Positions 1-64,000 of a DNA stretch of 64,000 nucleotides are shown here, one piece after another; position 1 is the first letter of the stretch; every line of letters begins with the position of its first letter. The translations under genes and the position numbers were made by a program. Where the stretch lies: assembly GCA_904419525.1 (NCBI GenBank), contig CAJFRT010000011.1, positions 1 to 64,000 of the forward strand, read 5' to 3'. The stretch comes from Candidatus Gallimonas merdae (GTDB lineage: Bacteria; Bacillota; Clostridia; Christensenellales; Borkfalkiaceae). Below the pieces are notes generated by a model. It made no database searches and was not told where the DNA came from. It saw only the letters and a program-made list of their open reading frames with translations.

Positions 1-78
1 GACAGCGCCTACCGTATGCACATATTCGTAGAATGTAGCGTCCACAAGCGTGTTCCCGTTCAGTTGAGAAATTTCCAT
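1..78 (-). CDS. Tail-fibre/baseplate paralogue, N-terminal part only (runs off the window)
   Basis: The minus strand opens with MEISQLNGNTLV and stays open for 26 codons to the window edge. The N-terminus matches those of the next two genes (M-x-I-S-Q-L-N-G-N), so this is a third member of a tandem family of small tail-fibre or tail-collar proteins. An AAAGGAG ribosome binding site lies about 11 nt upstream. A second ATG 7 nt upstream, closer to that site, is in another frame. The rest of the gene, and the left end of the prophage, are not visible. Confidence 0.6.
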   Translation of the reverse strand, partial: MEISQLNGNTLVDATFYEYVHTVGAV

Positions 79-123
79 AGCCCATAAAACTCCTTTGATG
101 TAATTTCATAGGCGGATCTTTGT

Positions 124-543
124 TTATGCGACGCGCGACCACGCATACACGGCTCTGTACGGGGGCATGTTGTTGTGGGATTGGTTGCCCCCCGTATAGG
201 TAAGTTGCTGCTGATTCGCTGTTCCAAGAATCCAAATCTGCTGATCTCCGTCTTGACGAAGATGCCCCCATGACTGCATTGCGGTTTCAAAATTGTGCCT
301 ATGACTTGGCATTTGCTCCACGGAGAGCGTTACATCCGCTGCACCTCCCGTACTTCCCGCCGCGTAAGTATTCCCGGCGCAAAGTAAAAAGACATCTTCG
401 ATTCGCTCCCACGTCCCGCCTATGAACGACGCGGGAGACACATTCACGGTGGAAAAATAGATACGTCCTACCGGATAGTATGTATCAAGTAATGCTTCCC
501 CCCCCATGACGAGCGGGTTGCCGTTCAACTGACTGATTTGCAT
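124..543 (-). CDS. Phage tail-collar/tail-fibre protein, paralogue A
   Basis: A 139-residue protein with the tail-collar hallmarks P-V-G near the N-terminus, a G-T-W-E-R-I core, and a MPSHRHNF stretch of the kind seen in receptor-binding tips. It probably sits at the tail end and helps host recognition. The start at MQISQLNGN is chosen because AAGGAGG lies 7 nt upstream; a longer reading frame upstream has no ribosome binding site. A run of eight G (positions 498-505) near codon 13 is in frame here, whereas the matching run in the neighbouring paralogue is one base longer and breaks the frame. Confidence 0.8.
   Translation of the reverse strand: MQISQLNGNPLVMGGEALLDTYYPVGRIYFSTVNVSPASFIGGTWERIEDVFLLCAGNTYAAGSTGGAADVTLSVEQMPSHRHNFETAMQSWGHLRQDGDQQIWILGTANQQQLTYTGGNQSHNNMPPYRAVYAWSRVA
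498..505 (-). repeat. 8-G homopolymer inside tail-fibre paralogue A
   Basis: Eight consecutive G on the coding strand, shortly after the start codon of paralogue A; with eight the reading frame continues. It is the counterpart of the 9-G tract in paralogue B. Confidence 0.9.
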
Positions 544-554
544 TTTTTGCCTCC

Positions 555-1023
555 TTATTCGATTCGTTCCCAAGCGTAAAATGCTTTGTACGGCGGCAGA
601 ACGCTAAAAGGCTCGCCTTCTCCCGCCTCCTTTGTTGAAAGTGCGGCCGTCGATCCTCCGTGCGGCATTGCCGTGTTCCAATATTTGTTCGGGCCATCTG
701 CAGATCCGTTTCTGTACCCAAGATTCCGAACGCCGTATTCTGTCGTATACTCCTCAAAACACATCTGTTCGACATGTGAATGCGGAGCAAGATTCGCCTC
801 AATAAGCGTTACATTGGCATTTCCCCCTTTGCTGCCGGCCGCATAATTCGTCCCGGCAAACAGCGGAAAAACGTCCTCAACTCTCTCCCACGTCCCGCCG
901 AGAAACTGCGCCGGCGATTGATTATTCGATGAAACGTACACGCTCCCTACGGGGAATATAGCATCTAAAAGTAACCCCCCCCCGCATTACGAGATCGTTT
1001 CCGTTGAGCTGACTGATTTGCAT
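555..1023 (-). pseudogene. Tail-collar/tail-fibre paralogue B, frameshifted at a 9-G tract (possibly phase-variable)
   Basis: From a well-placed start (AGGAGGAATGTT-ATG) the protein begins MQISQLNGNDLVMRGGG and hits a TAG 7 codons after the ATG that precedes the G run. If the run of nine G is read as eight, the frame continues as LLLDAIFPVGSVYVSS and on into a full tail-collar domain (G-T-W-E-R-V-E-D, P-H-S-H-V-E) ending at the stop near 555. The rest of the frame is intact and close to paralogue A, so only one base separates on from off. This could be slipped-strand phase variation, a recent inactivation, or a homopolymer sequencing error. The downstream part could also start internally at MYVSS, but no ribosome binding site supports that. 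Confidence 0.8.
975..983 (-). repeat. 9-G homopolymer that breaks the frame of paralogue B
   Basis: Nine consecutive G on the coding strand. Removing one G restores the frame shared with paralogue A. Confidence 0.9.
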
Positions 1024-1036
1024 AACATTCCTCCTG

Positions 1037-1915
1037 TCACTGTTCAATGTCGATGATCAGATTGTACGTTCCGTCGGAAAGCTGTTGGTATTGACCGACA
1101 ACTTTTTGCGCCTTCCCTGCCGTCAAGTTCGGGAATGTCCCGCTCTTGTCCGCTTTGTTGTTGAGTGCCGTTTTCGTTGCCGTGGAAATCGGCTTATTCG
1201 CGTCCGACGTATTGTCAACGTTGGAAAGCCCGATATTGTCACGCGCCTGCTGCCTCTGCTGGTCCGTGAGCGTCTGCTCTTCGTTAAAATGTACCGCGCC
1301 CTCATCGACGCCGCTTGCCCCGCGCGGGATCTTCGCATCAAAATCCAGCAGAACTTTGTTCGTTCCCTCTTCACGGCGCACACTGACGTCAAAATCCGCA
1401 TCAAGGCCCGCAGCCAGCGTCTCCGTGGTAACCGTTCCAACTTCGATATTAACGTCTCCGCCGCCCGATCCGTAAATAATATCGAGCGTCTTCGTGAGAT
1501 TGGAGATCGTTCCGTCCGGATTATGCGTAAAGCTGGCAAGCTCCGCCTGATAGGTCCCTATGTCGCTCTGGTACAGGGAGTTCTGAACGAGCGGCTGCGG
1601 CGTACGGATGAAAAATGAAAAGTCCACGTCTCCGTTGGACGCAAGCGTCACCTGTGCAACGATCTGATAGGACGTCGGATTGAGCGGCACGGACGAGAGC
1701 GCAAGTGTCTCGATCCCGGTCACTTTGATTCGGATCCCGTGCAGAATGATGAGCCCCGGAGAAATACCGATTGCGCTGCCCGCTGCCGTCAGCGCACATT
1801 CTGCAAGCACCCCGCCCACGATTCCGTCACGTCCGCCCGCTGCAAAGTTGTTGAATGCGCCGCCGTCAACATTCTGATTATCGACGCCGTTTTTTTCGAG
1901 AATTTTATAGCTCAT
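1037..1915 (-). CDS. Phage tail/baseplate appendage protein
   Basis: A 292-residue structural protein starting MSYKILEKNGVDN, chosen because GGAGGG sits just upstream. It has a Gly/Ala-rich N-terminal part followed by a beta-rich region. Near residue 235 the segment QARDNIGLSNVDNTSDANKP resembles the repeated segment found before the tips of many tail fibres (N-I-G-L then V-x-N-T-S-D-x-x-K-P). It lies between the distal baseplate genes and the tail-collar paralogues, so it probably links the baseplate to the receptor-binding proteins. I do not recognise a named family. Confidence 0.6.
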   Translation of the reverse strand: MSYKILEKNGVDNQNVDGGAFNNFAAGGRDGIVGGVLAECALTAAGSAIGISPGLIILHGIRIKVTGIETLALSSVPLNPTSYQIVAQVTLASNGDVDFSFFIRTPQPLVQNSLYQSDIGTYQAELASFTHNPDGTISNLTKTLDIIYGSGGGDVNIEVGTVTTETLAAGLDADFDVSVRREEGTNKVLLDFDAKIPRGASGVDEGAVHFNEEQTLTDQQRQQARDNIGLSNVDNTSDANKPISTATKTALNNKADKSGTFPNLTAGKAQKVVGQYQQLSDGTYNLIIDIEQ

Positions 1916-1926
1916 GATCCCTCCAT

Positions 1927-2847
1927 TCAAGGCAACTCCCATCCGACATTGGAACACTGTATTTTTGCCTTATGTTCCTCGCTAACAGGATAAATTGGAG
2001 AACTTGCACTCCCCGTCGGAGTAGAAGATGTAATTGTTCCATCCGTATTGATCGTAATTGTAACATCAAAATAATATGGCAGAAAAGAAGTATCAACGGA
2101 TAACGATCCGTTTGCTATAATCGTCTTCTTCGGACGAAATTTCTCCGACAATATTGCTATTGGATTTTTTACGTTTGTTATACGATTCCCCGATACTGTA
2201 ACGGCACTTGACGTTTCCACATACATGGTTTCCATGACAGCCATTTTAGCCATTCTTGCGACAGAAAATTTCGGAGACGCGACGTCTTCCCAACCGTTTT
2301 GTAAAACGATTCCTCCGTTCTCGGAAGACGCCTCTTTAAAACCCATCTCATCAAGCCTTTGATTGATTTCTGCAACGATTTCATCCACATATGAAATCCC
2401 CTGCACCATTTTCTCGATATCAGCAATGACACCGCCGGTCGCCGTAAAATGATAGAGCAGCAGGCGCGCCGTTCCGATCGTGTTCTGCGTCAGATCGTCG
2501 CTTTCTGAAATTTCCGGATAGCCCGCCGGATCGGTCAACGATTTTATCTCTGCCGTATCTGTCGCGCAATTGACTTCCAGATATACGGAATAATACTGTT
2601 TGTTCGTTACAGATGCAGACGTCGGGATGCTGACGCCGTTTGCATCAACCTCGACCTCCCACCCCTGCAGGTTGATCACTCCGCTCTGCACGACGAATGA
2701 CGCCCCACTGATCGCATATCCGATCTCCTGCCCCCTGTTCTTTACAAATCCGTCATATCCTCCATAGGCATACCGCACCATTCGCGCATCATCATGGTTG
2801 CTGACATTTGGCGTTTCACTCTCCTGCCTGATCAAACGAATCGACAT
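1927..2847 (-). CDS. Phage baseplate/upper tail protein, unassigned family
   Basis: A 306-residue protein (MSIRLIRQESETPNVSN) with an AGGAGAGAG ribosome binding site. The first 170 residues look like a baseplate protein that forms an oligomeric ring; a helical stretch with IVAEINQRLDEMGFKEA follows near residue 165, and the C-terminal part is beta-rich with Ser/Thr. Position between the distal tail genes and the fibres supports a baseplate role. No catalytic motif is evident. Confidence 0.6.
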   Translation of the reverse strand: MSIRLIRQESETPNVSNHDDARMVRYAYGGYDGFVKNRGQEIGYAISGASFVVQSGVINLQGWEVEVDANGVSIPTSASVTNKQYYSVYLEVNCATDTAEIKSLTDPAGYPEISESDDLTQNTIGTARLLLYHFTATGGVIADIEKMVQGISYVDEIVAEINQRLDEMGFKEASSENGGIVLQNGWEDVASPKFSVARMAKMAVMETMYVETSSAVTVSGNRITNVKNPIAILSEKFRPKKTIIANGSLSVDTSFLPYYFDVTITINTDGTITSSTPTGSASSPIYPVSEEHKAKIQCSNVGWELP

Positions 2848-2856
2848 TACTCTCTC

Positions 2857-3945
2857 CTATAAAATGAATGAAATTCCCGTTGTCCGGAATCCGATCTGCA
2901 CCTTCTTCAGCCCCGCCGCGTCATACTGCAACTCCCCGCACGGCAAAGACTTATAGACCGCTTCCCCACGGCGTACAACTACATTGAAGCGTGACTCCAA
3001 TGAAACGATCGGATCCTGATCTCTGTCTAACAGCCCTTCGATTTCGATATTTTCCTGATACATGCTCTCTACAAGCTCTTTGAGCGCCTCGGTATCTGCT
3101 TCCGTTTTCAGCGCTTCAACCTCGCTTGCGTCCTCCGTCTCTTCGAGCGTGATGCGGCGCTTGATCGGGTAAATATCTCTGTTGGACGGATCATTTGTGA
3201 TTTCGTTCTGCGACGTCAGGATCCACCGCGTACCCATCGTCAGTTGTTTTGCATGATCGGTCTCTGCCTTATTCAAAACATAGCCCTGCGTTTCATTGAC
3301 GTCGGCCACCCACTTCCCATAGTCGTAGATGCCCCACTCCCATAGCTTGACGGTGACATTCCGATACATCGAAAGCCCGATACGAAAAACCACCTTTTTT
3401 GCGACCAGGTCAAGCTCCGCCGCCATGAAAAGCCCGTAATATTTGAGATAGGGCGCGAAGATATCCTCCCATGCGTCATATACTGCCCATGTTTCGGCAG
3501 ATCCGGACGGCGTTAGAAACTCAAATGCGATCGTTCCGACATTGTCGTTGAAGACAAGCTCACAGGTGAAGCTCCCCTGCGTGACCTGCTCGTTCCACTT
3601 GGAAAAAACATGTTCAAGAAATGTATTGACGTCGGAAAATTCCTGCGACAGATCGAGCAGCACATCCGCTTTGAGCATCGTCTTCAAATCGGACGCCGTG
3701 ATCTTGGTCTGGTTGTCCTCTGTCAGCTGCGGAACACCCGCCAAGGCACCATAGATGTAGTTTCCTCTGTCATTTTTGATGACGACGAAGGTCGGCTGCA
3801 TGTCCTCTGTAAACGCCTCGCAGGTGCATTTCAGATCGTCCAGATCAACGGCCCGGCGTGTCAAAGAATAACTTGCATTGTCCACAACAAGCGAAGCATT
3901 GTTCTTTGTCCCTTTGAAATCCTTATCGTAAAAGGAAACGATCAT
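2857..3945 (-). CDS. Phage tail/baseplate hub protein (Gp37-like or tail-endopeptidase-like)
   Basis: About 362 residues (MIVSFYDKDFKGTKNNASL). The order tape measure, Dit, then this gene is where siphophages encode the central tail hub. Its N-terminal pattern (short beta strands, a cysteine-containing strand, then a repeat of I-Y-G-A-L-A-G) resembles hub proteins of the ReqiPepy6 Gp37 type. The start is placed at the ATG that overlaps the stop of the upstream gene (ATGA), with GGAGG 11 nt upstream; an alternative ATG lies six codons earlier. No peptidoglycan hydrolase domain can be seen. Confidence 0.6.
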   Translation of the reverse strand: MIVSFYDKDFKGTKNNASLVVDNASYSLTRRAVDLDDLKCTCEAFTEDMQPTFVVIKNDRGNYIYGALAGVPQLTEDNQTKITASDLKTMLKADVLLDLSQEFSDVNTFLEHVFSKWNEQVTQGSFTCELVFNDNVGTIAFEFLTPSGSAETWAVYDAWEDIFAPYLKYYGLFMAAELDLVAKKVVFRIGLSMYRNVTVKLWEWGIYDYGKWVADVNETQGYVLNKAETDHAKQLTMGTRWILTSQNEITNDPSNRDIYPIKRRITLEETEDASEVEALKTEADTEALKELVESMYQENIEIEGLLDRDQDPIVSLESRFNVVVRRGEAVYKSLPCGELQYDAAGLKKVQIGFRTTGISFIL

Positions 3946-4781
3946 AAGCCGTACTGCCTCCATGATCCCGTCAGCGCTCCGGAGTTCGCCCCGTCCATCG
4001 TGATCTGGATACGGCTCTTCCCGCTCTCCGCAAACAGGAATGTATCATACGACGGATCCGTGTTTGCGCTGTACTCTTCTTCCTTTATCCCGTTAAAATA
4101 CCAGATTTTTCGCGCCGCGCTGTTGATGACGAGATAATCCCCTGTCTTCAATGACAGCTCCGGGAAACTGACAATATTGTAGGCAGTCCCGTTTTCATCT
4201 ACCAGCTCAACAATAGGGGCATCCCGCGGGCCTTCCAGACGCACCGTAACCGGGACGGGTGCAAGATACGGATTATCGATCTCGTTATTTTCGACCATGT
4301 TTTTCCCGTAGCAGTACGGATATCTGAACGAATAACTTTTTCCGACGCTGGAAAAGCTGATCGTGATCGTCTGCTCGATATTGACGAAGAAGGGCGTGAG
4401 CGGTGTAAACGTTGCAGCGCACGACAGATTGTTATATTCGTCTTTTTCCGTCTTCTTCAGCTCTGTGACCTTCCCCTCCACGTATCGCGGCTGCACCCCG
4501 TCATCGTATTCAAGCGCCAACGGTACATTGACAGCAGAGTATTTCTGCAGCCATTGCGACAGGATCGTGAATTTCTCATATCCCCGCCCGATCAGATTGA
4601 TTGTGATGCCGACAGACTGCTTTTCCTGTACAACTTTCGTGACGGTATCCGTGACGTCTCCCTCGATTTTCGAGAGCTTGAGCCGCCACCCGAGTCCGCT
4701 CAAATCGGTGACAACGTCGAGCGGGAAACGGTCAATGATGGAATTGTCAATGTCAAATACGACAAACGCAAATTTCCGCAT
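3942..4781 (-). CDS. Distal tail protein (Dit-like)
   Basis: About 279 residues starting MRKFAFVVFDIDNSIIDRF, preceded by GGAGGTAAC. An N-terminal two-sheet domain is followed by a distinct C-terminal domain that ends with DGANSGALTGSWRQYGL. Directly downstream of the tape measure gene this is the usual place and size for the siphophage distal tail protein, which forms the hexameric ring connecting tail tube to baseplate. It overlaps the next gene by ATGA. Confidence 0.7.
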   Translation of the reverse strand: MRKFAFVVFDIDNSIIDRFPLDVVTDLSGLGWRLKLSKIEGDVTDTVTKVVQEKQSVGITINLIGRGYEKFTILSQWLQKYSAVNVPLALEYDDGVQPRYVEGKVTELKKTEKDEYNNLSCAATFTPLTPFFVNIEQTITISFSSVGKSYSFRYPYCYGKNMVENNEIDNPYLAPVPVTVRLEGPRDAPIVELVDENGTAYNIVSFPELSLKTGDYLVINSAARKIWYFNGIKEEEYSANTDPSYDTFLFAESGKSRIQITMDGANSGALTGSWRQYGL

Positions 4782-4782
4782 G

Positions 4783-6489
4783 TTACCTCCGCGATTGCGC
4801 AAGCGTTGCGATCTCCCGTCCGACCGCCGCCGCGATCTCCTCTGCCGTCGCCCCAGGGCTTGTCACGTTGACCGTGACATTGTATTGATCGGCATAGGTG
4901 TTGTCCGTATAGGACGATCCGCCGCCCGATGACGTGTACTCCGGGAGCGAATAGTTCCCATTCATAACGCCGTTTGCGACTTCATCGGCATCATAATCGG
5001 GCAGATTGTCCGGAACATCTATCTCATCCTTGACGGAATTGATGGCGGCAACCGCCGCCGTGATCCCCGCAACGATTCCTGTCACGGCAAGCCCGAGCGA
5101 CCATGCCGAATGAAATGCGCCGAATGCAACTGCAGCGCCGAGGACGGCTGCTGTGAGAATTCCGATGATCGCAATAACGTGCTCCAGCGTTCCCATCTTT
5201 TCCCAGTTCGCAATCAGTCCAAATGTAAGACCGATTACGGCCCCCAGCGTACTGATCCCAACCGTAGCACGTCCGGCCACACTGTTCAATTTTTGGATCA
5301 AGGAAATAAGCACTTTGATTCCTGGCACGATCTTTCCGATCAAAATGAGCAGAGGTCCCGCCACGGCAATGATGCCGAGGATTGCAAGAATGGTATCCTG
5401 CATGCCCGGAGAAAGGTTTTCAAACCAATTTGCAAGTCCCTCAATGGCAGGAACAAGCGATTCCTCAATGAATACAACTACTCGTTCGATAATGGGAGCG
5501 AGCGCCTCTCCAAGCTGTGCCGTGGCGTACTGCATGGTCGTATTCAAGCGATTGAACGTGTCGTCCAGTTCGGCAAGCGCCGCCGCCTCATCCCCCGTCA
5601 GCGACGGCATCGCCTCGAACTCTTCATTCCACTTGGCAAGATCATCCGCGCCCGCATTGATATACGGCAAAAGCTGCGTGGCGATCCTGTCCCCGAAAAT
5701 TTCATTGGCATACGCTGTCTGCAGCGTGCTGTCCTCGACTTCAGAAAGCGCCTTGAGGATCCCGTCAAACATCTCTTCGTCGGAGCCGAACTGTCTCGCG
5801 GAGATTCCGAGTGCATCAAGCGCCTGCGTTGCAGCATTCGATGTTCCCGTGGACAGATCTGCCATTGCCGCCCTGGCACGTATCAGAGCCCTTGTAAAGG
5901 CCGTAGAATCGACGCCCGCCTGCAGCGCAAGATAGTTCCATCGCTGGATCGTTTCGGCGGAGACGTCGAACTGCTGCGTCATGTCGTCGATCTCGGCGCC
6001 CGTTGCCGCCGCGCTCTTCCCGATCGCCGCCGCCCCCGCGATCAGCCCTGCCGCCGCCGCAGAGAACACGGAGACCTTCTGCCCTGCTTTTTCGATGGAA
6101 TCTCCGAGCTTATCAAACTTCTCGTTCAACTGCTCGATCTTGATATTCTTGATCCGTTCGATCCCTTCGGCAGCCTTTACGCTCTGCGTTTCAACTTTTG
6201 CAAGCTCCAGCTGAAGTTTCGCATAATCTTCCGGATCGAATTTCCCGCTTTCCTCCATGTGCTTTAACTGCGCACGGAGAGCCTGCGCCTTTTGTTCGCA
6301 TAACTCAATGGCTTTCTGAAATTGCCCCATCGCTTGCACGGCGCGGTTTTCATCGTATTTGAAATCTAAACTCTTTTCCAGATCGGTCGCCGATTTTTGC
6401 GTTTGTCTGATCTCGCGGTCCAACCCTCTCATGCTATCCATGAAAGTCTTGGTGTCCGCTCCGATTTTTATCGTGACGCTTTTTGCCAT
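4783..6489 (-). CDS. Tail tape measure protein (short)
   Basis: A 568-residue protein with the tape-measure layout: a long N-terminal coiled coil (residues about 15-125, rich in Glu, Lys, Gln), a Gly/Ala-rich membrane-like stretch (about 135-160), a TP901-type segment with QQFDVSAETIQRWNYLALQA, and further hydrophobic segments between about 350 and 490. It sets tail length and is probably injected during DNA delivery. The short length suggests a short tail (inference). AAGGGGGC precedes the start. It lies directly after the frameshifted chaperone pair, the standard arrangement. Confidence 0.9.
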   Translation of the reverse strand: MAKSVTIKIGADTKTFMDSMRGLDREIRQTQKSATDLEKSLDFKYDENRAVQAMGQFQKAIELCEQKAQALRAQLKHMEESGKFDPEDYAKLQLELAKVETQSVKAAEGIERIKNIKIEQLNEKFDKLGDSIEKAGQKVSVFSAAAAGLIAGAAAIGKSAAATGAEIDDMTQQFDVSAETIQRWNYLALQAGVDSTAFTRALIRARAAMADLSTGTSNAATQALDALGISARQFGSDEEMFDGILKALSEVEDSTLQTAYANEIFGDRIATQLLPYINAGADDLAKWNEEFEAMPSLTGDEAAALAELDDTFNRLNTTMQYATAQLGEALAPIIERVVVFIEESLVPAIEGLANWFENLSPGMQDTILAILGIIAVAGPLLILIGKIVPGIKVLISLIQKLNSVAGRATVGISTLGAVIGLTFGLIANWEKMGTLEHVIAIIGILTAAVLGAAVAFGAFHSAWSLGLAVTGIVAGITAAVAAINSVKDEIDVPDNLPDYDADEVANGVMNGNYSLPEYTSSGGGSSYTDNTYADQYNVTVNVTSPGATAEEIAAAVGREIATLAQSRR

Positions 6490-6498
6490 TCTGCCCCC

Positions 6499-6780
6499 TT
6501 AAAGCGCATCAAACTCTGCCTCCGTCGCCGGAGAGATCCTTCTGACGCCTGCACGCTGCATCCGTTCCTGCGCTCTCGCTCTCAAATAGTTTTTTGCATC
6601 CTCAACTTTGAGTGCGCAATACAGGCTCACGGCGTCGATCATATGCAGCCCTTTCCAGTCAATTCCCGCCTCCGCAAGCGCCTTGATATACCGAAGTCCG
6701 CGAGGCATCAGAAAGCCCTTTTGCTCTTTTACACCGCAACGTTTGAAGAGCTCAAGCATCTCTTTCTGATGCCCGATCAG
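6499..6780 (-). CDS. Tail-assembly chaperone C-terminal extension, reached by -1 frameshift (gpGT-like)
   Basis: This is the reading frame entered when ribosomes slip back one base at the heptamer 6786-6780. Frame continuity was checked by hand: from CTG after the slip site the frame runs without a stop through the ATG at 6759 and to the stop at 6499, adding about 93 residues to the upstream protein. The internal ATG has no convincing ribosome binding site, so separate translation is less likely. In phage lambda the equivalent gpGT fusion coats the tape measure during tail assembly. The piece is basic and helical, with RARAQERMQRAGVRR. Confidence 0.8.
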   Translation of the reverse strand: MIGHQKEMLELFKRCGVKEQKGFLMPRGLRYIKALAEAGIDWKGLHMIDAVSLYCALKVEDAKNYLRARAQERMQRAGVRRISPATEAEFDAL

Positions 6781-7151
6781 TTTTTTTCTGCCGCTCCGTC
6801 GAGCATGACCTTGAAAGCCTCACCGATGCGATGAACAAGCTCCTGAACATACTCCTTCTTCGTAAAATCAAACAGACGGATAAATTCAAGAAAGCTCATG
6901 TCCGTTTCCAAAAAGCAGTAAATACATTTCAGCTTGGACAAAAGACTTGCCGCATCGCTCGGCATCTTTGCGACACGCGCCGCATAATCCGTAACAGAAC
7001 ACTGTGCCGCAAGCTCCGGAAATTTCGCTTCCCACCGAAGCTGCATTCCGAGCGAAAAGTCCGCCTCCATCGCGCGCTCTTCGTAAACGAAAATGCGCTT
7101 CCCATCCTTTCCGAGTTCGTCTTTCGTGACAATCGGCAATGTAATTTTCAT
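6777..7151 (-). CDS. Tail-assembly chaperone (gpG-like)
   Basis: A 124-residue acidic, mostly helical protein starting MKITLPIVTKDELGKDGKR with AAGGAG 8 nt upstream. It lies between the major tail protein and the tape measure, where siphophages carry the chaperone pair. Its last codons are GAA AAA AAC TGA, so the canonical slippery site touches the stop codon. A fraction of ribosomes should therefore make a longer fusion; the ratio cannot be told from sequence. Confidence 0.85.
   Translation of the reverse strand: MKITLPIVTKDELGKDGKRIFVYEERAMEADFSLGMQLRWEAKFPELAAQCSVTDYAARVAKMPSDAASLLSKLKCIYCFLETDMSFLEFIRLFDFTKKEYVQELVHRIGEAFKVMLDGAAEKN
6780..6786 (-). promoter_or_regulatory. Programmed -1 ribosomal frameshift site, A_AAA_AAC
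   Basis: On the coding strand the heptamer A AAA AAC sits in the zero frame directly before TGA. This matches the X_XXY_YYZ rule exactly, and the -1 frame is open for 93 codons. No strong pseudoknot was identified by eye downstream. Confidence 0.85.
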
Positions 7152-7217
7152 GTTATGATCTCCTTTTGAACGATGCGGGAGTTGCACCCGCCGCCAGCGG
7201 CGCTCTTTCGTTCATAG

Positions 7218-7242
7218 TCCCGTACCGCAATGCGGTACGGGA
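7218..7242. other. Perfect 11-bp hairpin between major tail protein and chaperone
   Basis: The arms TCCCGTACCGC and GCGGTACGGGA flank a 3-nt loop. No T-run follows on the minus strand, so it is not a classical terminator. It may protect the abundant major-tail-protein message or reduce read-through into the chaperone gene (inference). Confidence 0.6.
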
Positions 7243-7277
7243 AACAAGAGGGGTATATGGCAAGATGCCGTATGAGC

Positions 7278-7904
7278 TTACGTTGATGCTGCCTTGGGCA
7301 CGGGAACGCTGTCCAGGAACGTCGCGTATCCGGAATCGGTGGGCTTTTTGCTCCATGTAAAGACTTTCGTCTTTTGCCCGTTCTCGTCGACATAGGCAGT
7401 TTCCCCTTCCGCGTCCAACAGATCGACACCGTATGCCGTATAGGCGTAATCCGCCGCAGACTGCGTAATGTCGTCCTGATCCTGTGTGAAACTGTCGTTG
7501 GGCGGACTGACCTGAACGCCGAACACCCACGTCTTTTTCGCTTTGCGAATGCCGTCGGCCCCGATATAGTCCGTTTCAAACCCGAAACAGATACGGGACA
7601 TGCTCTTGACGGCAATTTCTGCCGTGCCGCCGCCGTCGGGTGCGATCGCGAGTCCGACGTCCTCCTCAAAATCATCGTCCCGCGCCGTCGCACCGATCGT
7701 TCCCGATACAGAGCGATCGGACGCAAGAGAGACGATCATTTCGCCGTCCCCATAGAATGCGTGCGTCGCAACGTTTCTGTCCTTCGAGAATGTATTCATC
7801 CACGTCATCGGCTTGACGGTGGACGGCGTCCCTTCCAGCGCATATACAGCGTTTTTAACGTTGAACTGCGCAAGGTCCTTCCCCGTTTTACTCGGTGTTG
7901 CCAT
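7278..7904 (-). CDS. Major tail protein (phi13/TP901-type)
   Basis: A 208-residue protein forming the tail tube. It begins MATPSKTGKDLAQFNVKNAV and has the alternating beta-strand pattern of major tail proteins, including ATHAFYGDGEMIVSL and SVSGTIGATARDDDFEEDVG, followed by VGVQ-type strands. It lies between the connector genes and the tail chaperone. The ribosome binding site is AGGAGA. The start overlaps the preceding gene by 17 nt, suggesting translational coupling. Confidence 0.85.
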   Translation of the reverse strand: MATPSKTGKDLAQFNVKNAVYALEGTPSTVKPMTWMNTFSKDRNVATHAFYGDGEMIVSLASDRSVSGTIGATARDDDFEEDVGLAIAPDGGGTAEIAVKSMSRICFGFETDYIGADGIRKAKKTWVFGVQVSPPNDSFTQDQDDITQSAADYAYTAYGVDLLDAEGETAYVDENGQKTKVFTWSKKPTDSGYATFLDSVPVPKAAST

Positions 7905-8277
7905 GTTCGATTTCTCCTTTTATGATATTGATGATTTGTTCTTGCTCTGCCTGTACCGTTTTACGAACGAAAGGCTTTCCCTTTTTCCCGAACTCCAACA
8001 GATTTACAATCGGCACGCCCTGCTCGTTGACGCTCGTATTGTTGATATAGCGTACGTTCTTGTATTTGAAGTCCACTTCCCATGATCTTCGCGTCTCACC
8101 CGTGTCGATCGGTGTTGCCGCTTCAAGTGCTCGCTCCATATGACGTGCCGCTTTGTCAAGCCCTGCATCCACCGCAGCATACACTTCTTCGGACACCTCT
8201 ACAATCGCTTCATCGATTGCTTGTGAAAGCCCTGCAAGCGTCGGCCTCAAAGAGCCGCTACTGCGCCGCCTTGCCAT
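7888..8277 (-). CDS. HK97 gp10-like head-tail joining protein
   Basis: A 129-residue protein starting MARRRSSGSL, with GGAG 7 nt upstream. The features of the gp10 family are visible: a helical N-terminal half (AIDEAIVEVSEEVYAAVDAG), a conserved P-I-D-T-G-E-T-R-R-S-W motif near residue 60, and a C-terminal LLEFGKKGKPFVRKT motif. It probably acts at the head-tail interface. It follows the terminator-like gene rather than preceding it, a swap of the usual order. Confidence 0.75.
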   Translation of the reverse strand: MARRRSSGSLRPTLAGLSQAIDEAIVEVSEEVYAAVDAGLDKAARHMERALEAATPIDTGETRRSWEVDFKYKNVRYINNTSVNEQGVPIVNLLEFGKKGKPFVRKTVQAEQEQIINIIKGEIEHGNTE

Positions 8278-8659
8278 ACAAAAACTCCAAAGTCCAGCTG
8301 TACTGCGCTTCGCGGAGCGTTGCATTGTATCCGAGATCATACGCCGTATAGGATACCTCTCCCGAAGCATCAAGCAATGCTTTCACTTTTCTGCGGTTTA
8401 CGTTGTGGATGTCGTCCGACAACGCGCCCGTGCACTTGGAGACGAGCAGCAAGTCCGCCGTATTGCGGCGAAGCATGACGCGCCCGTCCCCGTATATGGC
8501 GCCCATGTCCGTGATGTCCGTGCGGATGAGCAAATAGCTCTCCGGCACGTTCTCATCCGCTTCGTCCATGGTCTGCTTATAGATCGGGATTTCCTCCGCA
8601 AGCGGCTGCAAAAACGACCAAAGCGCGGACATGGTGTCATCTGTATGAAAGATTTGCAT
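8258..8659 (-). CDS. Tail terminator/tail completion protein
   Basis: A 133-residue protein (MQIFHTDDTMSALWSFLQPL). Size, mixed alpha/beta pattern and position among the connector genes fit the tail terminator family (lambda gpU, SPP1 gp17), which caps the tail tube and joins it to the head. It overlaps both neighbours by about 20 nt. The family call rests mostly on context. Confidence 0.6.
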   Translation of the reverse strand: MQIFHTDDTMSALWSFLQPLAEEIPIYKQTMDEADENVPESYLLIRTDITDMGAIYGDGRVMLRRNTADLLLVSKCTGALSDDIHNVNRRKVKALLDASGEVSYTAYDLGYNATLREAQYSWTLEFLYGKAAQ

Positions 8660-9008
8660 CTACCCACTCCTTGACCGCCTGTGCTGCGGCGGCATCGTTG
8701 TGCACGGCGACGTTCAGAAGCATCTTTGCAGGCGATCCCGCCTTCCCGAGCGTTCCGACGGCATAGAGCGTTCCGTCGAAATAGAGATACTTTTCTCCGC
8801 CGTACTGCACACGGTCGATTTCGACGCTGTTCGTGAGTCGAAAACCCTGCACCTGTCCGAGCTGGGCGGTATTGACACCGACCAGCTCGACCATTGCAGC
8901 GAGCACCTTTGCCCGTGTGACGCGCTTTGTCCTGTCACCGTTGGAGACGCTCTGCGTGCTCTCTATATCGGCAAGCACGACCTGTTTACGCCCCGTCAGC
9001 ATCGTCAT
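8637..9008 (-). CDS. Head closure/stopper-type connector protein
   Basis: About 123 residues starting MTMLTGRKQVVLAD; a GGGGAAGG site lies upstream, and an ATG two codons later is equally possible. It is beta-rich (GFRLTNSVEIDRVQYGGEKYLYFDGTLYAVG). Between the gp6-like connector and the tail-joining genes, it probably forms the stopper ring that retains packaged DNA. Family assignment is by context. Confidence 0.5.
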   Translation of the reverse strand: MTMLTGRKQVVLADIESTQSVSNGDRTKRVTRAKVLAAMVELVGVNTAQLGQVQGFRLTNSVEIDRVQYGGEKYLYFDGTLYAVGTLGKAGSPAKMLLNVAVHNDAAAAQAVKEWVDANLSYR

Positions 9009-9306
9009 CACCTTCCCCGTAGCGCTCGCCCTTCGTCTGGGCGGAGAGCGTATTGCGCATGAGTATGATCGTCCGATTGCCCTCATCCGCATCCACGTTC
9101 CCCATCAGGACCTGCGCCTGCAATACGATGGCGGACATCCCGAGTTCAGTCGCGAGAATGCTGTCGGAAATATCGTTTGCGGCGATGATCGCCTGCGCGG
9201 TATCGAGCTTTTCCGTATAGTAGTCGTCAAGTTCTTTCCCGGGCGTCAGGTCGCCGATCGCCAATTTGAGTTTTGCGAGAAGCGCCGCCTTGTCGATCGC
9301 CGCCAT
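8986..9306 (-). CDS. Head-tail connector (HK97 gp6-like)
   Basis: A 106-residue, mostly helical acidic protein (MAAIDKAALLAKLKLAIGDL) directly after the capsid gene, the normal position of the gp6/gp15-type adaptor that docks beneath the portal. A GAGGTGAGTT site precedes the start. The C-terminal tail is very acidic (GEGDDDADGA). Confidence 0.7.
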   Translation of the reverse strand: MAAIDKAALLAKLKLAIGDLTPGKELDDYYTEKLDTAQAIIAANDISDSILATELGMSAIVLQAQVLMGNVDADEGNRTIILMRNTLSAQTKGERYGEGDDDADGA

Positions 9307-9321
9307 AACTCACCTCGTGCT

Positions 9322-10539
9322 TTACACCGTTCCCTGTACCAGCTTGACGAGCGCACCCGCAACGCCCGTGGGCTTGCCGTCGGCAAGCGCCATACCGCGA
9401 TAGACGACGGATCCGCTCATGAAACCCGCCTCTTCGGAGCTTGCGATCTCGATGGGCTGCGCGAAGTTCATGACATACCCCGATTTCCAATCCCCGAAGT
9501 ACATCTCGCCGTCCTTCACGTTTGCATCCAGGCGGACGGGATACCCGAGCAGCGTCCCGACGAAGCCATCCTCGACCGCACGCTCGAAGAGCGGGCGCTT
9601 CTGGTCGTCTTTGAGCTTTAAGAGCGTCGCCTTCATTTTGCGATTGCACGCCCAAACAGCGTTATTGATGAAACTTTCTCCGACGAGCGCTTCCAGATCG
9701 ACCAGGTTGTCATAGGTGACCGTAGCGGCCTTTGCAACCGTCACGCTGTTCGTTGCGTTCCACGTCAGCGTATCCAGCCCCGTGGGCTGATTGGTGCCCG
9801 TGCCCGAGATAATCGCCTTATCACACGCCGCACGGAGCTTTCGCACGAGCGCACCCACAAGCCACGTCTCGAAGGCATCGATCGACATCCGCGCGACCTG
9901 CGCCGTGATCTTGATCGTCTTGATGAGCGTGTACGCCGCGAGCGATACCGCTTTCAGGCTATCGCTGCTCGACGTGCTGTCCGAGCCTTCGGATACCCAG
10001 GACGCATCGTTGACGACGTTCTCCACGGGAAAACTCGTCAGGCTCGGAATGTTCGTGAGCGTGATGAGCCCCAGCAGCGAATCCGATTCACGGAGCTGCC
10101 CGATGATCATATCCATCGTCTGCGTGGGGATCGCAGCTCCTGCCGACGTCGATGCCGACGTCATCGCGCGCTTTTCGAGATCCTCCAGCGGTTTTCTCTG
10201 CAGCCGCTTGAAGAATGCGCTGCGGTACTCTGCCGTCGCGGGAATATCCGCACGCTCCATGCCATCCTTGAAATGCAAAAGGTTGTCGTTCATAATTCCT
10301 CTCCCTTCTCCTTGATTTTTGTTTTTGTCGGCCGCAGCGGTGAGTTCGTCGCGGCGCTTGGTGCGGAGCGCAAGCTCCTTTTCGATGTCCTTACGTTCGG
10401 CAGAGAGCTTTTCAAACTCTTCCGCCGAAATGTTTCCGCTGCGGTGCTCTTCGAGCTTGCGCTTTAATTCCTCACGTCTTGCGGTGAGCTGTTCGATCGC
10501 GTTGTTCTCATCCCGCAGCATTTCGATAATGGGATCCAT
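9322..10539 (-). CDS. Major capsid protein, HK97 fold, with N-terminal scaffolding domain
   Basis: A 405-residue precursor. Residues about 1-75 form a charged coiled coil (LTARREELKRKLEEHRSG and following), the delta domain removed by the prohead protease. The shell domain follows after a Gly-rich linker, with AIPTQTMDMIIGQLRESDSLL and a C-terminal E-loop/A-domain pattern ending with KPTGVAGALVKLVQGTV. Ribosome binding site AGGAGAAC. The protease lies just upstream and would cleave the delta domain. Confidence 0.92.
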   Translation of the reverse strand: MDPIIEMLRDENNAIEQLTARREELKRKLEEHRSGNISAEEFEKLSAERKDIEKELALRTKRRDELTAAADKNKNQGEGRGIMNDNLLHFKDGMERADIPATAEYRSAFFKRLQRKPLEDLEKRAMTSASTSAGAAIPTQTMDMIIGQLRESDSLLGLITLTNIPSLTSFPVENVVNDASWVSEGSDSTSSSDSLKAVSLAAYTLIKTIKITAQVARMSIDAFETWLVGALVRKLRAACDKAIISGTGTNQPTGLDTLTWNATNSVTVAKAATVTYDNLVDLEALVGESFINNAVWACNRKMKATLLKLKDDQKRPLFERAVEDGFVGTLLGYPVRLDANVKDGEMYFGDWKSGYVMNFAQPIEIASSEEAGFMSGSVVYRGMALADGKPTGVAGALVKLVQGTV

Positions 10540-10551
10540 GTTGTTCTCCTT

Positions 10552-11148
10552 TTATGAAAAATTTTTGAGTTCTTCTTCCACGCGGCGCGCCATTTCCGAC
10601 TGTGCGCGCAACACTTTCCGGCGCTCCTCTTCCATGGCAATAACGACCGTTTCCTTGTACGCCGGGAACGCCGTAATGGTGACCTCCGGCAGCTCTTCGA
10701 TCTTGGTGACGGTGCGTGTGAGCGTGGACGGATTGACCTGATCATAGGTACGGAGCCAGAAGCTCATGCCGTCAACGATCCCTGCCTCAATGAGGTTGTA
10801 CAGGTCGCGCGCCTCCTGCGTATTGGGCATGACACATTCCATGAAAAGCCCCGTCTCGTCCGTTTCCAGCCGCATGTTCTTTCCCGTTCGCCCAAGCACA
10901 CGGTTCATGTCGTGTCCGTAGAGCAGGAATACATTCTGCAAGTCGACGCCGTCAAGCGCCTGCGGTAAAATGATCTCCGTGATCTCGTCGTACCAATAAT
11001 CCCACACTTTGGTCGGAGTGTTGAACAGAATGGGATACCCGCGAACAACGAGTTCCTTTTTCCCGTTCTCCGCCTCCCGCGCCTCCGTGCGGAATTCCAC
11101 GGTGCGGAACTCCCGCTGCCGTTTGAGTTTCTCGTCAGGTTGCTGCAT
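10552..11148 (-). CDS. Prohead protease (HK97 gp4/U35 family)
   Basis: About 198 residues starting MQQPDEKLKRQREFRTVEF, preceded by AAGGAGGAAACA. Family signatures are visible: GYPILFNTPT early, an active-site His in LLYGHDMNRVLGRT, and VDGMSFWLRTY with the catalytic Ser. It matures the capsid by removing the delta domain. The first bases overlap the end of the portal gene by 14 nt. A longer upstream extension in the raw frame is Arg-rich and unsupported. Confidence 0.9.
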   Translation of the reverse strand: MQQPDEKLKRQREFRTVEFRTEAREAENGKKELVVRGYPILFNTPTKVWDYWYDEITEIILPQALDGVDLQNVFLLYGHDMNRVLGRTGKNMRLETDETGLFMECVMPNTQEARDLYNLIEAGIVDGMSFWLRTYDQVNPSTLTRTVTKIEELPEVTITAFPAYKETVVIAMEEERRKVLRAQSEMARRVEEELKNFS

Positions 11149-12433
11149 TGTTTCCTCCTTCCGACGCCGATGAGCCGCCGCCCGTCGGTTTCTCCGACTG
11201 GCCGCCCGCCCCCGCCGCGCCGTTTTTTGCGCTCTGATAAGCGTCCGCATTTTCTATGTTGACCGTATCGAGAGTTACCCTGTACTTTCGCCCCAGCCCG
11301 TCGGGCAGCGGGGCATATCCGATCATTTCGCGCATCTCGTCGTTGTTCATCACCCCGTTGCGCGATACAACGTTGAAGAACGCCGTCTTTGCCGAGAGTG
11401 TCGATACCTGCAGCCAGAACGTATCCAGCTCCAACCGGTTGCCGTGCGCCTGTTCCATGCGCGAAAAGATCTTGCCCGTGAATTCCTGTTCCACCTGCCG
11501 CGCGACCGGCTCAACATGATTCTTTACAAAGAGCTGATATTCGATTTCCGTCGCCTTATTGTTGACGATATCCGCCGTGATGCCGAAATAGTTGTAGACG
11601 ATGTCGATGACCAGCTTCATGAGATCGCGGTTGACGTCGTTCTCGTTCCAGTTGATGGGCGTGATCTTCCACTGCGGATCGACATAGGCGATCCCGCGTA
11701 CCGACTTATCAAAACGCGCGTCCAGATCGCGCATCGTTCCGTCCGCATCCTTCTCTTTCAGCTGTCCCTGCGCTGTCGGATCGGTCTGCATGATCGCCCG
11801 CACCTTGTTCGGATCCGCAACGGCGATCGCCTGCGCCGCAAGCGCCTGAATGACCGTTTCATACAGTCCGAGGTCGTTCTTCTGGCCGCCGCCCAGCGTA
11901 GAAAAACGGTTGAGATAGATGAGATCGCTCATGTCATACGTCTTTCCGATCCGCCCGAACGTGACCGTTGCGCGGTCGTCGTACAGCTTGAAGTCGTAAA
12001 AATCGTGCGGCAGCACATACAGCTGCGAGAGCCGCCCCGTGCGCGATGAAAAGCGCGGCTCGACGAACACATTGGAATACAGCATCAGCGACGTGATGAG
12101 ATTCACCCAGAACTGCGAGGCGTTCTGCAAAGGATTGGCGCGAATGTTGATGACGCGGTCCTCCTCCCCTTCGAGATAGGTCACGTTCCCGTCTTTGTCC
12201 TTGCGTTCAAAGTACTTCGGGATGATGGAGAAGATCTCCGCGAACGATTGGATCGCCGTGCGCACCTCCGGGATCTGATAGATGTTGCTCGCGTAGTTGT
12301 AGGCAAACCATCCCACGTTGTTGCCGTAGTACTCGTGAATGATCGTGCGGAGCTGCTCCCTCGGCGGCACCTGCCCCGGCCGCGGCTTACTCCGCCCGAA
12401 TGTGTTTTTGAAAAAATCCAGAATTTTCCCCAT
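11135..12433 (-). CDS. Portal protein (HK97 family)
   Basis: A 432-residue portal subunit (MGKILDFFKNTFGRSKPR). The family layout is visible: a wing domain containing VGWFAYNYASNIYQIPEVRT, PANPLQNAS-type positions near residue 95 (RANPLQNASQFW), VLPHDFYDF, and a long stem/crown region with ITADIVNNKATEIEYQLFVK. The dodecamer forms the DNA entry channel. It ends with a Gly/Ser-rich low-complexity tail. It follows the large terminase gene with 2 nt between them. Confidence 0.9.
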   Translation of the reverse strand: MGKILDFFKNTFGRSKPRPGQVPPREQLRTIIHEYYGNNVGWFAYNYASNIYQIPEVRTAIQSFAEIFSIIPKYFERKDKDGNVTYLEGEEDRVINIRANPLQNASQFWVNLITSLMLYSNVFVEPRFSSRTGRLSQLYVLPHDFYDFKLYDDRATVTFGRIGKTYDMSDLIYLNRFSTLGGGQKNDLGLYETVIQALAAQAIAVADPNKVRAIMQTDPTAQGQLKEKDADGTMRDLDARFDKSVRGIAYVDPQWKITPINWNENDVNRDLMKLVIDIVYNYFGITADIVNNKATEIEYQLFVKNHVEPVARQVEQEFTGKIFSRMEQAHGNRLELDTFWLQVSTLSAKTAFFNVVSRNGVMNNDEMREMIGYAPLPDGLGRKYRVTLDTVNIENADAYQSAKNGAAGAGGQSEKPTGGGSSASEGGNNAAT

Positions 12434-12435
12434 GA

Positions 12436-14202
12436 TCAGATCCTGAAAAGCTGTCCGATGCGATTTGCGTACAGCGGCATCTCCTTGGCCCGCTGGTAGG
12501 CGACAAATGCGTTGAATACGCCGACGGCACCGTCGATATGTCCCGTCGATTTCGCCTTGTGCGGCGAAAGGTTGTTGTTGACGTCCTGTCGGATTTTGAG
12601 ATTATAGAAGCAGTACGCAAACAGCTTGTTTCTTACATCCGCAACGATCTTGCCCGATTCAAACAGGCTTTTTACTACCTTGATCGGCTCGGACAGCGTC
12701 CAGCCGCCCTGTGCGACTTCGGTAAGAACGCCGAGATCGCGCGTGATACTTCCCGTCTCGCCGTCTCGACGGACCTTCTCGTGCGAAAACCCGTGTTCCT
12801 GCATATCCGTAAGCCACTCTTTTGAAAGCGCACGGTCATAGCCGATTTTTAGGAAGCTGATCTTGTATTCTTCACGCAGCAGCGTAAACCATGCCGTAAC
12901 GTACTCTTTCCGCACATAGCTTCCCGGCGTTACAATGACCACTTCACTCGTGACGCGGTCTCCCGTTGCAAGGTTTGTCATGCGCTGATAGTCCTGTTTG
13001 TCCCGCTCGCTGTTGCGCGCGAGGCGATCCTCTGCAATGAAATACGCCTGCAGATAGATGAACTTTTCGCCCGTCAGAATCTGCGCCGTTGCGTTGCACA
13101 AGTCCGTCGTTTCTGCGAGATCGACGCCCCCGACTGCGTATGTGTCGATATACTCTTCCGGCGCGACGATGCGCATGGCATTCCGGATGGCGACCATGCT
13201 GAAATAGTCGATGGACGCCCCGATCTGCCGATTCATGTGTTTGGCAATAAAGGTATTCAGCAGAACGGGATCGTCCTTCATCCCCTCCAGCTGCGTACGC
13301 AGGAACTCCATGGTCGGACGTCCCTCGTACATGGCGGGGTTTGCCTTGATCCAGCAGGCTTCATCGCGGTAGTCGTCCGTTTCGTCGATCCCGAACATGA
13401 GCGCAAAGATGCGATCATTCTGTCCGAGCCGTTTCTTTTTGAGAAATTTCTTGTTTCTCTCATAGAGGGACTCGTACAGGCTTTCCGGCGTAACGCCCGC
13501 CGAGGAAATGACGATCATCATCGGCTGCGACCTGGCCCCCATACCCGACTTGACCGCGTTGTACTGATTCTTGTTTGTGATCTCGTGCGCCTCGTTGACG
13601 ACGGCAACGGACGGATTGGCGCCGTCCTTTCCCTTCGTCCGTCCCGAAAGGTACTGAATTACGCCGTGCGTCTCCGGGCATTCGATCGTCTTGGACGTCT
13701 TGCCCGTTCCCGTAAACCAGCAATCCAGCGGATCTTCCTTGACGTTCTCTTTGACGAGATCGAACGTCCGCTTTGCCTGCGCCTCGTTCTCCGCAAGAAT
13801 CTGACACCATGCGGACGGCTCTTTATCGATGCCAACGAAATATGCGATAAGCGGTACGATGAATGTGTCTTTTCCCCACTTTCGCGCCACGAACAGATCG
13901 AGCTCTCGAAACCAGCGGACGAAGCGCTTTTCTTTCTTGTCCCACACCTTGATGCCGAGGATGCAGGCAACGATGTACTTTTGCTCGCGGTTGAGCTCGA
14001 CGGGCTGCCCCGCCCAAACGCCCTCCCGATGGCGGAACATTCGCGCAAAGTCGCGGAACGCGATCGGATCGGCTTCTTTATAGAAAATTTCTTTCCGGGA
14101 GATGAGCTCTTTGATCTGCCGGACATTGTTTTTGACGTGCTCGTTAAAATCCTGCGGACGGTTTTCGACGTAACGAATGTAGTCGGTGATCCATTTGAGC
14201 AT
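12436..14202 (-). CDS. Terminase large subunit (Terminase_1 type), variant Walker motifs
   Basis: A 588-residue packaging ATPase/nuclease. The N-terminal ATPase domain has a Walker-A-like ARKWGKDTFI (residues 106-115), where the residue after Gly-Lys is Asp rather than Ser/Thr, and a Walker-B-like SVAVVNEAHE (198-207), with Asn where Asp is common. The coupling segment MMIVISSAGVTPES follows. The C-terminal nuclease begins near AVGGVDLAETTDLC with a metal-binding Asp. It threads phage DNA through the portal and cuts it. The frame is intact and sits normally between small terminase and portal. Confidence 0.92.
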   Translation of the reverse strand: MLKWITDYIRYVENRPQDFNEHVKNNVRQIKELISRKEIFYKEADPIAFRDFARMFRHREGVWAGQPVELNREQKYIVACILGIKVWDKKEKRFVRWFRELDLFVARKWGKDTFIVPLIAYFVGIDKEPSAWCQILAENEAQAKRTFDLVKENVKEDPLDCWFTGTGKTSKTIECPETHGVIQYLSGRTKGKDGANPSVAVVNEAHEITNKNQYNAVKSGMGARSQPMMIVISSAGVTPESLYESLYERNKKFLKKKRLGQNDRIFALMFGIDETDDYRDEACWIKANPAMYEGRPTMEFLRTQLEGMKDDPVLLNTFIAKHMNRQIGASIDYFSMVAIRNAMRIVAPEEYIDTYAVGGVDLAETTDLCNATAQILTGEKFIYLQAYFIAEDRLARNSERDKQDYQRMTNLATGDRVTSEVVIVTPGSYVRKEYVTAWFTLLREEYKISFLKIGYDRALSKEWLTDMQEHGFSHEKVRRDGETGSITRDLGVLTEVAQGGWTLSEPIKVVKSLFESGKIVADVRNKLFAYCFYNLKIRQDVNNNLSPHKAKSTGHIDGAVGVFNAFVAYQRAKEMPLYANRIGQLFRI

Positions 14203-14214
14203 AGCCGCCGCCCG

Positions 14215-14727
14215 TCAATCGTCTTTCCGCTGCATCATCTTGCGGAACGGATCATCCTTGCGCTTTGCGTTTGCCGCTTTCAGTCCCGCCCGCGCCCGTG
14301 CCTGGGGAGATAGTCCCAGCTGATCGGCAAGTCGGATGCAGAGTGCGGCATTGTCGTTCCGCTTCTTGATGTTCGGATTGGCTTTGAGCACATACTTGGG
14401 ATTCCCGTCCTTGTCCTCGCCGCACTCGTACACGAGATAGGCGCGGGGATCTTCTTTGAGCGCCGCGTCCGCTTCGTCGGTAGCCACTTTGGCGCGGCAG
14501 TACAGGACCATCATGTCAACGTCAGCATCAGATACGCGGCAGTTGACCGTCTCCCGGAATACCTGCACGAGGAATTTCCATACCTTGCGCTCCTCCTTCG
14601 TGAGCGTCCTTGGCATTTTGAATTCCTGCCGCTGATAGATCGGCGTCTCCTCGTTGCGATCCCGGAGTTCCTCGTTGCTCCGATGTAATTTCTTGTCCGG
14701 CGTGATGCTCGGCAGCCGCCCCGCCAT
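14215..14727 (-). CDS. Terminase small subunit (P27 family)
   Basis: About 170 residues from MAGRLPSITPDKKLHRSNEE with GGAGG 9 nt upstream. Typical P27 features are an N-terminal helix-turn-helix-like part, a central L-T-K-E-E-R-K-V-W-K motif, and the C-terminal A-A-L-C-I-R-L-A-D-Q-L-G-L-S-P-Q-A-R-A-R stretch. It recognises the packaging site and recruits the large subunit. The 5' third overlaps the HNH frame for 200 nt. Confidence 0.85.
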   Translation of the reverse strand: MAGRLPSITPDKKLHRSNEELRDRNEETPIYQRQEFKMPRTLTKEERKVWKFLVQVFRETVNCRVSDADVDMMVLYCRAKVATDEADAALKEDPRAYLVYECGEDKDGNPKYVLKANPNIKKRNDNAALCIRLADQLGLSPQARARAGLKAANAKRKDDPFRKMMQRKDD

Positions 14728-15022
14728 TCTCCAATTCCTCCCAGAATTTGCTGAACTTCTGCAGCGGGCTCTCCCTCTCGTGCTCGGCATTGTGACAAGC
14801 GGCACACAAAAGTTCCAGATTGTCGGGATCAAGCCGTCTGCTCCAATCGACCTCTATCGGCACAATGTGGTGCACTTCTTTCCCCAAACTGACGATCCCC
14901 TTTGCCCGGCACCGCTGACAGAGTCCCGTCTCCTGTGCAAATTTGATCGTGCGGATCCGCCGCCATGCACGGGACTGATAAAACGCATCGTATTTCTCGT
15001 GATATGTCCGCCGATCGTCCAT
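14528..15022 (-). CDS. HNH endonuclease, first gene of the late operon
   Basis: The N-terminal 95 residues hold a full HNH nuclease: zinc ligands CQRC and CAAC, the catalytic EVHHIVPIE, and the DPDNLELLC segment. HNH proteins next to terminase help packaging in HK97-like phages. The start MDDRRTYHEKYD is used; a longer frame begins ten codons earlier. The frame continues 200 nt into the small terminase in another register; that tail (Gly, Gln, Ala rich) looks like out-of-frame translation, so the ancestral stop codon was probably lost. Confidence 0.8.
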   Translation of the reverse strand: MDDRRTYHEKYDAFYQSRAWRRIRTIKFAQETGLCQRCRAKGIVSLGKEVHHIVPIEVDWSRRLDPDNLELLCAACHNAEHERESPLQKFSKFWEELENGGAAAEHHAGQEITSEQRGTPGSQRGDADLSAAGIQNAKDAHEGGAQGMEIPRAGIPGDGQLPRI

Positions 15023-15184
15023 ATTTTTGCAAGATTTTCCCCAAAACCGCAAAACATTTCAAAAAGCGGAAAAGTTTGTAAAGCTGCATTTGGCGCGCTT
15101 GCGCGCGCGCCCGCGTTTTCGCGCGACACCAGGGGGGGATATGAAAAAATGCAGGCTTTTCGCTTTTTTCTGCGATTTGCCTGC

Positions 15185-15193
15185 ATTATAACA
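15185..15193 (-). promoter_or_regulatory. Extended -10 promoter (TGTTATAAT) of the late operon
   Basis: The minus strand reads TG-T-TATAAT upstream of the HNH-terminase operon, with no recognisable -35 box at the proper distance (an A-run is there instead). Two 17-bp direct repeats lie immediately upstream. That layout fits an activator-dependent late promoter. Confidence 0.6.
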
Positions 15194-15213
15194 TGCCGAG
15201 TCTCATGTTTTTT

Positions 15214-15262
15214 TCATGATTTTATAAGAAAACATCATGATTTTATCATGACTTTATAAGAA
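15214..15262 (-). repeat. Two 17-bp direct repeats 32 bp apart upstream of the late promoter
   Basis: The forward-strand unit TCATGA(T/C)TTTATAAGAA occurs at 15214-15230 and 15246-15262 with one mismatch. A third partial copy, TCATGATTTTAT, starts at 15236. Start-to-start spacing of 32 bp is about three helical turns, so bound proteins would face the same side. They are the best candidates for binding sites of the ArpU-like regulator encoded next door. Confidence 0.7.
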
Positions 15263-15264
15263 TT

Positions 15265-15645
15265 TCAGGTTTTCAGCCGCATGAGAGCCATTGCCGCCTT
15301 GTTTTTGGAAAGCCGATCGATTGCCTTTGCCTCCAAATTTGCGCAATGACCGACGCTGTATCCGAGACGTTCCGCCACAGCTTTCAGCTTCGTCCCCTGC
15401 AAGTATCGGAGCGCCATCACCCGATACATGGCACTCTCTTTGGGCAAATACCCGAGAATCAATCTGACTGCATTGCAATGCACTTCAAAATCTTCCTTCG
15501 CTTGGAGCAGCATATCCTTGACGGCGTCGAGCACCTCGCCCTTTTCGATCTGCCGCGCAATCTCCGCCGCCTGGTCCTGGCAGATGCGGTATGCCTTCAG
15601 ATATCCGCGCAGCTCTTTCTTGGAATCCTGCAAATCCACTTTCAT
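15265..15645 (-). CDS. ArpU/sigma-70-like late transcription regulator
   Basis: A 126-residue protein (MKVDLQDSKKELRGYLKAYR) with GGGGAGGAAAG upstream. The N-terminal half is helical; the C-terminal half has a helix-turn-helix of the sigma region-4 type: VMALRYLQGTKLKAVAERLG followed by YSVGHCANLEAKAIDRL. ArpU/RinA-like proteins activate the structural operon in Firmicute phages. Its stop codon is next to the paired repeats and the late promoter, supporting that role. It overlaps the preceding gene by ATGA. Confidence 0.75.
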   Translation of the reverse strand: MKVDLQDSKKELRGYLKAYRICQDQAAEIARQIEKGEVLDAVKDMLLQAKEDFEVHCNAVRLILGYLPKESAMYRVMALRYLQGTKLKAVAERLGYSVGHCANLEAKAIDRLSKNKAAMALMRLKT

Positions 15646-15842
15646 TCTTTCCTCCCCTGCCTTTGCATTTGACTGCAAATTTCATCTGCACTTTCCCGCT
15701 CTGCCTGGATCACAAAGAATGCCTCGCCGCACTCTTCACAGACAGTCTTTGAAAAGAGCGCAACGCCGTAGAGCCTCCGTCCGCAATACGGACAGAAGCT
15801 GATCCTTTCGTCGATATAGCCCGACGCAATGCCTGTCACCAT
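15642..15842 (-). CDS. Small zinc-ribbon phage protein
   Basis: A 66-residue protein with two CxxC pairs (FCPYCGRRLYG and CEECGEAFF) that would bind one zinc ion. AAGGAGGG lies just upstream of the chosen ATG. A GTG two codons earlier is an alternative. It overlaps the ArpU-like gene by ATGA, so it is co-translated with it. Function unknown; RNA or DNA binding is possible but unproven. Confidence 0.65.
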   Translation of the reverse strand: MVTGIASGYIDERISFCPYCGRRLYGVALFSKTVCEECGEAFFVIQAERESADEICSQMQRQGRKE

Positions 15843-15947
15843 GAACACCCTCCTTGACTTTGAAACGGGTTTCCCGTTTTCACCTTCCCGAAGTCGGGAT
15901 TTATACCAACTTCCTTATCCTGCTCTCTGCGCCGTACCACATTTCCG

Positions 15948-16796
15948 TCATTCCCGTCGGATGAAACGTGCGTAGAGATATACCCCCGCGACGTCGTCTG
16001 AGAATTTCACTTCCTGAAATGTCATCCGATATGCAGGGTTGCATCTTTGAAAGAATGCTTCCGCCTCTGCATAGTCCATTCCCATGCGCTGCGCGCGGCG
16101 GCGTGAGACAGCCGTGTCCGACACAGTGACTTTCGGCTGTTTCAGATTGCGGGACGCCGACCACATCCGCGCATGTTTGATAAGGAACTCCTTGCCCTTT
16201 GTGATGTACCGTCCGATCCCTTCCAGTCCCGCCTCGTCCGGCTGCAATCTTCTGGTGTGTGTCCGCGCGCCGCCCGTCCACATTTTCTCGGCAAGATCGC
16301 GGTCGGGAAAATTCATCACGCAATGATGATGTACGCGGATCTTCTTTCCGTCGTCAAGGTACTCCGTGACAAATATGTATTTGAGTTCTCCCCATTTCTC
16401 CCGCCGCATGCGGTAGGCAAGCCTGCGCAGATAGTTGCGAAAGAACTTGTGCGCCGCCTTTTCATCAGTCGGGAGCTTGTCCGCACCGTATGTAAACGTC
16501 GCCCAGACGTCTCCCTCTGTGAAATTAGCATTTAGCAGGCGAATGAGCCGCTTTTGCGCATTTCGCCTGTTGAGCCGTCTCTGCTTGTCGCGGGATTCTC
16601 TCGTTTTCTTTCCCCTTGTAAAATCCACCCTTTGGCTGAAGACGGGATAGATCTCGCATTCACGGATGTTCCCCGACGTGATCGTCTTCATGCGGTATCC
16701 GCATACACCCCTGTTGTCGATCTGCCGCGCTTCCGACTGCGGCATATCGAATAATTCTTCATAGTCCTCGCAAGGATATGCTTTGCGCTTCATCAT
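15948..16796 (-). CDS. HUH-type replication initiator (rolling-circle Rep-like)
   Basis: A 282-residue basic protein. A possible motif 1 strand WATFTYG is at residues 98-104. The metal-binding HUH motif lies in IRVHHHCVMN (His 156-158), and the probable catalytic tyrosine is Tyr197 in GRYITKGKE, with the expected Lys downstream. Such proteins nick one strand and bind covalently to the 5' end to start rolling-circle replication. AAGGAG precedes the start. Just upstream, in the opposite direction, lies a small-RNA transcription unit resembling the antisense RNAs that control Rep in plasmids. The element is otherwise a tailed phage, so this Rep may replicate the phage DNA or be a captured plasmid gene. 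Confidence 0.75.
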   Translation of the reverse strand: MMKRKAYPCEDYEELFDMPQSEARQIDNRGVCGYRMKTITSGNIRECEIYPVFSQRVDFTRGKKTRESRDKQRRLNRRNAQKRLIRLLNANFTEGDVWATFTYGADKLPTDEKAAHKFFRNYLRRLAYRMRREKWGELKYIFVTEYLDDGKKIRVHHHCVMNFPDRDLAEKMWTGGARTHTRRLQPDEAGLEGIGRYITKGKEFLIKHARMWSASRNLKQPKVTVSDTAVSRRRAQRMGMDYAEAEAFFQRCNPAYRMTFQEVKFSDDVAGVYLYARFIRRE

Positions 16797-16877
16797 GGCA
16801 GCTCCTTTGCCGCCGCCCGTTTCGTCCTACAAATAATACCTATTACAAGGCCGAGAAAGGCACTTCGTGCATATTTC

Positions 16878-16906
16878 TTGACATTTTATATAATAAGGTA
16901 TATAAT
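16878..16906 (+). promoter_or_regulatory. Perfect consensus sigma-A promoter (TTGACA-17-TATAAT), antisense to the prophage operon
   Basis: Both hexamers are exact consensus and the spacer is 17 bp. It faces away from the rep gene, into the intergenic leader, in a region where all genes run the other way. Confidence 0.85.
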
Positions 16907-16912
16907 ATAGGC

Positions 16913-16981
16913 AGTTGAAAGATTGTCTTTGGCGGCAGTCTTATGATTACGGGAATCCCTTTGCCGAGGGATTCCCTTTTT
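16913..16981 (+). ncRNA. Candidate small antisense RNA (about 69 nt) complementary to the rep mRNA leader
   Basis: The transcript predicted from the consensus promoter starts near 16913 and ends at an intrinsic terminator near 16981. It encodes no plausible protein. It can fold into a short 5' hairpin (AAAGA/TCTTT) and the terminator hairpin. A minus-strand message from the upstream operon into rep would carry the exact complement in its leader, as with the counter-transcribed RNAs of rolling-circle plasmids. Not tested experimentally. Confidence 0.65.
16951..16981 (+). terminator. Intrinsic terminator of the small RNA
   Basis: GGGAATCCC and GGGATTCCC form a perfect 9-bp stem with an 8-nt loop followed by TTTTT. 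On the minus strand no T-run follows, so it acts in the plus direction only. Confidence 0.85.
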
Positions 16982-16983
16982 CG

Positions 16984-17421
16984 TTACAGAACGCGGACGG
17001 AGTCCGTCTCCGTGTAATTCTTTTTGAAAAACAGCTTTCCGTCGTTGTCGAGCTTTACGGAAACCTTGATGCTTCCCAGCTTCACGGAAACGCTGTCAAT
17101 GTGCCCTCTCACGACTTCCATCCCGACAGAAAAGAGCATCTTGCGGCTGTCCTCGTGCAAGAAATGTCTTTTGCTCTCACAAAACTGCCCCAGCGCATCG
17201 ATCCCGTCGCGCAGCGCCTGTTCCGCACGGCGGCGCTCTTCTTTCATGCGCTCCTTTTCCTGATAGCCCTGCGCGCCCTTGCACTTACAGTGCATGGCCG
17301 CATAATGCTCCGCGTCCTTTTTGTCGATCAGCTCCCGATCCGCAATGATCGCCTGTCCGCAGAACGGACAGCGCGGCATGACAAGCTCTTCCCGGATCTC
17401 CTCCTTTTTACTCTTGTTCAT
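16984..17421 (-). CDS. Phage zinc-ribbon protein, early operon
   Basis: A 145-residue protein (MNKSKKEEIREELVMPRCPF) with AAGGAG 8 nt upstream. It has an N-terminal zinc ribbon (CPFCGQ near residue 18, then C-K-C near 40), a central helical Lys/Glu-rich region, and a beta-rich C-terminus (VSVKLGSIKVSVKLDNDGKL). A much longer frame upstream overlaps two other genes and is rejected. It overlaps the DUF3310 gene by ATGA. Function unknown. Confidence 0.65.
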   Translation of the reverse strand: MNKSKKEEIREELVMPRCPFCGQAIIADRELIDKKDAEHYAAMHCKCKGAQGYQEKERMKEERRRAEQALRDGIDALGQFCESKRHFLHEDSRKMLFSVGMEVVRGHIDSVSVKLGSIKVSVKLDNDGKLFFKKNYTETDSVRVL

Positions 17422-17705
17422 ACCTTTTTCTCCTTTTCCATCCGATTGATTTCCCGATCGAGGTACCACCTCGCTTTTTTCAGGTCCTCGATTTCCTTTG
17501 TCGGATCCTTCTTTCCTGCCCGAGCGATGTACTTGACCGCGTTCCCGCGATGAAAGTTCAGTCCTTTGTCCTCGATGAAATCGATGACTTCGATTTTTCC
17601 GTCCGTGTAATGGGCGGGATGCGACACGGGATCGCTTGCCTCCCGATGCTCCCGCTCTCCTTCCGCCCTCTGTGCCATAAACGGAAATTCCGGTATGTGA
17701 TTCAT
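17418..17705 (-). CDS. DUF3310 (SaV-like) phage protein
   Basis: A 95-residue protein whose second half matches the DUF3310 pattern: DPVSHPAHYTDGKIEVIDFI, then NAVKYIARAGKKDPTKEIED and DLKKARWYLDREI. The family is common in early or replication regions of Firmicute phages; it has been linked with nucleotide kinases but the activity is uncertain. The start MNHIPEFPFM has GGAGGAGGGG upstream. Its start overlaps the stop of the next tiny gene. Confidence 0.8.
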   Translation of the reverse strand: MNHIPEFPFMAQRAEGEREHREASDPVSHPAHYTDGKIEVIDFIEDKGLNFHRGNAVKYIARAGKKDPTKEIEDLKKARWYLDREINRMEKEKKV

Positions 17706-17788
17706 GACTTCCCCTCCTCCGCGAGTTCTTTTTCGGCTTGCCGTAAATATTCGGCAAAACAATAATTTGGATGTACGGAATCTTTCAT
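17702..17788 (-). CDS. Tiny phage protein (28 residues)
   Basis: An open frame of 28 codons (starts MKDSVHPNYCFAEYLRQAEK) whose start overlaps the preceding stop and whose stop overlaps the next start, both as ATGA. Two such couplings in one small frame are unlikely by chance, so I treat it as a real gene. The product is an acidic helix; function unknown. Confidence 0.55.
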   Translation of the reverse strand: MKDSVHPNYCFAEYLRQAEKELAEEGKS

Positions 17789-17991
17789 CTTTTCCAAAGA
17801 AGAACAATCCGAGAAAAAGTCTTTTCGAGCCTCTCGCGCAGGGCGGCGTTTTCGTTTTCAAGTGCTTTTACCGCTTCCCGCACCTGATCTTCCCATTTCG
17901 TTGCGTACTCCTCGGCATTCTCGCATACCGTGGTCGGAGCGAAACCCATTTCGTCAAACTCTATCATCAGATCAAGCAAACGATTCTTCAT
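17785..17991 (-). CDS. Small coiled-coil phage protein
   Basis: A 68-residue protein (MKNRLLDLMIEFDEMGFAPT) whose second half is a coiled coil (VREAVKALENENAALRERLE). It overlaps both neighbours. Function unknown. Confidence 0.55.
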   Translation of the reverse strand: MKNRLLDLMIEFDEMGFAPTTVCENAEEYATKWEDQVREAVKALENENAALRERLEKTFSRIVLLWKR

Positions 17992-18178
17992 CTTTCCCCT
18001 CCGCGTTCAGAGAATCGGCGTACGCCTGCGCAGAAGCCTTATCCGAAAATACCGCACCGCGATATTCCCGATTGCCGCTGTGATCGACGGCGAACATATC
18101 GATCAGGCGATAAACCTGATAATGATATGCGTCGTTGAAATAGTTACACGAAACCATCCATTTGCTCATCGTACTCAT
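17972..18178 (-). CDS. Small phage protein, unknown
   Basis: A 68-residue protein (MSTMSKWMVSCNYFNDAYHY) with an alpha/beta pattern and the segment AVFSDKASAQAYADSLNAEG, typical of small single-domain phage proteins. GGAGGGAAC precedes the start. Function unknown. Confidence 0.55.
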   Translation of the reverse strand: MSTMSKWMVSCNYFNDAYHYQVYRLIDMFAVDHSGNREYRGAVFSDKASAQAYADSLNAEGKDEESFA

Positions 18179-18187
18179 AGTTCCCTC

Positions 18188-20143
18188 CTATGCGGCATGT
18201 TCCGCCGCCCTGTTTGCTGCAATCTCTTCCGAAGGAACTTCTCGCACAACGCGGAAACGTCGCGTGCGAACCTGATCTTTTGCGTCCGGCACGATGACGT
18301 CGTGAATATCCGTCTCCACTTCGAGGATCGCGGCGTCCTTCCACCCCTTGCCGTAATTCATGGCAAATTCAAGCGATGCGACGTGCAGCCCCTTGACCGC
18401 GACACGATCGGGCTCTCCGTCCGTCTCGACTTCGATCCATTCGCCGACATGGTACTCCGTTTTTCCATCCCATCCGGACATGTACCGCCCGCCCTGCTTG
18501 TGGACCGCCTTGTAGTAGCGTACAATGATCGTATCGCCGTCGTACCCGTTCAGGGAACGCCGATTAAACCAGCGCGTGTACTTCTTGCAGAACGCATTCA
18601 CCTCGTCCGTGGCAGCGATATTGCGTTCTCCTCGCACCTGCACGATATGGCAGCGGCGCATGTCCTTTTTGATCTCCACCGTGTAGAAGTTCTTTTCGGG
18701 ATCTTCCACGCGGCGGAGGAACAGAATGACGCTCTCGCCCGTTGCAACGCGCTCAACGTAGCGTCCGACGCAGTGATTCTGCCGTATGCCTTCCTCGACG
18801 ATCTCCCGCGCCGAACGCGGCATGATGACGCGCAACTTCCCGTCCGACCATTCCGTGAGCGTGTGGAGCGAATCATACACCGCGGCGACAAGCGCCTCAT
18901 ACGCCTGCTTTTCCTGTACTTTCCGCTCGGTCGTCGCCCAATCATGCGCCTTTTTAAGCGAGCGCGGCGTCTTCACGGCAGTATCGCCGACATTGGCGCC
19001 GAGCAGACTGCACTCTGAAATGTAATCGGTGTAATCTGCTATGAAGTTTTTTACTTCGGGATAGTCCGCTCTCTGCGCCTGAAAATATCGGAACATCCGC
19101 TCGCGCGAGATGAAGTCATATCGAAAGTCCGTTCCCGACCGCTGATTCAGGCACACGACAAATTCCACCGCCGCCGCCCGTTCTTCCTCGTTGATCTTCC
19201 ATGCCTTTATTTCCTTGCGGGCAACGATCTGCTCCACGGTCATGCGCGCGCACTCCGCCGCCTCCGCGCGGCTGCCGATCCCGAGGTCTTTGAGCGATCT
19301 GACCGCCCGCATCATGCGGCGGGCATCGTCGCCGTAGTACTCCGTGATCTCCGCCGCCGCCCGATACAAACCTATCTTATAGAGGAGTTCCAGCTTGGGC
19401 TCGTCATCGTAATCATTGAGATAAAACATCGGATTGACGAGATTGTTTTCGGCGGCGACATCAAGTGCCGAATACTGATACGGCGTTCCGTGCAGAACGG
19501 CGGGAAGATTATAAGGATAGGTGTGGATCGCCCTGTCCCGCAGTCGCCACCCGCTCCATCCCTGCCCGTGTACACGTCCGCTCCCCGCCGTCCATTCGCC
19601 TGCATTCCGCCCTTGCGTCTTCGGATGATAGCTGAACAGCGTTGCCTTCCGCGCCGCACGGCGGAAATTGCGTTCTTCTTCGGTGAAATGGTATTCGACG
19701 TCGATTTCAAGCCCATGAAAATAACACGACTTGTAGCACTCGAACAAGCGCTGCGTGAAAGCGTCACCATCCCGCTCCACATAGGCGCACGCCTGGCTTG
19801 TTCCGACGCCGCCCGTCTTCGTTCCGTCTTTCAGCGTAACGACCGCCCCGCACGCGGGACACTCGATGACGCGGGAGGAACGGGCGCGCGTCAGATGCAC
19901 CTTTTTCCCGCACGCCTCGCACACGGCAATATAGCTTCCGCGCTTGACCTTTATGTAGAACATCCACTTCCCCATGCTCTTCTTCGCCCACTCCTGCACG
20001 AAGTCCGGAAGCTCCTCCGGCATCTGACGGATGCTCTTGAATGCCTGCTTCTTCTCTTTTCCGTACGTTCGTATCTCCGTTTCCGCCGCCTCGATCTGCG
20101 CCCTTGTCTGCTCGATGGCGGAATGGTCTGCATACATACACAT
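18188..20143 (-). CDS. PcfJ-like protein with zinc ribbon and DUF7666-like tail
   Basis: A 651-residue protein. After a helical N-terminus comes a zinc ribbon (CEACGKKVHL and CPACGAVV, residues about 72-100), a long helical middle, then the PcfJ core around EEGIRQNHCVGRYVERVATG and SVILFLRR near residue 460-490. The last 100 residues (YHVGEWIEVETDGEPDRVAV, GLHVASLEFAMNYG) resemble the DUF7666 fold often attached to phage proteins. PcfJ was named in conjugative plasmid pCF10; it is common in phages and its activity is unknown. It is the largest gene of the early operon. Confidence 0.75.
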   Translation of the reverse strand: MCMYADHSAIEQTRAQIEAAETEIRTYGKEKKQAFKSIRQMPEELPDFVQEWAKKSMGKWMFYIKVKRGSYIAVCEACGKKVHLTRARSSRVIECPACGAVVTLKDGTKTGGVGTSQACAYVERDGDAFTQRLFECYKSCYFHGLEIDVEYHFTEEERNFRRAARKATLFSYHPKTQGRNAGEWTAGSGRVHGQGWSGWRLRDRAIHTYPYNLPAVLHGTPYQYSALDVAAENNLVNPMFYLNDYDDEPKLELLYKIGLYRAAAEITEYYGDDARRMMRAVRSLKDLGIGSRAEAAECARMTVEQIVARKEIKAWKINEEERAAAVEFVVCLNQRSGTDFRYDFISRERMFRYFQAQRADYPEVKNFIADYTDYISECSLLGANVGDTAVKTPRSLKKAHDWATTERKVQEKQAYEALVAAVYDSLHTLTEWSDGKLRVIMPRSAREIVEEGIRQNHCVGRYVERVATGESVILFLRRVEDPEKNFYTVEIKKDMRRCHIVQVRGERNIAATDEVNAFCKKYTRWFNRRSLNGYDGDTIIVRYYKAVHKQGGRYMSGWDGKTEYHVGEWIEVETDGEPDRVAVKGLHVASLEFAMNYGKGWKDAAILEVETDIHDVIVPDAKDQVRTRRFRVVREVPSEEIAANRAAEHAA

Positions 20144-20152
20144 AATGCCGCC

Positions 20153-20491
20153 TCACAGAAGGTCTTCCAGCCGAATCGTTGCAGGGCGCTGCCCGACGTT
20201 TCGGAACAGATGCGCAAAGCGCTCGATCGGCCGCTGATACTTTGCGCCGAGCTTGGCGGCGATCAGTTCCGCCGCCCGGAAGGGCGAAACGACGCGCGTT
20301 TTGCGCCCCTCGTCCTCAATGAGCTTGTACAGCTCGGAAAGCCCGACCGCCTGATCGGCTTCAAAGTCGGCATTTTCTTGGGAAAGTGCCTCTACTGTGC
20401 ATTCCAAAACCGCTTCATGCAGTTCTTTGGTCGGCTCTTTCTCGGTCTCGTTGTCCTCAAAAAGCATCTTCAGATATTCGTCGCGTTTCAT
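20153..20491 (-). CDS. Conserved-looking phage protein, unknown
   Basis: A 112-residue acidic, helical protein (MKRDEYLKMLFEDNETEKEP). It sits directly upstream of the PcfJ-like gene, where a PcfK partner is sometimes found, but it lacks the PcfK signature, so I do not call it PcfK. The C-terminal half is basic (AAKLGAKYQRPIERFAHLFR). It overlaps the DUF3102 gene by ATGA. Confidence 0.55.
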   Translation of the reverse strand: MKRDEYLKMLFEDNETEKEPTKELHEAVLECTVEALSQENADFEADQAVGLSELYKLIEDEGRKTRVVSPFRAAELIAAKLGAKYQRPIERFAHLFRNVGQRPATIRLEDLL

Positions 20492-21390
20492 AATCCCCTC
20501 TCCTTCAGCACCACTTTAAGCGCGTTGACGCACTTTTCGACTTTCTCCCTGTCCATCCCCGTCATAATGGCAAACATCTCGCCGAGAATGTTCTGAAAAT
20601 CCTCAAACTTGACTTTGAAACGCATCATCGACTCATCGGACGCGATCTCCAACTGCTTCCTCGCGCTCTCATAGGCGGCGACCGCCTCATCCCGCGCCTG
20701 TTCCGCCGCCTTGAGCCGTGCGGCCGTCTCGGGATTTTCCACCTCATGCACTTCGGGCGGCGTGTTTTTAAGATCCTGCACCTGCTTTTCCAACCGCGTT
20801 TTCTCTTCTTCCAATTTGATAACGCGCTCACGTTCTTTTGCAGCTGCGGCGATCTGCTTGTCAGCCGCCGCCTGCGCTTTGGCTGCATATTGTTCCGCCT
20901 TCGTCTTTTCCTCCTCGAACAGGGAGAGCTGCGCCTGTTTTTCGTCCCGCTCCGCCTCCAGCTCACGGATTCGCGCTTCCAGCTCCCGCGTGGTCGCATT
21001 CTCTACGTCCATCCCCTCCTCGACGCCCTCGCGTTCCGTTTCGGAAATAGAGGCAAGCAGGGCGAGCTTGGTCACGCCGTAGCCCGCGTGTTCTTCAAGG
21101 TACTTGTCCGTAAACCGTTCGGCGACCTTGATGTAATTGTACGCCTGCCGCTGTTTCAGCCCGACCGCCTGCTCGACATACTCGCCAAAATCTGCAAAAC
21201 CCGCCGCCGCATACAGCTTTCCGTCCCGCATGCGCTGAAGTTCACGGGCAAGGTCGATAAACGCCCTGCCCGCCGCATTCCCGCAGGAGATGATTCTCCT
21301 GTGCGTTGTGATGAAGTTCTCCTGTTCTGCGGACAGCGTTTCCTGCCGTCCATCCGCGAGCATCAACTGCTCAAACACCTTGTTTTCCAT
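20488..21390 (-). CDS. DUF3102-family coiled-coil phage protein
   Basis: A 300-residue protein starting MENKVFEQLMLADGRQETLS with AGGAGGG upstream. The N-terminal 120 residues follow the DUF3102 pattern, including AAGFADFGEYVEQAVGLKQR and QAYNYIKVAERF, a possible DNA-binding helix-turn-helix. A long Glu/Lys/Gln-rich coiled coil (residues about 130-240) follows. Its leader repeats that of the first gene of the operon. Role unknown, possibly replication or partition. Confidence 0.7.
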   Translation of the reverse strand: MENKVFEQLMLADGRQETLSAEQENFITTHRRIISCGNAAGRAFIDLARELQRMRDGKLYAAAGFADFGEYVEQAVGLKQRQAYNYIKVAERFTDKYLEEHAGYGVTKLALLASISETEREGVEEGMDVENATTRELEARIRELEAERDEKQAQLSLFEEEKTKAEQYAAKAQAAADKQIAAAAKERERVIKLEEEKTRLEKQVQDLKNTPPEVHEVENPETAARLKAAEQARDEAVAAYESARKQLEIASDESMMRFKVKFEDFQNILGEMFAIMTGMDREKVEKCVNALKVVLKERGL

Positions 21391-21418
21391 GATACCCTCC
21401 TGAAATTTTGTAGTTGAT
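21385..21418 (-). repeat. Shared leader repeat, copy 1 (DUF3102 gene)
   Basis: On the minus strand ATCAACT, an A-rich stretch, AAATTTCAGGAGGGTAT and the first codons ATGGAAAAC match the leader at 22496-22532 with few changes. Shared translation signal or recent duplication. Confidence 0.6.
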
Positions 21419-21425
21419 TGCAAAA

Positions 21426-21683
21426 TCACTGCTCTCCGTCGCCGTATTTGGCGACAAATTTCTGATACTCTGCCGCATAGTCTTTGGCAAAGAATACGCG
21501 GGAAACATCTACCCATGTGCCATCGTGAAATCGGATGGACGCCTTGATCCCGCCATTCTCACGATCCTGCTCCACAAGATACCCCGTGATACGGCGCGTC
21601 TTGCAGAACGGCTTTCCCGTTATAACACTTTTCACCAGCTCACACGCTTCTTTTCCGATCAGACTCTGATCTACTGCCAGCAT
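21426..21683 (-). CDS. Small phage protein, unknown
   Basis: An 85-residue protein (MLAVDQSLIGKEACELVKSV) with a beta-rich centre (GGIKASIRFHDGTWVDVSRV). It overlaps the preceding gene by 13 nt. Function unknown. Confidence 0.5.
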   Translation of the reverse strand: MLAVDQSLIGKEACELVKSVITGKPFCKTRRITGYLVEQDRENGGIKASIRFHDGTWVDVSRVFFAKDYAAEYQKFVAKYGDGEQ

Positions 21684-21922
21684 GATTCCGCCCTCCGATG
21701 CAGCCTGTGAAACCGTGTTACAGCATAGAGCGATCCCGCCGTGTGGCGCCTGATCCGTGCGTACACGGTGACCTTCCCGTCAATGCGGGCGAAATATAGC
21801 GCCGTCAGAAACCTGCGATAACGCTCGATCGCCGCCAACGCTTCCTGCGTGTGCTGCGGCTTCCACTCCGTTCCGTTGATGACGACCTTGTCCACCGTTC
21901 CGAAAATATTGAAACCTGCCAT
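21671..21922 (-). CDS. Small basic phage protein, unknown
   Basis: An 83-residue protein (MAGFNIFGTVDKVVINGTEW). The second half is Arg/His-rich. AAGGAGGGGAAC precedes the start. Function unknown. Confidence 0.5.
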   Translation of the reverse strand: MAGFNIFGTVDKVVINGTEWKPQHTQEALAAIERYRRFLTALYFARIDGKVTVYARIRRHTAGSLYAVTRFHRLHRRAESCWQ

Positions 21923-21932
21923 GTTCCCCTCC

Positions 21933-22187
21933 TTATCCTTCGAGGTCCGCTTTCCGCGCGAGGTAGTCCCGAACGGCGTCCTCGAAAACTCTGAAATAAT
22001 GTCCCCATGCCCAATCGTAGCCGCTCATCCCGCTTCGCCGCGAAAGGTCACGAACAGTTATGTACGGGCAGCCGGCATCTTCACAGATCAGCAGCGCCAC
22101 GTTCCCGCGCGGTGTTTCCTGAATGTGTGCGATCGTAAAGTACATTCCTTCCGTAAGGAATCTGCTTCCGATTTGTAAATCCGTCAT
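21933..22187 (-). CDS. Small phage protein, unknown
   Basis: An 84-residue protein starting MTDLQIGSRFLTEGMYFTIA. The start is placed at the ATG overlapping the stop of the HTH gene (ATGA); a longer frame upstream overlaps that gene. The sequence suggests a beta-barrel-like small domain followed by an amphipathic helix (VFEDAVRDYLARKADLEG). Function unknown. Confidence 0.55.
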   Translation of the reverse strand: MTDLQIGSRFLTEGMYFTIAHIQETPRGNVALLICEDAGCPYITVRDLSRRSGMSGYDWAWGHYFRVFEDAVRDYLARKADLEG

Positions 22188-22501
22188 GCTTCGTCCCCCT
22201 CCATGACGCCGACACGGCGGCGTTTGCTTTCCAGCCATGCGTACACGTCGGACGCCTTCACCTTGCGCGAACGCCCGTCGAACTGATAAAAGGGCAGGTC
22301 CCCTCTGTTGATGGCAGCGTCCAGCCGATGGCGCGAGAGCCCGCAGCGCTTGGACGCTTCGGCAATGGAGAGCATCTCCTCGATTTTTCCGCCGCCCTCC
22401 GCCGCCTGTCTCTGTTTGCGCGGGCCCCGCCGCCCGTCTCCGGCGAACGCACCCTCAAAGATCCGTTCCCGCCCCTTTGTCAAGTCAATAATGTTTTCCA
22501 T
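22184..22501 (-). CDS. Excisionase-like HTH_17/AlpA-type DNA-binding protein, first early gene
   Basis: A 105-residue protein with a MerR/AlpA-like winged helix: MLSIAEASKRCGLSRHRLDA, AAINRGDLPFYQFDGRSRKV, then KASDVYAWLESKRRR. Such proteins act as excisionases or small transcription factors. AGGAGGGG precedes the start. It heads the minus-strand operon and shares its ribosome-binding leader with the DUF3102 gene. Confidence 0.75.
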   Translation of the reverse strand: MENIIDLTKGRERIFEGAFAGDGRRGPRKQRQAAEGGGKIEEMLSIAEASKRCGLSRHRLDAAINRGDLPFYQFDGRSRKVKASDVYAWLESKRRRVGVMEGDEA

Positions 22502-22532
22502 AATACCCCTCCTGAAATTTTTTTAAGTTGAT
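22496..22532 (-). repeat. Shared leader repeat, copy 2 (excisionase-like gene)
   Basis: Same block as copy 1, with one extra G in the ribosome binding site and a longer A-run. Its outer part coincides with the -35 box of a plus-strand promoter. Confidence 0.6.
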
Positions 22533-22556
22533 TTTTACACAATGTTTTGCTACAAT
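22528..22556 (+). promoter_or_regulatory. Promoter of the plus-strand accessory gene
   Basis: TTGATT, 17 bp, TACAAT with a TG extension directly before the -10 box. It diverges from the early operon. Confidence 0.65.
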
Positions 22557-22581
22557 GATGGAAATCTTATGAGGTGACGAA

Positions 22582-23142
22582 ATGATTTTTTACCATATTG
22601 ATCGATGCTGTAGGCTCTTAAATCAAACAAAAATGGAGCTTTCTCCTTTTGAAACAAACGTTCTCTACGGATCTGTTTTTAACAATCTTTCTGTGCATGG
22701 AAATCTTTATTTCCGAGAATTAGACAGGCTTGATATTTCTCGTGATATTGAATTAACATTAGAATACATCCGCGTCTGCAAATATCCACCAATGCCCTCT
22801 CGTTTCCAATCTGTATTTGCTTCCCGTACCATCGAAGAATCGACATTTTGGATCAAGTTCTTCCCAAACAATGCCCCATTCGGTCTCATCACTATCGATA
22901 CCGATAACTATCAAATCTTCGATTGTTCTTGGATAACGCCTCAACCAGGAATGATTCCCGATATACAAACTCGATGCAAACCATTTTCTCTCGGATGCAT
23001 GTGTGATATAGCCAATGCTTATTGGAGCAAAAAGGTATCAAATAAACCTATTATGGAAGTATTGATCCCTCTACCTTGCAAAATCGTAAAAACTGAATAC
23101 TTTCACGATCAAGGTGAGTTCAACACCATATACTCACCGTGA
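22582..23142 (+). CDS. Accessory protein of unknown function (resembles DUF2441)
   Basis: A 186-residue protein (MIFYHIDRCCRLLNQTKMEL) with GAGGTG upstream and its own promoter. The segments YHIDR at the start, HGNLYF near residue 40 and PSRFQSVFASRT near 75 recall a family I know as DUF2441, an assignment I hold loosely. It is transcribed against the surrounding operon and is visibly more AT-rich than its neighbours, so it is probably cargo acquired by the prophage. No membrane segment. A role in lysogen fitness or defence is possible but not shown. Confidence 0.5.
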   Translation: MIFYHIDRCCRLLNQTKMELSPFETNVLYGSVFNNLSVHGNLYFRELDRLDISRDIELTLEYIRVCKYPPMPSRFQSVFASRTIEESTFWIKFFPNNAPFGLITIDTDNYQIFDCSWITPQPGMIPDIQTRCKPFSLGCMCDIANAYWSKKVSNKPIMEVLIPLPCKIVKTEYFHDQGEFNTIYSP

Positions 23143-23367
23143 TTTCTTTGATACAAGTGCTACGTATCTTTCCGGGCACTCCTTATATTCATGGGAAAAA
23201 TCTTTATTTGTGTAAAGATGCCAATGCATCGGGAATTTATATGTGAAAGCCTCTTCGTCCTGATAATCCAGGCACTCTACTACCCCTTCCCGTAGCTCCT
23301 CTTTATACAGCTCTTTTCCCTTACAATCATTTCGATGAGTGCAATGCTCACAAAATCGAATCTCCAT
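23134..23367 (-). CDS. Small cysteine-rich phage protein, unknown
   Basis: A 77-residue acidic protein (MEIRFCEHCTHRNDCKGKEL) with an N-terminal CEHC...C cluster and a last-third Cys. AAGGAGGAAAA precedes the start. It converges with the accessory gene (9-nt overlap of the 3' ends). Confidence 0.55.
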   Translation of the reverse strand: MEIRFCEHCTHRNDCKGKELYKEELREGVVECLDYQDEEAFTYKFPMHWHLYTNKDFSHEYKECPERYVALVSKKSR

Positions 23368-23378
23368 TTTTCCTCCTT

Positions 23379-23401
23379 AGCCCCGCGATGCGGGGCTTTT
23401 G
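23379..23401 (+). terminator. Hairpin with T-rich tail, plus direction
   Basis: AGCCCCGC and GCGGGGCT form an 8-bp stem with a 3-nt loop followed by TTTGCTTTT. It could end the transcript of the accessory gene. On the other strand it sits just before the ribosome binding site of the cysteine-rich gene. Confidence 0.5.
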
Positions 23402-23408
23402 CTTTTGG

Positions 23409-23420
23409 TGCAATAATGCA
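23409..23420. promoter_or_regulatory. Operator-like site TGCA-ATAA-TGCA downstream of the cro-like gene
   Basis: Twelve-bp site with TGCA half-sites and a 4-bp spacer, as in the three switch operators, but placed 3' of the Cro-like gene. Confidence 0.4.
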
Positions 23421-23422
23421 CC

Positions 23423-23626
23423 TTACGCGGCAAAAAAAATTTCGATAGCTTCTTCATGAGACAATTCCAAAACACGAGAAATACTCTCCGCCTCTTCCAA
23501 AGAAAACTTGTTTTTTGATAGTTTTCTATAAAAAGTGCTTGAATCCATTCCGATTTTTTCCGAAATTGTCGCTACGGTGAATCCCTTCTCCGTCATTTTT
23601 CCTTTCAACTTATTAACGTGTAACAT
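23423..23626 (-). CDS. Cro-like HTH regulator
   Basis: A 67-residue protein (MLHVNKLKGKMTEKGFTVAT) with AAAAGGAGGTTGAA upstream. The helix-turn-helix is clear: TVATISEKIGMDSSTFYRKL. It is divergent from the CI-like repressor and controlled by the shared operators, so it is the lytic-side regulator by analogy with lambda Cro. A longer start upstream is rejected because the strong ribosome binding site fits this one. Confidence 0.75.
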   Translation of the reverse strand: MLHVNKLKGKMTEKGFTVATISEKIGMDSSTFYRKLSKNKFSLEEAESISRVLELSHEEAIEIFFAA

Positions 23627-23648
23627 TTCAACCTCCTTTTTTGATTGG

Positions 23649-23660
23649 TGCATTTTTGCA
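23649..23660. promoter_or_regulatory. Switch operator 1 (TGCATTTTTGCA)
   Basis: A 12-bp site with TGCA half-sites, downstream of the cro promoter start region. An identical copy lies 51 bp away and an inverted copy further on. Confidence 0.7.
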
Positions 23661-23670
23661 ACTTTCTTGT

Positions 23671-23699
23671 ATCATATCACGACGCGCTTCATTTGTCAA
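23671..23699 (-). promoter_or_regulatory. cro-side promoter (TTGACA-17-TATGAT)
   Basis: Consensus -35 and near-consensus -10 with a 17-bp spacer. Operator 2 abuts the -35 box and operator 1 lies just past the start point, so repressor binding would block it. Confidence 0.75.
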
Positions 23700-23711
23700 T
23701 GCATTTTTGCA
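23700..23711. promoter_or_regulatory. Switch operator 2 (TGCATTTTTGCA)
   Basis: Identical to operator 1, adjacent to the -35 box of the cro-side promoter. Both copies are followed by AACTTT. Confidence 0.7.
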
Positions 23712-23739
23712 ACTTTTTTCTAAAATTTTTCAAAATTTA

Positions 23740-23768
23740 TTGCAAAAATGCAATTTATGTGCTATGAT
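23740..23768 (+). promoter_or_regulatory. Repressor-side promoter (TTGCAA-17-TATGAT, extended -10)
   Basis: The -10 box has a TG extension and the -35 box is part of operator 3, which suggests autoregulation of the repressor. Confidence 0.65.
23741..23752. promoter_or_regulatory. Switch operator 3 (TGCAAAAATGCA)
   Basis: Inverted form of operators 1 and 2, overlapping the -35 box of the repressor promoter. Confidence 0.7.
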
Positions 23769-23790
23769 TAACGTATTCAAGGAGGTCGTA

Positions 23791-24435
23791 ATGAATATAG
23801 GACAACGCATAAAAGCGCGTCGTGAAGAACTTGGCATTTCCGCAGAAGATCTCGGGCAAAAAATTGGAAAAGCCAAAACGACCATTTATCGCTACGAGCT
23901 TGGACTTATTGAAAAAATGCCTACTTCTGTTTTAGAGGCCATTGCCGCAGCGCTTCAGACTTCCCCCGCATATCTCATGGGGTGGACTGAAAACAAATCT
24001 TTGTCCTCATGGCAAGCACAAAATTTTGATAACATCTCTCCTGTGCAGACACAGCGCGTTCCCATGCTGGGCGAGATCGCTTGCGGAAAACCCATTTGGG
24101 CAAATGAAGACCGGGAGTCCTATGTGCAGGCTGGAGTCAATATCAAGGCGGACTTCTGTCTTATCGCGCGCGGTGACAGCATGATCGGCGCACGCATTCA
24201 CGACGGTGATATCGTCTTCTGCCGCTCGCAGAACATGGTCGAGAACGGCGAGATCGCTGCCGTCATCATCGGGGACGAAGCAACGCTCAAACGCGTGTAT
24301 TATTATCCCGACAAACAAAAACTCGTACTCCAAGCGGAAAACCCGAAGTACGAGCCATTCGTCTATGTCGGCAGCGAACTCGATGAAATCAATATCATCG
24401 GCAAAGCCGTCGCCTTCCAAAGCGACGTGATTTAA
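23791..24435 (+). CDS. CI-like lysogeny repressor with S24 self-cleavage domain
   Basis: A 214-residue repressor starting MNIGQRIKARREELG after GGAGG. Residues 5-60 are an HTH_3 domain. A linker leads to the cleavage site Cys98-Gly99 in LGEIACGKPI, followed by the S24/LexA peptidase fold with Ser130 in ARGDSMIGARIHDGDIV and Lys167 in GDEATLKRVYY. RecA-stimulated self-cleavage would induce the prophage after DNA damage. It probably controls the cro-side and its own promoter through the TGCA operators. Confidence 0.9.
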   Translation: MNIGQRIKARREELGISAEDLGQKIGKAKTTIYRYELGLIEKMPTSVLEAIAAALQTSPAYLMGWTENKSLSSWQAQNFDNISPVQTQRVPMLGEIACGKPIWANEDRESYVQAGVNIKADFCLIARGDSMIGARIHDGDIVFCRSQNMVENGEIAAVIIGDEATLKRVYYYPDKQKLVLQAENPKYEPFVYVGSELDEINIIGKAVAFQSDVI

Positions 24436-24446
24436 TAGGAGAAATT

Positions 24447-24971
24447 ATGAATTGGTTCTGTGAATTGAGAAGATGGATCCGTGTTTACCTCTGCTTTCTT
24501 CTTCCTACGTTAGGCGCAGGAATCTTATTTTATTTCCGGCAATGGATCGCCGCCGCCGTGTTCCTCTGTATCATGGTCTTTCTGTTGCTGCCCCTATTTA
24601 TCTATTCGGAAGAAAAATTCAGCGAACAACGTCATGACGAGATTACAGAGCTTTTGCGCAAATCCTTACAAACCCGTTCAGCTCAAACGCCAAAGGGATC
24701 TTCCACCCCTTCTGTCTCCGGTATATCGGAAAAACAATCTATCAAACAAAGCAATTCAACCCTCAATCTAACTGGGCAAGGAAACAATGAAACTGCCGCA
24801 TCGGATCGTGCTGCAATCCTAATTGTCCAGAAAGACACGAATAGAATCATTGCCAGGATTTCCGAAATTGCAACTCAATCTACAACCTGCGATGAAGAGA
24901 CAAAAAGACTTCTTTTTATAGAAAGAGATATTCTTTTGAAATATCTTTCGGGGCAAGGCATCACATTATGA
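24447..24971 (+). CDS. Two-helix membrane protein of the lysogeny module, unknown
   Basis: A 174-residue protein. Residues about 12-32 and 34-55 are two hydrophobic helices; the rest is cytoplasmic or external, with a Ser/Thr-rich stretch (residues 80-115) and a C-terminal helical part. AGGAGAAATT precedes the start. It lies 11 nt after the repressor and overlaps the RhuM gene by ATGA, so it is likely expressed in the lysogen. Superinfection exclusion would fit a small membrane protein here, but this is inference. Confidence 0.65.
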   Translation: MNWFCELRRWIRVYLCFLLPTLGAGILFYFRQWIAAAVFLCIMVFLLLPLFIYSEEKFSEQRHDEITELLRKSLQTRSAQTPKGSSTPSVSGISEKQSIKQSNSTLNLTGQGNNETAASDRAAILIVQKDTNRIIARISEIATQSTTCDEETKRLLFIERDILLKYLSGQGITL

Positions 24972-25987
24972 ACGAAAACGAAATCATCATTTACCAGACC
25001 GAGGACGGCGTGACAAAAATATCCGTCACGCTGGACGGCGATACCGTGTGGCTCACGCAGGCGCAGATGGCGGAACTGTTTCAGACCACGCCGCAAAATA
25101 TCACTCTCCACATCGGTAACATCTATCAAGAGGGCGAACTTACGCCGGATTCAACTTGTAAGGAATTCTTACAAGTTCAGCCGGAGGGCGGCCGCGAAGT
25201 CAAGCGCAAACGCAAATACTACAATCTCGACGTTATCATCTCCGTAGGATATCGGGTGAAGTCGCTGCGCGGTACGCAGTTCCGCATCTGGGCAAACGGC
25301 GTTCTGAAAGACTATCTCATCAAGGGATTCGCCCTGGACGACGAACGTCTGAAAGGCAACGCCGGCGGCAACTATTGGAAAGATCTGCTCGATAGGATCC
25401 GCGACATCCGTTCTTCGGAAAAGGTCCTCTACCGCCAGGTGCTCGACCTCTATGCGACCAGCGTCGACTACGATCCTCACAGCAAGCAGTCCGTCCGATT
25501 CTTTAAGATCGTGCAGAACAAGCTCCACTATGCGGCGCACGGGCATACCGCCGCAGAAGTCATCTACGAACGCGCAGACGCCGAGAAACCCTTTATGGGG
25601 CTCACGAGCTTTTCCGGAGATTTCCCTGCGCTCAAAGACATCGGCATTGCCAAAAACTATCTGAAAGAGGATGAATTAAAAATCCTCAACAACCTTGTTT
25701 CCGGATACTTCGATTTTGCCGAGATCCAGGCGATGCGCCATAATCCGATGTATATGGACGACTATATCCGCCAGCTCGACAACATCCTTTCCTCTACCGG
25801 GGAAAAGTTGCTGGACGGCGCCGGGAGCGTCAGCCACGAAAAGGCAATGGAAAAGGCAAGGGCGGAATACCGCAAGTATCAGACGCAGAATCTTTCGCCC
25901 GTGGAAGAAGCCTATCTTCAAACGATCAAGGGCGTTCAAAAGAAAATTGAAAAAAGGCCCAAAAAATCGCCGGGGGACAAATCATGA
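24968..25987 (+). CDS. RhuM-family protein (lysogeny cargo)
   Basis: A 339-residue protein matching the RhuM family: ISVTLDGDTVWLTQAQMAEL then FQTTPQNITLHIGNIY near the start, KRKYYNLDVIISVGYRVKSL and RGTQFRIWANGVLKDYLIKG near residues 80-115. The family was named from a Salmonella pathogenicity island and is widespread in mobile elements; its activity is not established. Start and stop overlap both neighbours (ATGA), so membrane protein, RhuM and integrase form one translationally coupled block. Confidence 0.85.
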   Translation: MNENEIIIYQTEDGVTKISVTLDGDTVWLTQAQMAELFQTTPQNITLHIGNIYQEGELTPDSTCKEFLQVQPEGGREVKRKRKYYNLDVIISVGYRVKSLRGTQFRIWANGVLKDYLIKGFALDDERLKGNAGGNYWKDLLDRIRDIRSSEKVLYRQVLDLYATSVDYDPHSKQSVRFFKIVQNKLHYAAHGHTAAEVIYERADAEKPFMGLTSFSGDFPALKDIGIAKNYLKEDELKILNNLVSGYFDFAEIQAMRHNPMYMDDYIRQLDNILSSTGEKLLDGAGSVSHEKAMEKARAEYRKYQTQNLSPVEEAYLQTIKGVQKKIEKRPKKSPGDKS

Positions 25988-27069
25988 TCATCGAAATCGA
26001 AAAAGGCAAAAATTATGCTGCCCGATTCTACTACAAAGATGTCTTCGGCAAAATGCACCGCCCGTACAAAAGCGGATTTCCGTCACGCAAAGCGGCCCAG
26101 CAGTGGGAAACACAGGAGCGCGCACGTCTTGACGGCGATCCCGTAACGACAGACGGAATCACATTTGCTTATCTGTTCAAAGAATGGCGGAAAAACCTTA
26201 TAAGGCAAGCCGCCTCCCCTCGCACATTGCAAAAATACGAAGACTATCATCGTTACGTATCCGACTTCCTGGATCACCTCGCGCTTAATAAAATCAATGA
26301 GCACATTATTCAAAAGCTGATCGACATCTATCAGGCATCCCCTGCCACCTGCAACGAGCTCCGCAAGATGTTGAACGCGGCATTTAATTATGCCCGCAAA
26401 AAGCGCTGGCTTCGGGAAAATCCGATGTACTATGTCGATGTGCCCGCATATCGTCCAAAAAGAGTTCCCGCTTACAACTTCGATGATATCCGTGAACTGT
26501 TCGCATCTCTTAGAGAGGATAATTCGAAACTTTATACTCCTGTACTTTGCGCCTGTCTCTTTGCGGCCAGCCGTGAAGAAGTTTGCGCGTTACAGGAATC
26601 GGATATCGTACGTCTGCACGACGGAAACTATCGCGTCGTTTTGGATAAAGCATTTATTACAGTACGCAGGCAATCAATCATTAAATCGCAAAAGACAGAA
26701 AACCGCTACCGCACATTTATCTTCTCTTCCGCTGTATACGATGAATTACACGCCTATAAAACGAAGAACGGAATCAGCAGTCCGTTCGTCTGCTGTAATA
26801 AAAACGGATCAAACATTAAGCCGAACACCATCTCCAATTCCTTTTCTCGTTTCCTCAAAACGCATGGATTGAAATACACGACGTTCCATAAGCTGCGCGA
26901 TGCGTACGCGAACGCCTGCAAACGCCTCCACGTCGATCTTGACACCGCCTACCGCATGATGGGACATGCGTCCTATAAAACAACTGCGGAGTATTACGCC
27001 TCTGCAGACGATGTCCTTACAGCTGAAGCAGTATCCAAAATCGAGCATGAACTTTTTGCTGTAAGATAG
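25984..27069 (+). CDS. Tyrosine integrase
   Basis: A 361-residue phage integrase: N-terminal arm-binding domain (residues 1-55), SAM-like core-binding domain (about 58-150), catalytic domain (about 165-361). His302 and Arg305 (FHKLRDAYA), His328 (MGHAS) and the nucleophile Tyr337 (TAEYYA) are present, and Lys237 in KSQKTENR fits the beta-hairpin lysine. The first catalytic Arg is not where expected: in AASREEVCAL the aligned position is Ser196 with Arg one residue later. It ends 125 bp before the tRNA half-site, so it is adjacent to the right attachment site. Confidence 0.9.
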   Translation: MIIEIEKGKNYAARFYYKDVFGKMHRPYKSGFPSRKAAQQWETQERARLDGDPVTTDGITFAYLFKEWRKNLIRQAASPRTLQKYEDYHRYVSDFLDHLALNKINEHIIQKLIDIYQASPATCNELRKMLNAAFNYARKKRWLRENPMYYVDVPAYRPKRVPAYNFDDIRELFASLREDNSKLYTPVLCACLFAASREEVCALQESDIVRLHDGNYRVVLDKAFITVRRQSIIKSQKTENRYRTFIFSSAVYDELHAYKTKNGISSPFVCCNKNGSNIKPNTISNSFSRFLKTHGLKYTTFHKLRDAYANACKRLHVDLDTAYRMMGHASYKTTAEYYASADDVLTAEAVSKIEHELFAVR

Positions 27070-27085
27070 CGTTTTTTCGGTGTTA

Positions 27086-27186
27086 TAGACAATTTTTAGA
27101 CAATAGACAATCGCAATTCCGCTCCATTGCACTATATACTGTGTAGAAGAATTGGAAATCTACCTATATTTTGTGTTAATAGACAA
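27086..27186 (+). repeat. Four TAGACAA repeats, candidate integrase arm-type sites
   Basis: TAGACAA occurs at 27086-27092, 27097-27103, 27104-27110 and 27180-27186 between the integrase stop codon and the tRNA half-site. An inverted pair GTAGA...TCTAC lies between. Short direct repeats beside a core site are typical arm-type sites. Confidence 0.6.
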
Positions 27187-27194
27187 AAATACAA

Positions 27195-27257
27195 CTCCCC
27201 TGCTAAGGGAGTAGTACCGTAAAGGTAGCACGAGTTCGAATCTCGTCTTCTGCGCCA
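27195..27257 (+). pseudogene. 3' half of tRNA-Ser(GCT) = prophage attachment site (attR side)
   Basis: The sequence starts in the anticodon stem (CTCCC), has the loop CTGCTAA with anticodon GCT, a long class-II variable arm, the T arm with GTTCGAAT, the 3' acceptor strand CTTCTGC, discriminator G and CCA. The acceptor 5' strand and D arm are absent upstream; phage sequence replaces them. The intact tRNA should lie at the other prophage end, outside the window. Strand exchange therefore occurs within or near the anticodon arm. Confidence 0.85.
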
Positions 27258-27296
27258 ACGCCGGCAACAGGGCAATTCCTGTTGCCGGCGTTTTTG
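27258..27296 (+). terminator. tRNA-Ser terminator (host side)
   Basis: A perfect 14-bp stem (ACGCCGGCAACAGG) with a 6-nt loop and TTTTT, starting right after the CCA. Its position shows that the right half of the tRNA locus is the original host part. Confidence 0.9.
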
Positions 27297-27300
27297 TGTC

Positions 27301-27332
27301 ACAGAGCGGCAGATATCGATCTGCCGCTCTGT
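27301..27332. other. Second perfect hairpin beside the tRNA terminator
   Basis: A 14-bp stem (ACAGAGCGGCAGAT) with a 4-nt loop and no T-run. It lies between the tRNA end and the converging small gene. Confidence 0.6.
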
Positions 27333-27357
27333 TGCTGACGGGAGCTCCTCTTTTTCC

Positions 27358-27561
27358 CTATACAGGATACCTGCCTTCTATATTGAATGACAAACCGTAT
27401 TTTTCCGCATCGATATGTTCCTGGATAATTTCCAGACACTCCACATATGCGGTCCGTTCCCCAAATACGAATTGGTCAAAGCCGACTGCTTCATCATACA
27501 GATCGTTCAGCCGTTCCAAAAGAATTCTGATCAAATACTCCAACAACTCTTTCTCTTTCAT
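27358..27561 (-). CDS. Small hypothetical protein
   Basis: A 67-residue protein (MKEKELLEYLIRILLERLND) with GAGGA 7 nt upstream. The first 35 residues are an amphipathic helix, then GERTAYVECLEIIQEHIDAE. No family recognised. It is the first host gene right of the attachment site; a phage origin cannot be excluded but it lies outside the tRNA core. Confidence 0.5.
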   Translation of the reverse strand: MKEKELLEYLIRILLERLNDLYDEAVGFDQFVFGERTAYVECLEIIQEHIDAEKYGLSFNIEGRYPV

Positions 27562-27654
27562 TCCGCATTCCTCTTCGATCCGTTTCCTCCCGTCATATAA
27601 TATAGACTTTTTTCCGAACGCAAAAAATTTCATCCGAACAAGAATTTTTACGGA

Positions 27655-27686
27655 AAAAATCCGCCGGCATGACCGGCGGATTTTCA
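27655..27686 (-). terminator. Terminator after the beta-galactosidase gene
   Basis: Stem ATCCGCCGG/CCGGCGGAT with loop CATGA (TCATG on the minus strand); T-rich on the minus side. Confidence 0.7.
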
Positions 27687-27777
27687 TCTGTCTCATCGGA
27701 TCGCTCTTCCGCTCCGCGCCCGGTGCGGGAATTGCGTTTGCGGAAAACCTCGGCACGGGCGGACGATCTGCGCCGCG

Positions 27778-30736
<2,959 letters not shown>

Positions 30737-30797
30737 CAGCAAAATCAAAATCCGTCAAAAGGAATTTTCCGCCCCCGGCCCGGGAACGCGCTTTCCG

Positions 30798-32399
30798 TCA
30801 GGTGCGCGGCTTGATCATCGAAATATACAGCCAGTCATTGTTCATGACCGCCTCGCCGTCGGCACAGCCGGCATAGGGGCAGATCTCCTCTTCCAGCGCG
30901 GGAAGGGACGCACGCTTCCCGCAGACATAGTCCGCAAGCATCCTGCGGCAGTGTCGGACGCGGCGGATCAATCCCCCCAGCCGGATATCGTGCATTTCAA
31001 AGCCGTTCTCGCGGCACTCTCTGTCCCACTGCTCACGGAAACGCCGGTAGAATGTTTCAAGGCGGCGTTCCAGTTCGCGGTATTCGCCGATCAGCGCCGA
31101 AAGCGCTTCCTTGTCCCCCTTCCGATAGAGTTCCCTCGTGCGCAGGCCGAGCGTTGCCTTGATCTCCAGCACGTCGCACAGCGCCATGAGCGTTCTGAAC
31201 AGATAGCCGTATCTCCTGCTTGCGGCGCCCGCGGAAAGCGCCTTTCCGATCTTCGGGAACGTTTCCGGCTCCGTCCCGATCGCCGTCCGGTCGAGAAATC
31301 CCAGAAACGGGTCGGAATACAGCAGATATTTGGAGGGATTTTGCAGTTCCCCGCCGTGCAGATCGACATCGTCCGCCGCGAGAAAGGTCTCCATGTCAGT
31401 TCCCGTCAGCGCGCGGAACTTTCTCGCGATATCCGCTCCGTCGAAATTCCCGCGGGCGAACTGCGCCGCGGCAAAGAGGGAGGGAAGCGAGGAAAAGAGC
31501 GAGCACTCCGCGCCGTCATCTTTCCAGCAGGTGATGAACACATCGTCAACGCCGTTTTCCAGGCAGGAACGCATCGCCGCCTCGTTGGCGCGGATACTGA
31601 ACCGGTTGGCGGGCGTAAACCCGCTCCACGACCACGCGCCGCCCGCAAACAGGACGGGATTATCAAACTGCCTGTGTGCGCGGAACATCTGATCATAGTG
31701 AGAGCGATCGGTGCTGTAATAGTCCCAATAGATCAGGGAAATATTCTTCGGGACAAGGTCTTTGATCGCCTGCGGGATCGCGCCGCTTGCGCAGTAATAC
31801 TCCCCGCCGCTCATCAGGCGGAAGAACATGTCCGACCACATCATGGGAGAAAATCCGTACCTTTCGGCGATCTCCGCCACGCGGTTCAGATGACGGAGCA
31901 GGATCTCAAAGCGGCTTTCGTAGCCGTGCCTGTCGAGATACTTTCCAAGCCCGACCATGTGCGCCTCGTCCATGCCGATGTTGATGCGGCGCGAGGTGAA
32001 ACATTCCGCGCAGGCCGCAAACATCTTTTCAATGAGGGCGTACGTCTTTTCCTCTCCCGCAAGGAGAATGTCCCCCGTATCGGTGCAGTCATGATACTGC
32101 GGCCAGCGCGTCACTCCGCTCAGGTGCGCAAGCGTCTGAATGCAGGGGACAAGCTCCAGCCCGCATGCCTGTGCCGCGGCGTCAAGCTCTTTGAGATCTG
32201 CTTTGGAATACCGTCCGCGCAGATAGCCGAAACAGGGCTCTCCCTCGATCTCGTACGTGTCCTCCGTGTACAGCTGCACATAGTTGTAGCCCATCTTTGC
32301 AAGCAGTGAAAACATCGTTTTCAATGTCTCCACCGTATACACGCCGTTGCGTGAACAGTCGATCATGACGCCGAGCGTTTTGATTGTATCTGTCATCAT
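30798..32399 (-). CDS. GH20 beta-N-acetylhexosaminidase
   Basis: A 533-residue protein (MMTDTIKTLGVMIDCSRNGV) with GAGGGG upstream. The TIM barrel starts at once, without the N-terminal zincin-like domain of longer family members. The catalytic Asp-Glu pair is in NIGMDEAHMVGLG near residue 145; aromatic subsite residues follow (MMWSDMFFR, LIYWDYYSTD, GAWSWSGF). It would release terminal GlcNAc or GalNAc. No signal peptide. The neighbouring NagB and deacetylase fit breakdown of imported amino-sugar glycans. Confidence 0.85.
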   Translation of the reverse strand: MMTDTIKTLGVMIDCSRNGVYTVETLKTMFSLLAKMGYNYVQLYTEDTYEIEGEPCFGYLRGRYSKADLKELDAAAQACGLELVPCIQTLAHLSGVTRWPQYHDCTDTGDILLAGEEKTYALIEKMFAACAECFTSRRINIGMDEAHMVGLGKYLDRHGYESRFEILLRHLNRVAEIAERYGFSPMMWSDMFFRLMSGGEYYCASGAIPQAIKDLVPKNISLIYWDYYSTDRSHYDQMFRAHRQFDNPVLFAGGAWSWSGFTPANRFSIRANEAAMRSCLENGVDDVFITCWKDDGAECSLFSSLPSLFAAAQFARGNFDGADIARKFRALTGTDMETFLAADDVDLHGGELQNPSKYLLYSDPFLGFLDRTAIGTEPETFPKIGKALSAGAASRRYGYLFRTLMALCDVLEIKATLGLRTRELYRKGDKEALSALIGEYRELERRLETFYRRFREQWDRECRENGFEMHDIRLGGLIRRVRHCRRMLADYVCGKRASLPALEEEICPYAGCADGEAVMNNDWLYISMIKPRT

Positions 32400-32414
32400 T
32401 TTTACCCCTCTTAT

Positions 32415-33239
32415 TTAAGAAAACCGCGCCAGCATGTCCTCGACGGCCCGTCTGAAACGTTCGATGTGCTCTGAAATATAGGACACGATGTCTGTTTTTT
32501 CGTCCATGAGCGGCGTCAGATCCATCGCGTAATTGAGCGCGGAATAGGTATCGCACGCATGGCTTGCGGAAAAAGTAGCGTTCGCAAGCCTGCGGCCCTC
32601 CGCCGCTAAGTCGTACCGCTTGCCGCCGACGATCTGACTGTCGAACACCGCCGAAAGACAGCGCATCAGATTGGGGTGCGGACCGCAGTCAAGGTACACC
32701 TTTTCGTCGTCGCAGAGCCAATCGAGGTCGCGCCACACCTCGCATCCGTACGCCTGTTCGGGGCGCTCCTCGGGTTTGAGCATGCGCAATGCCGCAATCA
32801 CACGAAGAGCCGTTGCAACGTGCGTCTCGTGCTTATCCGCAAGGTTGTGCGTATAGAGATACCTCGGTCTTGCTGTTCGGATAAGGTCGGCAAGTTCTTC
32901 GACGATTTTGGGATTGCCAGCGTCCTTCACCTCTTTGGACGGGTGCCCAAGCATGGCCAAAAAGCCGTACTCGCCCACCATCGCCGCCTTTTTCTGCTCG
33001 ACGATGCGCACCTTTTTCATCTGTTCGTCCGTATAATCGGCGTAAAGCCCGCTTCTCGGACTTCCCGCGCCGTCCGTCACGACGATTGCGCCGAACCACT
33101 TATCGGGCGCGCCGAAGCACTCCGCGATGGGCGCGTACGCCATAAATTCGATGTCGTCCTGATGTGCCGCGATCGCAAGGTGCGTCGTGCGGGATATTGC
33201 CGCTTTTTCCTGCGTTCCGTCCGGAATATATGTGATCAT
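32415..33239 (-). CDS. PIG-L/LmbE family deacetylase
   Basis: A 274-residue protein with the metal-binding AHQDD motif near residue 25 and a distal HETH near residue 136, typical of zinc-dependent PIG-L deacetylases acting on GlcNAc or related substrates. GGAGGCGATAAC precedes the start. It lies in the amino-sugar cluster, so it probably deacetylates a GlcNAc-containing sugar before NagB. The exact substrate is unknown. Confidence 0.85.
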   Translation of the reverse strand: MITYIPDGTQEKAAISRTTHLAIAAHQDDIEFMAYAPIAECFGAPDKWFGAIVVTDGAGSPRSGLYADYTDEQMKKVRIVEQKKAAMVGEYGFLAMLGHPSKEVKDAGNPKIVEELADLIRTARPRYLYTHNLADKHETHVATALRVIAALRMLKPEERPEQAYGCEVWRDLDWLCDDEKVYLDCGPHPNLMRCLSAVFDSQIVGGKRYDLAAEGRRLANATFSASHACDTYSALNYAMDLTPLMDEKTDIVSYISEHIERFRRAVEDMLARFS

Positions 33240-33266
33240 GTTATCGCCTCCCTGAAGATGTCCTGG

Positions 33267-33890
33267 TTATTTCTGCAACTCCCGCCATACCGCACGGGCG
33301 ATGAGCAGGGAGCCGATCTCCCCGGGGTGAACGCGGTCCCATGTGATCGACTGCCCCGGACGGCTCTGCATGTACACATCGAATTCCCTTTGCAGATCGA
33401 TGACCCTTGCCCCGCGGCGCTTGGCAACGCCTTTCATGACCGCCGCATACTGCTCCGTCATGATCCGCATTTCGTCGCTGCGGTTGCCCTCCATATAGAA
33501 CGGCGTCATCAGGCACAGTTCCCGCGCGCCCTTTGCCCGCTCACAGATCGCTTCCAGATTTCTTTCGTACTCCTCCGCGGAGATCTGCCTGCGCGAGGGA
33601 TCGAAACAATCAAAATGACGCCATACGTCGTTGATCCCGATCAGACAGAACACCAGATCCGGCTTTTCCGCCGTAACGTCCTGTTCCCAGCGCGCCAGAA
33701 GATCGGCAGATGTATTTCCGCTCACGCCCGCGTTGACGACCCTGCTGCGAACCTCCGGGCAGAAGGCGTTCAGCATTCCGTTCAGCAGTCTGACATACCC
33801 CGTTCCGAGCCTGTCGCCCGTCGAAAGTTTACCCGCATCTGTTGTCGAATCGCCTGCAAATACGATCGTATCTCCGTCCTTGAATAACAT
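33267..33890 (-). CDS. SGNH/GDSL-family hydrolase (sugar esterase-like)
   Basis: A 207-residue protein with the SGNH blocks: FAGDSTTDAG (nucleophile Ser), an AGVSGNTSADL block, LIGINDVWRH (Asn), and the C-terminal WDRVHPGEIG with Asp/His. It resembles acetyl-xylan or sialate-type esterases of gut bacteria. TAAGGAGGCAAAA precedes the start. In this cluster it probably removes acyl groups that block glycosidases. Confidence 0.85.
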   Translation of the reverse strand: MLFKDGDTIVFAGDSTTDAGKLSTGDRLGTGYVRLLNGMLNAFCPEVRSRVVNAGVSGNTSADLLARWEQDVTAEKPDLVFCLIGINDVWRHFDCFDPSRRQISAEEYERNLEAICERAKGARELCLMTPFYMEGNRSDEMRIMTEQYAAVMKGVAKRRGARVIDLQREFDVYMQSRPGQSITWDRVHPGEIGSLLIARAVWRELQK

Positions 33891-33900
33891 TTTTGCCTCC

Positions 33901-34623
33901 TTACAAGTTTGCCGCAGCGGCGCGGTCGACGATCAGCGTACAATCGGGGTGGAGTTGCAGAACGGACGCGGGAACGCTTTCCGTCACTTCCCCTTTCGCC
34001 ATTTTACAGACGGCTTCCGCCTTGTTTGCTCCGCTCGCCAGAATCAATATCTTCTTTGCCTGCATGATCTGTCTGATGCCCATCGTGAATGCCTTGCGCG
34101 GCACTTCGGAGATATCATCAAACAAGCGCGCATTGTCCTTCACAGTGCTCTCTGCAAGCGTGACAACGTGCGTCCCGCTCCCGAACGGCGTGCCCGGTTC
34201 GTTGAAGGCGATATGCCCGTTGCTGCCCAAACCCAGCAGCTGAATGTCGCGCGGGAGCTGTTCCAAAAGCTCGTCATACCGGGCGCACTCCTTTGCCTCG
34301 TCCTCCGCCATGCCGTTTTCGATGTTGGTGTTCTCGGGATCGATGTCCAGCCCGTCGAACAGGTTCTTTCGCATGAAATACGCATAACTCTGCGGGTGCG
34401 TCTTTGCAAGCCCCTTATACTCGTCCAGATTGGCCGTGCGGACATGGGCGTAGCTCGTGCCGTACTTTTCATGATCTGCGATCATGTATGCGTACAGCCC
34501 CAGCGGCGTCGTGCCCGTCGCAAGTCCCAGCACGGCGTACGGATTGTTCTTCACGACTTCCAGCATGACCTTCGCCGCGCTTGCCGATAACTCTTCATAA
34601 TCTTTTGTAACAATGATTTTCAT
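33901..34623 (-). CDS. nagB: Glucosamine-6-phosphate deaminase
   Basis: A 240-residue NagB. Visible motifs: GLATGTTPLGLYAYM near residue 35-48, YKGLAKTHPQSYAYFM, LLGLGSNGHIAFNEPGTPFG (catalytic Asp/His region) near 125-145, and MGIRQIMQAKKILILASG. It converts glucosamine-6-phosphate to fructose-6-phosphate and ammonia. It is the first gene of the glycan operon. The start MKIIVTKDYEEL has AGAGGTGGC upstream. Confidence 0.95.
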   Translation of the reverse strand: MKIIVTKDYEELSASAAKVMLEVVKNNPYAVLGLATGTTPLGLYAYMIADHEKYGTSYAHVRTANLDEYKGLAKTHPQSYAYFMRKNLFDGLDIDPENTNIENGMAEDEAKECARYDELLEQLPRDIQLLGLGSNGHIAFNEPGTPFGSGTHVVTLAESTVKDNARLFDDISEVPRKAFTMGIRQIMQAKKILILASGANKAEAVCKMAKGEVTESVPASVLQLHPDCTLIVDRAAAANL

Positions 34624-34647
34624 AGCCACCTCTTTTTGCCGCCCTAT

Positions 34648-34676
34648 ATTGTAACATAACCTGTCCGTTTCCGCAA
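34648..34676 (-). promoter_or_regulatory. Promoter of the nagB operon
   Basis: TTGCGG, 17 bp, TACAAT with TG extension. Confidence 0.55.
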
Positions 34677-34706
34677 TAGGGAAATGCAAATTTATTGCCG
34701 ACCCGT

Positions 34707-34739
34707 CAAAAGATGCCCGCCGCAAAAGCGGCGGGCATC
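34707..34739 (-). terminator. Terminator after the truncated surface-protein gene
   Basis: Perfect 12-bp stem GATGCCCGCCGC/GCGGCGGGCATC with loop of four; TTTTG follows on the minus strand. Confidence 0.75.
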
Positions 34740-34754
34740 CCGCTATCCTGTTTG

Positions 34755-35395
34755 TTAAGGCTGCACTTCGCCGCCTTCGCCTTCGACGGTCCCGGAGCCG
34801 CCCTCCGTTCCGCCCTCTGTTCCGCCTTCCGTGCCGCCCTTGATCGCGCCGACAGCGTCTTCCAGCGTCTTGCCATAGGAGATCCTGGTTTCGATGGTAC
34901 TCTTAACCCCTCCCCATGTATCCACAATGCCGACCTGCGTCACCGTTGCGTTCTTGGGAAGCGAACCCAATGCCATATCATACACTTCGCCTGCGGTGTT
35001 GACCTGCGCCTTGGTCATGGTGTCCGGCGTGACGCCGCAATACACTTCCATGCCACCCGTTGCAGCGCGGTAGACAAATCCGAGGTAGACCTCCTCTCCC
35101 CTCGTCAGCGCCTGCGCAAACTCGGTTTTGAGATAGTGCGTATTGAGCCAGCCCGAATAGTTCGCCCAATAGAAGTAGCAGTTCTGATAATCTCCTACTC
35201 CGGGCATGGAACTGTACATGAGGCACGCCTGATACGTCGTTCCGCCGATGACAAAGGAGAGCCCGATGCAGTTCCAATCCTTTCCTGCGGCGACCGTCTC
35301 CGCATCAAACTTGATGGCGAGAATAAATGCCGCATCGCCCGCTTCAAGCGCCACATCCATCGTCATGCTACCCGCGTTCCCCGCGCAGCCGCTTG
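34755..35395 (-). pseudogene. 5'-truncated gene with Gly-Thr-Glu repeat tail
   Basis: The minus-strand frame can be read from an ATG at 35450, but its first 18 residues are only the antisense of the facing gene. The genuine part is beta-rich (SMTMDVALEAGDAAFILAIK, then LSFVIGGTTYQACLMYS) and ends with KGGTEGGTEGGTEGG and an acidic tail. It looks like the C-terminal part of a larger extracellular beta-sandwich protein; the signal peptide and start are gone. No promoter or ribosome binding site was found. The breakpoint near 35400 is shared with the facing fragment. Confidence 0.55.
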
Positions 35396-35404
35396 CGCAC
35401 CACC

Positions 35405-35811
35405 GCTGCAGCGAGATCTCCTTCACCTTTGAAATCTGTTCGGAGACCATCTATTTCAACAACAACTGGCCGTCCGACATCACCGTGCGCGTGAACGACG
35501 TGGAACTGCTCACCTTTACTTCCCCCGGCGACTTCGGCGGGCGTCGCGGCAAATACACCCCCGCTTACTGGCCTGTAACGAGCACACAGTTCGGACTTCT
35601 GAAAAAGATCGCCGTCAACGAGGACGGCGTGTTCATGGACAACGTGCTCGTCACCAACAAGATCCGCTTTTCCGACCTCGGACTGTACGGGCGCAGCGCC
35701 GTCAAATTTGAGATCGGGATCAAGGAAAACGCCGAACACAAGGGCGGCCTCAATCTGTTCGGAAAGGACTTCGGAGACTTCCCCCAGGCCATCGTCATGT
35801 CCGTCAAATGA
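35405..35811 (+). pseudogene. C-terminal fragment of an ArsR-type transcriptional regulator
   Basis: The translation (ISFTFEICSETIYFNNNWPS, then TSPGDFGGRRGKYTPAYWP, TSTQFGLLKKIAVNEDGVF and a final HKGGLNLFGKDFGDFPQ) matches the large C-terminal domain of a Firmicute ArsR-like regulator family as I remember it. The N-terminal helix-turn-helix is missing: upstream of about 35405 the frame only reads the antisense of the facing gene. No start with a ribosome binding site. Probably dead. Confidence 0.6.
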
Positions 35812-35860
35812 TCGGATGGATTCAAAATAAGTCTGTTTTACAAAGACACTTGTTTTCGCA

Positions 35861-35908
35861 CACATAAAACCCGCGTTCCGGCAGACGCCGGAACGCGGGT
35901 TTTATGTG
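35861..35908. terminator. Bidirectional terminator between convergent genes
   Basis: A 21-bp perfect stem (CACATAAAACCCGCGTTCCGG as one arm, partly AAAA/TTTT) with a 6-nt loop. Confidence 0.85.
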
Positions 35909-35930
35909 ACAATTCATCTTGATACTGATC

Positions 35931-37391
35931 TTAAAAGAGCCCTTTCAGCGCAGGATACAGCCCGGTGAAATGGCGGTATCGCTCTTCATAGCGGGCCGCG
36001 ACCCGGGGATCGGGCAGAATGGTTTCACGGATCCGGACAATGGCGGAGGCGGCTTCCTGCACGCTTGTATATTCGCCGCAGCCGACCATCGCGAGCATCG
36101 CCGCCCCGTAAGAGGGGCCCTGCTCCGTCTGGGGAAGCTCCACGGGCACGTTCATGACGTTTGCCACGATCATGCGCCAGAGCGGGCTTTTGGCGCCGCC
36201 GCCGCACAGCTTGGTGCGCGTGATCTGCACGCCGTTCCTTTTTGCCGCTTCCAGGCAGTCGCGGAGCGCGAACGTCACGCCCTCGAGCACGGCGAGCGTC
36301 ATGTGTCCGCGCGCGGTGTCGGGACGCATGCCGATGAACGCCCCGCGCGCGCTCACATCGTTGTGCGGGCTGCGCTCTCCCATGAGATAGGGCAGAAAGT
36401 ACACGTCGTTTTTCCCGAGGAAGGCCTCCAGTCCGGCCTCCTCCCTCTTATAGTTATCCGACTGCAGAATGCCGTTCACCCACCAGCTGTTGCAGGAAGC
36501 CGCCGAAAGGATACACCCCATCAGATGCCAGCCGCCGTCCGCATGGCAGAACGCATGCAGCGCATTGGCGCGGTCCCCCCTGTATTCCGCCGACGACACG
36601 AACAGCGTGCCGCTTGTGCCGAGCGAGATATTGCATCCGCCCTCGCCGACGACGCCCGTGCCCACCGCGGCCGCGGCATTGTCCCCCGCGCCCGCGATGA
36701 CTTTGACGTTTTTCAGCCCCAGCATGTCCGCGATCGCAGGCTTCAACATGCCGACGACCTCGTAACTTTCGTGAAGCCGGGGGAGCTGCGCCCCGGACAT
36801 GCCCGTCACGCGCAGCATTTCGGGCGACCATGTCCGATGTGCGACGTCCAGAAGGAGCATGCCGCTCGCATCGGAAAAATCGGTGCAGAACGCCCCCGAA
36901 AGCCGGTAGGCAAGGTAGTCCTTGGGGAGCATGACCTTTGCGATGCGTGCAAAGTTTTCGGGTTCATGCTCTTTCAGCCAGAGGAGCTTGGGCGCCGTGA
37001 AGCCGGCAAAGGCGATGTTGCCCGTCCAGGCGGAGAGCTTTTCCCTGCCGACCGTTTCATTGAGATATTTCGTCTCTTCCGCCGTCCTGCCGTCGTTCCA
37101 CAGAATGGCAGGACGAATGACGCTGTCGCGCGAATCGAGCGCAACCAGCCCGTGCATCTGTCCGCCGAAGGAGATGCCCCTGACAAGCGATTTATCCTGC
37201 CCTGCGAGCAGCTCTTTCAGCCCCTGCAGGACGGCCGCGTACCAGTCCTCGGGGTCCTGTTCGCTCCAGCCGCTCTGCGGATAACTGACGGGATAAGTTT
37301 GTGCGTTTTCCGCTAAAATTCTGCCGTCCGCGGCGACGAGCAGAAGTTTTACTCCGCTCGTGCCGAGGTCGATGCCGATATAAGTATTCAT
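35931..37391 (-). CDS. xylB: Xylulokinase-type FGGY sugar kinase
   Basis: A 486-residue kinase (MNTYIGIDLGTSGVKLLLVA). The phosphate-1 motif GIDLGTSGVK is followed by GISFGGQMHGLVALD, typical of xylulokinases, then WNDGRTAEET, a GAGDNAAAAVGTG block and LCGGGAKSPLWRMIVANV near residue 395. It phosphorylates a ketose, most likely xylulose. It lies 3 nt after the isomerase gene, so the two are co-translated. Confidence 0.9.
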   Translation of the reverse strand: MNTYIGIDLGTSGVKLLLVAADGRILAENAQTYPVSYPQSGWSEQDPEDWYAAVLQGLKELLAGQDKSLVRGISFGGQMHGLVALDSRDSVIRPAILWNDGRTAEETKYLNETVGREKLSAWTGNIAFAGFTAPKLLWLKEHEPENFARIAKVMLPKDYLAYRLSGAFCTDFSDASGMLLLDVAHRTWSPEMLRVTGMSGAQLPRLHESYEVVGMLKPAIADMLGLKNVKVIAGAGDNAAAAVGTGVVGEGGCNISLGTSGTLFVSSAEYRGDRANALHAFCHADGGWHLMGCILSAASCNSWWVNGILQSDNYKREEAGLEAFLGKNDVYFLPYLMGERSPHNDVSARGAFIGMRPDTARGHMTLAVLEGVTFALRDCLEAAKRNGVQITRTKLCGGGAKSPLWRMIVANVMNVPVELPQTEQGPSYGAAMLAMVGCGEYTSVQEAASAIVRIRETILPDPRVAARYEERYRHFTGLYPALKGLF

Positions 37392-37394
37392 GGG

Positions 37395-38894
37395 TCACAT
37401 CTCGAAAGGATTTTCCGTTTTATATCTCATACCGGCAGGCCGATTGAAGCCGATGTCCTCAACGCCGATGTACCTGAACACCTCGAAGAGCGCCTTCCCG
37501 AAGTGCCCGAACGCGACCGCGCCGTGGTGCGGGAAGTTGCCCTCGATGAGGACGTGGCGGTAAAAACGCTTCATCTCGGGAATGGCAAAGATCCCGATGG
37601 AGCCGAACGAGCGCGTTGCGACGGGCAGGACTTCCCCCTGCGCGACATAGGCGCGGAGCCTGTTGTCCGCCGTCGACTGCAGACGGAAAAACGTGATGTC
37701 CCCGGGAACGATGTCCCCTTCGAGCGTGCCGTTGGTCACCTCGACGGGAAGAGACCGCGCCATGATCTTCTGATAGCGCATCTCCGCCCGGCAGATCTTG
37801 CCCGAACAGGTGTTCCCGCAGTGGAAGCCCATAAAGGTATCCGTCAGTTTATAATCATATTTGCCCGCGATGTCCGCATCGTACAGATCTTTGGGCACCG
37901 TGTTGTTGATGTCGAGCAGCGTGACCGCATCTTCGGAGACGGCCGTGCCGATGAACTCCGAAAGCGCGCCGTAGATGTCGACCTCGCAGGAAACGGGAAT
38001 GCCGCGCCCCGTCAGGCGGGAATTGACGTAGCAGGGCACAAAGCCGAACTGCGTCTGGAAAGCGGGCCAGCACTTACCCGCCACGGCGACATACTCCCGG
38101 CTGCCCCTGTGCGATTCGATCCAGTCGAGGAGGGTCAGCTCATACTGCGCAAGTTTGGGAAGAATTCCCGGTTTTTTATTGCCTGCGCCCAGCTCCTTTT
38201 CCATATCCGCGACCACTTCGGGAATGCGTTTGTCCCCGTCGTGTTTATGGAACGCCTCGAAGAGGTCGAGCTCGGAATTTTCCTCGATCTCAACGCCCAG
38301 ATTGTACAGCTGCTGAATGGGCGCGTTGCAGGCGAGGAAGTTGGTGGGACGTGGCCCGAACGAGATGATCTTCAGATGTCTGAGCGCATAGACGGCGCGG
38401 GCGACGGGCAGGAAATCATGGATCATGTCCGCGCACTCCTGCGCGTCTCCGACGGGATATTCGGGGATATACGCCTTTACGCCGCGGAGCTTTAAGTTAT
38501 AGCTTGCGTTCAGCATGCCGCAGTATGCGTCGCCGCGGGAATCGGCAAGGGTCGCGATCTTCTCCTCTGCCGCCGCGCAGAACATGACCGGCCCGCCGAC
38601 CTTTTCCGCAAACTCCTTTGCAAGCATCGTTTCGGAAATTTCAGGGCCGAAATTGCCCAGGTATACGCAGAGGGCGTTGCAGCCCGCTTTCTGCACGTCC
38701 GCGAGCGCCTGCTGCATGTGGATCTCGCTCTCGACGATGCACACGGGGCATTCGTAGATCTCCCCTTTGCCGTACTTTTTCTCGTACGCGCCGATCAGCG
38801 CTTTGCGCCTGTTCACAGACAGGCTCTCGGGGAAACAGTCGCGGCTCACTGCCACGATCCCCACTTTCATCTTCGGAATATTATTCATAAACAT
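37395..38894 (-). CDS. L-fucose/L-arabinose isomerase-family protein
   Basis: A 499-residue protein ([20 protein letters not shown]) with GGAGG upstream. The three-domain fucose/arabinose isomerase layout is visible: [16 protein letters not shown] in domain 1, [28 protein letters not shown] (a probable metal Glu) near residue 310, and a C-terminal H-containing segment [16 protein letters not shown]. Paired with a xylulokinase it probably makes a ketose such as xylulose or ribulose, but substrate cannot be told from sequence. Confidence 0.8.
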
Positions 38895-38911
38895 AGAAAC
38901 CTCCGCCCTTT

Positions 38912-38940
38912 ATTCTATCACGTCTTTGCGCTCTGCGCAA
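38912..38940 (-). promoter_or_regulatory. Promoter of the isomerase-xylulokinase operon
   Basis: TTGCGC, 17 bp, TAGAAT, about 18 bp before the isomerase start. Confidence 0.5.
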
Positions 38941-39035
38941 GCCCCTGCGCGCAATTTCGGGAGGCGCCGAGCAGATTTGCCCGCCGCCTTTGCCCCGAAC
39001 GGACGCATCGGCAGCGCCCTCCGCGATCCGGACCG

Positions 39036-39067
39036 CAAAAAAATCCCCGGACCTCTGTCCGGGGATT
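39036..39067 (-). terminator. Terminator of rplU-rpmA
   Basis: 11-bp stem AATCCCCGGAC/GTCCGGGGATT with T-run on the minus strand, 10 bp after rpmA. Confidence 0.85.
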
Positions 39068-39076
39068 CGATTCTTC

Positions 39077-39343
39077 TCAGTACACGCTGACTTGCTTTCT
39101 GTCTCTGCCCTTGCGCTCAAATTTGACAACGCCGTCCTTGAGGGCGAAGAGCGTGTCGTCTCCGCCGATGCCGACGTTATTGCCGGGGTGGATCTTCGTC
39201 CCGCGCTGGCGGACAATGATGCTGCCCGCAAGCACCGCCTGCCCGTCCTGACGCTTGACACCAAGGCGCTTTGCCTCGCTGTCGCGGCCGTTGTGGGAGG
39301 AACCCGTACCTTTTTTATGCGCGAATAAGCTGATGAAAAACAT
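39077..39343 (-). CDS. rpmA: 50S ribosomal protein L27
   Basis: An 88-residue L27 starting [20 protein letters not shown], with AAGGAG 9 nt upstream. The core [20 protein letters not shown] and [20 protein letters not shown] is diagnostic. The extension MFFISLFA before HKKG matches the Firmicute L27 tail removed by the Prp protease. The Prp gene usually lies between rplU and rpmA; here only 47 bp separate them, so prp must be elsewhere. Confidence 0.95.
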
Positions 39344-39390
39344 ATTCGTTATCTCCTTATTCATAAAATTCCGGGCTTTGGGCCCATGCG

Positions 39391-39696
39391 TCAAAGAACG
39401 ATCTTTTCGATCTTGACAGCGGTGAACGGCTGACGGTGACCCTGCTTCTTGCGCTCGTTCTTCTTGGCCTTGTACTTGAAGACGATGATCTTCTTGTACT
39501 TGTCCTGCGCCTGAACGGTGGCGGTCACCTTGGCGTTCGCAACGTCGGAACCCACCTTGACGGCCGTTCCGTCCGCGACCATGACGACGTTGAACGAGAC
39601 CTCAGCGCCCACTTCCGCGTTGAGCTTTTCGACCTTCAGAACGTCGCCTTCGGAAACCTTGTACTGTTTCCCGCCGTTTTCGATGATTGCGTACAC
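39391..39696 (-). CDS. rplU: 50S ribosomal protein L21
   Basis: A 101-residue L21 starting with GTG ([20 protein letters not shown]), GGAGG 8 nt upstream. The C-terminal [20 protein letters not shown] is characteristic. The longer frame upstream would be twice the family length and has no support. First gene of the rplU-rpmA operon. Confidence 0.95.
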
Positions 39697-39781
39697 AGTT
39701 TTTACCTCCTCTTCCCAGTCTCGCAAGTTGCTTAGGCGACCCGTATTGCATGGTCCTTGTGTGCCCGTCCTTAGCGGCTCG
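39697..39781 (-). ncRNA. rplU mRNA leader, probably the L21 autoregulatory leader
   Basis: An 85-nt 5' leader lies between the operon start point and the GTG. It has GCCGCUAAGGACGGGCAC and GACCAUGC segments that recall the L21 leader of Firmicutes, thought to bind L21. I could not align it, so the assignment rests on position and a partial match. Confidence 0.45.
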
Positions 39782-39787
39782 GAGTAC

Positions 39788-39816
39788 ATTATATGAAATC
39801 CGCGCAAGAAAGTCAA
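39788..39816 (-). promoter_or_regulatory. rplU-rpmA promoter (TTGACT-17-TATAAT)
   Basis: Near-perfect hexamers and spacing. Confidence 0.85.
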
Positions 39817-39902
39817 GCGCTTTTTCCGCATGTTGCGCTCGTTTTTTTGCGAACCCGCATAAACCGTGCCGCCGCCGCGCACACTGCTGGCAGGAGGCGA
39901 AC

Positions 39903-40346
39903 ATGGAAATCAAAAAGAGCGAGGAAGTTCTGGCGGAAGTGCACCGCAACTGTCAGCTTGCACTGCAGTCCATTTCGGACATTCTGCCCGAAACGGAGGA
40001 CGCGGAGCTGCGGGAAGAGCTGCTGCGCCAGCACGAAGATTACGAAAAGATCGGCGGCCGCGCAGCCATTCTTGCCAAGGATAAATCGATCGAGCTCAAA
40101 AATCCGGGCCCGATCAAAAAGGCGATGATGTGGAGCAGCATCAAAATGAGCACGATGAGCGACAATTCGCGCGCACACATCGCAGAAATGATGGTGCAGG
40201 GCACCGTGATGGGCATTACGGCGCTCAAGAGCACGCTCGGCGAAGTGAGCGAGGACTGCGCCGACGGCGACATCCTCTCCCTTGCCAGAGAACTTCTTTC
40301 CGCGGAAGAAGGCTTTGAAAAGAAATGGAAAGAGATGATCGCGTGA
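39903..40346 (+). CDS. Conserved helical protein, unknown (ferritin-like four-helix pattern)
   Basis: A 147-residue protein ([20 protein letters not shown]) with GGAGGCGAAC upstream. It is almost entirely helical, with [20 protein letters not shown] near residue 90. I recall similar small proteins in many Firmicutes without a known role. The paired acidic residues could bind metal, but no clear ExxH motif is present. It is the only plus-strand gene in this stretch and converges with the lipoprotein gene. Confidence 0.6.
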
Positions 40347-40366
40347 CCGCGCTTTTTTGCAAAGAC

Positions 40367-40394
40367 GCCGCGGCGGGGAAATCCCCGCCGCGGC
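40367..40394. terminator. Terminator between convergent genes
   Basis: GC-rich stem GCCGCGGCGGG/CCCGCCGCGGC with a short loop. Confidence 0.6.
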
Positions 40395-40401
40395 TTATCC
40401 T

Positions 40402-42537
40402 TTACAGCGCCTGTGTAAAATCGCTTATTTCCGAAAAGGTATAGGAAAATTCCCGCACTTCCCCGCGGCGGGAGACCCTGATGCGCAACGTGTCCCCCAG
40501 CCGCACGCCGTACATGAGTTCGCTCAGCGTGCAGTCCCGCGTGATCGCGGCCGAACGGACCGTCGCCCCGCCGCGTTCGATGGCTGCAAAGAGGAGCGTG
40601 TCGCCCACGTCCAGTCCCATTTCCGCCGCCGTGCTGCCGCTTGCCACGCTGCGCACGACGACCTTTTCTTCCGGATACATCTTGCCCGTCGCCTCGTTGA
40701 ACAGGGCGTGCGAGGCGGCGGCATACACCGAAAGCCCGCCCAGCGAAGCGAGCGCCGCTCCGTCCGTGTTGGCCTCGTTGTCGATGACGTTCTGCGCGAT
40801 CAGAAGCGCACGGTTGGCGGGGATCGCATAGCCGAATGCCACGACGCCGTCCTCCTCCGAACGGGCGTTGACGATGCCGATGAGTTCGCCCATCTCGTTG
40901 AAGAGCCCGCCGCCCGAATTGCCGTGATTGATGATCGCGTCCGTGCGGATCCCGTACAGCGTGAGCGTTTTGGTATCGTCGGCCGAGGCGACGCGGATAT
41001 ATTCGCCCGGCACGGAGACAACGCCCTGCGACACGGAAAGCCCGTAGCCGCCCGCATTGCCGACGGCATAGACGTCTTCGCCCACCGTCAGAGACCCTGA
41101 GTCCGCGGCAACCGCCTCTAGCGCCGAACTCGCGGCGAGCTGCGCGCTGTCCTCGATCCGGAGGACGGCGATGTCCTCCTCCATGACGCCGCCCACAAAG
41201 GTCGCGGAAATGGGGTTCGCCTCCGCCGTATCTTCAAACAGATACACCTGCAGAGACGAACTCACGCCCGAGGACGTCGCGCCCGAATAGATCACATGAT
41301 AGTTTGTGATGATGTAGGCGTCCCCCTGTTCCCTGTCCAGGTCATAGATGACGCCCGAGCCCTCGCTTTCGTCCCCCACGATGGTGACGGCGCTGTTTGC
41401 CGCACGCTCTGCGGCGGCGGTATGGTCGAGCAGGACGCGCTGCTGCGAGTCCGCTTCTTCCGCGCTCCCGATCGTCTGACAGCCGAATGCCGTGAGCGCT
41501 TCATTGACGTCCGCGGCGGAGATCGCATAGCCGAAACCGTCCACCGAGGTGGAACCGGTGCTGTCCCTGCGCGCCGTGACGATGCCGAGGAGCTCGCCGC
41601 ACTCGTTGAAGAGTCCGCCGCCCGAGTTGCCCTGATTGATCGCCGCGTCCGTGCGCATGGCGTCGAACGAGACGGAGGACTGTTCGTTGGCCGCCTCGAT
41701 GACGACCTGTTCGGACAGTTTGGATACGATGCCTCTCGTCACGGAAAGCCCCTCGCCCTCGGCATTCCCGACGGCGTACGCCTCTTCCCCGACGACGGGC
41801 TCCGCCGCCACGGCGGCCCGCGCGGAGCTGTCCTTCAGCGTGTCGCTGACCACGCGCAGCACGGCGATGTCCGTTCCCTCATAGACGGCGCCGCTGAAAA
41901 TGCCGCTGTACACCGGCTTTGCGTCCGGGTCGGTCACGTTCCCGCCCGCGACGTATTCGATCCTGTCCCCCTCGGCAGAGGAGAGCGTCTCCCCGCCGTA
42001 CAGCGTGAGCGCAATGGAGCTCCATGCCGTTGTGACCCCGTATGCCGGGGAGAGCCCCGCATAGCCGGACGAACTCCCCGTATTCGTCGCCTGCGCGACG
42101 ACATGATAGTTCGTGACGATGTACGCCTCGCCCGTCTCGCTGTTCAGCTGATAGATGACGCCCGACCCGTCCGAAACGATCCGCCCGCCGCCGATCGAAT
42201 AGGTCACCTCGATGGCGACCACGCTGCAGAGCGCGCGGTTGATGTAGGCGGTGTCGTCCTCCGATGAGAGGCCGAGAGACGCCAGAAATTCATAATAGGA
42301 GCCGCTGAACGTTCCGTCGGCAAGCGCCTCTTCATACAGACGGCGCTCATAGGTGGAAGGCGTATCCTGCGCGGCGAGCCAGCTCTCGCGCGAGCCGTAC
42401 TCGCCCTCGGCAACCGCGACGTCGGACGGGAAGTTTCCGTCCGCAGACGACCCCGAAAACAGGCTGCATGCCGCAAGGGAAAACGCCGTCACGCCCGCCA
42501 GCAGAAGACATGCCGTGCCCGCAACCATCTTTTTCAT
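40402..42537 (-). CDS. Lipoprotein with two trypsin-like domains and a PDZ-like domain (HtrA-related)
   Basis: A 711-residue secreted lipoprotein. Signal peptide with lipobox LAAC (Cys24). Two S1C protease domains in tandem: the first has His145 (TNYHVV), an Asp in GTDIAVLR and a Ser in INQGNSGGGL; the second has TNYHVI, EEDIAVLR and INHGNSGGGL. Both triads look complete. A PDZ-like domain (VASGSTAAEMGLDVGDTLLF) ends the protein. Usual HtrA proteins have one protease domain; the duplication is unusual. Probably envelope protein quality control. Confidence 0.85.
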   Translation of the reverse strand: MKKMVAGTACLLLAGVTAFSLAACSLFSGSSADGNFPSDVAVAEGEYGSRESWLAAQDTPSTYERRLYEEALADGTFSGSYYEFLASLGLSSEDDTAYINRALCSVVAIEVTYSIGGGRIVSDGSGVIYQLNSETGEAYIVTNYHVVAQATNTGSSSGYAGLSPAYGVTTAWSSIALTLYGGETLSSAEGDRIEYVAGGNVTDPDAKPVYSGIFSGAVYEGTDIAVLRVVSDTLKDSSARAAVAAEPVVGEEAYAVGNAEGEGLSVTRGIVSKLSEQVVIEAANEQSSVSFDAMRTDAAINQGNSGGGLFNECGELLGIVTARRDSTGSTSVDGFGYAISAADVNEALTAFGCQTIGSAEEADSQQRVLLDHTAAAERAANSAVTIVGDESEGSGVIYDLDREQGDAYIITNYHVIYSGATSSGVSSSLQVYLFEDTAEANPISATFVGGVMEEDIAVLRIEDSAQLAASSALEAVAADSGSLTVGEDVYAVGNAGGYGLSVSQGVVSVPGEYIRVASADDTKTLTLYGIRTDAIINHGNSGGGLFNEMGELIGIVNARSEEDGVVAFGYAIPANRALLIAQNVIDNEANTDGAALASLGGLSVYAAASHALFNEATGKMYPEEKVVVRSVASGSTAAEMGLDVGDTLLFAAIERGGATVRSAAITRDCTLSELMYGVRLGDTLRIRVSRRGEVREFSYTFSEISDFTQAL

Positions 42538-42656
42538 TTTTTTCTCCTTCCGGGAGATTCCGTCTCCCCAGGGATATTATATTCCGCGCGCGGCACGGAC
42601 GTATGTCCGCGCCGTGAAAAGAATGTGAATTCTTACACAAAACGCGCATTTTATAT

Positions 42657-42685
42657 ATTATACCATATTTCCCGCACTTTTACAA
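42657..42685 (-). promoter_or_regulatory. Promoter of the protease lipoprotein (TTGTAA-17-TATAAT)
   Basis: Good -10 and spacing. The message would have a leader of about 113 nt, in which I see no further element. Confidence 0.6.
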
Positions 42686-42812
42686 ATGTCTGAAAAAAAT
42701 TCTTTTGCTGCCGATTTCGCGTTCCGAAAACCGAAACCGCGGCGATGCCGCCGGACAGTATCGGACATTTTGTCTGCGTGCCGCAGGCGGCGACACAAAA
42801 ACCGCGGTCCGG

Positions 42813-42843
42813 AAAAAAATAAGGGCGGGAATCATTCCCGCCC
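42813..42843 (-). terminator. Terminator after the two tiny genes
   Basis: Stem GGGCGGGAA/TTCCCGCCC and a T-run on the minus strand. Confidence 0.75.
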
Positions 42844-42852
42844 CCTTTTGCC

Positions 42853-42978
42853 TCAGAGATCGTCCGCGTCCTGAACGGGCTTTTCATACGGATCGGAATT
42901 CACCCCCGTATAGCTGCCCAGCACGTCCTCGTCCGAGTGCATCTTTGCGCCCTTTTCGAGCGCCCTGCGTTTTTTCAC
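42853..42978 (-). CDS. Tiny acidic protein ending KPVQDADDL
   Basis: A 41-residue frame, GTG start right after the stop of the preceding tiny gene (1 nt gap). It contains HSDEDVLGSYTGVNSDPYEK and ends with PVQDADDL, a pattern I have seen in short Clostridia proteins of unknown function. An internal ATG at residue 13 is an alternative start; neither has a strong ribosome binding site, so coupling to the upstream gene is likely. Confidence 0.6.
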   Translation of the reverse strand: MKKRRALEKGAKMHSDEDVLGSYTGVNSDPYEKPVQDADDL

Positions 42979-42979
42979 G

Positions 42980-43105
42980 TCAGTCACAGTTCTCGGGCGA
43001 CTGCTTGCCGCAGTTTCTGCCGTTCTGAGAATTGTTGTTCTGAGCGTTCTTCGCGTTCTTCACGTTGTTGTTGCCCGACATCTTGTTGTTGTTTGCCTTT
43101 TTCAT
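42980..43105 (-). CDS. Tiny Asn/Lys-rich protein
   Basis: A 41-residue protein (MKKANNNKMSGNNNVKNAKN) with AGGAGGAAATT upstream. About one third of residues are Asn; two Cys lie near the C-terminus. The composition recalls small spore or coat-associated proteins, but this is only a compositional hint. It is followed within 1 nt by the second tiny gene. Confidence 0.6.
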   Translation of the reverse strand: MKKANNNKMSGNNNVKNAKNAQNNNSQNGRNCGKQSPENCD

Positions 43106-43243
43106 AATTTCCTCCTGTCAAAAATTGCATGAAAGAGTAACTGCCCCAAATCATGCGGACATGTCCGCCGTTTACGGATAAATCGCTGAGCGCAACTTTC
43201 CGTCCAAAGCTGCATGCGCCGCGTTTTCGCGGCAGCTCCTCTT

Positions 43244-43840
43244 TCAGAGGCTGTCCTTTGCGAAGGGCAGATGCAGCTGTACTTCTCCCTGCGACGCACC
43301 GCAAAGCGGGCAGATGTTCCACGCCTCTTTGGAAGTGTGCATGTACCCGCACTCACTGCAGATCCACAGCATCGGACGGTCCGCGGCATAGAGGGAGCCG
43401 TCCTTGAACGCCTCAAACAGATAGTTGAAGATGATCCGATGATGGCTTTCCACCTTCGCGACCTGCTCGAATTTGAGCGCGATTTGCGCAAACCCCTCTT
43501 CCCGCGCGATCTTTGCGAACGTCGGATAGATATCCTCCGCTTCCGAAAGTTCGTCCTCCATCGCAAATTTCAGATTGTCTTCCAATGTTCCCGCGTGAAA
43601 CGGATAATGCGCATCGATGTGCACATCGTCGCAGCTTCCCGCGTTGCTGAGGATGGCCTCAAAGAAGACTTTCGCATGATTGGTCTCATTCTTTGCGATC
43701 GTACGGACGGTGTCCGCAAGGACCTCGTAGCCCTGCTTCATCGCAGCTTTTGCCGTAAGTTGGTACCGCATTCCCGCCTGACACTCTCCCGCAAAACCTC
43801 TTGCGAGATTGTGAAAGGTCTGCGTCTTGGTAAAGTCCAT
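43244..43840 (-). CDS. Rubrerythrin
   Basis: A 198-residue non-haem iron peroxidase. The diiron four-helix bundle has conserved Glu in GFAGECQAGMRYQ, KNETNHAKVFFEA, EDELSEAEDIYP and VAKVESHHRIIFNY. The C-terminal rubredoxin domain has ICSECGYMHT and CPLCGASQGE. It reduces hydrogen peroxide in anaerobes. GGGAGGATAAAGC precedes the start. Confidence 0.95.
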   Translation of the reverse strand: MDFTKTQTFHNLARGFAGECQAGMRYQLTAKAAMKQGYEVLADTVRTIAKNETNHAKVFFEAILSNAGSCDDVHIDAHYPFHAGTLEDNLKFAMEDELSEAEDIYPTFAKIAREEGFAQIALKFEQVAKVESHHRIIFNYLFEAFKDGSLYAADRPMLWICSECGYMHTSKEAWNICPLCGASQGEVQLHLPFAKDSL

Positions 43841-43896
43841 GCTTTATCCTCCCTTACACACCACTATTATGCGCGGGTTCGGGGCGGAATATACGC

Positions 43897-43919
43897 AAAA
43901 ATCCGCACAATGTGCGGAT
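43897..43919 (-). terminator. Terminator of the CLC gene
   Basis: Stem ATCCGCA/TGCGGAT with T-rich flanks on both sides. Confidence 0.65.
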
Positions 43920-43947
43920 CCTTTTTCTGTACGGGCAGGATTGCCCC

Positions 43948-45546
43948 CTATTCTTCCAGCGGCGGACCGATCATTTCGGACAACAGGGCGGACGCATCGC
44001 TGTCCGGCCGCACCTCCCCTTCGACCGTGAGGATATCGCCGGGAAGCAGCACCGTATTTCCGTCGGGGATAAACCTTCTTTCCCCGCGCTCCACACGCGT
44101 GACGCGCACGTCTGCGGGAAACAGCACGTCGCGCAGCGCCCTGCCCGCCGCCTGGCTGTGCACGCGGACGGCAAAGCGCGCTGCAAAATTTTCCGCCTGC
44201 CCGCCGTCCTCGGCCAGCATCTCGTCGAGCAGCCTGTCGTAGACGGGCCTGACGCGAAAGACATCGCCGATCAGGTAGCCCGCCGCAACGCCGATGAGCG
44301 CGGGAAGCAGAAATGCAAAATCCCATGTGAGTTCAAGCGTCATGAGCACGCCCGTGATGGGCGCGCGCACGACCGTCGTGAAAAACACCGCCATGCAGAT
44401 GACGATGAGCGCGTCCGAACAGGCGGCCTCCATGCCCATGGCCTGCGCCATCAGGCTCATCAGCGCACCCAGCCCCGCCCCGATCGCAAGCATGGGGATA
44501 AACGCACCGCAGGGCACCCCCGCCCCCATGTTGCAGACCGTGACGAGCAGTCTGATCGCCGTGACGATGAGAAGCGTCGCCCACAGCGGCGAAGAAAAGA
44601 CGGACTCCACCCCGGAAGCGCCGCTCCCGAGCGAGGCGATGAAGGCGTGTCCTCCGCCCATGACGTTCGCCGTCACGAGCCCCGCCGCGCCCGCCAGCAG
44701 GAAGGGAATGAGGAATTTCCCCATGCCATTCCGGAACGAGAGCTTTTTGAAGAGCCGTTTGGCTGCAAACAGCGCAAAATAAAATCCGACCCCCGCCAGC
44801 GAAACGAGTACCGCCGCAAGCAATACGTATCCATAAAACATGGGGTCGAGCATGTCCGCACCGGCAAAGCTGAACGTCGGAAAATATGCGCCGACCGGCA
44901 GAGAAAAGGCCATGTACAGCGCGTTCCGGACCAGCACCGCGACCGCGACCGAGGTGAACGAACACACAAACACTTCGGGCGTGAACCGTTTCTGTCCCTC
45001 TTCAAAGGCGAACGCCATGCCCGTGAGCGGCGCATTGAACGCCACCGCAAGCCCCGCGCAGGCGCCGCCCGTGATCTGATAGCGGCGGATGAGCGCACGG
45101 GCGCGGAGCGTATCGCTTGTCCCGGCCCCCGTCGAACCGCCGATCAGAATGCTCGGCCCCTCCGACCCCGCCGAAAGTCCGAGAAAGATGCACAGAAGGC
45201 TCGCCGCGAACATGCCCGTAAGCGCACGGTACCAGGAAAAGCGCATCAGGCCGCGCATCGCCCCCTCCGTCTGCGGGATCCCGCTCCCGCGGATGCAGGG
45301 CAAAAACCGCACAAAGCCGCCGACGACGACCGCACCGAGGCCGAGCGCGAGAAAGAGCAGCGGGATAAAGGCGGGATTGTCACGGAAAAATCCATAGTAC
45401 CCGCGCGAAAAGTCCTCCGCCATGGACGCAAGGATCGTATAGAACGTGACGATGACGCCGACAAAGGCCCCCGTCAGCATACCCACAAGCACGAGCTGCA
45501 GGCCGTCTCCCAGCCGCCGCCCGAAACGTTTCTTCTTTTCTCTCAT
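43948..45546 (-). CDS. CLC-family chloride/proton antiporter with C-terminal TrkA_C domain
   Basis: A 532-residue membrane protein with the CLC selectivity motifs GSGIPQTEG, GSEGPSILIGG (keeps the gating Glu; Ser replaces the common Arg of GREGP) and GAGVPCGAFIPMLA. The gating Glu suggests exchange of chloride for protons. The last 90 residues form an RCK/TrkA_C ligand-binding domain. The start is placed at the ATG that coincides with the predicted transcription start, so the mRNA may be leaderless; an ATG three codons upstream lies inside the -10 box. Confidence 0.85.
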   Translation of the reverse strand: MREKKKRFGRRLGDGLQLVLVGMLTGAFVGVIVTFYTILASMAEDFSRGYYGFFRDNPAFIPLLFLALGLGAVVVGGFVRFLPCIRGSGIPQTEGAMRGLMRFSWYRALTGMFAASLLCIFLGLSAGSEGPSILIGGSTGAGTSDTLRARALIRRYQITGGACAGLAVAFNAPLTGMAFAFEEGQKRFTPEVFVCSFTSVAVAVLVRNALYMAFSLPVGAYFPTFSFAGADMLDPMFYGYVLLAAVLVSLAGVGFYFALFAAKRLFKKLSFRNGMGKFLIPFLLAGAAGLVTANVMGGGHAFIASLGSGASGVESVFSSPLWATLLIVTAIRLLVTVCNMGAGVPCGAFIPMLAIGAGLGALMSLMAQAMGMEAACSDALIVICMAVFFTTVVRAPITGVLMTLELTWDFAFLLPALIGVAAGYLIGDVFRVRPVYDRLLDEMLAEDGGQAENFAARFAVRVHSQAAGRALRDVLFPADVRVTRVERGERRFIPDGNTVLLPGDILTVEGEVRPDSDASALLSEMIGPPLEE

Positions 45547-45553
45547 GCGTTGC

Positions 45554-45582
45554 ATTGTAGCATACTCTTTGCAAAAAGTAAA
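45554..45582 (-). promoter_or_regulatory. Promoter of the CLC gene (TTTACT-17-TACAAT)
   Basis: The -10 box has a TG extension and ends about 7 bp before the chosen start codon, leaving almost no 5' leader. Confidence 0.6.
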
Positions 45583-45622
45583 GCGCGCAACACACCCGTC
45601 CGGCATGCCGCGCGCCTCTTTT

Positions 45623-47362
45623 TCAGAACTGTGCGTTGTAGAGCCGCGCATAGAAGCCGCCCCGTTCCAGCAGCTGCTCGTGCGTGCCCTGTTCGACGAT
45701 CTGTCCCGCGTTCATGACGAGGATCAGGTCGGCATTCTGAATGGTGGAGAGCCTGTGCGCAACGATAAAGCAGGTCCTCCCCTCCATGAGCTGTGCGAAC
45801 GCGTCCTGCACAAGGCGCTCGGTGCGCGTATCGATGTTGCTCGTCGCCTCGTCCAGAATGAGCATGGGCGGGCGGCAGATCATGACGCGCGCCACGCAAA
45901 GGAGCTGTTTCTGTCCCTCGGAAAGGGAACCTTCGCCCCCCACGACGGTGTCATACCCCTTGGAGAGCCGGCGGATAAAGCCGTGCGCGTGCACCGCCTT
46001 TGCCGCGGCGATCATCTCCTCTTCCGTGCAGTCGGGCCGCCCCATGCACAGATTTTCGCGCACGGTCGCGCGTTTGAGCCACGTCTCCTGCAGCACCATG
46101 CCGTAGTTGCGGCGCAGGGATGCCCGCGTCATGGCGCGCACGTCCGTGCCATCCACGGCGACGCTCCCTTCGTTCACGTCGTAGAACCGCATCAGAAGAT
46201 TGATGACCGTCGTCTTGCCGCAGCCCGTGGGCCCGACGATGGCGACCCGTTTGCCCGCGCCGACGCTGACGTTGAAGTGCTCGATGAGCTTCTGTCCGGG
46301 GCGGTAGGAAAAGCTCACGTCCGTGAGCGCGACTTCCCCTTTTGCGCGCCCGAGATCGGGGAGACCCTCGTCCGAGGGCTGTTCTTCCTCCCTCTGCAGG
46401 GCGAAAATGCGCCCCGCGCAGGCGAGCGCGTTCTGGAACTCGGCCAGCACTTCGGTGATCTCGTTGAATGGCTTGGTGTACTGGTTGCAATAGGAAAGGC
46501 AGGTCGTGAGCGCCCCGACCGTAAAGGGAACCGCCGTTCCCGCCGTGGAAATGGCGAGAATGGCGCCCGTCAGCGCGACGCCCGCATAGACAAGGGAGTT
46601 GACGAACCGCGTGACGGGATTGGGCGTGGACGCATAGAACACGGCGCGCAGCGAACATTTGCGGTATTCCTCGTTCTGTTCGGCAAAGAACGCCGCGTTC
46701 TCGTCCTCATGGGTATACGCCTTGACGACTTTCAGATTTCCGATCGCCTCGTCGATGAATGCCGTCTGGTCGGCGCGCACTTCCGCCTGCCGCCGGAACG
46801 TCTTATAGGTATGCGACGAGATGAACCGGGCCGCGAACATGGAGAGCGGCGTGACGAGCACGACGACGAGCGCGATCTCCCAGCGCAGCACGAAGAGAAT
46901 GACGAGCACGCCCAGAATGGTCACGACGCCCGTAAAGAGCTGCGTGAAACCGAGCAGCAGGCCGTCGGCAAACTGTTCGGCGTCCGTCAGGACGATGCCG
47001 GCGATCTCGCCGTAGGCGTGACTGTCGAGAAAGCTGAGCGGCAGCCGCTGGAACTTGGAAAAGGTGTCCATGCGCACCGCACACAGCACATGGTAGACGA
47101 TGCGGTTGTTGATCAGGCTCATGGCAAACTGCGCGGCGAATGCCGCCGCGATGCATACGCCGATCACGAAGAACAGGCGGAATATGGCCGGATAATCGAC
47201 ATTGCCCGCGCCGACGATGAAATCGACCGCCCGTCCGATCAGAAAGGGAACGGCGAGCTGCGCCGCGACATTGACGAGCGCGCACAGCACCGAAATGCAC
47301 AGAAGGGGGGCATACGGTTTCAGATAGCGCAATATGCCTTTGAACGTCTCGCGTTTGTTCAC
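45623..47362 (-). CDS. ABC exporter subunit with complete catalytic motifs (heterodimer half B)
   Basis: A 579-residue half-transporter: six transmembrane helices, then an ATPase domain with Walker A GPTGCGKTTVINLL, a changed signature GSLSEGQKQL, Walker B LILDEATSNID and switch His in FIVAHRLST. Partner of the upstream gene, which overlaps by ATGA. Together they resemble asymmetric multidrug or lipid exporters such as BmrCD. Substrate unknown. Confidence 0.9.
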   Translation of the reverse strand: MNKRETFKGILRYLKPYAPLLCISVLCALVNVAAQLAVPFLIGRAVDFIVGAGNVDYPAIFRLFFVIGVCIAAAFAAQFAMSLINNRIVYHVLCAVRMDTFSKFQRLPLSFLDSHAYGEIAGIVLTDAEQFADGLLLGFTQLFTGVVTILGVLVILFVLRWEIALVVVLVTPLSMFAARFISSHTYKTFRRQAEVRADQTAFIDEAIGNLKVVKAYTHEDENAAFFAEQNEEYRKCSLRAVFYASTPNPVTRFVNSLVYAGVALTGAILAISTAGTAVPFTVGALTTCLSYCNQYTKPFNEITEVLAEFQNALACAGRIFALQREEEQPSDEGLPDLGRAKGEVALTDVSFSYRPGQKLIEHFNVSVGAGKRVAIVGPTGCGKTTVINLLMRFYDVNEGSVAVDGTDVRAMTRASLRRNYGMVLQETWLKRATVRENLCMGRPDCTEEEMIAAAKAVHAHGFIRRLSKGYDTVVGGEGSLSEGQKQLLCVARVMICRPPMLILDEATSNIDTRTERLVQDAFAQLMEGRTCFIVAHRLSTIQNADLILVMNAGQIVEQGTHEQLLERGGFYARLYNAQF

Positions 47363-49086
47363 AGTGCGCCCTCCTTTTCCTGCGAAGCGGCGATCTCACG
47401 GTACACCTCGCACCGCTGCAGCAGCTCTTCATGCGTGCCGATGCCCGCCACCCCGCCGTCGTCCAGAACGACGATCTTATCCGCGTGCCGCACCGAAGCG
47501 GTGCGCTGGGAGACGACGATGACCGTGCAGTCGAGCGCCGAAAGCGCCTTTCTCAGCCGTGCGTCCGTCGCATAGTCGAGCGCGGAAGAGCTGTCGTCGA
47601 GAATGAGCACTTCGGGGCGGCGCACCAGCGCACGGGCGATCGTGAGCCGCTGACGCTGCCCGCCAGAAAGGTTTTTGCCCTCCTGCGCGATCTCGGCGTC
47701 GAGCCCGCCCTTGGCTGAAATGACGTCCTCCGCCTGGGCGATGCGGGCGGCCTGCATGAGCTCTTCGTCGGAGGCGTCTCCCCTGCCCCACAGCAGGTTG
47801 GAACGGATCGTCCCCTTGAAGAGCACGGCCTTCTGCGGCACGACCCCCACGCGCATGCGCAGCTCCTCTGCCGGAATGCAGTTGACGTCCTGCCCCGCAA
47901 GGCGCACCGTCCCGCGGCTGGCCGGATAAAAGCGCGGCAGAAGGCTTATGAGCGTCGTCTTGCCCGAGCCCGTCCCGCCGAGGATCCCGACCGTCTCGCC
48001 GCGCGCCGCGGAAAACGTGACGTTGTGCAGCGCGGGAGCGCCGCCGCCATGATAGGCGAACGTGACGTCCTCGAACGAAAACGCGGGTGCGTCCTCGTCC
48101 GCGGCGCCCTTTCCACCCTCTTCCGGGGCGAGCACGGAGGGCTCTCCGCCGCAGTCGAGCACCGCCTCGATGCGCTTCTCGCAGGAGATCGCCTTGGAGG
48201 CCGTAAAGATCAGATTGGCGAACTTGACAAGTTCGACGAGAATGATCGAAAGATAGCTGTAGAGCGCCACGACGTCGCCCTGCAGGATCACGCCGTTTTC
48301 CACGCGGACCCCGCCCACCCATACGAGGGCGATGGACGCGACGCTCACGAGGACGTACGTCAGCGGGTTGGTGAGCGCCGAAATGCCCCCGGCCAGTTTC
48401 TGTTCCCGCCGGAGCTCGGCATTGCGCCTTGCAAATTCCCGCTTTTCGTCCTCCTCCTTGCAGAAAGCGCGGATCACGCGCACGCCCGCAAGATTTTCAT
48501 GGGTGGCGAGATATACGCCGTCCATTCTTCCCTGGACCTTTTTATAGAGGGGCACCGTCGCCGCCATGATGCCGACGACCGCCGCGGCGAGCAGCGGAAT
48601 GACGGCCACGAACACGAGCGCCGCCGCCCAGTCGACAATAAACGCCATGACGGTGGCGCCCAGCACCACGATGGGGGAGCGCAGAAGCAGGCGGAGCGTC
48701 ATGTTTACCCCCGCCTGCACCTGATTGACGTCGCTCGTCATGCGCGTGATCATGGTCGCCGTGCCCATATCGTCGATCTGCGTATACGAAAAGGACTGCA
48801 GTTTGTCAAAGAGCCGCCGCCGGAGCTCAGCCGATCCGCCCACCGCGGCCTTTGCCGCAAAGAACTGCGCCGTGAGCGCGAACGCAAGCCCCGCCACGCC
48901 GAACGCGGCGAGAATGAGACAGCGGGTGACGATGTACGGCACGTCTCCCGCCGCAATGCCAACATCCACGATCATGGCGACGACAAGGGGAACCAGCAGC
49001 TCCATGCACGCTTCGCACAGCTTGAAAAGAGGCGCAAGGATCGCCTCCGCGCGGTACGCTTTCATGCAGGACAACAAGTGTTTCAC
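47359..49086 (-). CDS. ABC exporter subunit with degenerate catalytic site (heterodimer half A)
   Basis: A 575-residue half-transporter from a GTG start (GGGAG upstream); a TTG nine codons earlier lacks a ribosome binding site. Walker A GGTGSGKTTLIS and signature LSGGQRQRLTIA are canonical, but Walker B is VLILDDSSSALD (Asp for catalytic Glu) and the switch His is Gln in VIVVSQRTAS. With the changed signature in the partner this gives one active and one degenerate ATP site, the classic heterodimer pattern. Confidence 0.9.
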   Translation of the reverse strand: MKHLLSCMKAYRAEAILAPLFKLCEACMELLVPLVVAMIVDVGIAAGDVPYIVTRCLILAAFGVAGLAFALTAQFFAAKAAVGGSAELRRRLFDKLQSFSYTQIDDMGTATMITRMTSDVNQVQAGVNMTLRLLLRSPIVVLGATVMAFIVDWAAALVFVAVIPLLAAAVVGIMAATVPLYKKVQGRMDGVYLATHENLAGVRVIRAFCKEEDEKREFARRNAELRREQKLAGGISALTNPLTYVLVSVASIALVWVGGVRVENGVILQGDVVALYSYLSIILVELVKFANLIFTASKAISCEKRIEAVLDCGGEPSVLAPEEGGKGAADEDAPAFSFEDVTFAYHGGGAPALHNVTFSAARGETVGILGGTGSGKTTLISLLPRFYPASRGTVRLAGQDVNCIPAEELRMRVGVVPQKAVLFKGTIRSNLLWGRGDASDEELMQAARIAQAEDVISAKGGLDAEIAQEGKNLSGGQRQRLTIARALVRRPEVLILDDSSSALDYATDARLRKALSALDCTVIVVSQRTASVRHADKIVVLDDGGVAGIGTHEELLQRCEVYREIAASQEKEGAL

Positions 49087-49170
49087 AAAGTACTCCCGAT
49101 ATGATTCAGACAAAGATTTCCGATAAAGTTCAAAATTCCCGACCCCGTGCAGGCGGCTGCGCCGCCAAAG

Positions 49171-50154
49171 CTATGCGGGAAGAAACAGATAGACGTAATA
49201 CGCCGCGTATCCCAGGAGGAACACGACGCCGGCAGCCCTTCCGAGGCGGTGCCCGTCGAACATGGCAAGAAAGTACAGAAGAAGCGCCGCGGCGAGTGCG
49301 ACGAGCGCGTCGATGAGGTTGTCCGTCATGCGGAATTCCAGTGGCGCAATGAGCGAGGAAATGCCCGCGATGAACAGAATGTTGAAGATGTTGCTGCCGA
49401 TGATATTCCCAACGGCGATGTCCGTCTGCTTTTTTGCCGCCGCCACGACGGACGTGACCAGTTCGGGCAGGGACGTTCCGACCGCGACCACCGTGAGGCC
49501 GATGACGCGCTCGGACATGCCCGCCGCACGCGCCACGTACTTGGCGCCCTCGACGAGCAGCGTTCCGCCGCCGACGACCATGCCAAGCCCGACGACGGTG
49601 ATGGCCAGAAGGAACCATGTCCGCTGTTTGCGCGCGGCATACCAGATGCCGAGACGGGTGCGGGGCACCTTCTCCTGCTCCGGAGCGGGCTCCGCCGTCC
49701 CCTTGCGGGCGCCGCGCAGCAGAATGAACATGTAGACGGCGAACACCGCCAGAAAGATGAGGCCGTCCCACCATTCCAGGGTGTTCCCCCACACGCCAAG
49801 CGCCACAAGAAGAACGCTTGCGAGCAGCAGTACGGGGATATCGAGCACCAGCGAAGATCTGCGCACGGGAAGTTTGCAAATGAGCGCGGAGACGCCGAGA
49901 ATGAGCAGTATGTTTGCGATGTTGCTGCCGACCACGTTTCCGATCGAGAGATCGGCAGAACCCGTGGCCGCCGAGGTCGCCGAGACGGCGAGCTCCGGCA
50001 TGGACGTGCCGAACGCAACGACGGTCAGCCCGATGACCAGCGGGGATACGCGGCACTTTTCCGCCACGCCCGCCGCGCCGTCCACAAAAAAGTCCGCCCC
50101 CTTGACCAGGAGCACAAGTCCGACGATGATGAGGAATATCCAGAGATACAGCAC
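49171..50154 (-). CDS. CaCA-superfamily sodium/calcium antiporter (YrbG-like)
   Basis: A 327-residue membrane protein. The two inverted alpha repeats are visible: AFGTSMPELAVS with GNVVGSNIANI, and AVGTSLPELVTS with GNIIGSNIFNI, each with the ion-binding Glu and Asn. GTG start with GAGGAGG 9 nt upstream. Exports calcium in exchange for sodium or protons. Confidence 0.88.
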   Translation of the reverse strand: MLYLWIFLIIVGLVLLVKGADFFVDGAAGVAEKCRVSPLVIGLTVVAFGTSMPELAVSATSAATGSADLSIGNVVGSNIANILLILGVSALICKLPVRRSSLVLDIPVLLLASVLLVALGVWGNTLEWWDGLIFLAVFAVYMFILLRGARKGTAEPAPEQEKVPRTRLGIWYAARKQRTWFLLAITVVGLGMVVGGGTLLVEGAKYVARAAGMSERVIGLTVVAVGTSLPELVTSVVAAAKKQTDIAVGNIIGSNIFNILFIAGISSLIAPLEFRMTDNLIDALVALAAALLLYFLAMFDGHRLGRAAGVVFLLGYAAYYVYLFLPA

Positions 50155-50196
50155 AGAAGAGCGCCTCCTCTTTCGTAAACGGGGTCTGTATTCCAA

Positions 50197-50225
50197 AGCG
50201 TACCACGTTTTCCGCAAAAAGTCAA
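50197..50225 (-). promoter_or_regulatory. Promoter of the antiporter gene (TTGACT-17-TACGCT)
   Basis: Good -35, weaker -10, 17-bp spacer, directly after the PlsC terminator hairpin. Confidence 0.5.
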
Positions 50226-50252
50226 GCGCGCGCCCCGTCTGCGGACGGGGCG
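50226..50252 (-). terminator. GC-rich hairpin after the acyltransferase gene
   Basis: Stem GCGCGCCCCGTC with loop TGCG; T-rich sequence follows after a few bases. Confidence 0.55.
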
Positions 50253-50261
50253 CGCGTATTT

Positions 50262-51551
50262 TCATTCCTTTTTTCCGCGTTCTTTGACCTTTTCCTTTGC
50301 AAGCAGATAGATCTCCTCCGTTGCAAGCGAGATCTTGGTGAGCTGATCGCGCAGTCCTACGGGGTGAAGCCAGTAGCTGTCGTCGTGCGTGGAGATGTCG
50401 ATGCAGTCGCCGAAGATATTCTTTTTATACTTGTCCTTGCGGTAGGGATAGTCGTATTCGATATGCACGCTCTCCAGCTCGGTCCCCGCCCAGGCGAGCT
50501 CCCGTTTTTCGCCGTATGCCGTGCAGGAGAGGAAGGTCCCTTCGCACGTCTGCACCAGCCGCCCCTTTCCCTGATCGTAAAACCGCTTGGCGTTGGGCAG
50601 CGTGTGCACGGTGACCTCCGATTCAAAGCGGTAGCGCCCCTCGCGCACCTCGCGGCGGACGTTTTCGCGCTCCCATGCCGTCCAGTCGGGAATATGGCGG
50701 AATTCCGTCTCCCCCTCCTCGGCGGTGAGTTCGCAGAAGGTGCTGACCTGCCACCCCTTGCCGCAGGAAGCGCACCACAGGCGGGTGCCCTCCGAATACA
50801 TCATGAATTCCTTGCCGCAGTGCGGGCACTGATAGAGGATATTGTGCAGGCCGTCCGCGCGGCGGGGATTTTTGATCTCGATCCCCTCGGCGCGCTGATA
50901 GGCATAGTCGTCGCGCTGCATCGCCGCATGCACGCGGCGGTTGAGCTCGTCCGCGGGAAGCGCCTTCACTTCCTTTGCGGTGGCGACGCACTCCAGCTCG
51001 CAGCGGAGGGGAAGATACTGTTCGGCCTTGTTCCACTGGGGCGCGGAGATGAACGTGCCGTACAGCCGCAATACGACGGCGGGCACATTCATGAGCTTGC
51101 ACATCTTGCCCAGCGAATCGGGCAGAAAGCCCGTCGTGCCGTCCAGCGTGTAGCGCGCTTCGGGATAGATGCACACGATCGTCCCGTACTTTTCGGCACA
51201 ATAGCGCATATTGCGGATCAGGCTGAGATCCTTGACGAATTTGCGCTTGGCGATACAGCCGAGGCGGCGCATCAGAAAGTCGCCCACGTCGCGCACGGCG
51301 TCGATCGCGACGACGTTGTTGGCGTCATACGGCGCGACGGCGGTGTACATGGCGGGAAAATCCAGCATGCTCGCATGGGTGACAAACAGCAGATAGGGCG
51401 GCCGAATGCCCTCCATGTTCTTTTTGATGACCGTCACTTTGCGCCCTTTCAGTCGCGGGCGAATGGCAAAGTTGCGCGCGAGCCACATCCAGAATGCGCT
51501 CGGCTTCAACGGCCTTTTCGTAAAATCGTAATGTCTGATCTTTTTCGCCAT
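50262..51551 (-). CDS. PlsC-like acyltransferase with C-terminal zinc ribbon
   Basis: A 429-residue protein (MAKKIRHYDFTKRPLKPSAF) with AGGGGAGGAGAG upstream. The PlsC acyltransferase motif HASMLD (HX4D) lies near residue 60, and a CIYPEARYTLDG block near 130. Residues about 245-275 hold a zinc ribbon (CPHCGKEFMMYSEGTRLWCA with a second CxxC). The last 150 residues are beta-rich. It probably acylates glycerophospholipid precursors; the ribbon-plus-beta tail is uncommon. Confidence 0.8.
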   Translation of the reverse strand: MAKKIRHYDFTKRPLKPSAFWMWLARNFAIRPRLKGRKVTVIKKNMEGIRPPYLLFVTHASMLDFPAMYTAVAPYDANNVVAIDAVRDVGDFLMRRLGCIAKRKFVKDLSLIRNMRYCAEKYGTIVCIYPEARYTLDGTTGFLPDSLGKMCKLMNVPAVVLRLYGTFISAPQWNKAEQYLPLRCELECVATAKEVKALPADELNRRVHAAMQRDDYAYQRAEGIEIKNPRRADGLHNILYQCPHCGKEFMMYSEGTRLWCASCGKGWQVSTFCELTAEEGETEFRHIPDWTAWERENVRREVREGRYRFESEVTVHTLPNAKRFYDQGKGRLVQTCEGTFLSCTAYGEKRELAWAGTELESVHIEYDYPYRKDKYKKNIFGDCIDISTHDDSYWLHPVGLRDQLTKISLATEEIYLLAKEKVKERGKKE

Positions 51552-51619
51552 AACTCTCCTCCCCTGGCGGACAATGCGGCAAATGCGCCTCACGTCGGAT
51601 ATGGCCGCACGTCGGATAC

Positions 51620-51648
51620 ATTATATCATTCCGGGGAGGAAATGTCAA
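51620..51648 (-). promoter_or_regulatory. Consensus promoter of the acyltransferase gene (TTGACA-17-TATAAT)
   Basis: Both hexamers exact, 17-bp spacer, about 65-nt leader. Confidence 0.85.
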
Positions 51649-51663
51649 TGCTCTTATCGTTTT

Positions 51664-52281
51664 TCACATCAGTCCCTCGGCAAGGAGCTTGATCCCGATG
51701 GCGATGAGCACCGCTCCGCCGAACAGCCCGGCGGTATCGGCGAATTTGTCACCCGCCTCTCTGCCGATCTGCACGCCCGCGAACGAGAGCGCGAACGTGA
51801 CCGCGCCGATGACGGCGGCGCAGGCAAGAACGGAAAACGGCAGGCCCTCAGACGTCTGTGCGGCAAGCAGGGTGACCCCCACCGCGAGCGCGTCGAGGCT
51901 GGTGGCGACTCCCTGCGCGAGCAGGCGCCCCAAAAAGGCGGAGCGCCGCGGCGGGTTATGCGGGAAAAGCATGGGACGGATCTGCTCGGGCGACCGCTTT
52001 TCCCGCAGCTCCTTTACGCAGTCCGCGATCATCTTTCCGCCGATCAGCGCAAGCAGGAAAAAGGAGAGCCACGGCGCGATCCGCTCCACGATCGACGAAA
52101 ACGCATAGCCGCAGTAGTAGCCGATGAGCGGCATCGCGAACTGAAACAGCGCAAACGTGACGGCCATCGCAAGCGCTTTCCCCATGCTCATGCGGGGCTC
52201 CGCCATGCCGCCCGCCATGCTCACGGCGACGGCGTCCATGGCAAGCGCCGCGCCGATGAGGACGATCTCCCATACTGACAT
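51664..52281 (-). CDS. mntP: Manganese efflux pump
   Basis: A 205-residue six-helix protein (MSVWEIVLIGAALAMDAVAV). The family motif ALAMDAVAVSMAGG in helix 1 and its second-half counterpart GVATSLDALAVGVTL with the paired Asp are present. AAGGAGAAG precedes the start. The yybP-ykoY riboswitch directly upstream, a manganese sensor, supports the function. Confidence 0.93.
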   Translation of the reverse strand: MSVWEIVLIGAALAMDAVAVSMAGGMAEPRMSMGKALAMAVTFALFQFAMPLIGYYCGYAFSSIVERIAPWLSFFLLALIGGKMIADCVKELREKRSPEQIRPMLFPHNPPRRSAFLGRLLAQGVATSLDALAVGVTLLAAQTSEGLPFSVLACAAVIGAVTFALSFAGVQIGREAGDKFADTAGLFGGAVLIAIGIKLLAEGLM

Positions 52282-52336
52282 AAATCTTCTCCTTTGGCAG
52301 GCCCTTCGCAAAAGCGCAAAGGCCCTTCGGGAGTAC

Positions 52337-52470
52337 AAAAAAGACTTATGCGCAAAACGGCGGAACAACACCGGTTTACGCATAAGTCTCGTCATTTCAG
52401 ATAGCGCCCGCGGCAAAGGCCGCAATATGTGGACGCTGCCACTCGCAAGAGCCGACTACTCCCCTATGTC
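52337..52470 (-). ncRNA. yybP-ykoY manganese riboswitch with expression-platform terminator
   Basis: The RNA carries the family marks GGGGAGUAG, GAGUGGCAGCGUC and AUGACGAGACUUAUG. The 3' part is an intrinsic terminator: GACTTATGCG pairs with CGCATAAGTC, followed by TTTTTT. Manganese binding should open the terminator and allow mntP expression. Confidence 0.88.
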
Positions 52471-52794
52471 TTCTGTTTTATTGTACTCGCCCGAAGTCTG
52501 TCTGTCAACACAATTTTGCGTGTTTTCACAAATTTCCGACTCCTGCTGCAACACGCGCAGAATGGTGCGCGCGCGGGCAAACGGAACGGGCGCGGTCTGG
52601 GGCGTGCAGTCCTCGCAGCGGAGCACCCTGCCTTCGACGGGCCGCCCCGATTTGCCGTAGGGCACCGCGACGCGCGTCCCCGCCGGCAGTCTGCGCGCGG
52701 AAAGATACCAGCAGGGCGTGCCCATGACGTCCACTTTGACAAAGGTATGCACGCCGTTTTCGGCGATCACGCCGCCGGAAAGGGAATGGATCAT
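52456..52794 (-). CDS. Hypothetical protein, its 3' end overlapping the mntP promoter
   Basis: A 112-residue frame (MIHSLSGGVIAENGVHTFVK) with GGGAGGAAAAAAC upstream. The first 70 residues look like a small beta domain (TFVKVDVMGTPCWYLSARRL, RVAVPYGKSGRPVEGRVL) resembling the N-terminal domain of PriA in pattern only. The C-terminal 30 residues run through the mntP promoter and into the riboswitch, so the true protein may end with little functional tail. It follows ksgA by 34 bp. Confidence 0.55.
   Translation of the reverse strand: MIHSLSGGVIAENGVHTFVKVDVMGTPCWYLSARRLPAGTRVAVPYGKSGRPVEGRVLRCEDCTPQTAPVPFARARTILRVLQQESEICENTQNCVDRQTSGEYNKTEDIGE
52480..52508 (-). promoter_or_regulatory. mntP riboswitch promoter (TTGACA-17-TACAAT)
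   Basis: Consensus -35, good -10, 17-bp spacer; it lies within the 3' end of the upstream gene. Confidence 0.8.
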
Positions 52795-52827
52795 GTTTTT
52801 TCCTCCCGTTATATGTTTTTGCGGACG

Positions 52828-53673
52828 TCACTGTCCGTCCGTGCAGCGGTGCTCCGTCAGAACATCGGCAAGGCGCGCGAACTGTGCGGGCGTGAGCGTC
52901 TCCCCCCGCGCCATGTCCGCGATACCCGCCTCCGAAAGCATCTCTTTCGCCTGTTCGCGCGAGAGCCGGAAGGTGTTCATCAGGTTGTTTTCAAGCGTCT
53001 TTCTTCTGCCCGAAAAGGCACACCGCACCACCGCGCGGTAGGCGCCGACGCTCCGCACGGGAATGCGATCTTGTTCAAAGTCGATGCGCACGACGGCGGA
53101 ATCGACGTTGGGACGGGGCGTGAACATGGTGCGCGGCACCCGGCGCACGATGCGCGCTTCCCCCCTGAGGGCGATCGCCGCCGTGACCGCACCGTATTCG
53201 GGCGTGCCGGCCTGCGCCGTAAAGCGGTCGGCGACCTCCTCCTGCACCATGACGGTGACCCCGTCGCAGCAGGACGCCTCCTCCAGAAAGCGCATCATGA
53301 CGGGCGTGGTGACATAGTAGGGAAGATTGGCGACGACGCGGTAATGTCCGAGCTCCGCCTCGATCGCACGGAGATCGGCGCGCAGAAAATCGCCGAACGC
53401 GACCTCCACGTTCTCGCAGCCCGCAAGCGTCTGCGCAAGCACGGGCCTGAGGGACGTGTCGATCTCATAGGCGAGCACCTTCCCTGCGGCCGCGGACAAC
53501 GCGCGCGTGAGCGCACCCGCTCCCGCGCCGATCTCCAGAACGGTCGTCTTTTCGTCCACGCCCGCGTCGCGCACGATCGCGCCGAGCAGATTGGGATCGG
53601 TCAGAAAATTCTGGCCGAATTTCTTTTTGAAATAAAAATTGTTTCTGGCAAGGATTTCCCGGATCTCTTCCAT
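52828..53673 (-). CDS. rsmA: 16S rRNA dimethyladenosine transferase
   Basis: A 281-residue KsgA/RsmA (MEEIREILARNNFYFKKKFG, then QNFLTD). The SAM motif VLEIGAGAGALT, the acidic loop AYEIDTSL and the catalytic motif NLPYYVTTP are all present. It dimethylates two adenines in 16S rRNA helix 45. GAGGAAAGAA precedes the start. It keeps company with tatD and metG as in B. subtilis. Confidence 0.96.
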   Translation of the reverse strand: MEEIREILARNNFYFKKKFGQNFLTDPNLLGAIVRDAGVDEKTTVLEIGAGAGALTRALSAAAGKVLAYEIDTSLRPVLAQTLAGCENVEVAFGDFLRADLRAIEAELGHYRVVANLPYYVTTPVMMRFLEEASCCDGVTVMVQEEVADRFTAQAGTPEYGAVTAAIALRGEARIVRRVPRTMFTPRPNVDSAVVRIDFEQDRIPVRSVGAYRAVVRCAFSGRRKTLENNLMNTFRLSREQAKEMLSEAGIADMARGETLTPAQFARLADVLTEHRCTDGQ

Positions 53674-53742
53674 TTCTTTCCTCACATAGGGCGGGCCGCC
53701 GCGCACAAACTGACACTGAGGGAACGGCCCTCCTTACAAATG

Positions 53743-53776
53743 AACAAAGGGAGCCGTCTGCCATGGGCAGCGGCTC
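53743..53776 (-). terminator. Hairpin after the radical SAM gene
   Basis: Stem GAGCCG plus CTGCC with one bulge, loop of three; CCTTTGTT follows. Confidence 0.5.
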
Positions 53777-53785
53777 TCACGGTTT

Positions 53786-54376
53786 TTATTCGATGGTCGG
53801 ACGCACGCGCAGGGGAATGCCCACCCGCGCGGCAACGCCGCGGCAGGCCTCGATCTCCGCTTCGCCGATGCAGTCCACCACGGAAAACCAGCAGTTGAGG
53901 CCGTTTTCGCGGCAGGCGGACGCAAAAAAGAGCATGGAGTCAAACGCCGTGTCCGGATTGATCGGGCGGCAGATCTTATCGTAGAGCTTTGCCTCGGACG
54001 CGTTGAGCGAAATGTTGATGCCGTCCAGCTTGCCGACAAGTTCGGGCGCGATGTCCCGTCCGTTGATGACGCTTCCGTGGCCGTTGGTGTTCAGGCGCGT
54101 CTTTTTCCGATGCGCGTGTACATAGTCACACACTTCCAGCATGACGTCCAGGCGGTAGGTTGGCTCGCCGAAGCCGCAGAACACGACCTCGTCGCAGTCG
54201 CACTCCCCCAGCGCCCGTTCGATCTGCCCGGCGGACGGTTCGCCGTCCCTGAGCCAGAGCGCATAGCCCTCGAACGTCTCCTTGCCGTTGCGCACGCAGA
54301 ACGTGCAGCGGTTGGAACAGCGGTTGGTCAGATTGACATACAGATTGTTTCCGATCCTGTAAACGTATGTGTCCAT
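53786..54376 (-). CDS. TatD-associated radical SAM protein
   Basis: A 196-residue radical SAM enzyme with the cluster motif CSNRCTFC near residue 20 and GFGEPT near 69. The short length and the position 3 nt after tatD match the TatD-associated radical SAM family. Substrate unknown. It would need a reducing partner such as the ferredoxin near the window end. Confidence 0.88.
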   Translation of the reverse strand: MDTYVYRIGNNLYVNLTNRCSNRCTFCVRNGKETFEGYALWLRDGEPSAGQIERALGECDCDEVVFCGFGEPTYRLDVMLEVCDYVHAHRKKTRLNTNGHGSVINGRDIAPELVGKLDGINISLNASEAKLYDKICRPINPDTAFDSMLFFASACRENGLNCWFSVVDCIGEAEIEACRGVAARVGIPLRVRPTIE

Positions 54377-54379
54377 GAT

Positions 54380-55141
54380 TCACCCCAATTTCGGAAAGAG
54401 AACGCGCGCGTTCTCCATGATCTGCGCCGCGAGCGCTTCCGGCTCCTCTGCGCGCAGCTGCGCGAGGCGCCGCACGATGACGGGAATGTTTGCGGGCGTG
54501 TTCTTTTCGCCGCGGAACGGGGACAGATAGGGGCTGTCCGTTTCCGAGAGGATCCGGTCGGCAGGACAGGCGCGCACGCTCTCCCACACGTTTTTGGCAT
54601 TGTTGAAACAGGCCACGCCGCCGAAGGAACAGCGGGCGCCCAGCTCCAGAAAATCGTCCAGATTCGCCGCGCCGTGCGAATAGCAGTGCATCAGAAAGCC
54701 GTGTCCGAGCAGCTCCCGCCGTTCGCGCAGCATGGCAAGCATGTCGGCGCAGCAGTCGCGCGAATGGATCTGCACGGGCAGCGCGAGCGCATGGGCCAGC
54801 TCCAGCTGGGCGGAGAACACGCTCTGCTGCACGCGGCGGTCGGGCGTGTCCCAGTGGTAATCCAGCCCGATCTCCCCCACAGCCACGCACTTCCCCTCCC
54901 GCAGGAGAGCGCGCAGCTCGTCCGGTGTCCCGGCCGAAAAGCCCGCCGCCTCGGACGGATGGACTCCCGCCGTGAAATACAGCTCCGGATACTGTGCACA
55001 CAGATCGCGGTGCATGCGGCTGTGCGCGACGGTGTCGCCCGCAAGAATGACGCGCACGACGCCCGCGGCGCGGATCTTCTCCCGTTCTGCGGGAATATCG
55101 TATCCTTCTTCCGCAAAATGGGCGTGGACGTCGAGGAACAT
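54380..55141 (-). CDS. tatD: TatD-family deoxyribonuclease
   Basis: A 253-residue metal-dependent hydrolase (MFLDVHAHFAEEGYDIPAER). Ligands are visible: DVHAHF at the start, VGEIGLDYHW, QIHSRDC, MHCYSHG and SETDSPYL. It degrades DNA 3' ends or acts on related substrates. The start overlaps the metG stop (TGATG). A longer frame lies inside metG. Confidence 0.93.
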   Translation of the reverse strand: MFLDVHAHFAEEGYDIPAEREKIRAAGVVRVILAGDTVAHSRMHRDLCAQYPELYFTAGVHPSEAAGFSAGTPDELRALLREGKCVAVGEIGLDYHWDTPDRRVQQSVFSAQLELAHALALPVQIHSRDCCADMLAMLRERRELLGHGFLMHCYSHGAANLDDFLELGARCSFGGVACFNNAKNVWESVRACPADRILSETDSPYLSPFRGEKNTPANIPVIVRRLAQLRAEEPEALAAQIMENARVLFPKLG

Positions 55142-57120
55142 CAGCGGATCCCCGCCCCGTCCGGCATCGCCTTTTCGGGCGCGATCAGCGAAAGGTTGCC
55201 CTCCGCGTCCTCCGCGCACAGCACCATGCCCTCAGACAGCACGCCGCACAGCTTGACGGGCTTCAGATTGGTGACGAGCACCACTTTTTTGCCCACCATC
55301 TCCTCCGGCGTATACCACTTTGCGATCCCCGAAACGACGGAACGCACCTCGCCGCCCACGCGAATGGTCTCGTGCAGGAGCTTGGAGGACTTGGGCACGC
55401 GCTCGCAGGCGATGACCTCGCCTACCTTAAGTTCGACTTTTGCAAAGTCGTCGATCGTGATCTCACATTTTGCGGGAACGTCCGCTTCTTTTTGCGCCGC
55501 CTGCTCCGCGCCGACGTTTTCGCGCTCGTATTCCGCTTTCTGCGCCCTGCGGATCTCCTCCACGCGGGGGGCGACCTCCTTCCAGTCGAACCGGGCAAAG
55601 AGCGCCTCGTCCGTCTCCGCGATCTGATTTCCGCTCGGATACACGCCGAACACGACGCACTCTTCGAGCGTCTTGAGCGGCGCATTCAGGTAGGCCGCGA
55701 TCCGCTCCGCCGTGCCGGGCAGGAAGGGCGCAAGAAGGCTCGCGCCCGTCAGAATGCTCTCGGTCAGGTTATAGAGCAACGTCGCAAGGCGGGCTTTTTT
55801 CGTCTCGTCCTTGCCGAGTGCCCAGGGCATCGTCTCATCGATATATTTGTTGGCGCGGCGGAAGATGACGAACAGCTCGTTGAGCGCATCGGCGATACGC
55901 AGCTCCTCCATGCATGCCGTGACCTTTTCCGCCGCCCCCGTGACGGCGGCTTTCAGGTCGTCGTCCACGGGCTCCGCGGCCCCCATGTCCGCAGTCACGC
56001 CGCCGAAGTACTTCCTGCTCATCGCGAGCGTGCGCCGCACAAGGTTGCCCAGCGTGTTGGCGAGGTCGGAATTGACCCGCTCGCAGACCAGCTCCCACGT
56101 GATCGTGCCGTCGCCCTCATAGGGCATTTCATGCAGCACGAAATAGCGCACCGCGTCCACACCGAACACGGAGGCAAGGTCGTCCGCATAGATGACGTTG
56201 CCGCGCGACTTGCTCATCTTTTCGCCCCCCTGCAACAGCCACGGGTGCGCAAAGACGTGATCGGGCAGCGGCTCGCCGAGCGCCATCAGAAAGATGGGCC
56301 AGTAGATGGTGTGGAAACGCGCGATGTCCTTGCCGATGACGTGCAGCTTTTCCGCGCTGCGCCAGTAGGTGTCATAGAGTTCCCCGCTTGCGCCGTCCGG
56401 GTCGTACCCCAGGCCGGAAATGTAGTTGGTGAGCGCGTCCAGCCAGACGTAGACGACGTGCTTTTCGTCAAAGTCGACGGGGATCCCCCACTTGAACGAC
56501 GTGCGCGAGACGCACAGATCCTGCAATCCCTTTTTCAGGAAATTGTTCATCATCTCGTTCTTGCGCGAGACGGGACGAATGAAGTCGGGGTGACTTTCGA
56601 TGTGCGCGATGAGGCGGTCGGCATACTTGCCCATGCGGAAGAAATAGGCCTCTTCCTTGGCCCGCTTCACCTCTCTGCCGCAGTCGGGACACTTGCCGCC
56701 GACGAGCTGGCTCTCCGTCCAGAAGCTCTCGCAGGGCGTGCAGTACCAGCCCTCGTACTCGCCCTTGTAGATGTCTCCCTGTTCATAGAACTTGCGGAAG
56801 ATCTTCTGCACGGTCTTTACGTGGTCTGCGTCCGTCGTGCGGATAAACTTGTCGTAGCCGACGTTCACGCCGTCCCAGATCGTGCGGATGACGTTTGCCA
56901 CCTTGTCCACGTACGCCTTGGGCGTGACGTGCGCCGCGGCGGCCTTTTCTTCGATCTTCTGGCCGTGCTCGTCCGTGCCCGTCTGGAAGCGCACGTCATA
57001 GCCCTGCAGCTTCTTGTAGCGCACGATGGCGTCCGTCAGGATCGCTTCGTAAGTGTTTCCGATGTGCGGCTTGCCGGAAGTATAGGCGATCGCCGTCGTC
57101 ACATAGTAAGGTTTTTTCAT
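55141..57120 (-). CDS. metG: Methionyl-tRNA synthetase with C-terminal tRNA-binding domain
   Basis: A 659-residue class I synthetase. HIGH variant PHIGNTYE near residue 20, zinc knuckle CTPCESFW with CPDCGREV, KMSKS in GGEKMSKSRGN, and an EMAP/Trbp-like C-terminal domain (ELKVGEVIACERVPKSSKLL) that aids tRNA binding. Start MKKPYYVTTAIAYTSGKPHI with AGGGAG upstream; longer frame extensions overlap the GNAT gene and are rejected. Confidence 0.96.
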   Translation of the reverse strand: MKKPYYVTTAIAYTSGKPHIGNTYEAILTDAIVRYKKLQGYDVRFQTGTDEHGQKIEEKAAAAHVTPKAYVDKVANVIRTIWDGVNVGYDKFIRTTDADHVKTVQKIFRKFYEQGDIYKGEYEGWYCTPCESFWTESQLVGGKCPDCGREVKRAKEEAYFFRMGKYADRLIAHIESHPDFIRPVSRKNEMMNNFLKKGLQDLCVSRTSFKWGIPVDFDEKHVVYVWLDALTNYISGLGYDPDGASGELYDTYWRSAEKLHVIGKDIARFHTIYWPIFLMALGEPLPDHVFAHPWLLQGGEKMSKSRGNVIYADDLASVFGVDAVRYFVLHEMPYEGDGTITWELVCERVNSDLANTLGNLVRRTLAMSRKYFGGVTADMGAAEPVDDDLKAAVTGAAEKVTACMEELRIADALNELFVIFRRANKYIDETMPWALGKDETKKARLATLLYNLTESILTGASLLAPFLPGTAERIAAYLNAPLKTLEECVVFGVYPSGNQIAETDEALFARFDWKEVAPRVEEIRRAQKAEYERENVGAEQAAQKEADVPAKCEITIDDFAKVELKVGEVIACERVPKSSKLLHETIRVGGEVRSVVSGIAKWYTPEEMVGKKVVLVTNLKPVKLCGVLSEGMVLCAEDAEGNLSLIAPEKAMPDGAGIR

Positions 57121-57151
57121 TTTGACTCCCTGCGGTCTTTCTTTCCCGCCC

Positions 57152-57180
57152 ATTATACTGTATTTCCGAAAAAATGTAAA
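57152..57180 (-). promoter_or_regulatory. metG operon promoter (TTTACA-17-TATAAT)
   Basis: Strong -10, 17-bp spacer, 25-nt leader. Drives metG, tatD and the radical SAM gene. Confidence 0.8.
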
Positions 57181-57197
57181 CTGTTTTGCCCCGCGCG

Positions 57198-57812
57198 TCA
57201 GTCCGGAAAGCGCTCCGGAAACGCATTCACCCAGCGCGCCGCGCCGGTGCGCCGCCGCTCCCATTCCCCGCGCAGGATCGCGTGCACGCAGACGTCCGCA
57301 TGCTCCCCCGTAGAGAGCATGCGCCAGTCGCCGCGCAGCACCCCTTCCGCCCGCATGCCGCACTTTTCCATCACCCTGCCCGATGCGGCGTTCTGCACGA
57401 CGTGTCTTGCCGCAATGCGGTAAAGGCCGACTTCGGAAAAGAGATAGTCGACGACGCGCCCGACCGCCTCCGTCATCAGTCCCCTTCCCCAGAGCCTGCG
57501 CGAAAGGCACCAGCCGAGCTGTGCGCTCTCCGTGCGCTTGTCGAGCGAGACCACGCTGATGTCGCCCACCACTTCGCCGTCCGCGCGCAGCGTGATCGCC
57601 CAATGATAGACGTCGTCCAGGCCGGACTCGGCCTCCCACGCGGCGAGAAGCCGCCCCGTAAAGGCAATGTCCGTGTGCGGCGCCCAGGTGAGGTAGCGGG
57701 CGACCTCGGGATCGGCCATCCAGTTTGCATACGCCTGACCGGCGTCCCCCGCGCAAAAGGGCCGCAGGACGAGCCGCTGCGTTCTGAGAATTCTGCTGCC
57801 GAGCTGATTCAT
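57198..57812 (-). CDS. GNAT acetyltransferase (RimJ/RimL type)
   Basis: A 204-residue GNAT (MNQLGSRILRTQRLVLRPFC) with GGAGG upstream. LRTQRLVLRPF opens the fold as in RimJ/RimL proteins; RRLWGRGLMTEAVGRVVDY is the acetyl-CoA site. It may acetylate a protein N-terminus or a small molecule. Preceded by a long structured leader with an intrinsic terminator. Confidence 0.85.
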   Translation of the reverse strand: MNQLGSRILRTQRLVLRPFCAGDAGQAYANWMADPEVARYLTWAPHTDIAFTGRLLAAWEAESGLDDVYHWAITLRADGEVVGDISVVSLDKRTESAQLGWCLSRRLWGRGLMTEAVGRVVDYLFSEVGLYRIAARHVVQNAASGRVMEKCGMRAEGVLRGDWRMLSTGEHADVCVHAILRGEWERRRTGAARWVNAFPERFPD

Positions 57813-57851
57813 GAAAACCTCCGTTTTCCGCCGCGGCAAGCCTGCGTACAA

Positions 57852-57970
57852 ACAAAAAAGCCCGCCGTTCGGCGGACCTTTCTTTTCGATTATGACGACA
57901 CGCCAAACTACCGTATTTGCATTGCAAACACGGTACGCATGGCGTTGAAATGACATCCTGAAACTTCCAT
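57852..57970 (-). ncRNA. Structured leader RNA with intrinsic terminator upstream of the GNAT gene
   Basis: From the predicted start the RNA holds an extended hairpin: ACGCCA pairs with TGGCGT, TACCGTGTTTGC pairs with GCAAATACGGTA (one G-U), with an AAT loop. Then follows a terminator, GTCCGCC/GGCGGGC plus TTTTTT. A 20-codon frame (MEVSGCHFNAMRTVFAMQIR) begins at the start point. It has no T-box or other known signature I could recognise. A cis-regulator by attenuation, or a small RNA, would both fit. Confidence 0.55.
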
Positions 57971-57976
57971 GGTCCT

Positions 57977-58005
57977 ATTGTACCGCTTGGGCGGACGCTT
58001 GTCAA
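57977..58005 (-). promoter_or_regulatory. Promoter of the GNAT leader (TTGACA-17-TACAAT)
   Basis: Consensus -35, good -10, exact spacing. Confidence 0.8.
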
Positions 58006-58070
58006 GCGGTCGATGATAATTTTTTTGCCGCGGACAAATGTTCCGCATAACAAAAAGCGCGGTGCGGCGC

Positions 58071-58544
58071 TCATCCGCGCGCCGCACCGCCGTCTTTTTC
58101 TGTTTCGTTTCCGCGCCCGCGGATCAGTCTCCCGTCCAGTATTTCAGGATCGGGACACAACATGGAGATCACCAACCTGCCATCATGCTTAATTTCAAGA
58201 TTCATTTCCCGATAGCATCCCGGGCACAATACGGACTTTGTGCCTGTCCGAGGCAGAACTTCCCCGCAGACGGGACAGCAGAGCACCGTCCCCTTCAGCT
58301 TATCCGGCGGAGACGGCGGAGGCGGTAGAAGGGAAGGAGGGGGAGGCGGAGGGGGAGGCGGGGGTGTGGATATGACAGCCAGCGTTCCGTTTTGAAAAGC
58401 CTCCTCGGAAAAATGCTCCGCAACGGGGTCAAACACGACCTCGACAAGCCCGGACACTTCGTCGATATCTTCGATCATTCCTTCCCGCCCGCTTCTCACG
58501 TCACGAACTCTTGCCCCGCAGAAAATTTTTTTGTGTGGCTGCAT
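58071..58544 (-). CDS. Two-domain protein with polyproline linker and zinc ribbon
   Basis: A 157-residue protein (MQPHKKIFCGARVRDVRSGR) with AGGGAGAAAATC upstream. The first 60 residues resemble a small SH3-like barrel (GMIEDIDEVSGLVEVVFDP). A Pro-rich stretch (residues about 60-85: a run of ten prolines and more) leads to a zinc ribbon (CCPVCGEVLP and CPGCYREMN). No named family recognised. The proline codons form a G-rich tract prone to length change. Confidence 0.6.
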   Translation of the reverse strand: MQPHKKIFCGARVRDVRSGREGMIEDIDEVSGLVEVVFDPVAEHFSEEAFQNGTLAVISTPPPPPPPPPPSLLPPPPSPPDKLKGTVLCCPVCGEVLPRTGTKSVLCPGCYREMNLEIKHDGRLVISMLCPDPEILDGRLIRGRGNETEKDGGAARG

Positions 58545-58678
58545 GATTTTCTCCCTTATAAAAAACTCACTTTTATTATACCATATTCGATGTACCAAAA
58601 ATCGCCCAATTGTGCAGAAATACTCTGTCTGCACAGAAAATGCGCATGCTGCGGTGCGCCGCGGACATACAATACCCT

Positions 58679-59227
58679 ATGAATATCATCTTTGCCGCCG
58701 TGTTTCTGGCCGCGGCGGTCATCTTCCTCATCGCCGACCCCGAAGGGTTTCTTCCGGCCATGCTTGCGGGCGGGCAGAAGGCGGCGACCGTCTCCCTTGC
58801 CCTGCTCGCCTCGTACTGCGTCTGGCTGGGCTTTTTCAAAGTGCTTGAACAAAGCGGTCTATCCGACCGGCTTGCAAAGGGACTGTTCCCCGCGGCGCGC
58901 AGGCTGTTCCGCTCCGACGACAGGGAGGCCGTCTCGCTCGCCTGCCAGAACCTTGCCGCGAATGTGCTGGGGCTTCCGGGCGCGCCCACGCCGCCCGGCG
59001 TCGCCGCCACGCAGAAATTTCTGAACGCGCGCAACGGCTATGCCGCCGATATGCTCTTCGTGCTGAACGCGACGAGCCTGCAGCTTCTGCCCACGACCGT
59101 CGTCGCCCTGCGCGCCGCCGCGGGCGCCGCGTCCCCCGCCGATATCTTTCTTCCCACCCTGCTGGCGACGCTGTTTTCCACCCTTCTGGGCGCCGTGCTC
59201 GTATTCGTCACGAGGAAGCGCACATGA
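58679..59227 (+). CDS. spmA: Spore maturation protein A
   Basis: A 182-residue membrane protein (MNIIFAAVFLAAAVIFLIAD). It is a nucleoside-recognition (Gate) domain protein: FFKVLEQSGLSDRLAKGLFP, NLAANVLGLPGAPTPPGVAA. Required for spore core dehydration in Bacillus. Overlaps spmB by ATGA. A CATACAAT box lies just upstream. Confidence 0.9.
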   Translation: MNIIFAAVFLAAAVIFLIADPEGFLPAMLAGGQKAATVSLALLASYCVWLGFFKVLEQSGLSDRLAKGLFPAARRLFRSDDREAVSLACQNLAANVLGLPGAPTPPGVAATQKFLNARNGYAADMLFVLNATSLQLLPTTVVALRAAAGAASPADIFLPTLLATLFSTLLGAVLVFVTRKRT

Positions 59228-59733
59228 AATATGCCGCCCTGATCATTCCCCTGCTGTTCGCGGCCCTGTTTGTCTACGCCCTGATCAGAAAGGTCCGGCT
59301 GTACGACTGCTTTACCGAGGGCGTCAAGGGCGCGATCCCCCTTGTCGTCTCCCTCTTCCCCTACCTGGTGTCCGTCCTCATCCTCTCCGAACTGTTCGAG
59401 CAGAGCGGACTCTCCGCCCGGCTGACACAGGGACTTGCGCCCGTGTTCCGCTTCCTGGGCATTCCGCCCGAGATCGGAAAGCTCGTTCTGCTCAAACCCT
59501 TTTCGGGGAGCGGCTCCACGGCCCTGCTTTCCGAGATCCTTTCCGCATACGGCGCGGACAGCTACATCGCGCGGTGCGCCTGCGTGGCGTACGGCTCCAG
59601 CGAGACGGTGTTTTTCATTTCCGCCGTGTACTTTGCGGGGAGCAGGAAAAATCTGACAAAGCCCGTTCTGATCGCCCTGTTTTCCAACTTTGCAAGTCTG
59701 ATCCTGGGCTGTCTTTTCTGCAGAATCCTGTAA
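59224..59733 (+). CDS. spmB: Spore maturation protein B
   Basis: A 169-residue Gate-domain membrane protein with GVKGAIPLVVSLFPYLVSVL, LLKPFSGSGSTALLSEILSA and VAYGSSETVFFISAVYF, diagnostic of SpmB. Works with SpmA in the mother cell or forespore membrane. The pair is good evidence for an endospore former. Confidence 0.93.
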   Translation: MKYAALIIPLLFAALFVYALIRKVRLYDCFTEGVKGAIPLVVSLFPYLVSVLILSELFEQSGLSARLTQGLAPVFRFLGIPPEIGKLVLLKPFSGSGSTALLSEILSAYGADSYIARCACVAYGSSETVFFISAVYFAGSRKNLTKPVLIALFSNFASLILGCLFCRIL

Positions 59734-59846
59734 AATCCCGTCCGACTGTGCGTATTTATAATTTTTAAGTCACTTTATGAAAGAATTTTATGCGCTTTGC
59801 GATAAATTCACAGAAAAAATTTTTTTGAAAATTTTCGACGAAATAT

Positions 59847-59875
59847 TTTACATTTCGCATAAGGGCGGTTATAAT
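59847..59875 (+). promoter_or_regulatory. Promoter of an unassigned small transcript (TTTACA-17-TATAAT)
   Basis: Good hexamers with a 17-bp spacer in an AT-rich stretch that contains no gene. Confidence 0.7.
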
Positions 59876-59881
59876 ATGGGT

Positions 59882-59990
59882 GTCAAAAGCAAGTGAGACA
59901 GCTCCTTGCGGACGGCATGAAACAGCTCATCATTTTTCCCCCTTATCATATAGTAAACCCCCCGGAACGCGAGTTCCGGGGGGTTTACTA
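59882..59990 (+). ncRNA. Candidate small RNA ending in an 18-bp perfect hairpin
   Basis: Downstream of the promoter, about 110 nt lead to an 18-bp perfect stem (TAGTAAACCCCCCGGAAC and its complement) with a GCGA loop. No convincing ORF: a short frame starting GTG exists but runs through the hairpin. No T-run follows the hairpin, so termination is uncertain. The rest of 59734-60125 shows no gene I can support. Confidence 0.4.
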
Positions 59991-60125
59991 TTCCGGCGCT
60001 TCGGGCGCGGCGACCTGTACGTCCGGACGATCGTTTCATCATTCGTCTTTCCCGAACCCCGCGGCGGCTTCGGCCATGCCCGTGCGCCGCTTTGCGTCGG
60101 GCGCGGGGATTTCGTTGACACAGAC

Positions 60126-60158
60126 AAAGCGCTTCCGCATACATTGCGGAAGCGCTTT
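60126..60158 (-). terminator. Hairpin after the O-antigen-ligase-like gene
   Basis: Perfect 14-bp stem AAAGCGCTTCCGCA with a 5-nt loop, 10 bp after the gene. Confidence 0.65.
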
Positions 60159-60167
60159 CCATTCCGG

Positions 60168-61607
60168 TCATTCTTTTTTGGAGGCGGGGCGTTCCATCTC
60201 CGAAAACACGAGCAGAACGGAGTACAGGAGCCCGGGCCCCATGTTGAACACGTGGTTGTCGACAAGGCTGGTCAGCAGCATGGAACAGATGCAAAGGAAT
60301 GCCACCACCTTGGTGGGCGTGGGGTCGCGCAGCACCATGAGAATGGTCTGCGCGCGGTGAATGAGGTACGCAATGAACGCAAACACGCCGCCCATGGCAA
60401 TGAGCTGGAAGAACGTGTTGTGCGCGAATCCCGGAATAAAGTACCCCTCCAGCCCCGGATCGCCGTTGGGGAGCATCTGCCCGTTGGCAAGCTGAATGCC
60501 GGGCGCGTCGTACCAGCCAACGCCGAACGCAGGGAACTTTTTGAACACATCCCAGCACTGGTCATACAGATCGAGCCGGCCGGAATCGTTCAGGCCCGCT
60601 TCCAGAAGGGATTTGAAGATATCGGAGAGCTGATTGGGGAAGATGAGGAACGCGCACAGTCCCCCCAGCAGCAACGCGCCGTACACGATGGCGCTCCAGA
60701 TCTTTTCCTTTCCCTTCGCCCTGACAAGATTATAGACGGCGCACGCAAGAAAGACGACGCTTGCAAACAGAATGGAGCCGCGGCTCTGCGTGAGAATGAC
60801 GCCCAGATAGTAGACGCAGGAGATCAGCGTGTAGATCCAGCCATGCTTCTTTTTGACTGCAAAATAGATGGGCGCCGGCATACACATCGCCATGACGCAG
60901 CCCACGCAGTTCCATACGCCCCAGCCCGTGTAAAGATTGCCCCTGTCACCCGAACCGTCCAGCCCGGGCGCGCCCGGATTGAAGTAAGTGCCGATCACTT
61001 CGGCAAACACGCCCACGCCGACGATCATGAACAGCAGCGCCACATAATCTTCGGGGGCCTTGTCCCAGTCCACCGTAAAGTAGAAATAGAAATAAAAACC
61101 CGAAAGCGCGGCGATCTGCACGAACCCGAAAAAAACCGACTCCCCGTCATAGTAGGGAGACGCGACCCCACCGAGCAGATAGGAGAGCCCCAGAAGCGCA
61201 AACCCGCCGAGCAGTCTGGGGACGCCGCGCTTTTTACGCTGCATGAGCTTGGAGACGAGCCGGCCGATGAGGAGCACCGCAATGACCGCGATCGCAAAGA
61301 TCAGGGCAACCTGCGCATACGGCTGGGAAAAGAGCCCGTCCGGGTGTTTGCCCGGATTGTTCTTTGCGGAAAACAGCATGTACCCGCACACGACCATGGG
61401 GACAATGGGCAGCGTGTCCTCCGAAAAGAGCACGATGACGAGCCCGAGCACCGCAAAAGCGTAGATGACGTACAGTTCCAGAGAAAAAAGTTCGGAACAG
61501 GCCATCAGCAGAACAACGACGCCGATGAACCAGCCCGAACGCAAAAACGCGCGCAGTCCGAGCACGGCGCGCGAATCATTCAGTTTGGGAAACGCTTCGG
61601 TAAGCAT
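60168..61607 (-). CDS. O-antigen ligase/polymerase-like membrane protein
   Basis: A 479-residue protein with about 12 hydrophobic helices. Wzy_C/WaaL signatures: ILTQSRGSILFA in a membrane loop, then the external loop GRLDLYDQCWDVFKKFPAFG and FAHNTFFQLI with the conserved His. It probably transfers or polymerises a surface polysaccharide. It stands alone, without neighbouring glycosyltransferases. Confidence 0.8.
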   Translation of the reverse strand: MLTEAFPKLNDSRAVLGLRAFLRSGWFIGVVVLLMACSELFSLELYVIYAFAVLGLVIVLFSEDTLPIVPMVVCGYMLFSAKNNPGKHPDGLFSQPYAQVALIFAIAVIAVLLIGRLVSKLMQRKKRGVPRLLGGFALLGLSYLLGGVASPYYDGESVFFGFVQIAALSGFYFYFYFTVDWDKAPEDYVALLFMIVGVGVFAEVIGTYFNPGAPGLDGSGDRGNLYTGWGVWNCVGCVMAMCMPAPIYFAVKKKHGWIYTLISCVYYLGVILTQSRGSILFASVVFLACAVYNLVRAKGKEKIWSAIVYGALLLGGLCAFLIFPNQLSDIFKSLLEAGLNDSGRLDLYDQCWDVFKKFPAFGVGWYDAPGIQLANGQMLPNGDPGLEGYFIPGFAHNTFFQLIAMGGVFAFIAYLIHRAQTILMVLRDPTPTKVVAFLCICSMLLTSLVDNHVFNMGPGLLYSVLLVFSEMERPASKKE

Positions 61608-61613
61608 GGGTCT

Positions 61614-61642
61614 ATTATACTACCCCGCGAAAAGAAAGACAA
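61614..61642 (-). promoter_or_regulatory. Promoter of the O-antigen-ligase-like gene (TTGTCT-17-TATAAT)
   Basis: Very close to the start codon: the -10 box ends 7 bp before the ATG at 61607, so the leader would be minimal. Confidence 0.65.
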
Positions 61643-61707
61643 GCCCTTTTCCGTAAAAATTCCACATTTCTCACACATTCGCAGATTTTCGCGCTTTGTG
61701 AAACAAA

Positions 61708-61733
61708 CAAAAAAGCGCCGCATTCTGCGGCGC
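61708..61733 (-). terminator. Terminator after rsmI
   Basis: Stem GCGCCGCA/TGCGGCGC and TTTTTT on the minus strand. Confidence 0.8.
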
Positions 61734-61793
61734 GTCCCCTCTTTTTGCGGCCTTTCCCCGGAAAACGGAACGGTTTTCGCCCGTCCCGGCCCT

Positions 61794-62597
61794 TTACAGA
61801 TCGATCGTTTCGCGATAGATGTCGCTCTTGGACACGCCCCGATCGCGGGCGGTGCGTTTGAGCGCCTCCTTTTTGTCCAGCCCCTGCTCCATGTAGGCGA
61901 GCACGTGTTCGCGCACGGAGAGCGCGTTCAGCGGATTTTCCGCCTGCGGCGCACCCTCGACGACCAGAACGTATTCCCCGCGCTTTTCCCCCGCGAGCCC
62001 TTCGGACAGACGGAATTCCCGGCTCTCCTCATGCAATTTCGTGATCTCGCGGACGGCGCACGCGCGGCGGTCGCCGAATGCGGCGAACATCGCCGCGACA
62101 TAACCGTCCACGTCCTGCGGGGCGCAGTGAAAGATCAGCGTCTCCCCGGCGGAGGCGTAGCGCGCGAGCAGTTCCGCCCTTTCCGACTTCTTTTCGGGCA
62201 GAAACCCGATAAACGTGAAGCGATCGGCGGGAAACGCGGACAGCACGAGCGCGCAAAGGGCCGCGTTCGCCCCCGGAAGGACGGTGTACTCCTCGCCCGC
62301 TTCCCGGAGAATGCGGCACACTTCCCGCCCCGGGTCGGAGACGACGGGCATGCCGGCGTCCGAGACGATGCAGACCTTTTTCCCCTCGCGCGAGAGTTCC
62401 AGAATGCGCGCCGCCGCCTCCCGTTCGTTGAACTTGTGACAGGAGAACAGGGGCTTTCTGATCTCATAGGCGTTGAGCAGGCCGAGCGTGCGGCGGGTGT
62501 CCTCGCAGAACACGGCGTCCGCTTCCCGGAGCGCGTCGAGCGCGCGCAGCGTGATGTCTTTCAGATTCCCGATGGGCGTCGCGACAAAACTGATCAT
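61794..62597 (-). CDS. rsmI: 16S rRNA (cytidine-2'-O) methyltransferase
   Basis: A 267-residue RsmI (MISFVATPIGNLKDITLRAL). Diagnostic segments: EDTRRTLGLLNAY, VSDAGMPVVSDPG and LPGANAALCALVLS. It methylates C1402 of 16S rRNA. GGGAGGGAAC precedes the start; overlaps trmN6 by ATGA, as in the yabB-yabC pair of B. subtilis. Confidence 0.96.
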   Translation of the reverse strand: MISFVATPIGNLKDITLRALDALREADAVFCEDTRRTLGLLNAYEIRKPLFSCHKFNEREAAARILELSREGKKVCIVSDAGMPVVSDPGREVCRILREAGEEYTVLPGANAALCALVLSAFPADRFTFIGFLPEKKSERAELLARYASAGETLIFHCAPQDVDGYVAAMFAAFGDRRACAVREITKLHEESREFRLSEGLAGEKRGEYVLVVEGAPQAENPLNALSVREHVLAYMEQGLDKKEALKRTARDRGVSKSDIYRETIDL

Positions 62598-63268
62598 GTT
62601 CCCTCCCTTTGGTTGGCGACCGCGGGCAGAAGCTCCGTCCCCGGCCGGCCGCCCTTGACGGCGGCAACGAGCACGGCATACGGCTTTGCGCCCGTTTTCC
62701 CGCAGACGGGCTGTATTTTTTTGACTTCCAGCCCGTGGTCGTGCAGGGTATAGACGACCTCGGATAGCCTGTCCGCCCGATGAATGAGCGCGAACCTCCC
62801 GCCGAATTTCAGGCACCGCGCCGCCGCCGTGCACAGTTCGTCCAGCGTCAGGGACAGCTCCTTTCTGCACAGCGCCTTCCTTTGGTCGGCGTTTTCAAAG
62901 CCGCCCCGCTCATAGGGCGGATTGCACAGAATGAGCGAAAATGCCTCGACGTAGCGCGCGGGGATCTCCTGCAGGCGCACGTTCTCCACGCAGAAGATCT
63001 GTTCCAAATGGTTGAGCGCCACGGTGTGCCCGCTCATCTGCGCGAGCTCGGGCTGCATCTCAAAGAGCGTGACCTGTTCCACGCCCGTGTTCTCCGCAAA
63101 AAAATGCAGGCCGACGATCCCGCTGCCCGAACAGAAATCAGCAACCTTTTCCCCGCGCTTTGCCCTGAGAAAGCGCGCCAAAAGCACCGCGTCCGACGTG
63201 AAACGATACAGCGCGGTGTCCTGTAAAATGCGGTAATTTCCGATGAGCAGTTCTTCTTCCACCTGCAT
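62594..63268 (-). CDS. tRNA1(Val) A37 N6-methyltransferase-like (YabB/TrmN6)
   Basis: A 224-residue methyltransferase (MQVEEELLIGNYRILQDTAL) with GGAGGCGGAC upstream. SAM-binding VADFCSGSGIVGLHF and the catalytic NPPYERGG are present. Probably modifies a tRNA adenine. The longer frame start is less well supported. Confidence 0.88.
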   Translation of the reverse strand: MQVEEELLIGNYRILQDTALYRFTSDAVLLARFLRAKRGEKVADFCSGSGIVGLHFFAENTGVEQVTLFEMQPELAQMSGHTVALNHLEQIFCVENVRLQEIPARYVEAFSLILCNPPYERGGFENADQRKALCRKELSLTLDELCTAAARCLKFGGRFALIHRADRLSEVVYTLHDHGLEVKKIQPVCGKTGAKPYAVLVAAVKGGRPGTELLPAVANQREGT

Positions 63269-63303
63269 GTCCGCCGCCTCCGGCGGGGAATTTTCCCCGA
63301 TCA

Positions 63304-63332
63304 AGAAAAAATCCGCTGCACAGGCAGCGGAT
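63304..63332 (-). terminator. Terminator of the ferredoxin gene
   Basis: Stem ATCCGCTGC/GCAGCGGAT and TTTTTT on the minus strand. Confidence 0.85.
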
Positions 63333-63346
63333 CTTCTGAATTGTGT

Positions 63347-63517
63347 TTACTCCGCCTTGATCGCGCCGACGGGGCAGCCGTCTTCGCAGGCGCCGCAATC
63401 GATGCAGGCATCGGGATCGACGACATACTTCGTGTCGCCGGGAGCGATCGCGTTGACGGGGCAGGTGTCCGCGCAAGCGCCGCAGGAGATGCATTCGTCC
63501 GAAATCACGTGTGCCAT
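63347..63517 (-). CDS. 2[4Fe-4S] ferredoxin
   Basis: A 56-residue clostridial ferredoxin with the two cluster motifs CISCGACADTCPVNAI and CIDCGACEDGCPVGAI. GGAGGTTATCGAA precedes the ATG. An electron carrier for anaerobic metabolism and radical SAM enzymes. Confidence 0.96.
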   Translation of the reverse strand: MAHVISDECISCGACADTCPVNAIAPGDTKYVVDPDACIDCGACEDGCPVGAIKAE

Positions 63518-63607
63518 TTCGATAACCTCCGCATAGAAATCTTGCCTTTATTATATCACAACTTTTCCCGCGCGTAAAGTCTTTTGCCCGCACTGCGGAC
63601 GGGATTT

Positions 63608-64000
63608 TCAGGAATTTTTTTCGGGCTGATCCCCTTCCGGACGGCCGTTGCCGGGGCGCTTGCCCTGCCCGCGGCCGTCGTTTGCGGGGCGCTCGCCTCG
63701 ATTTTTGTGATCGGGCCGTTTTTCGCGGCGCCGGCCGTTTGCCGCGCCGTCCGCCGGGCGCTGCTGCCGCTCCGCATTGCGGCCGTTCCCGCGGTCCTTG
63801 CGCCGCTCCTGCTGTCCGCCGCGCTCGGAACGCTCGGGCTTTTCCGGCCGCTCGGGGCGCTTTTCGGGCTCCGTCTCCTCCCCTTCGGGGCGTTCCTCCC
63901 GTTCAGGACGTTCGGGGCGCTCGGCCTCGGCGCGCTGCACCTGATCGGCCGGGAAATCGCGGTAGACGAGCGCGCCGTCCTTTTCGATCTTGACGCGCAC
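63608..64000 (-). CDS. C-terminal end of a larger protein, probably PSP1/YaaT, with low-complexity tail
   Basis: The frame is open to the window edge. The first residues VRVKIEKDGALVYRDFPADQ fit the end of the PSP1 (YaaT) domain, and in B. subtilis yaaT lies two genes upstream of yabB (only yabA between), close to the place seen here. The remaining 105 residues are almost only Arg, Glu, Pro, Gly, Asn and Lys, a disordered and highly charged tail often seen on RNA-associated proteins. The PSP1 call depends on synteny; the domain itself is outside the window. Confidence 0.5.
   Translation of the reverse strand: MRVKIEKDGALVYRDFPADQVQRAEAERPERPEREERPEGEETEPEKRPERPEKPERSERGGQQERRKDRGNGRNAERQQRPADGAANGRRREKRPDHKNRGERPANDGRGQGKRPGNGRPEGDQPEKNS

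Follow-up and report, generated by a model that had tools for sequence, protein, structure and literature searches.

A predicted short antisense RNA unit at the probable rolling-circle origin of tailed phages with an HUH replication initiator

Introduction

What is the role of a consensus promoter, closely followed by a terminator, on the plus strand of a prophage region whose genes all point leftward? The question is posed by a 187-bp gap (16797–16983) in the window, by which we mean the whole analyzed stretch of 64,000 nucleotides of Candidatus Gallimonas merdae. The original prediction placed in this gap a small antisense RNA unit upstream of a prophage rep gene, and it rightly described the genes around the interval as running leftward. 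The surroundings are those of a temperate tailed phage, with an integrase, CI-like and Cro-like regulators and an excisionase-like protein. Further prophage genes are, in order, rep, HNH, the large terminase, the portal, the protease and the major head protein.

The rep gene encodes a predicted HUH replication initiator. It matches PF23343 with 41.4 bits (cut-off 27.8), the HUH motif (HHH) being present in the alignment, and PHROG 3584 with E = 3.6e-68; among solved structures, the Rep profile found none at E ≤ 0.1. The start of rep may be the second ATG, at 16793, the first ATG being ACG in a close relative. Upstream of rep the window also encodes a 651-aa protein with a PcfJ-like domain (PF14284; 18188–20143, minus strand). 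A second, distant HUH Rep is found in the same genome (G000 contig 10, 63885–64541, minus strand; L227), without the origin motif that is listed here with the other features.

15948..16796, minus strand: rep, predicted HUH replication initiator (profile matches to PF23343 and PHROG 3584)
16804..16812, minus strand: CGGCAAAGG, over the Shine-Dalgarno region of rep, complementary to the terminator loop region 16958–16966
16830..16850, minus strand: CCTTGTAATAGGTATTATTTG, conserved motif common to rep relatives, probable nick site of the double-strand origin
16860..16870, minus strand: small hairpin between the antisense –35 and the motif, which it directly precedes on the 5' side; weak (z = –0.88, stretch folded as DNA)
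16878..16906, plus strand: promoter of the sigma-A/sigma-70 type, TTGACA-17-TATAAT (12/12 matches; hexamers unchanged in the close relative)
16902..16929, minus strand: weak sense promoter-like site (9/12) that faces the antisense promoter; possible own promoter of rep
16913..16981, plus strand: predicted antisense RNA of about 69 nt (z = –4.55; 69/69 positions the same in the close relative)
16913..16948, plus strand: RNA hairpin at the 5' end, loop UUUGGC (sequence ahead of the terminator stem folded by itself, z = –2.52)
16951..16981, plus strand: intrinsic terminator, 10–11-bp stem (16951–16976) and TTTTT
16984..17421, minus strand: upstream gene, 145 aa, function unknown (match to PHROG 24368)

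Results

The antisense unit in the window

The exact promoter claimed in the original prediction is there: its –35 element occupies 16878–16883 and its –10 element 16901–16906, separated by 17 nt. Within 12000–22000, 11 promoter-like sites reach at least 9/12 (5.4 expected, sd 2.5), and this one is the sole 12/12 site. With the start of the RNA placed at 16913, 7 nt past the –10, the product runs to 16981 and has the predicted size and form, folding into two hairpins (16913–16948 and 16951–16976) at –30.1 kcal/mol (z = –4.55), a stability that none of 200 dinucleotide shuffles matched. The intrinsic terminator with its TTTTT was borne out, its stem having 10 perfect pairs, or 11 counting a G-T pair, rather than the nine first given. 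The distance of 45 bp to the terminator is right from the end of the –10 and becomes 38 from the predicted start. That the RNA holds no ORF is a fair description, if not an absolute one: on the plus strand a frame that begins with TTG at 16915 stays open across the terminator, and it looks spurious because it is antisense to the upstream gene.

The RNA is located opposite the rep leader, in the 187-bp gap among leftward genes. Its 5' end is 117 nt from the rep ATG, and its terminator stem ends 5 nt short of the stop codon of the upstream gene. A DNA search found the interval as a single copy in its own genome. Among the matches listed from 396 genomes of the order, there were beyond the own copy only short ones, the best at 45.5 bits over 37 bases; the close relative G454 was not among the matches listed. 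Rfam gave 0 matches in the window; RatA scored 21.1 bits on the other strand, below its cut-off of 49. Over the unit, Rfam had no match in the 20 relatives checked, of about 340 loci, and the exact terminator pattern had no occurrence in the viral contigs.

Conservation in a close relative

Rep relatives are present in 9 of the 103 genomes of the genus, the own genome included, and one of the others is close (G454, 93%). The gap in this relative is identical at 184 of 187 positions. The three differences are at 16809, at 16887 in the promoter spacer and at 16912, position –1 of the RNA; the –35, the –10 and all 69 RNA positions are unchanged. At third codon positions the two sequences agree in 230 of 283 cases (81%) for rep and 122 of 146 for the upstream gene. 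We scanned 22,313 fully aligned 187-bp windows of the prophage against the relative, and equally conserved ones start only at 11211–11374 and 11628–11764, in the portal gene. The expectation that promoter and terminator would be conserved while the middle varies agrees with the distant relatives; in the close one the middle has stayed the same as well.

The unit recurs across related phages

A scan of viral contigs with the single protein found no Rep relatives; profile scans did find them (best 80 per scan). Three sets of loci were assembled, of which 99/129, 62/72 and 89/115 loci were kept, giving 74, 24 and 22 clusters; a cluster was counted in set 2 or 3 only if none of its members had appeared in an earlier set. 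Loci were dropped for an origin-motif score below 8, for a motif that was not the best of its locus, or for less than 330 nt upstream. The 330 nt 5' of the motif were then searched for a promoter of at least 9/12 with a terminator 20–110 nt further on. By these strict criteria the antisense unit was detected in 34/74 clusters of set 1 and on the sense strand in 1/74. Ten shuffles gave a mean of 0.6/74, and control stretches of 330 nt gave 13/872. When the promoter had to reach at least 11/12, the counts were 15/74 clusters against 0/872 control stretches.

The criteria were next loosened on set 1: looser terminators and wider spacers were admitted, an extended –10 earned a bonus and a limit was set on the position. 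In this form they were frozen for sets 2 and 3. Set 1 then gave 53/74 clusters (sense strand, 1; controls, 23/872) and set 2 gave 14 of its 24 new clusters (sense, 0; controls, 5/288). The yield in set 3, at 7/22 new clusters (sense, 1), was lower than in the earlier sets. Altogether, 74 of 120 non-redundant clusters carry the unit in antisense orientation, compared to 2/120 on the sense strand; the control regions, which cover 98 of the 120 clusters (sets 1 and 2), total 28/1160. The unit is real as sequence, far beyond chance, and the claim that a short antisense RNA unit precedes an HUH rep has gained support, its recurrence extending to many related phages. The window RNA can be assigned, on these comparisons, to a recurring positional family found with this family of HUH Rep. 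Between distant phages it is the position, the size and the two-hairpin form that recur; the sequence does not.

Units are spread over the major branches of a quick Rep tree made without bootstrap (sets 1 and 2). Their gain and loss require 18 changes on 98 rows, against 26.5 in shuffles, and one Rep clade of 7 rows appears to be without the unit while keeping the motif. In 19/67 clusters, the window not being among them, the terminator stem reaches into the upstream open frame. The unit-carrying records that name a host give Latilactobacillus and Terrisporobacter, most contigs having no named host. The remaining 46/120 clusters fail the unit criteria. By eye, several of these misses resemble units (for example L133, L089, L318 and L240) and others appear to be without one. 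The gap is shorter where the unit was not found, with a median of 80 nt (30) against 145 nt (67), p = 0.001.

Some further observations were made at these loci. In L195, L199, L203, L253 and L267, which fail the unit test, a palindrome-like stretch precedes the motif by eye (TTTCCTTTATATAGGAAGAAAC in L203), and it may perhaps be an operator replacing the RNA. Two adjacent Rep relatives, L006 and L007, one of them with an internal stop, are located at 13877–15447 of G086 contig 26. A type II hammerhead ribozyme match (37.1 bits, cut-off 37) is found at positions 25–94 of L104, plus strand, about 1 kb upstream of the unit.

A probable origin motif between the RNA and rep

The sequence CTTGTAATAGGTATTA, with C(A/G)AC shortly after, is found 5' of rep and is common to Rep relatives with identities as low as about 35%. 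The form CTTGTAAT(A/G)GGTATTA precedes this Rep family in the window (16830–16850, minus strand) and in related loci. Its position and form make the motif a probable nick site of the double-strand origin, one that would serve a large group of phages, and it may resemble the nick site of pC194. The matrix site before rep is the best of its locus in 98/129 loci, a count that is partly circular, because the matrix (41 distinct sites) was built from sites of those same loci. In related loci a hairpin frequently ends at the motif. The probable origin motif lies between the antisense RNA and rep. The distance from the end of the –10 to the motif shows preferred values in the 55 listed set-1 units (threshold ≥ 8): 54–63 nt in 27 and 80–88 nt in 15.

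Folding and covariation of the RNA in relatives

Compared with its shuffles, the part of the RNA ahead of the terminator stem is the better folder. In the 57 of 67 units in which this part has at least 18 nt, 10 shorter ones being left out, the median z is –1.73, with 34/57 at –1 or below; matched stretches beyond the terminator have a median of 0.00, with 15/57 at –1 or below (p = 2e-5). This part is dispensable for both promotion and termination, and its folding speaks for an RNA and not for a promoter alone. Covariation was examined in 13 related RNAs of the L040 clade, named after L040, a phage sequence from human faeces. The terminator stems co-vary, with two-sided changes in 6 of 9 pairs, and the consensus fold of these 13 RNAs contains the terminator hairpin only, with no common 5' hairpin. 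Between L062 and L063/L067, one pair of a 5' hairpin is exchanged by eye from A-T to G-C.

Leader mechanisms and pairing with the rep start

A leader attenuator was rejected for the window, where there is no sense terminator between the antisense RNA and rep. A first count in the relatives had seemed positive (32/67 against 13/200 controls). Sense terminator-like matches are present in 45/98 loci; 32 of the 45 end at –12 to +17 of the motif and resemble its hairpin, and 8 end 21–52 nt before it (for example L041 and L087). Attenuation is thus possible in a few relatives. RNA binding is not predicted to refold the ribosome site in one consistent direction: the site opens in 13 and closes in 17 of 61 clusters (p = 0.25). 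When the target is blocked, the ribosome site opens in the window from 0.33 to 0.53 (from 0.46 to 0.61 with the second ATG) and closes slightly in the close relative, from 0.59 to 0.53. General refolding of the ribosome site is therefore unsupported, having no general effect over the 61 clusters. Pairing of the target region with the ribosome site was likewise rejected, since 6/67 clusters at ≤ 5 of 100 shuffles is near chance.

Direct pairing of the RNA with the rep start reached p ≤ 0.05 in 8/67 clusters by exact run and in 12/67 by duplex energy. Over 61 clusters the match was found in 10 by shuffle (binomial p = 8e-4) and in 13 by swapping (p = 8e-6), compared to 8/305 for control targets. 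The starts of rep were chosen by rule and may be wrong elsewhere; six of the 67 units were left out of the 61-cluster test, the chosen start being more than 260 nt from the motif. The L040 clade contributes 6 of its 13 representatives at p ≤ 0.05. Outside it the result is about chance (4/48; third set, 0/7). As that clade carries the signal, we claim RNA-to-start pairing for it only. Within the clade, 18 of 19 distinct RNAs, L086 being the exception, have a match of 7–11 nt between the 5' part and their own rep start region. A match of 7–8 nt is not rare by itself. L084, L090 and L168, which have divergent starts, match their own start better than any other in the set. In the L040 clade the RNA thus has, in its 5' part, a match to the rep start region, and both change together.

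In the window it is the terminator loop region, CCTTTGCCG, that matches the Shine-Dalgarno region, over 9 nt (p = 0.02, uncorrected). The close relative has one mismatch in this match, and pairing between the RNA and the rep start in the window is only suggestive.

Discussion

A probable function of the unit and its rivals

The analysis computed the unit itself, how well the close relative conserves it, how often it recurs and how its RNA folds. From these results we infer transcription, pairing and negative control of rep, each with its own strength. Transcription of the antisense unit is very likely. It is likely as well, with less assurance, that the RNA restrains rep. The reading that we prefer, and hold to be probable, is that of a short antisense RNA with its own promoter and terminator at a rolling-circle origin, OOP-like, that restrains rep. 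The RNA would be made immediately 5' of the predicted origin, from a promoter firing against the early operon and opposing the early genes that read into rep. It would pair, on any message that continues into rep, with the intercistronic leader, and this pairing would expose the rep message to cleavage or block its translation. Restraint of rep expression would in turn restrain replication. In the L040 clade the 5' part of the RNA could also pair with the rep start region. A much wider version is put forward tentatively, and we rather doubt it: across the lineage, temperate tailed phages would have an antisense RNA of one family as a built-in part of their rolling-circle origin. The loop of this RNA would evolve with the rep start region and act in trans, and would in this way determine how replication is controlled and whether co-infecting or resident phages are incompatible. 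If the preferred reading is right, the small RNA and the origin motif could be tested right away in those phages of the group that can be cultured, and the RNA might account for exclusion between related prophages.

The promoter itself could be the active element. Firing against the early operon may cut read-through into the origin and rep, or alter supercoiling, the RNA being a by-product kept short by the terminator. The preferred distances between the –10 and the motif would suit such origin tuning, and pO of lambda offers a precedent (PMC3985674). Interference alone needs neither selection on the fold of the 5' part nor the identity of the RNA body in the close relative, and we consider it improbable. 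It stays a serious rival, because for lambda it is reported that OOP acts as an antisense RNA on cII and also that the promoter affects replication (PMC3985674, PMC3349717), and because OOP is reported in PMC3985674 not to alter the stability of the O-P mRNA.

It is unlikely that rep is transcribed from a promoter of its own, placed downstream of the unit, and that the RNA acts, as a trans-type sRNA, only through the short match to the ribosome site. The matched changes in the L040 clade would agree with this, as would the weak sense promoter-like site at 16929–16902 and the number of sense promoter-like sites between RNA and rep (19/67 against 32/200 controls, p = 0.03); no single position of such sites stands out in 98 relatives, however, and outside the L040 clade the matches are not beyond chance. 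The same matches admit a reading as DNA. Any RNA seed is also a direct DNA repeat, and repeats common to the RNA and the rep start that are bound as iterons by one protein, Rep or a regulator, would change together; the observed G-U pairs do not argue for RNA, because the scoring admits only Watson-Crick and G-U pairs. This reading concerns the seed alone and leaves the promoter, the terminator and the RNA fold unexplained, and we give it little credence. Least probable, and by our estimate very improbable, is an RNA that primes complementary-strand synthesis as part of a single-strand origin. It has the antisense polarity and the nearness to the probable double-strand origin in its favor, and is opposed by the strong terminator, by the canonical double-stranded promoter and by the Rep clade in which the motif is kept but no unit was detected. 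For OOP the primer idea is described as unlikely in PMC3985674.

Comparison with known systems

The antisense restraint of rep that we prefer has its nearest phage counterpart in lambda, in which the order is upstream gene, tO, oop, pO and ori (PMC3349717, PMC3985674). The window has the same order of upstream gene, terminator, RNA, promoter and replication region, and in both cases a short self-terminating RNA opposes the early operon, of 77 nt in lambda (PMC3349717) and about 69 nt here. What defines an OOP-type unit, a self-terminating RNA from a promoter beside the (predicted) origin and against the early operon, is found in the window at the level of sequence. The differences are of note. 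Lambda uses O and P and an iteron origin inside gene O (PMC3985674), whereas in the window an HUH Rep is combined with a motif that precedes rep. The overlap of OOP with cII amounts to 55 nt; the window RNA ends just short of the stop codon of the upstream gene. As OOP is reported to leave the stability of the O-P mRNA unaltered, the analogy is no proof that the downstream gene is controlled.

The original prediction had likened the unit to those of pMV158 and pT181, which proved too specific. RNAII of the pMV158 type covers the rep start region, whereas the window RNA does not, its distance from the ATG being 117 nt. pT181 relies on a leader attenuator mechanism, and the window leader is without an attenuator terminator. 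The broader likeness stands, in that a short antisense RNA controls the rolling-circle initiator in pT181, pMV158, pC194 and pUB110 (PMC5703833); the RNAs of pC194 and pUB110 are predicted over the Rep start region (PMC5703833), whereas here the probable origin is located between the RNA and rep. The nearest plasmid case is RNAI of staphylococcal pSK41, of about 83 nt; it has two stem-loops, and its complement in the rep leader lies about 100 nt ahead of the start region (PMC5703833), compared to 117 nt in the window. The plasmid is of the RepA_N type, and its RNAI is proposed to hide the ribosome site, which is not predicted here generally. In Bacillus subtilis an antisense RNA lies over the 5' untranslated region of dnaA, likewise the leader of an initiator, the target there being chromosomal (PMC12112137).

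A search of open-access full texts for antisense RNAs of phage rep genes, for OOP-like RNAs and for the motif string found no description of the unit. Antisense control of initiators in plasmids and an antisense RNA beside the origin in lambda are known already; here the RNA appears as a module that recurs, along with a predicted nick site, across a large group of tailed phages with HUH Rep.
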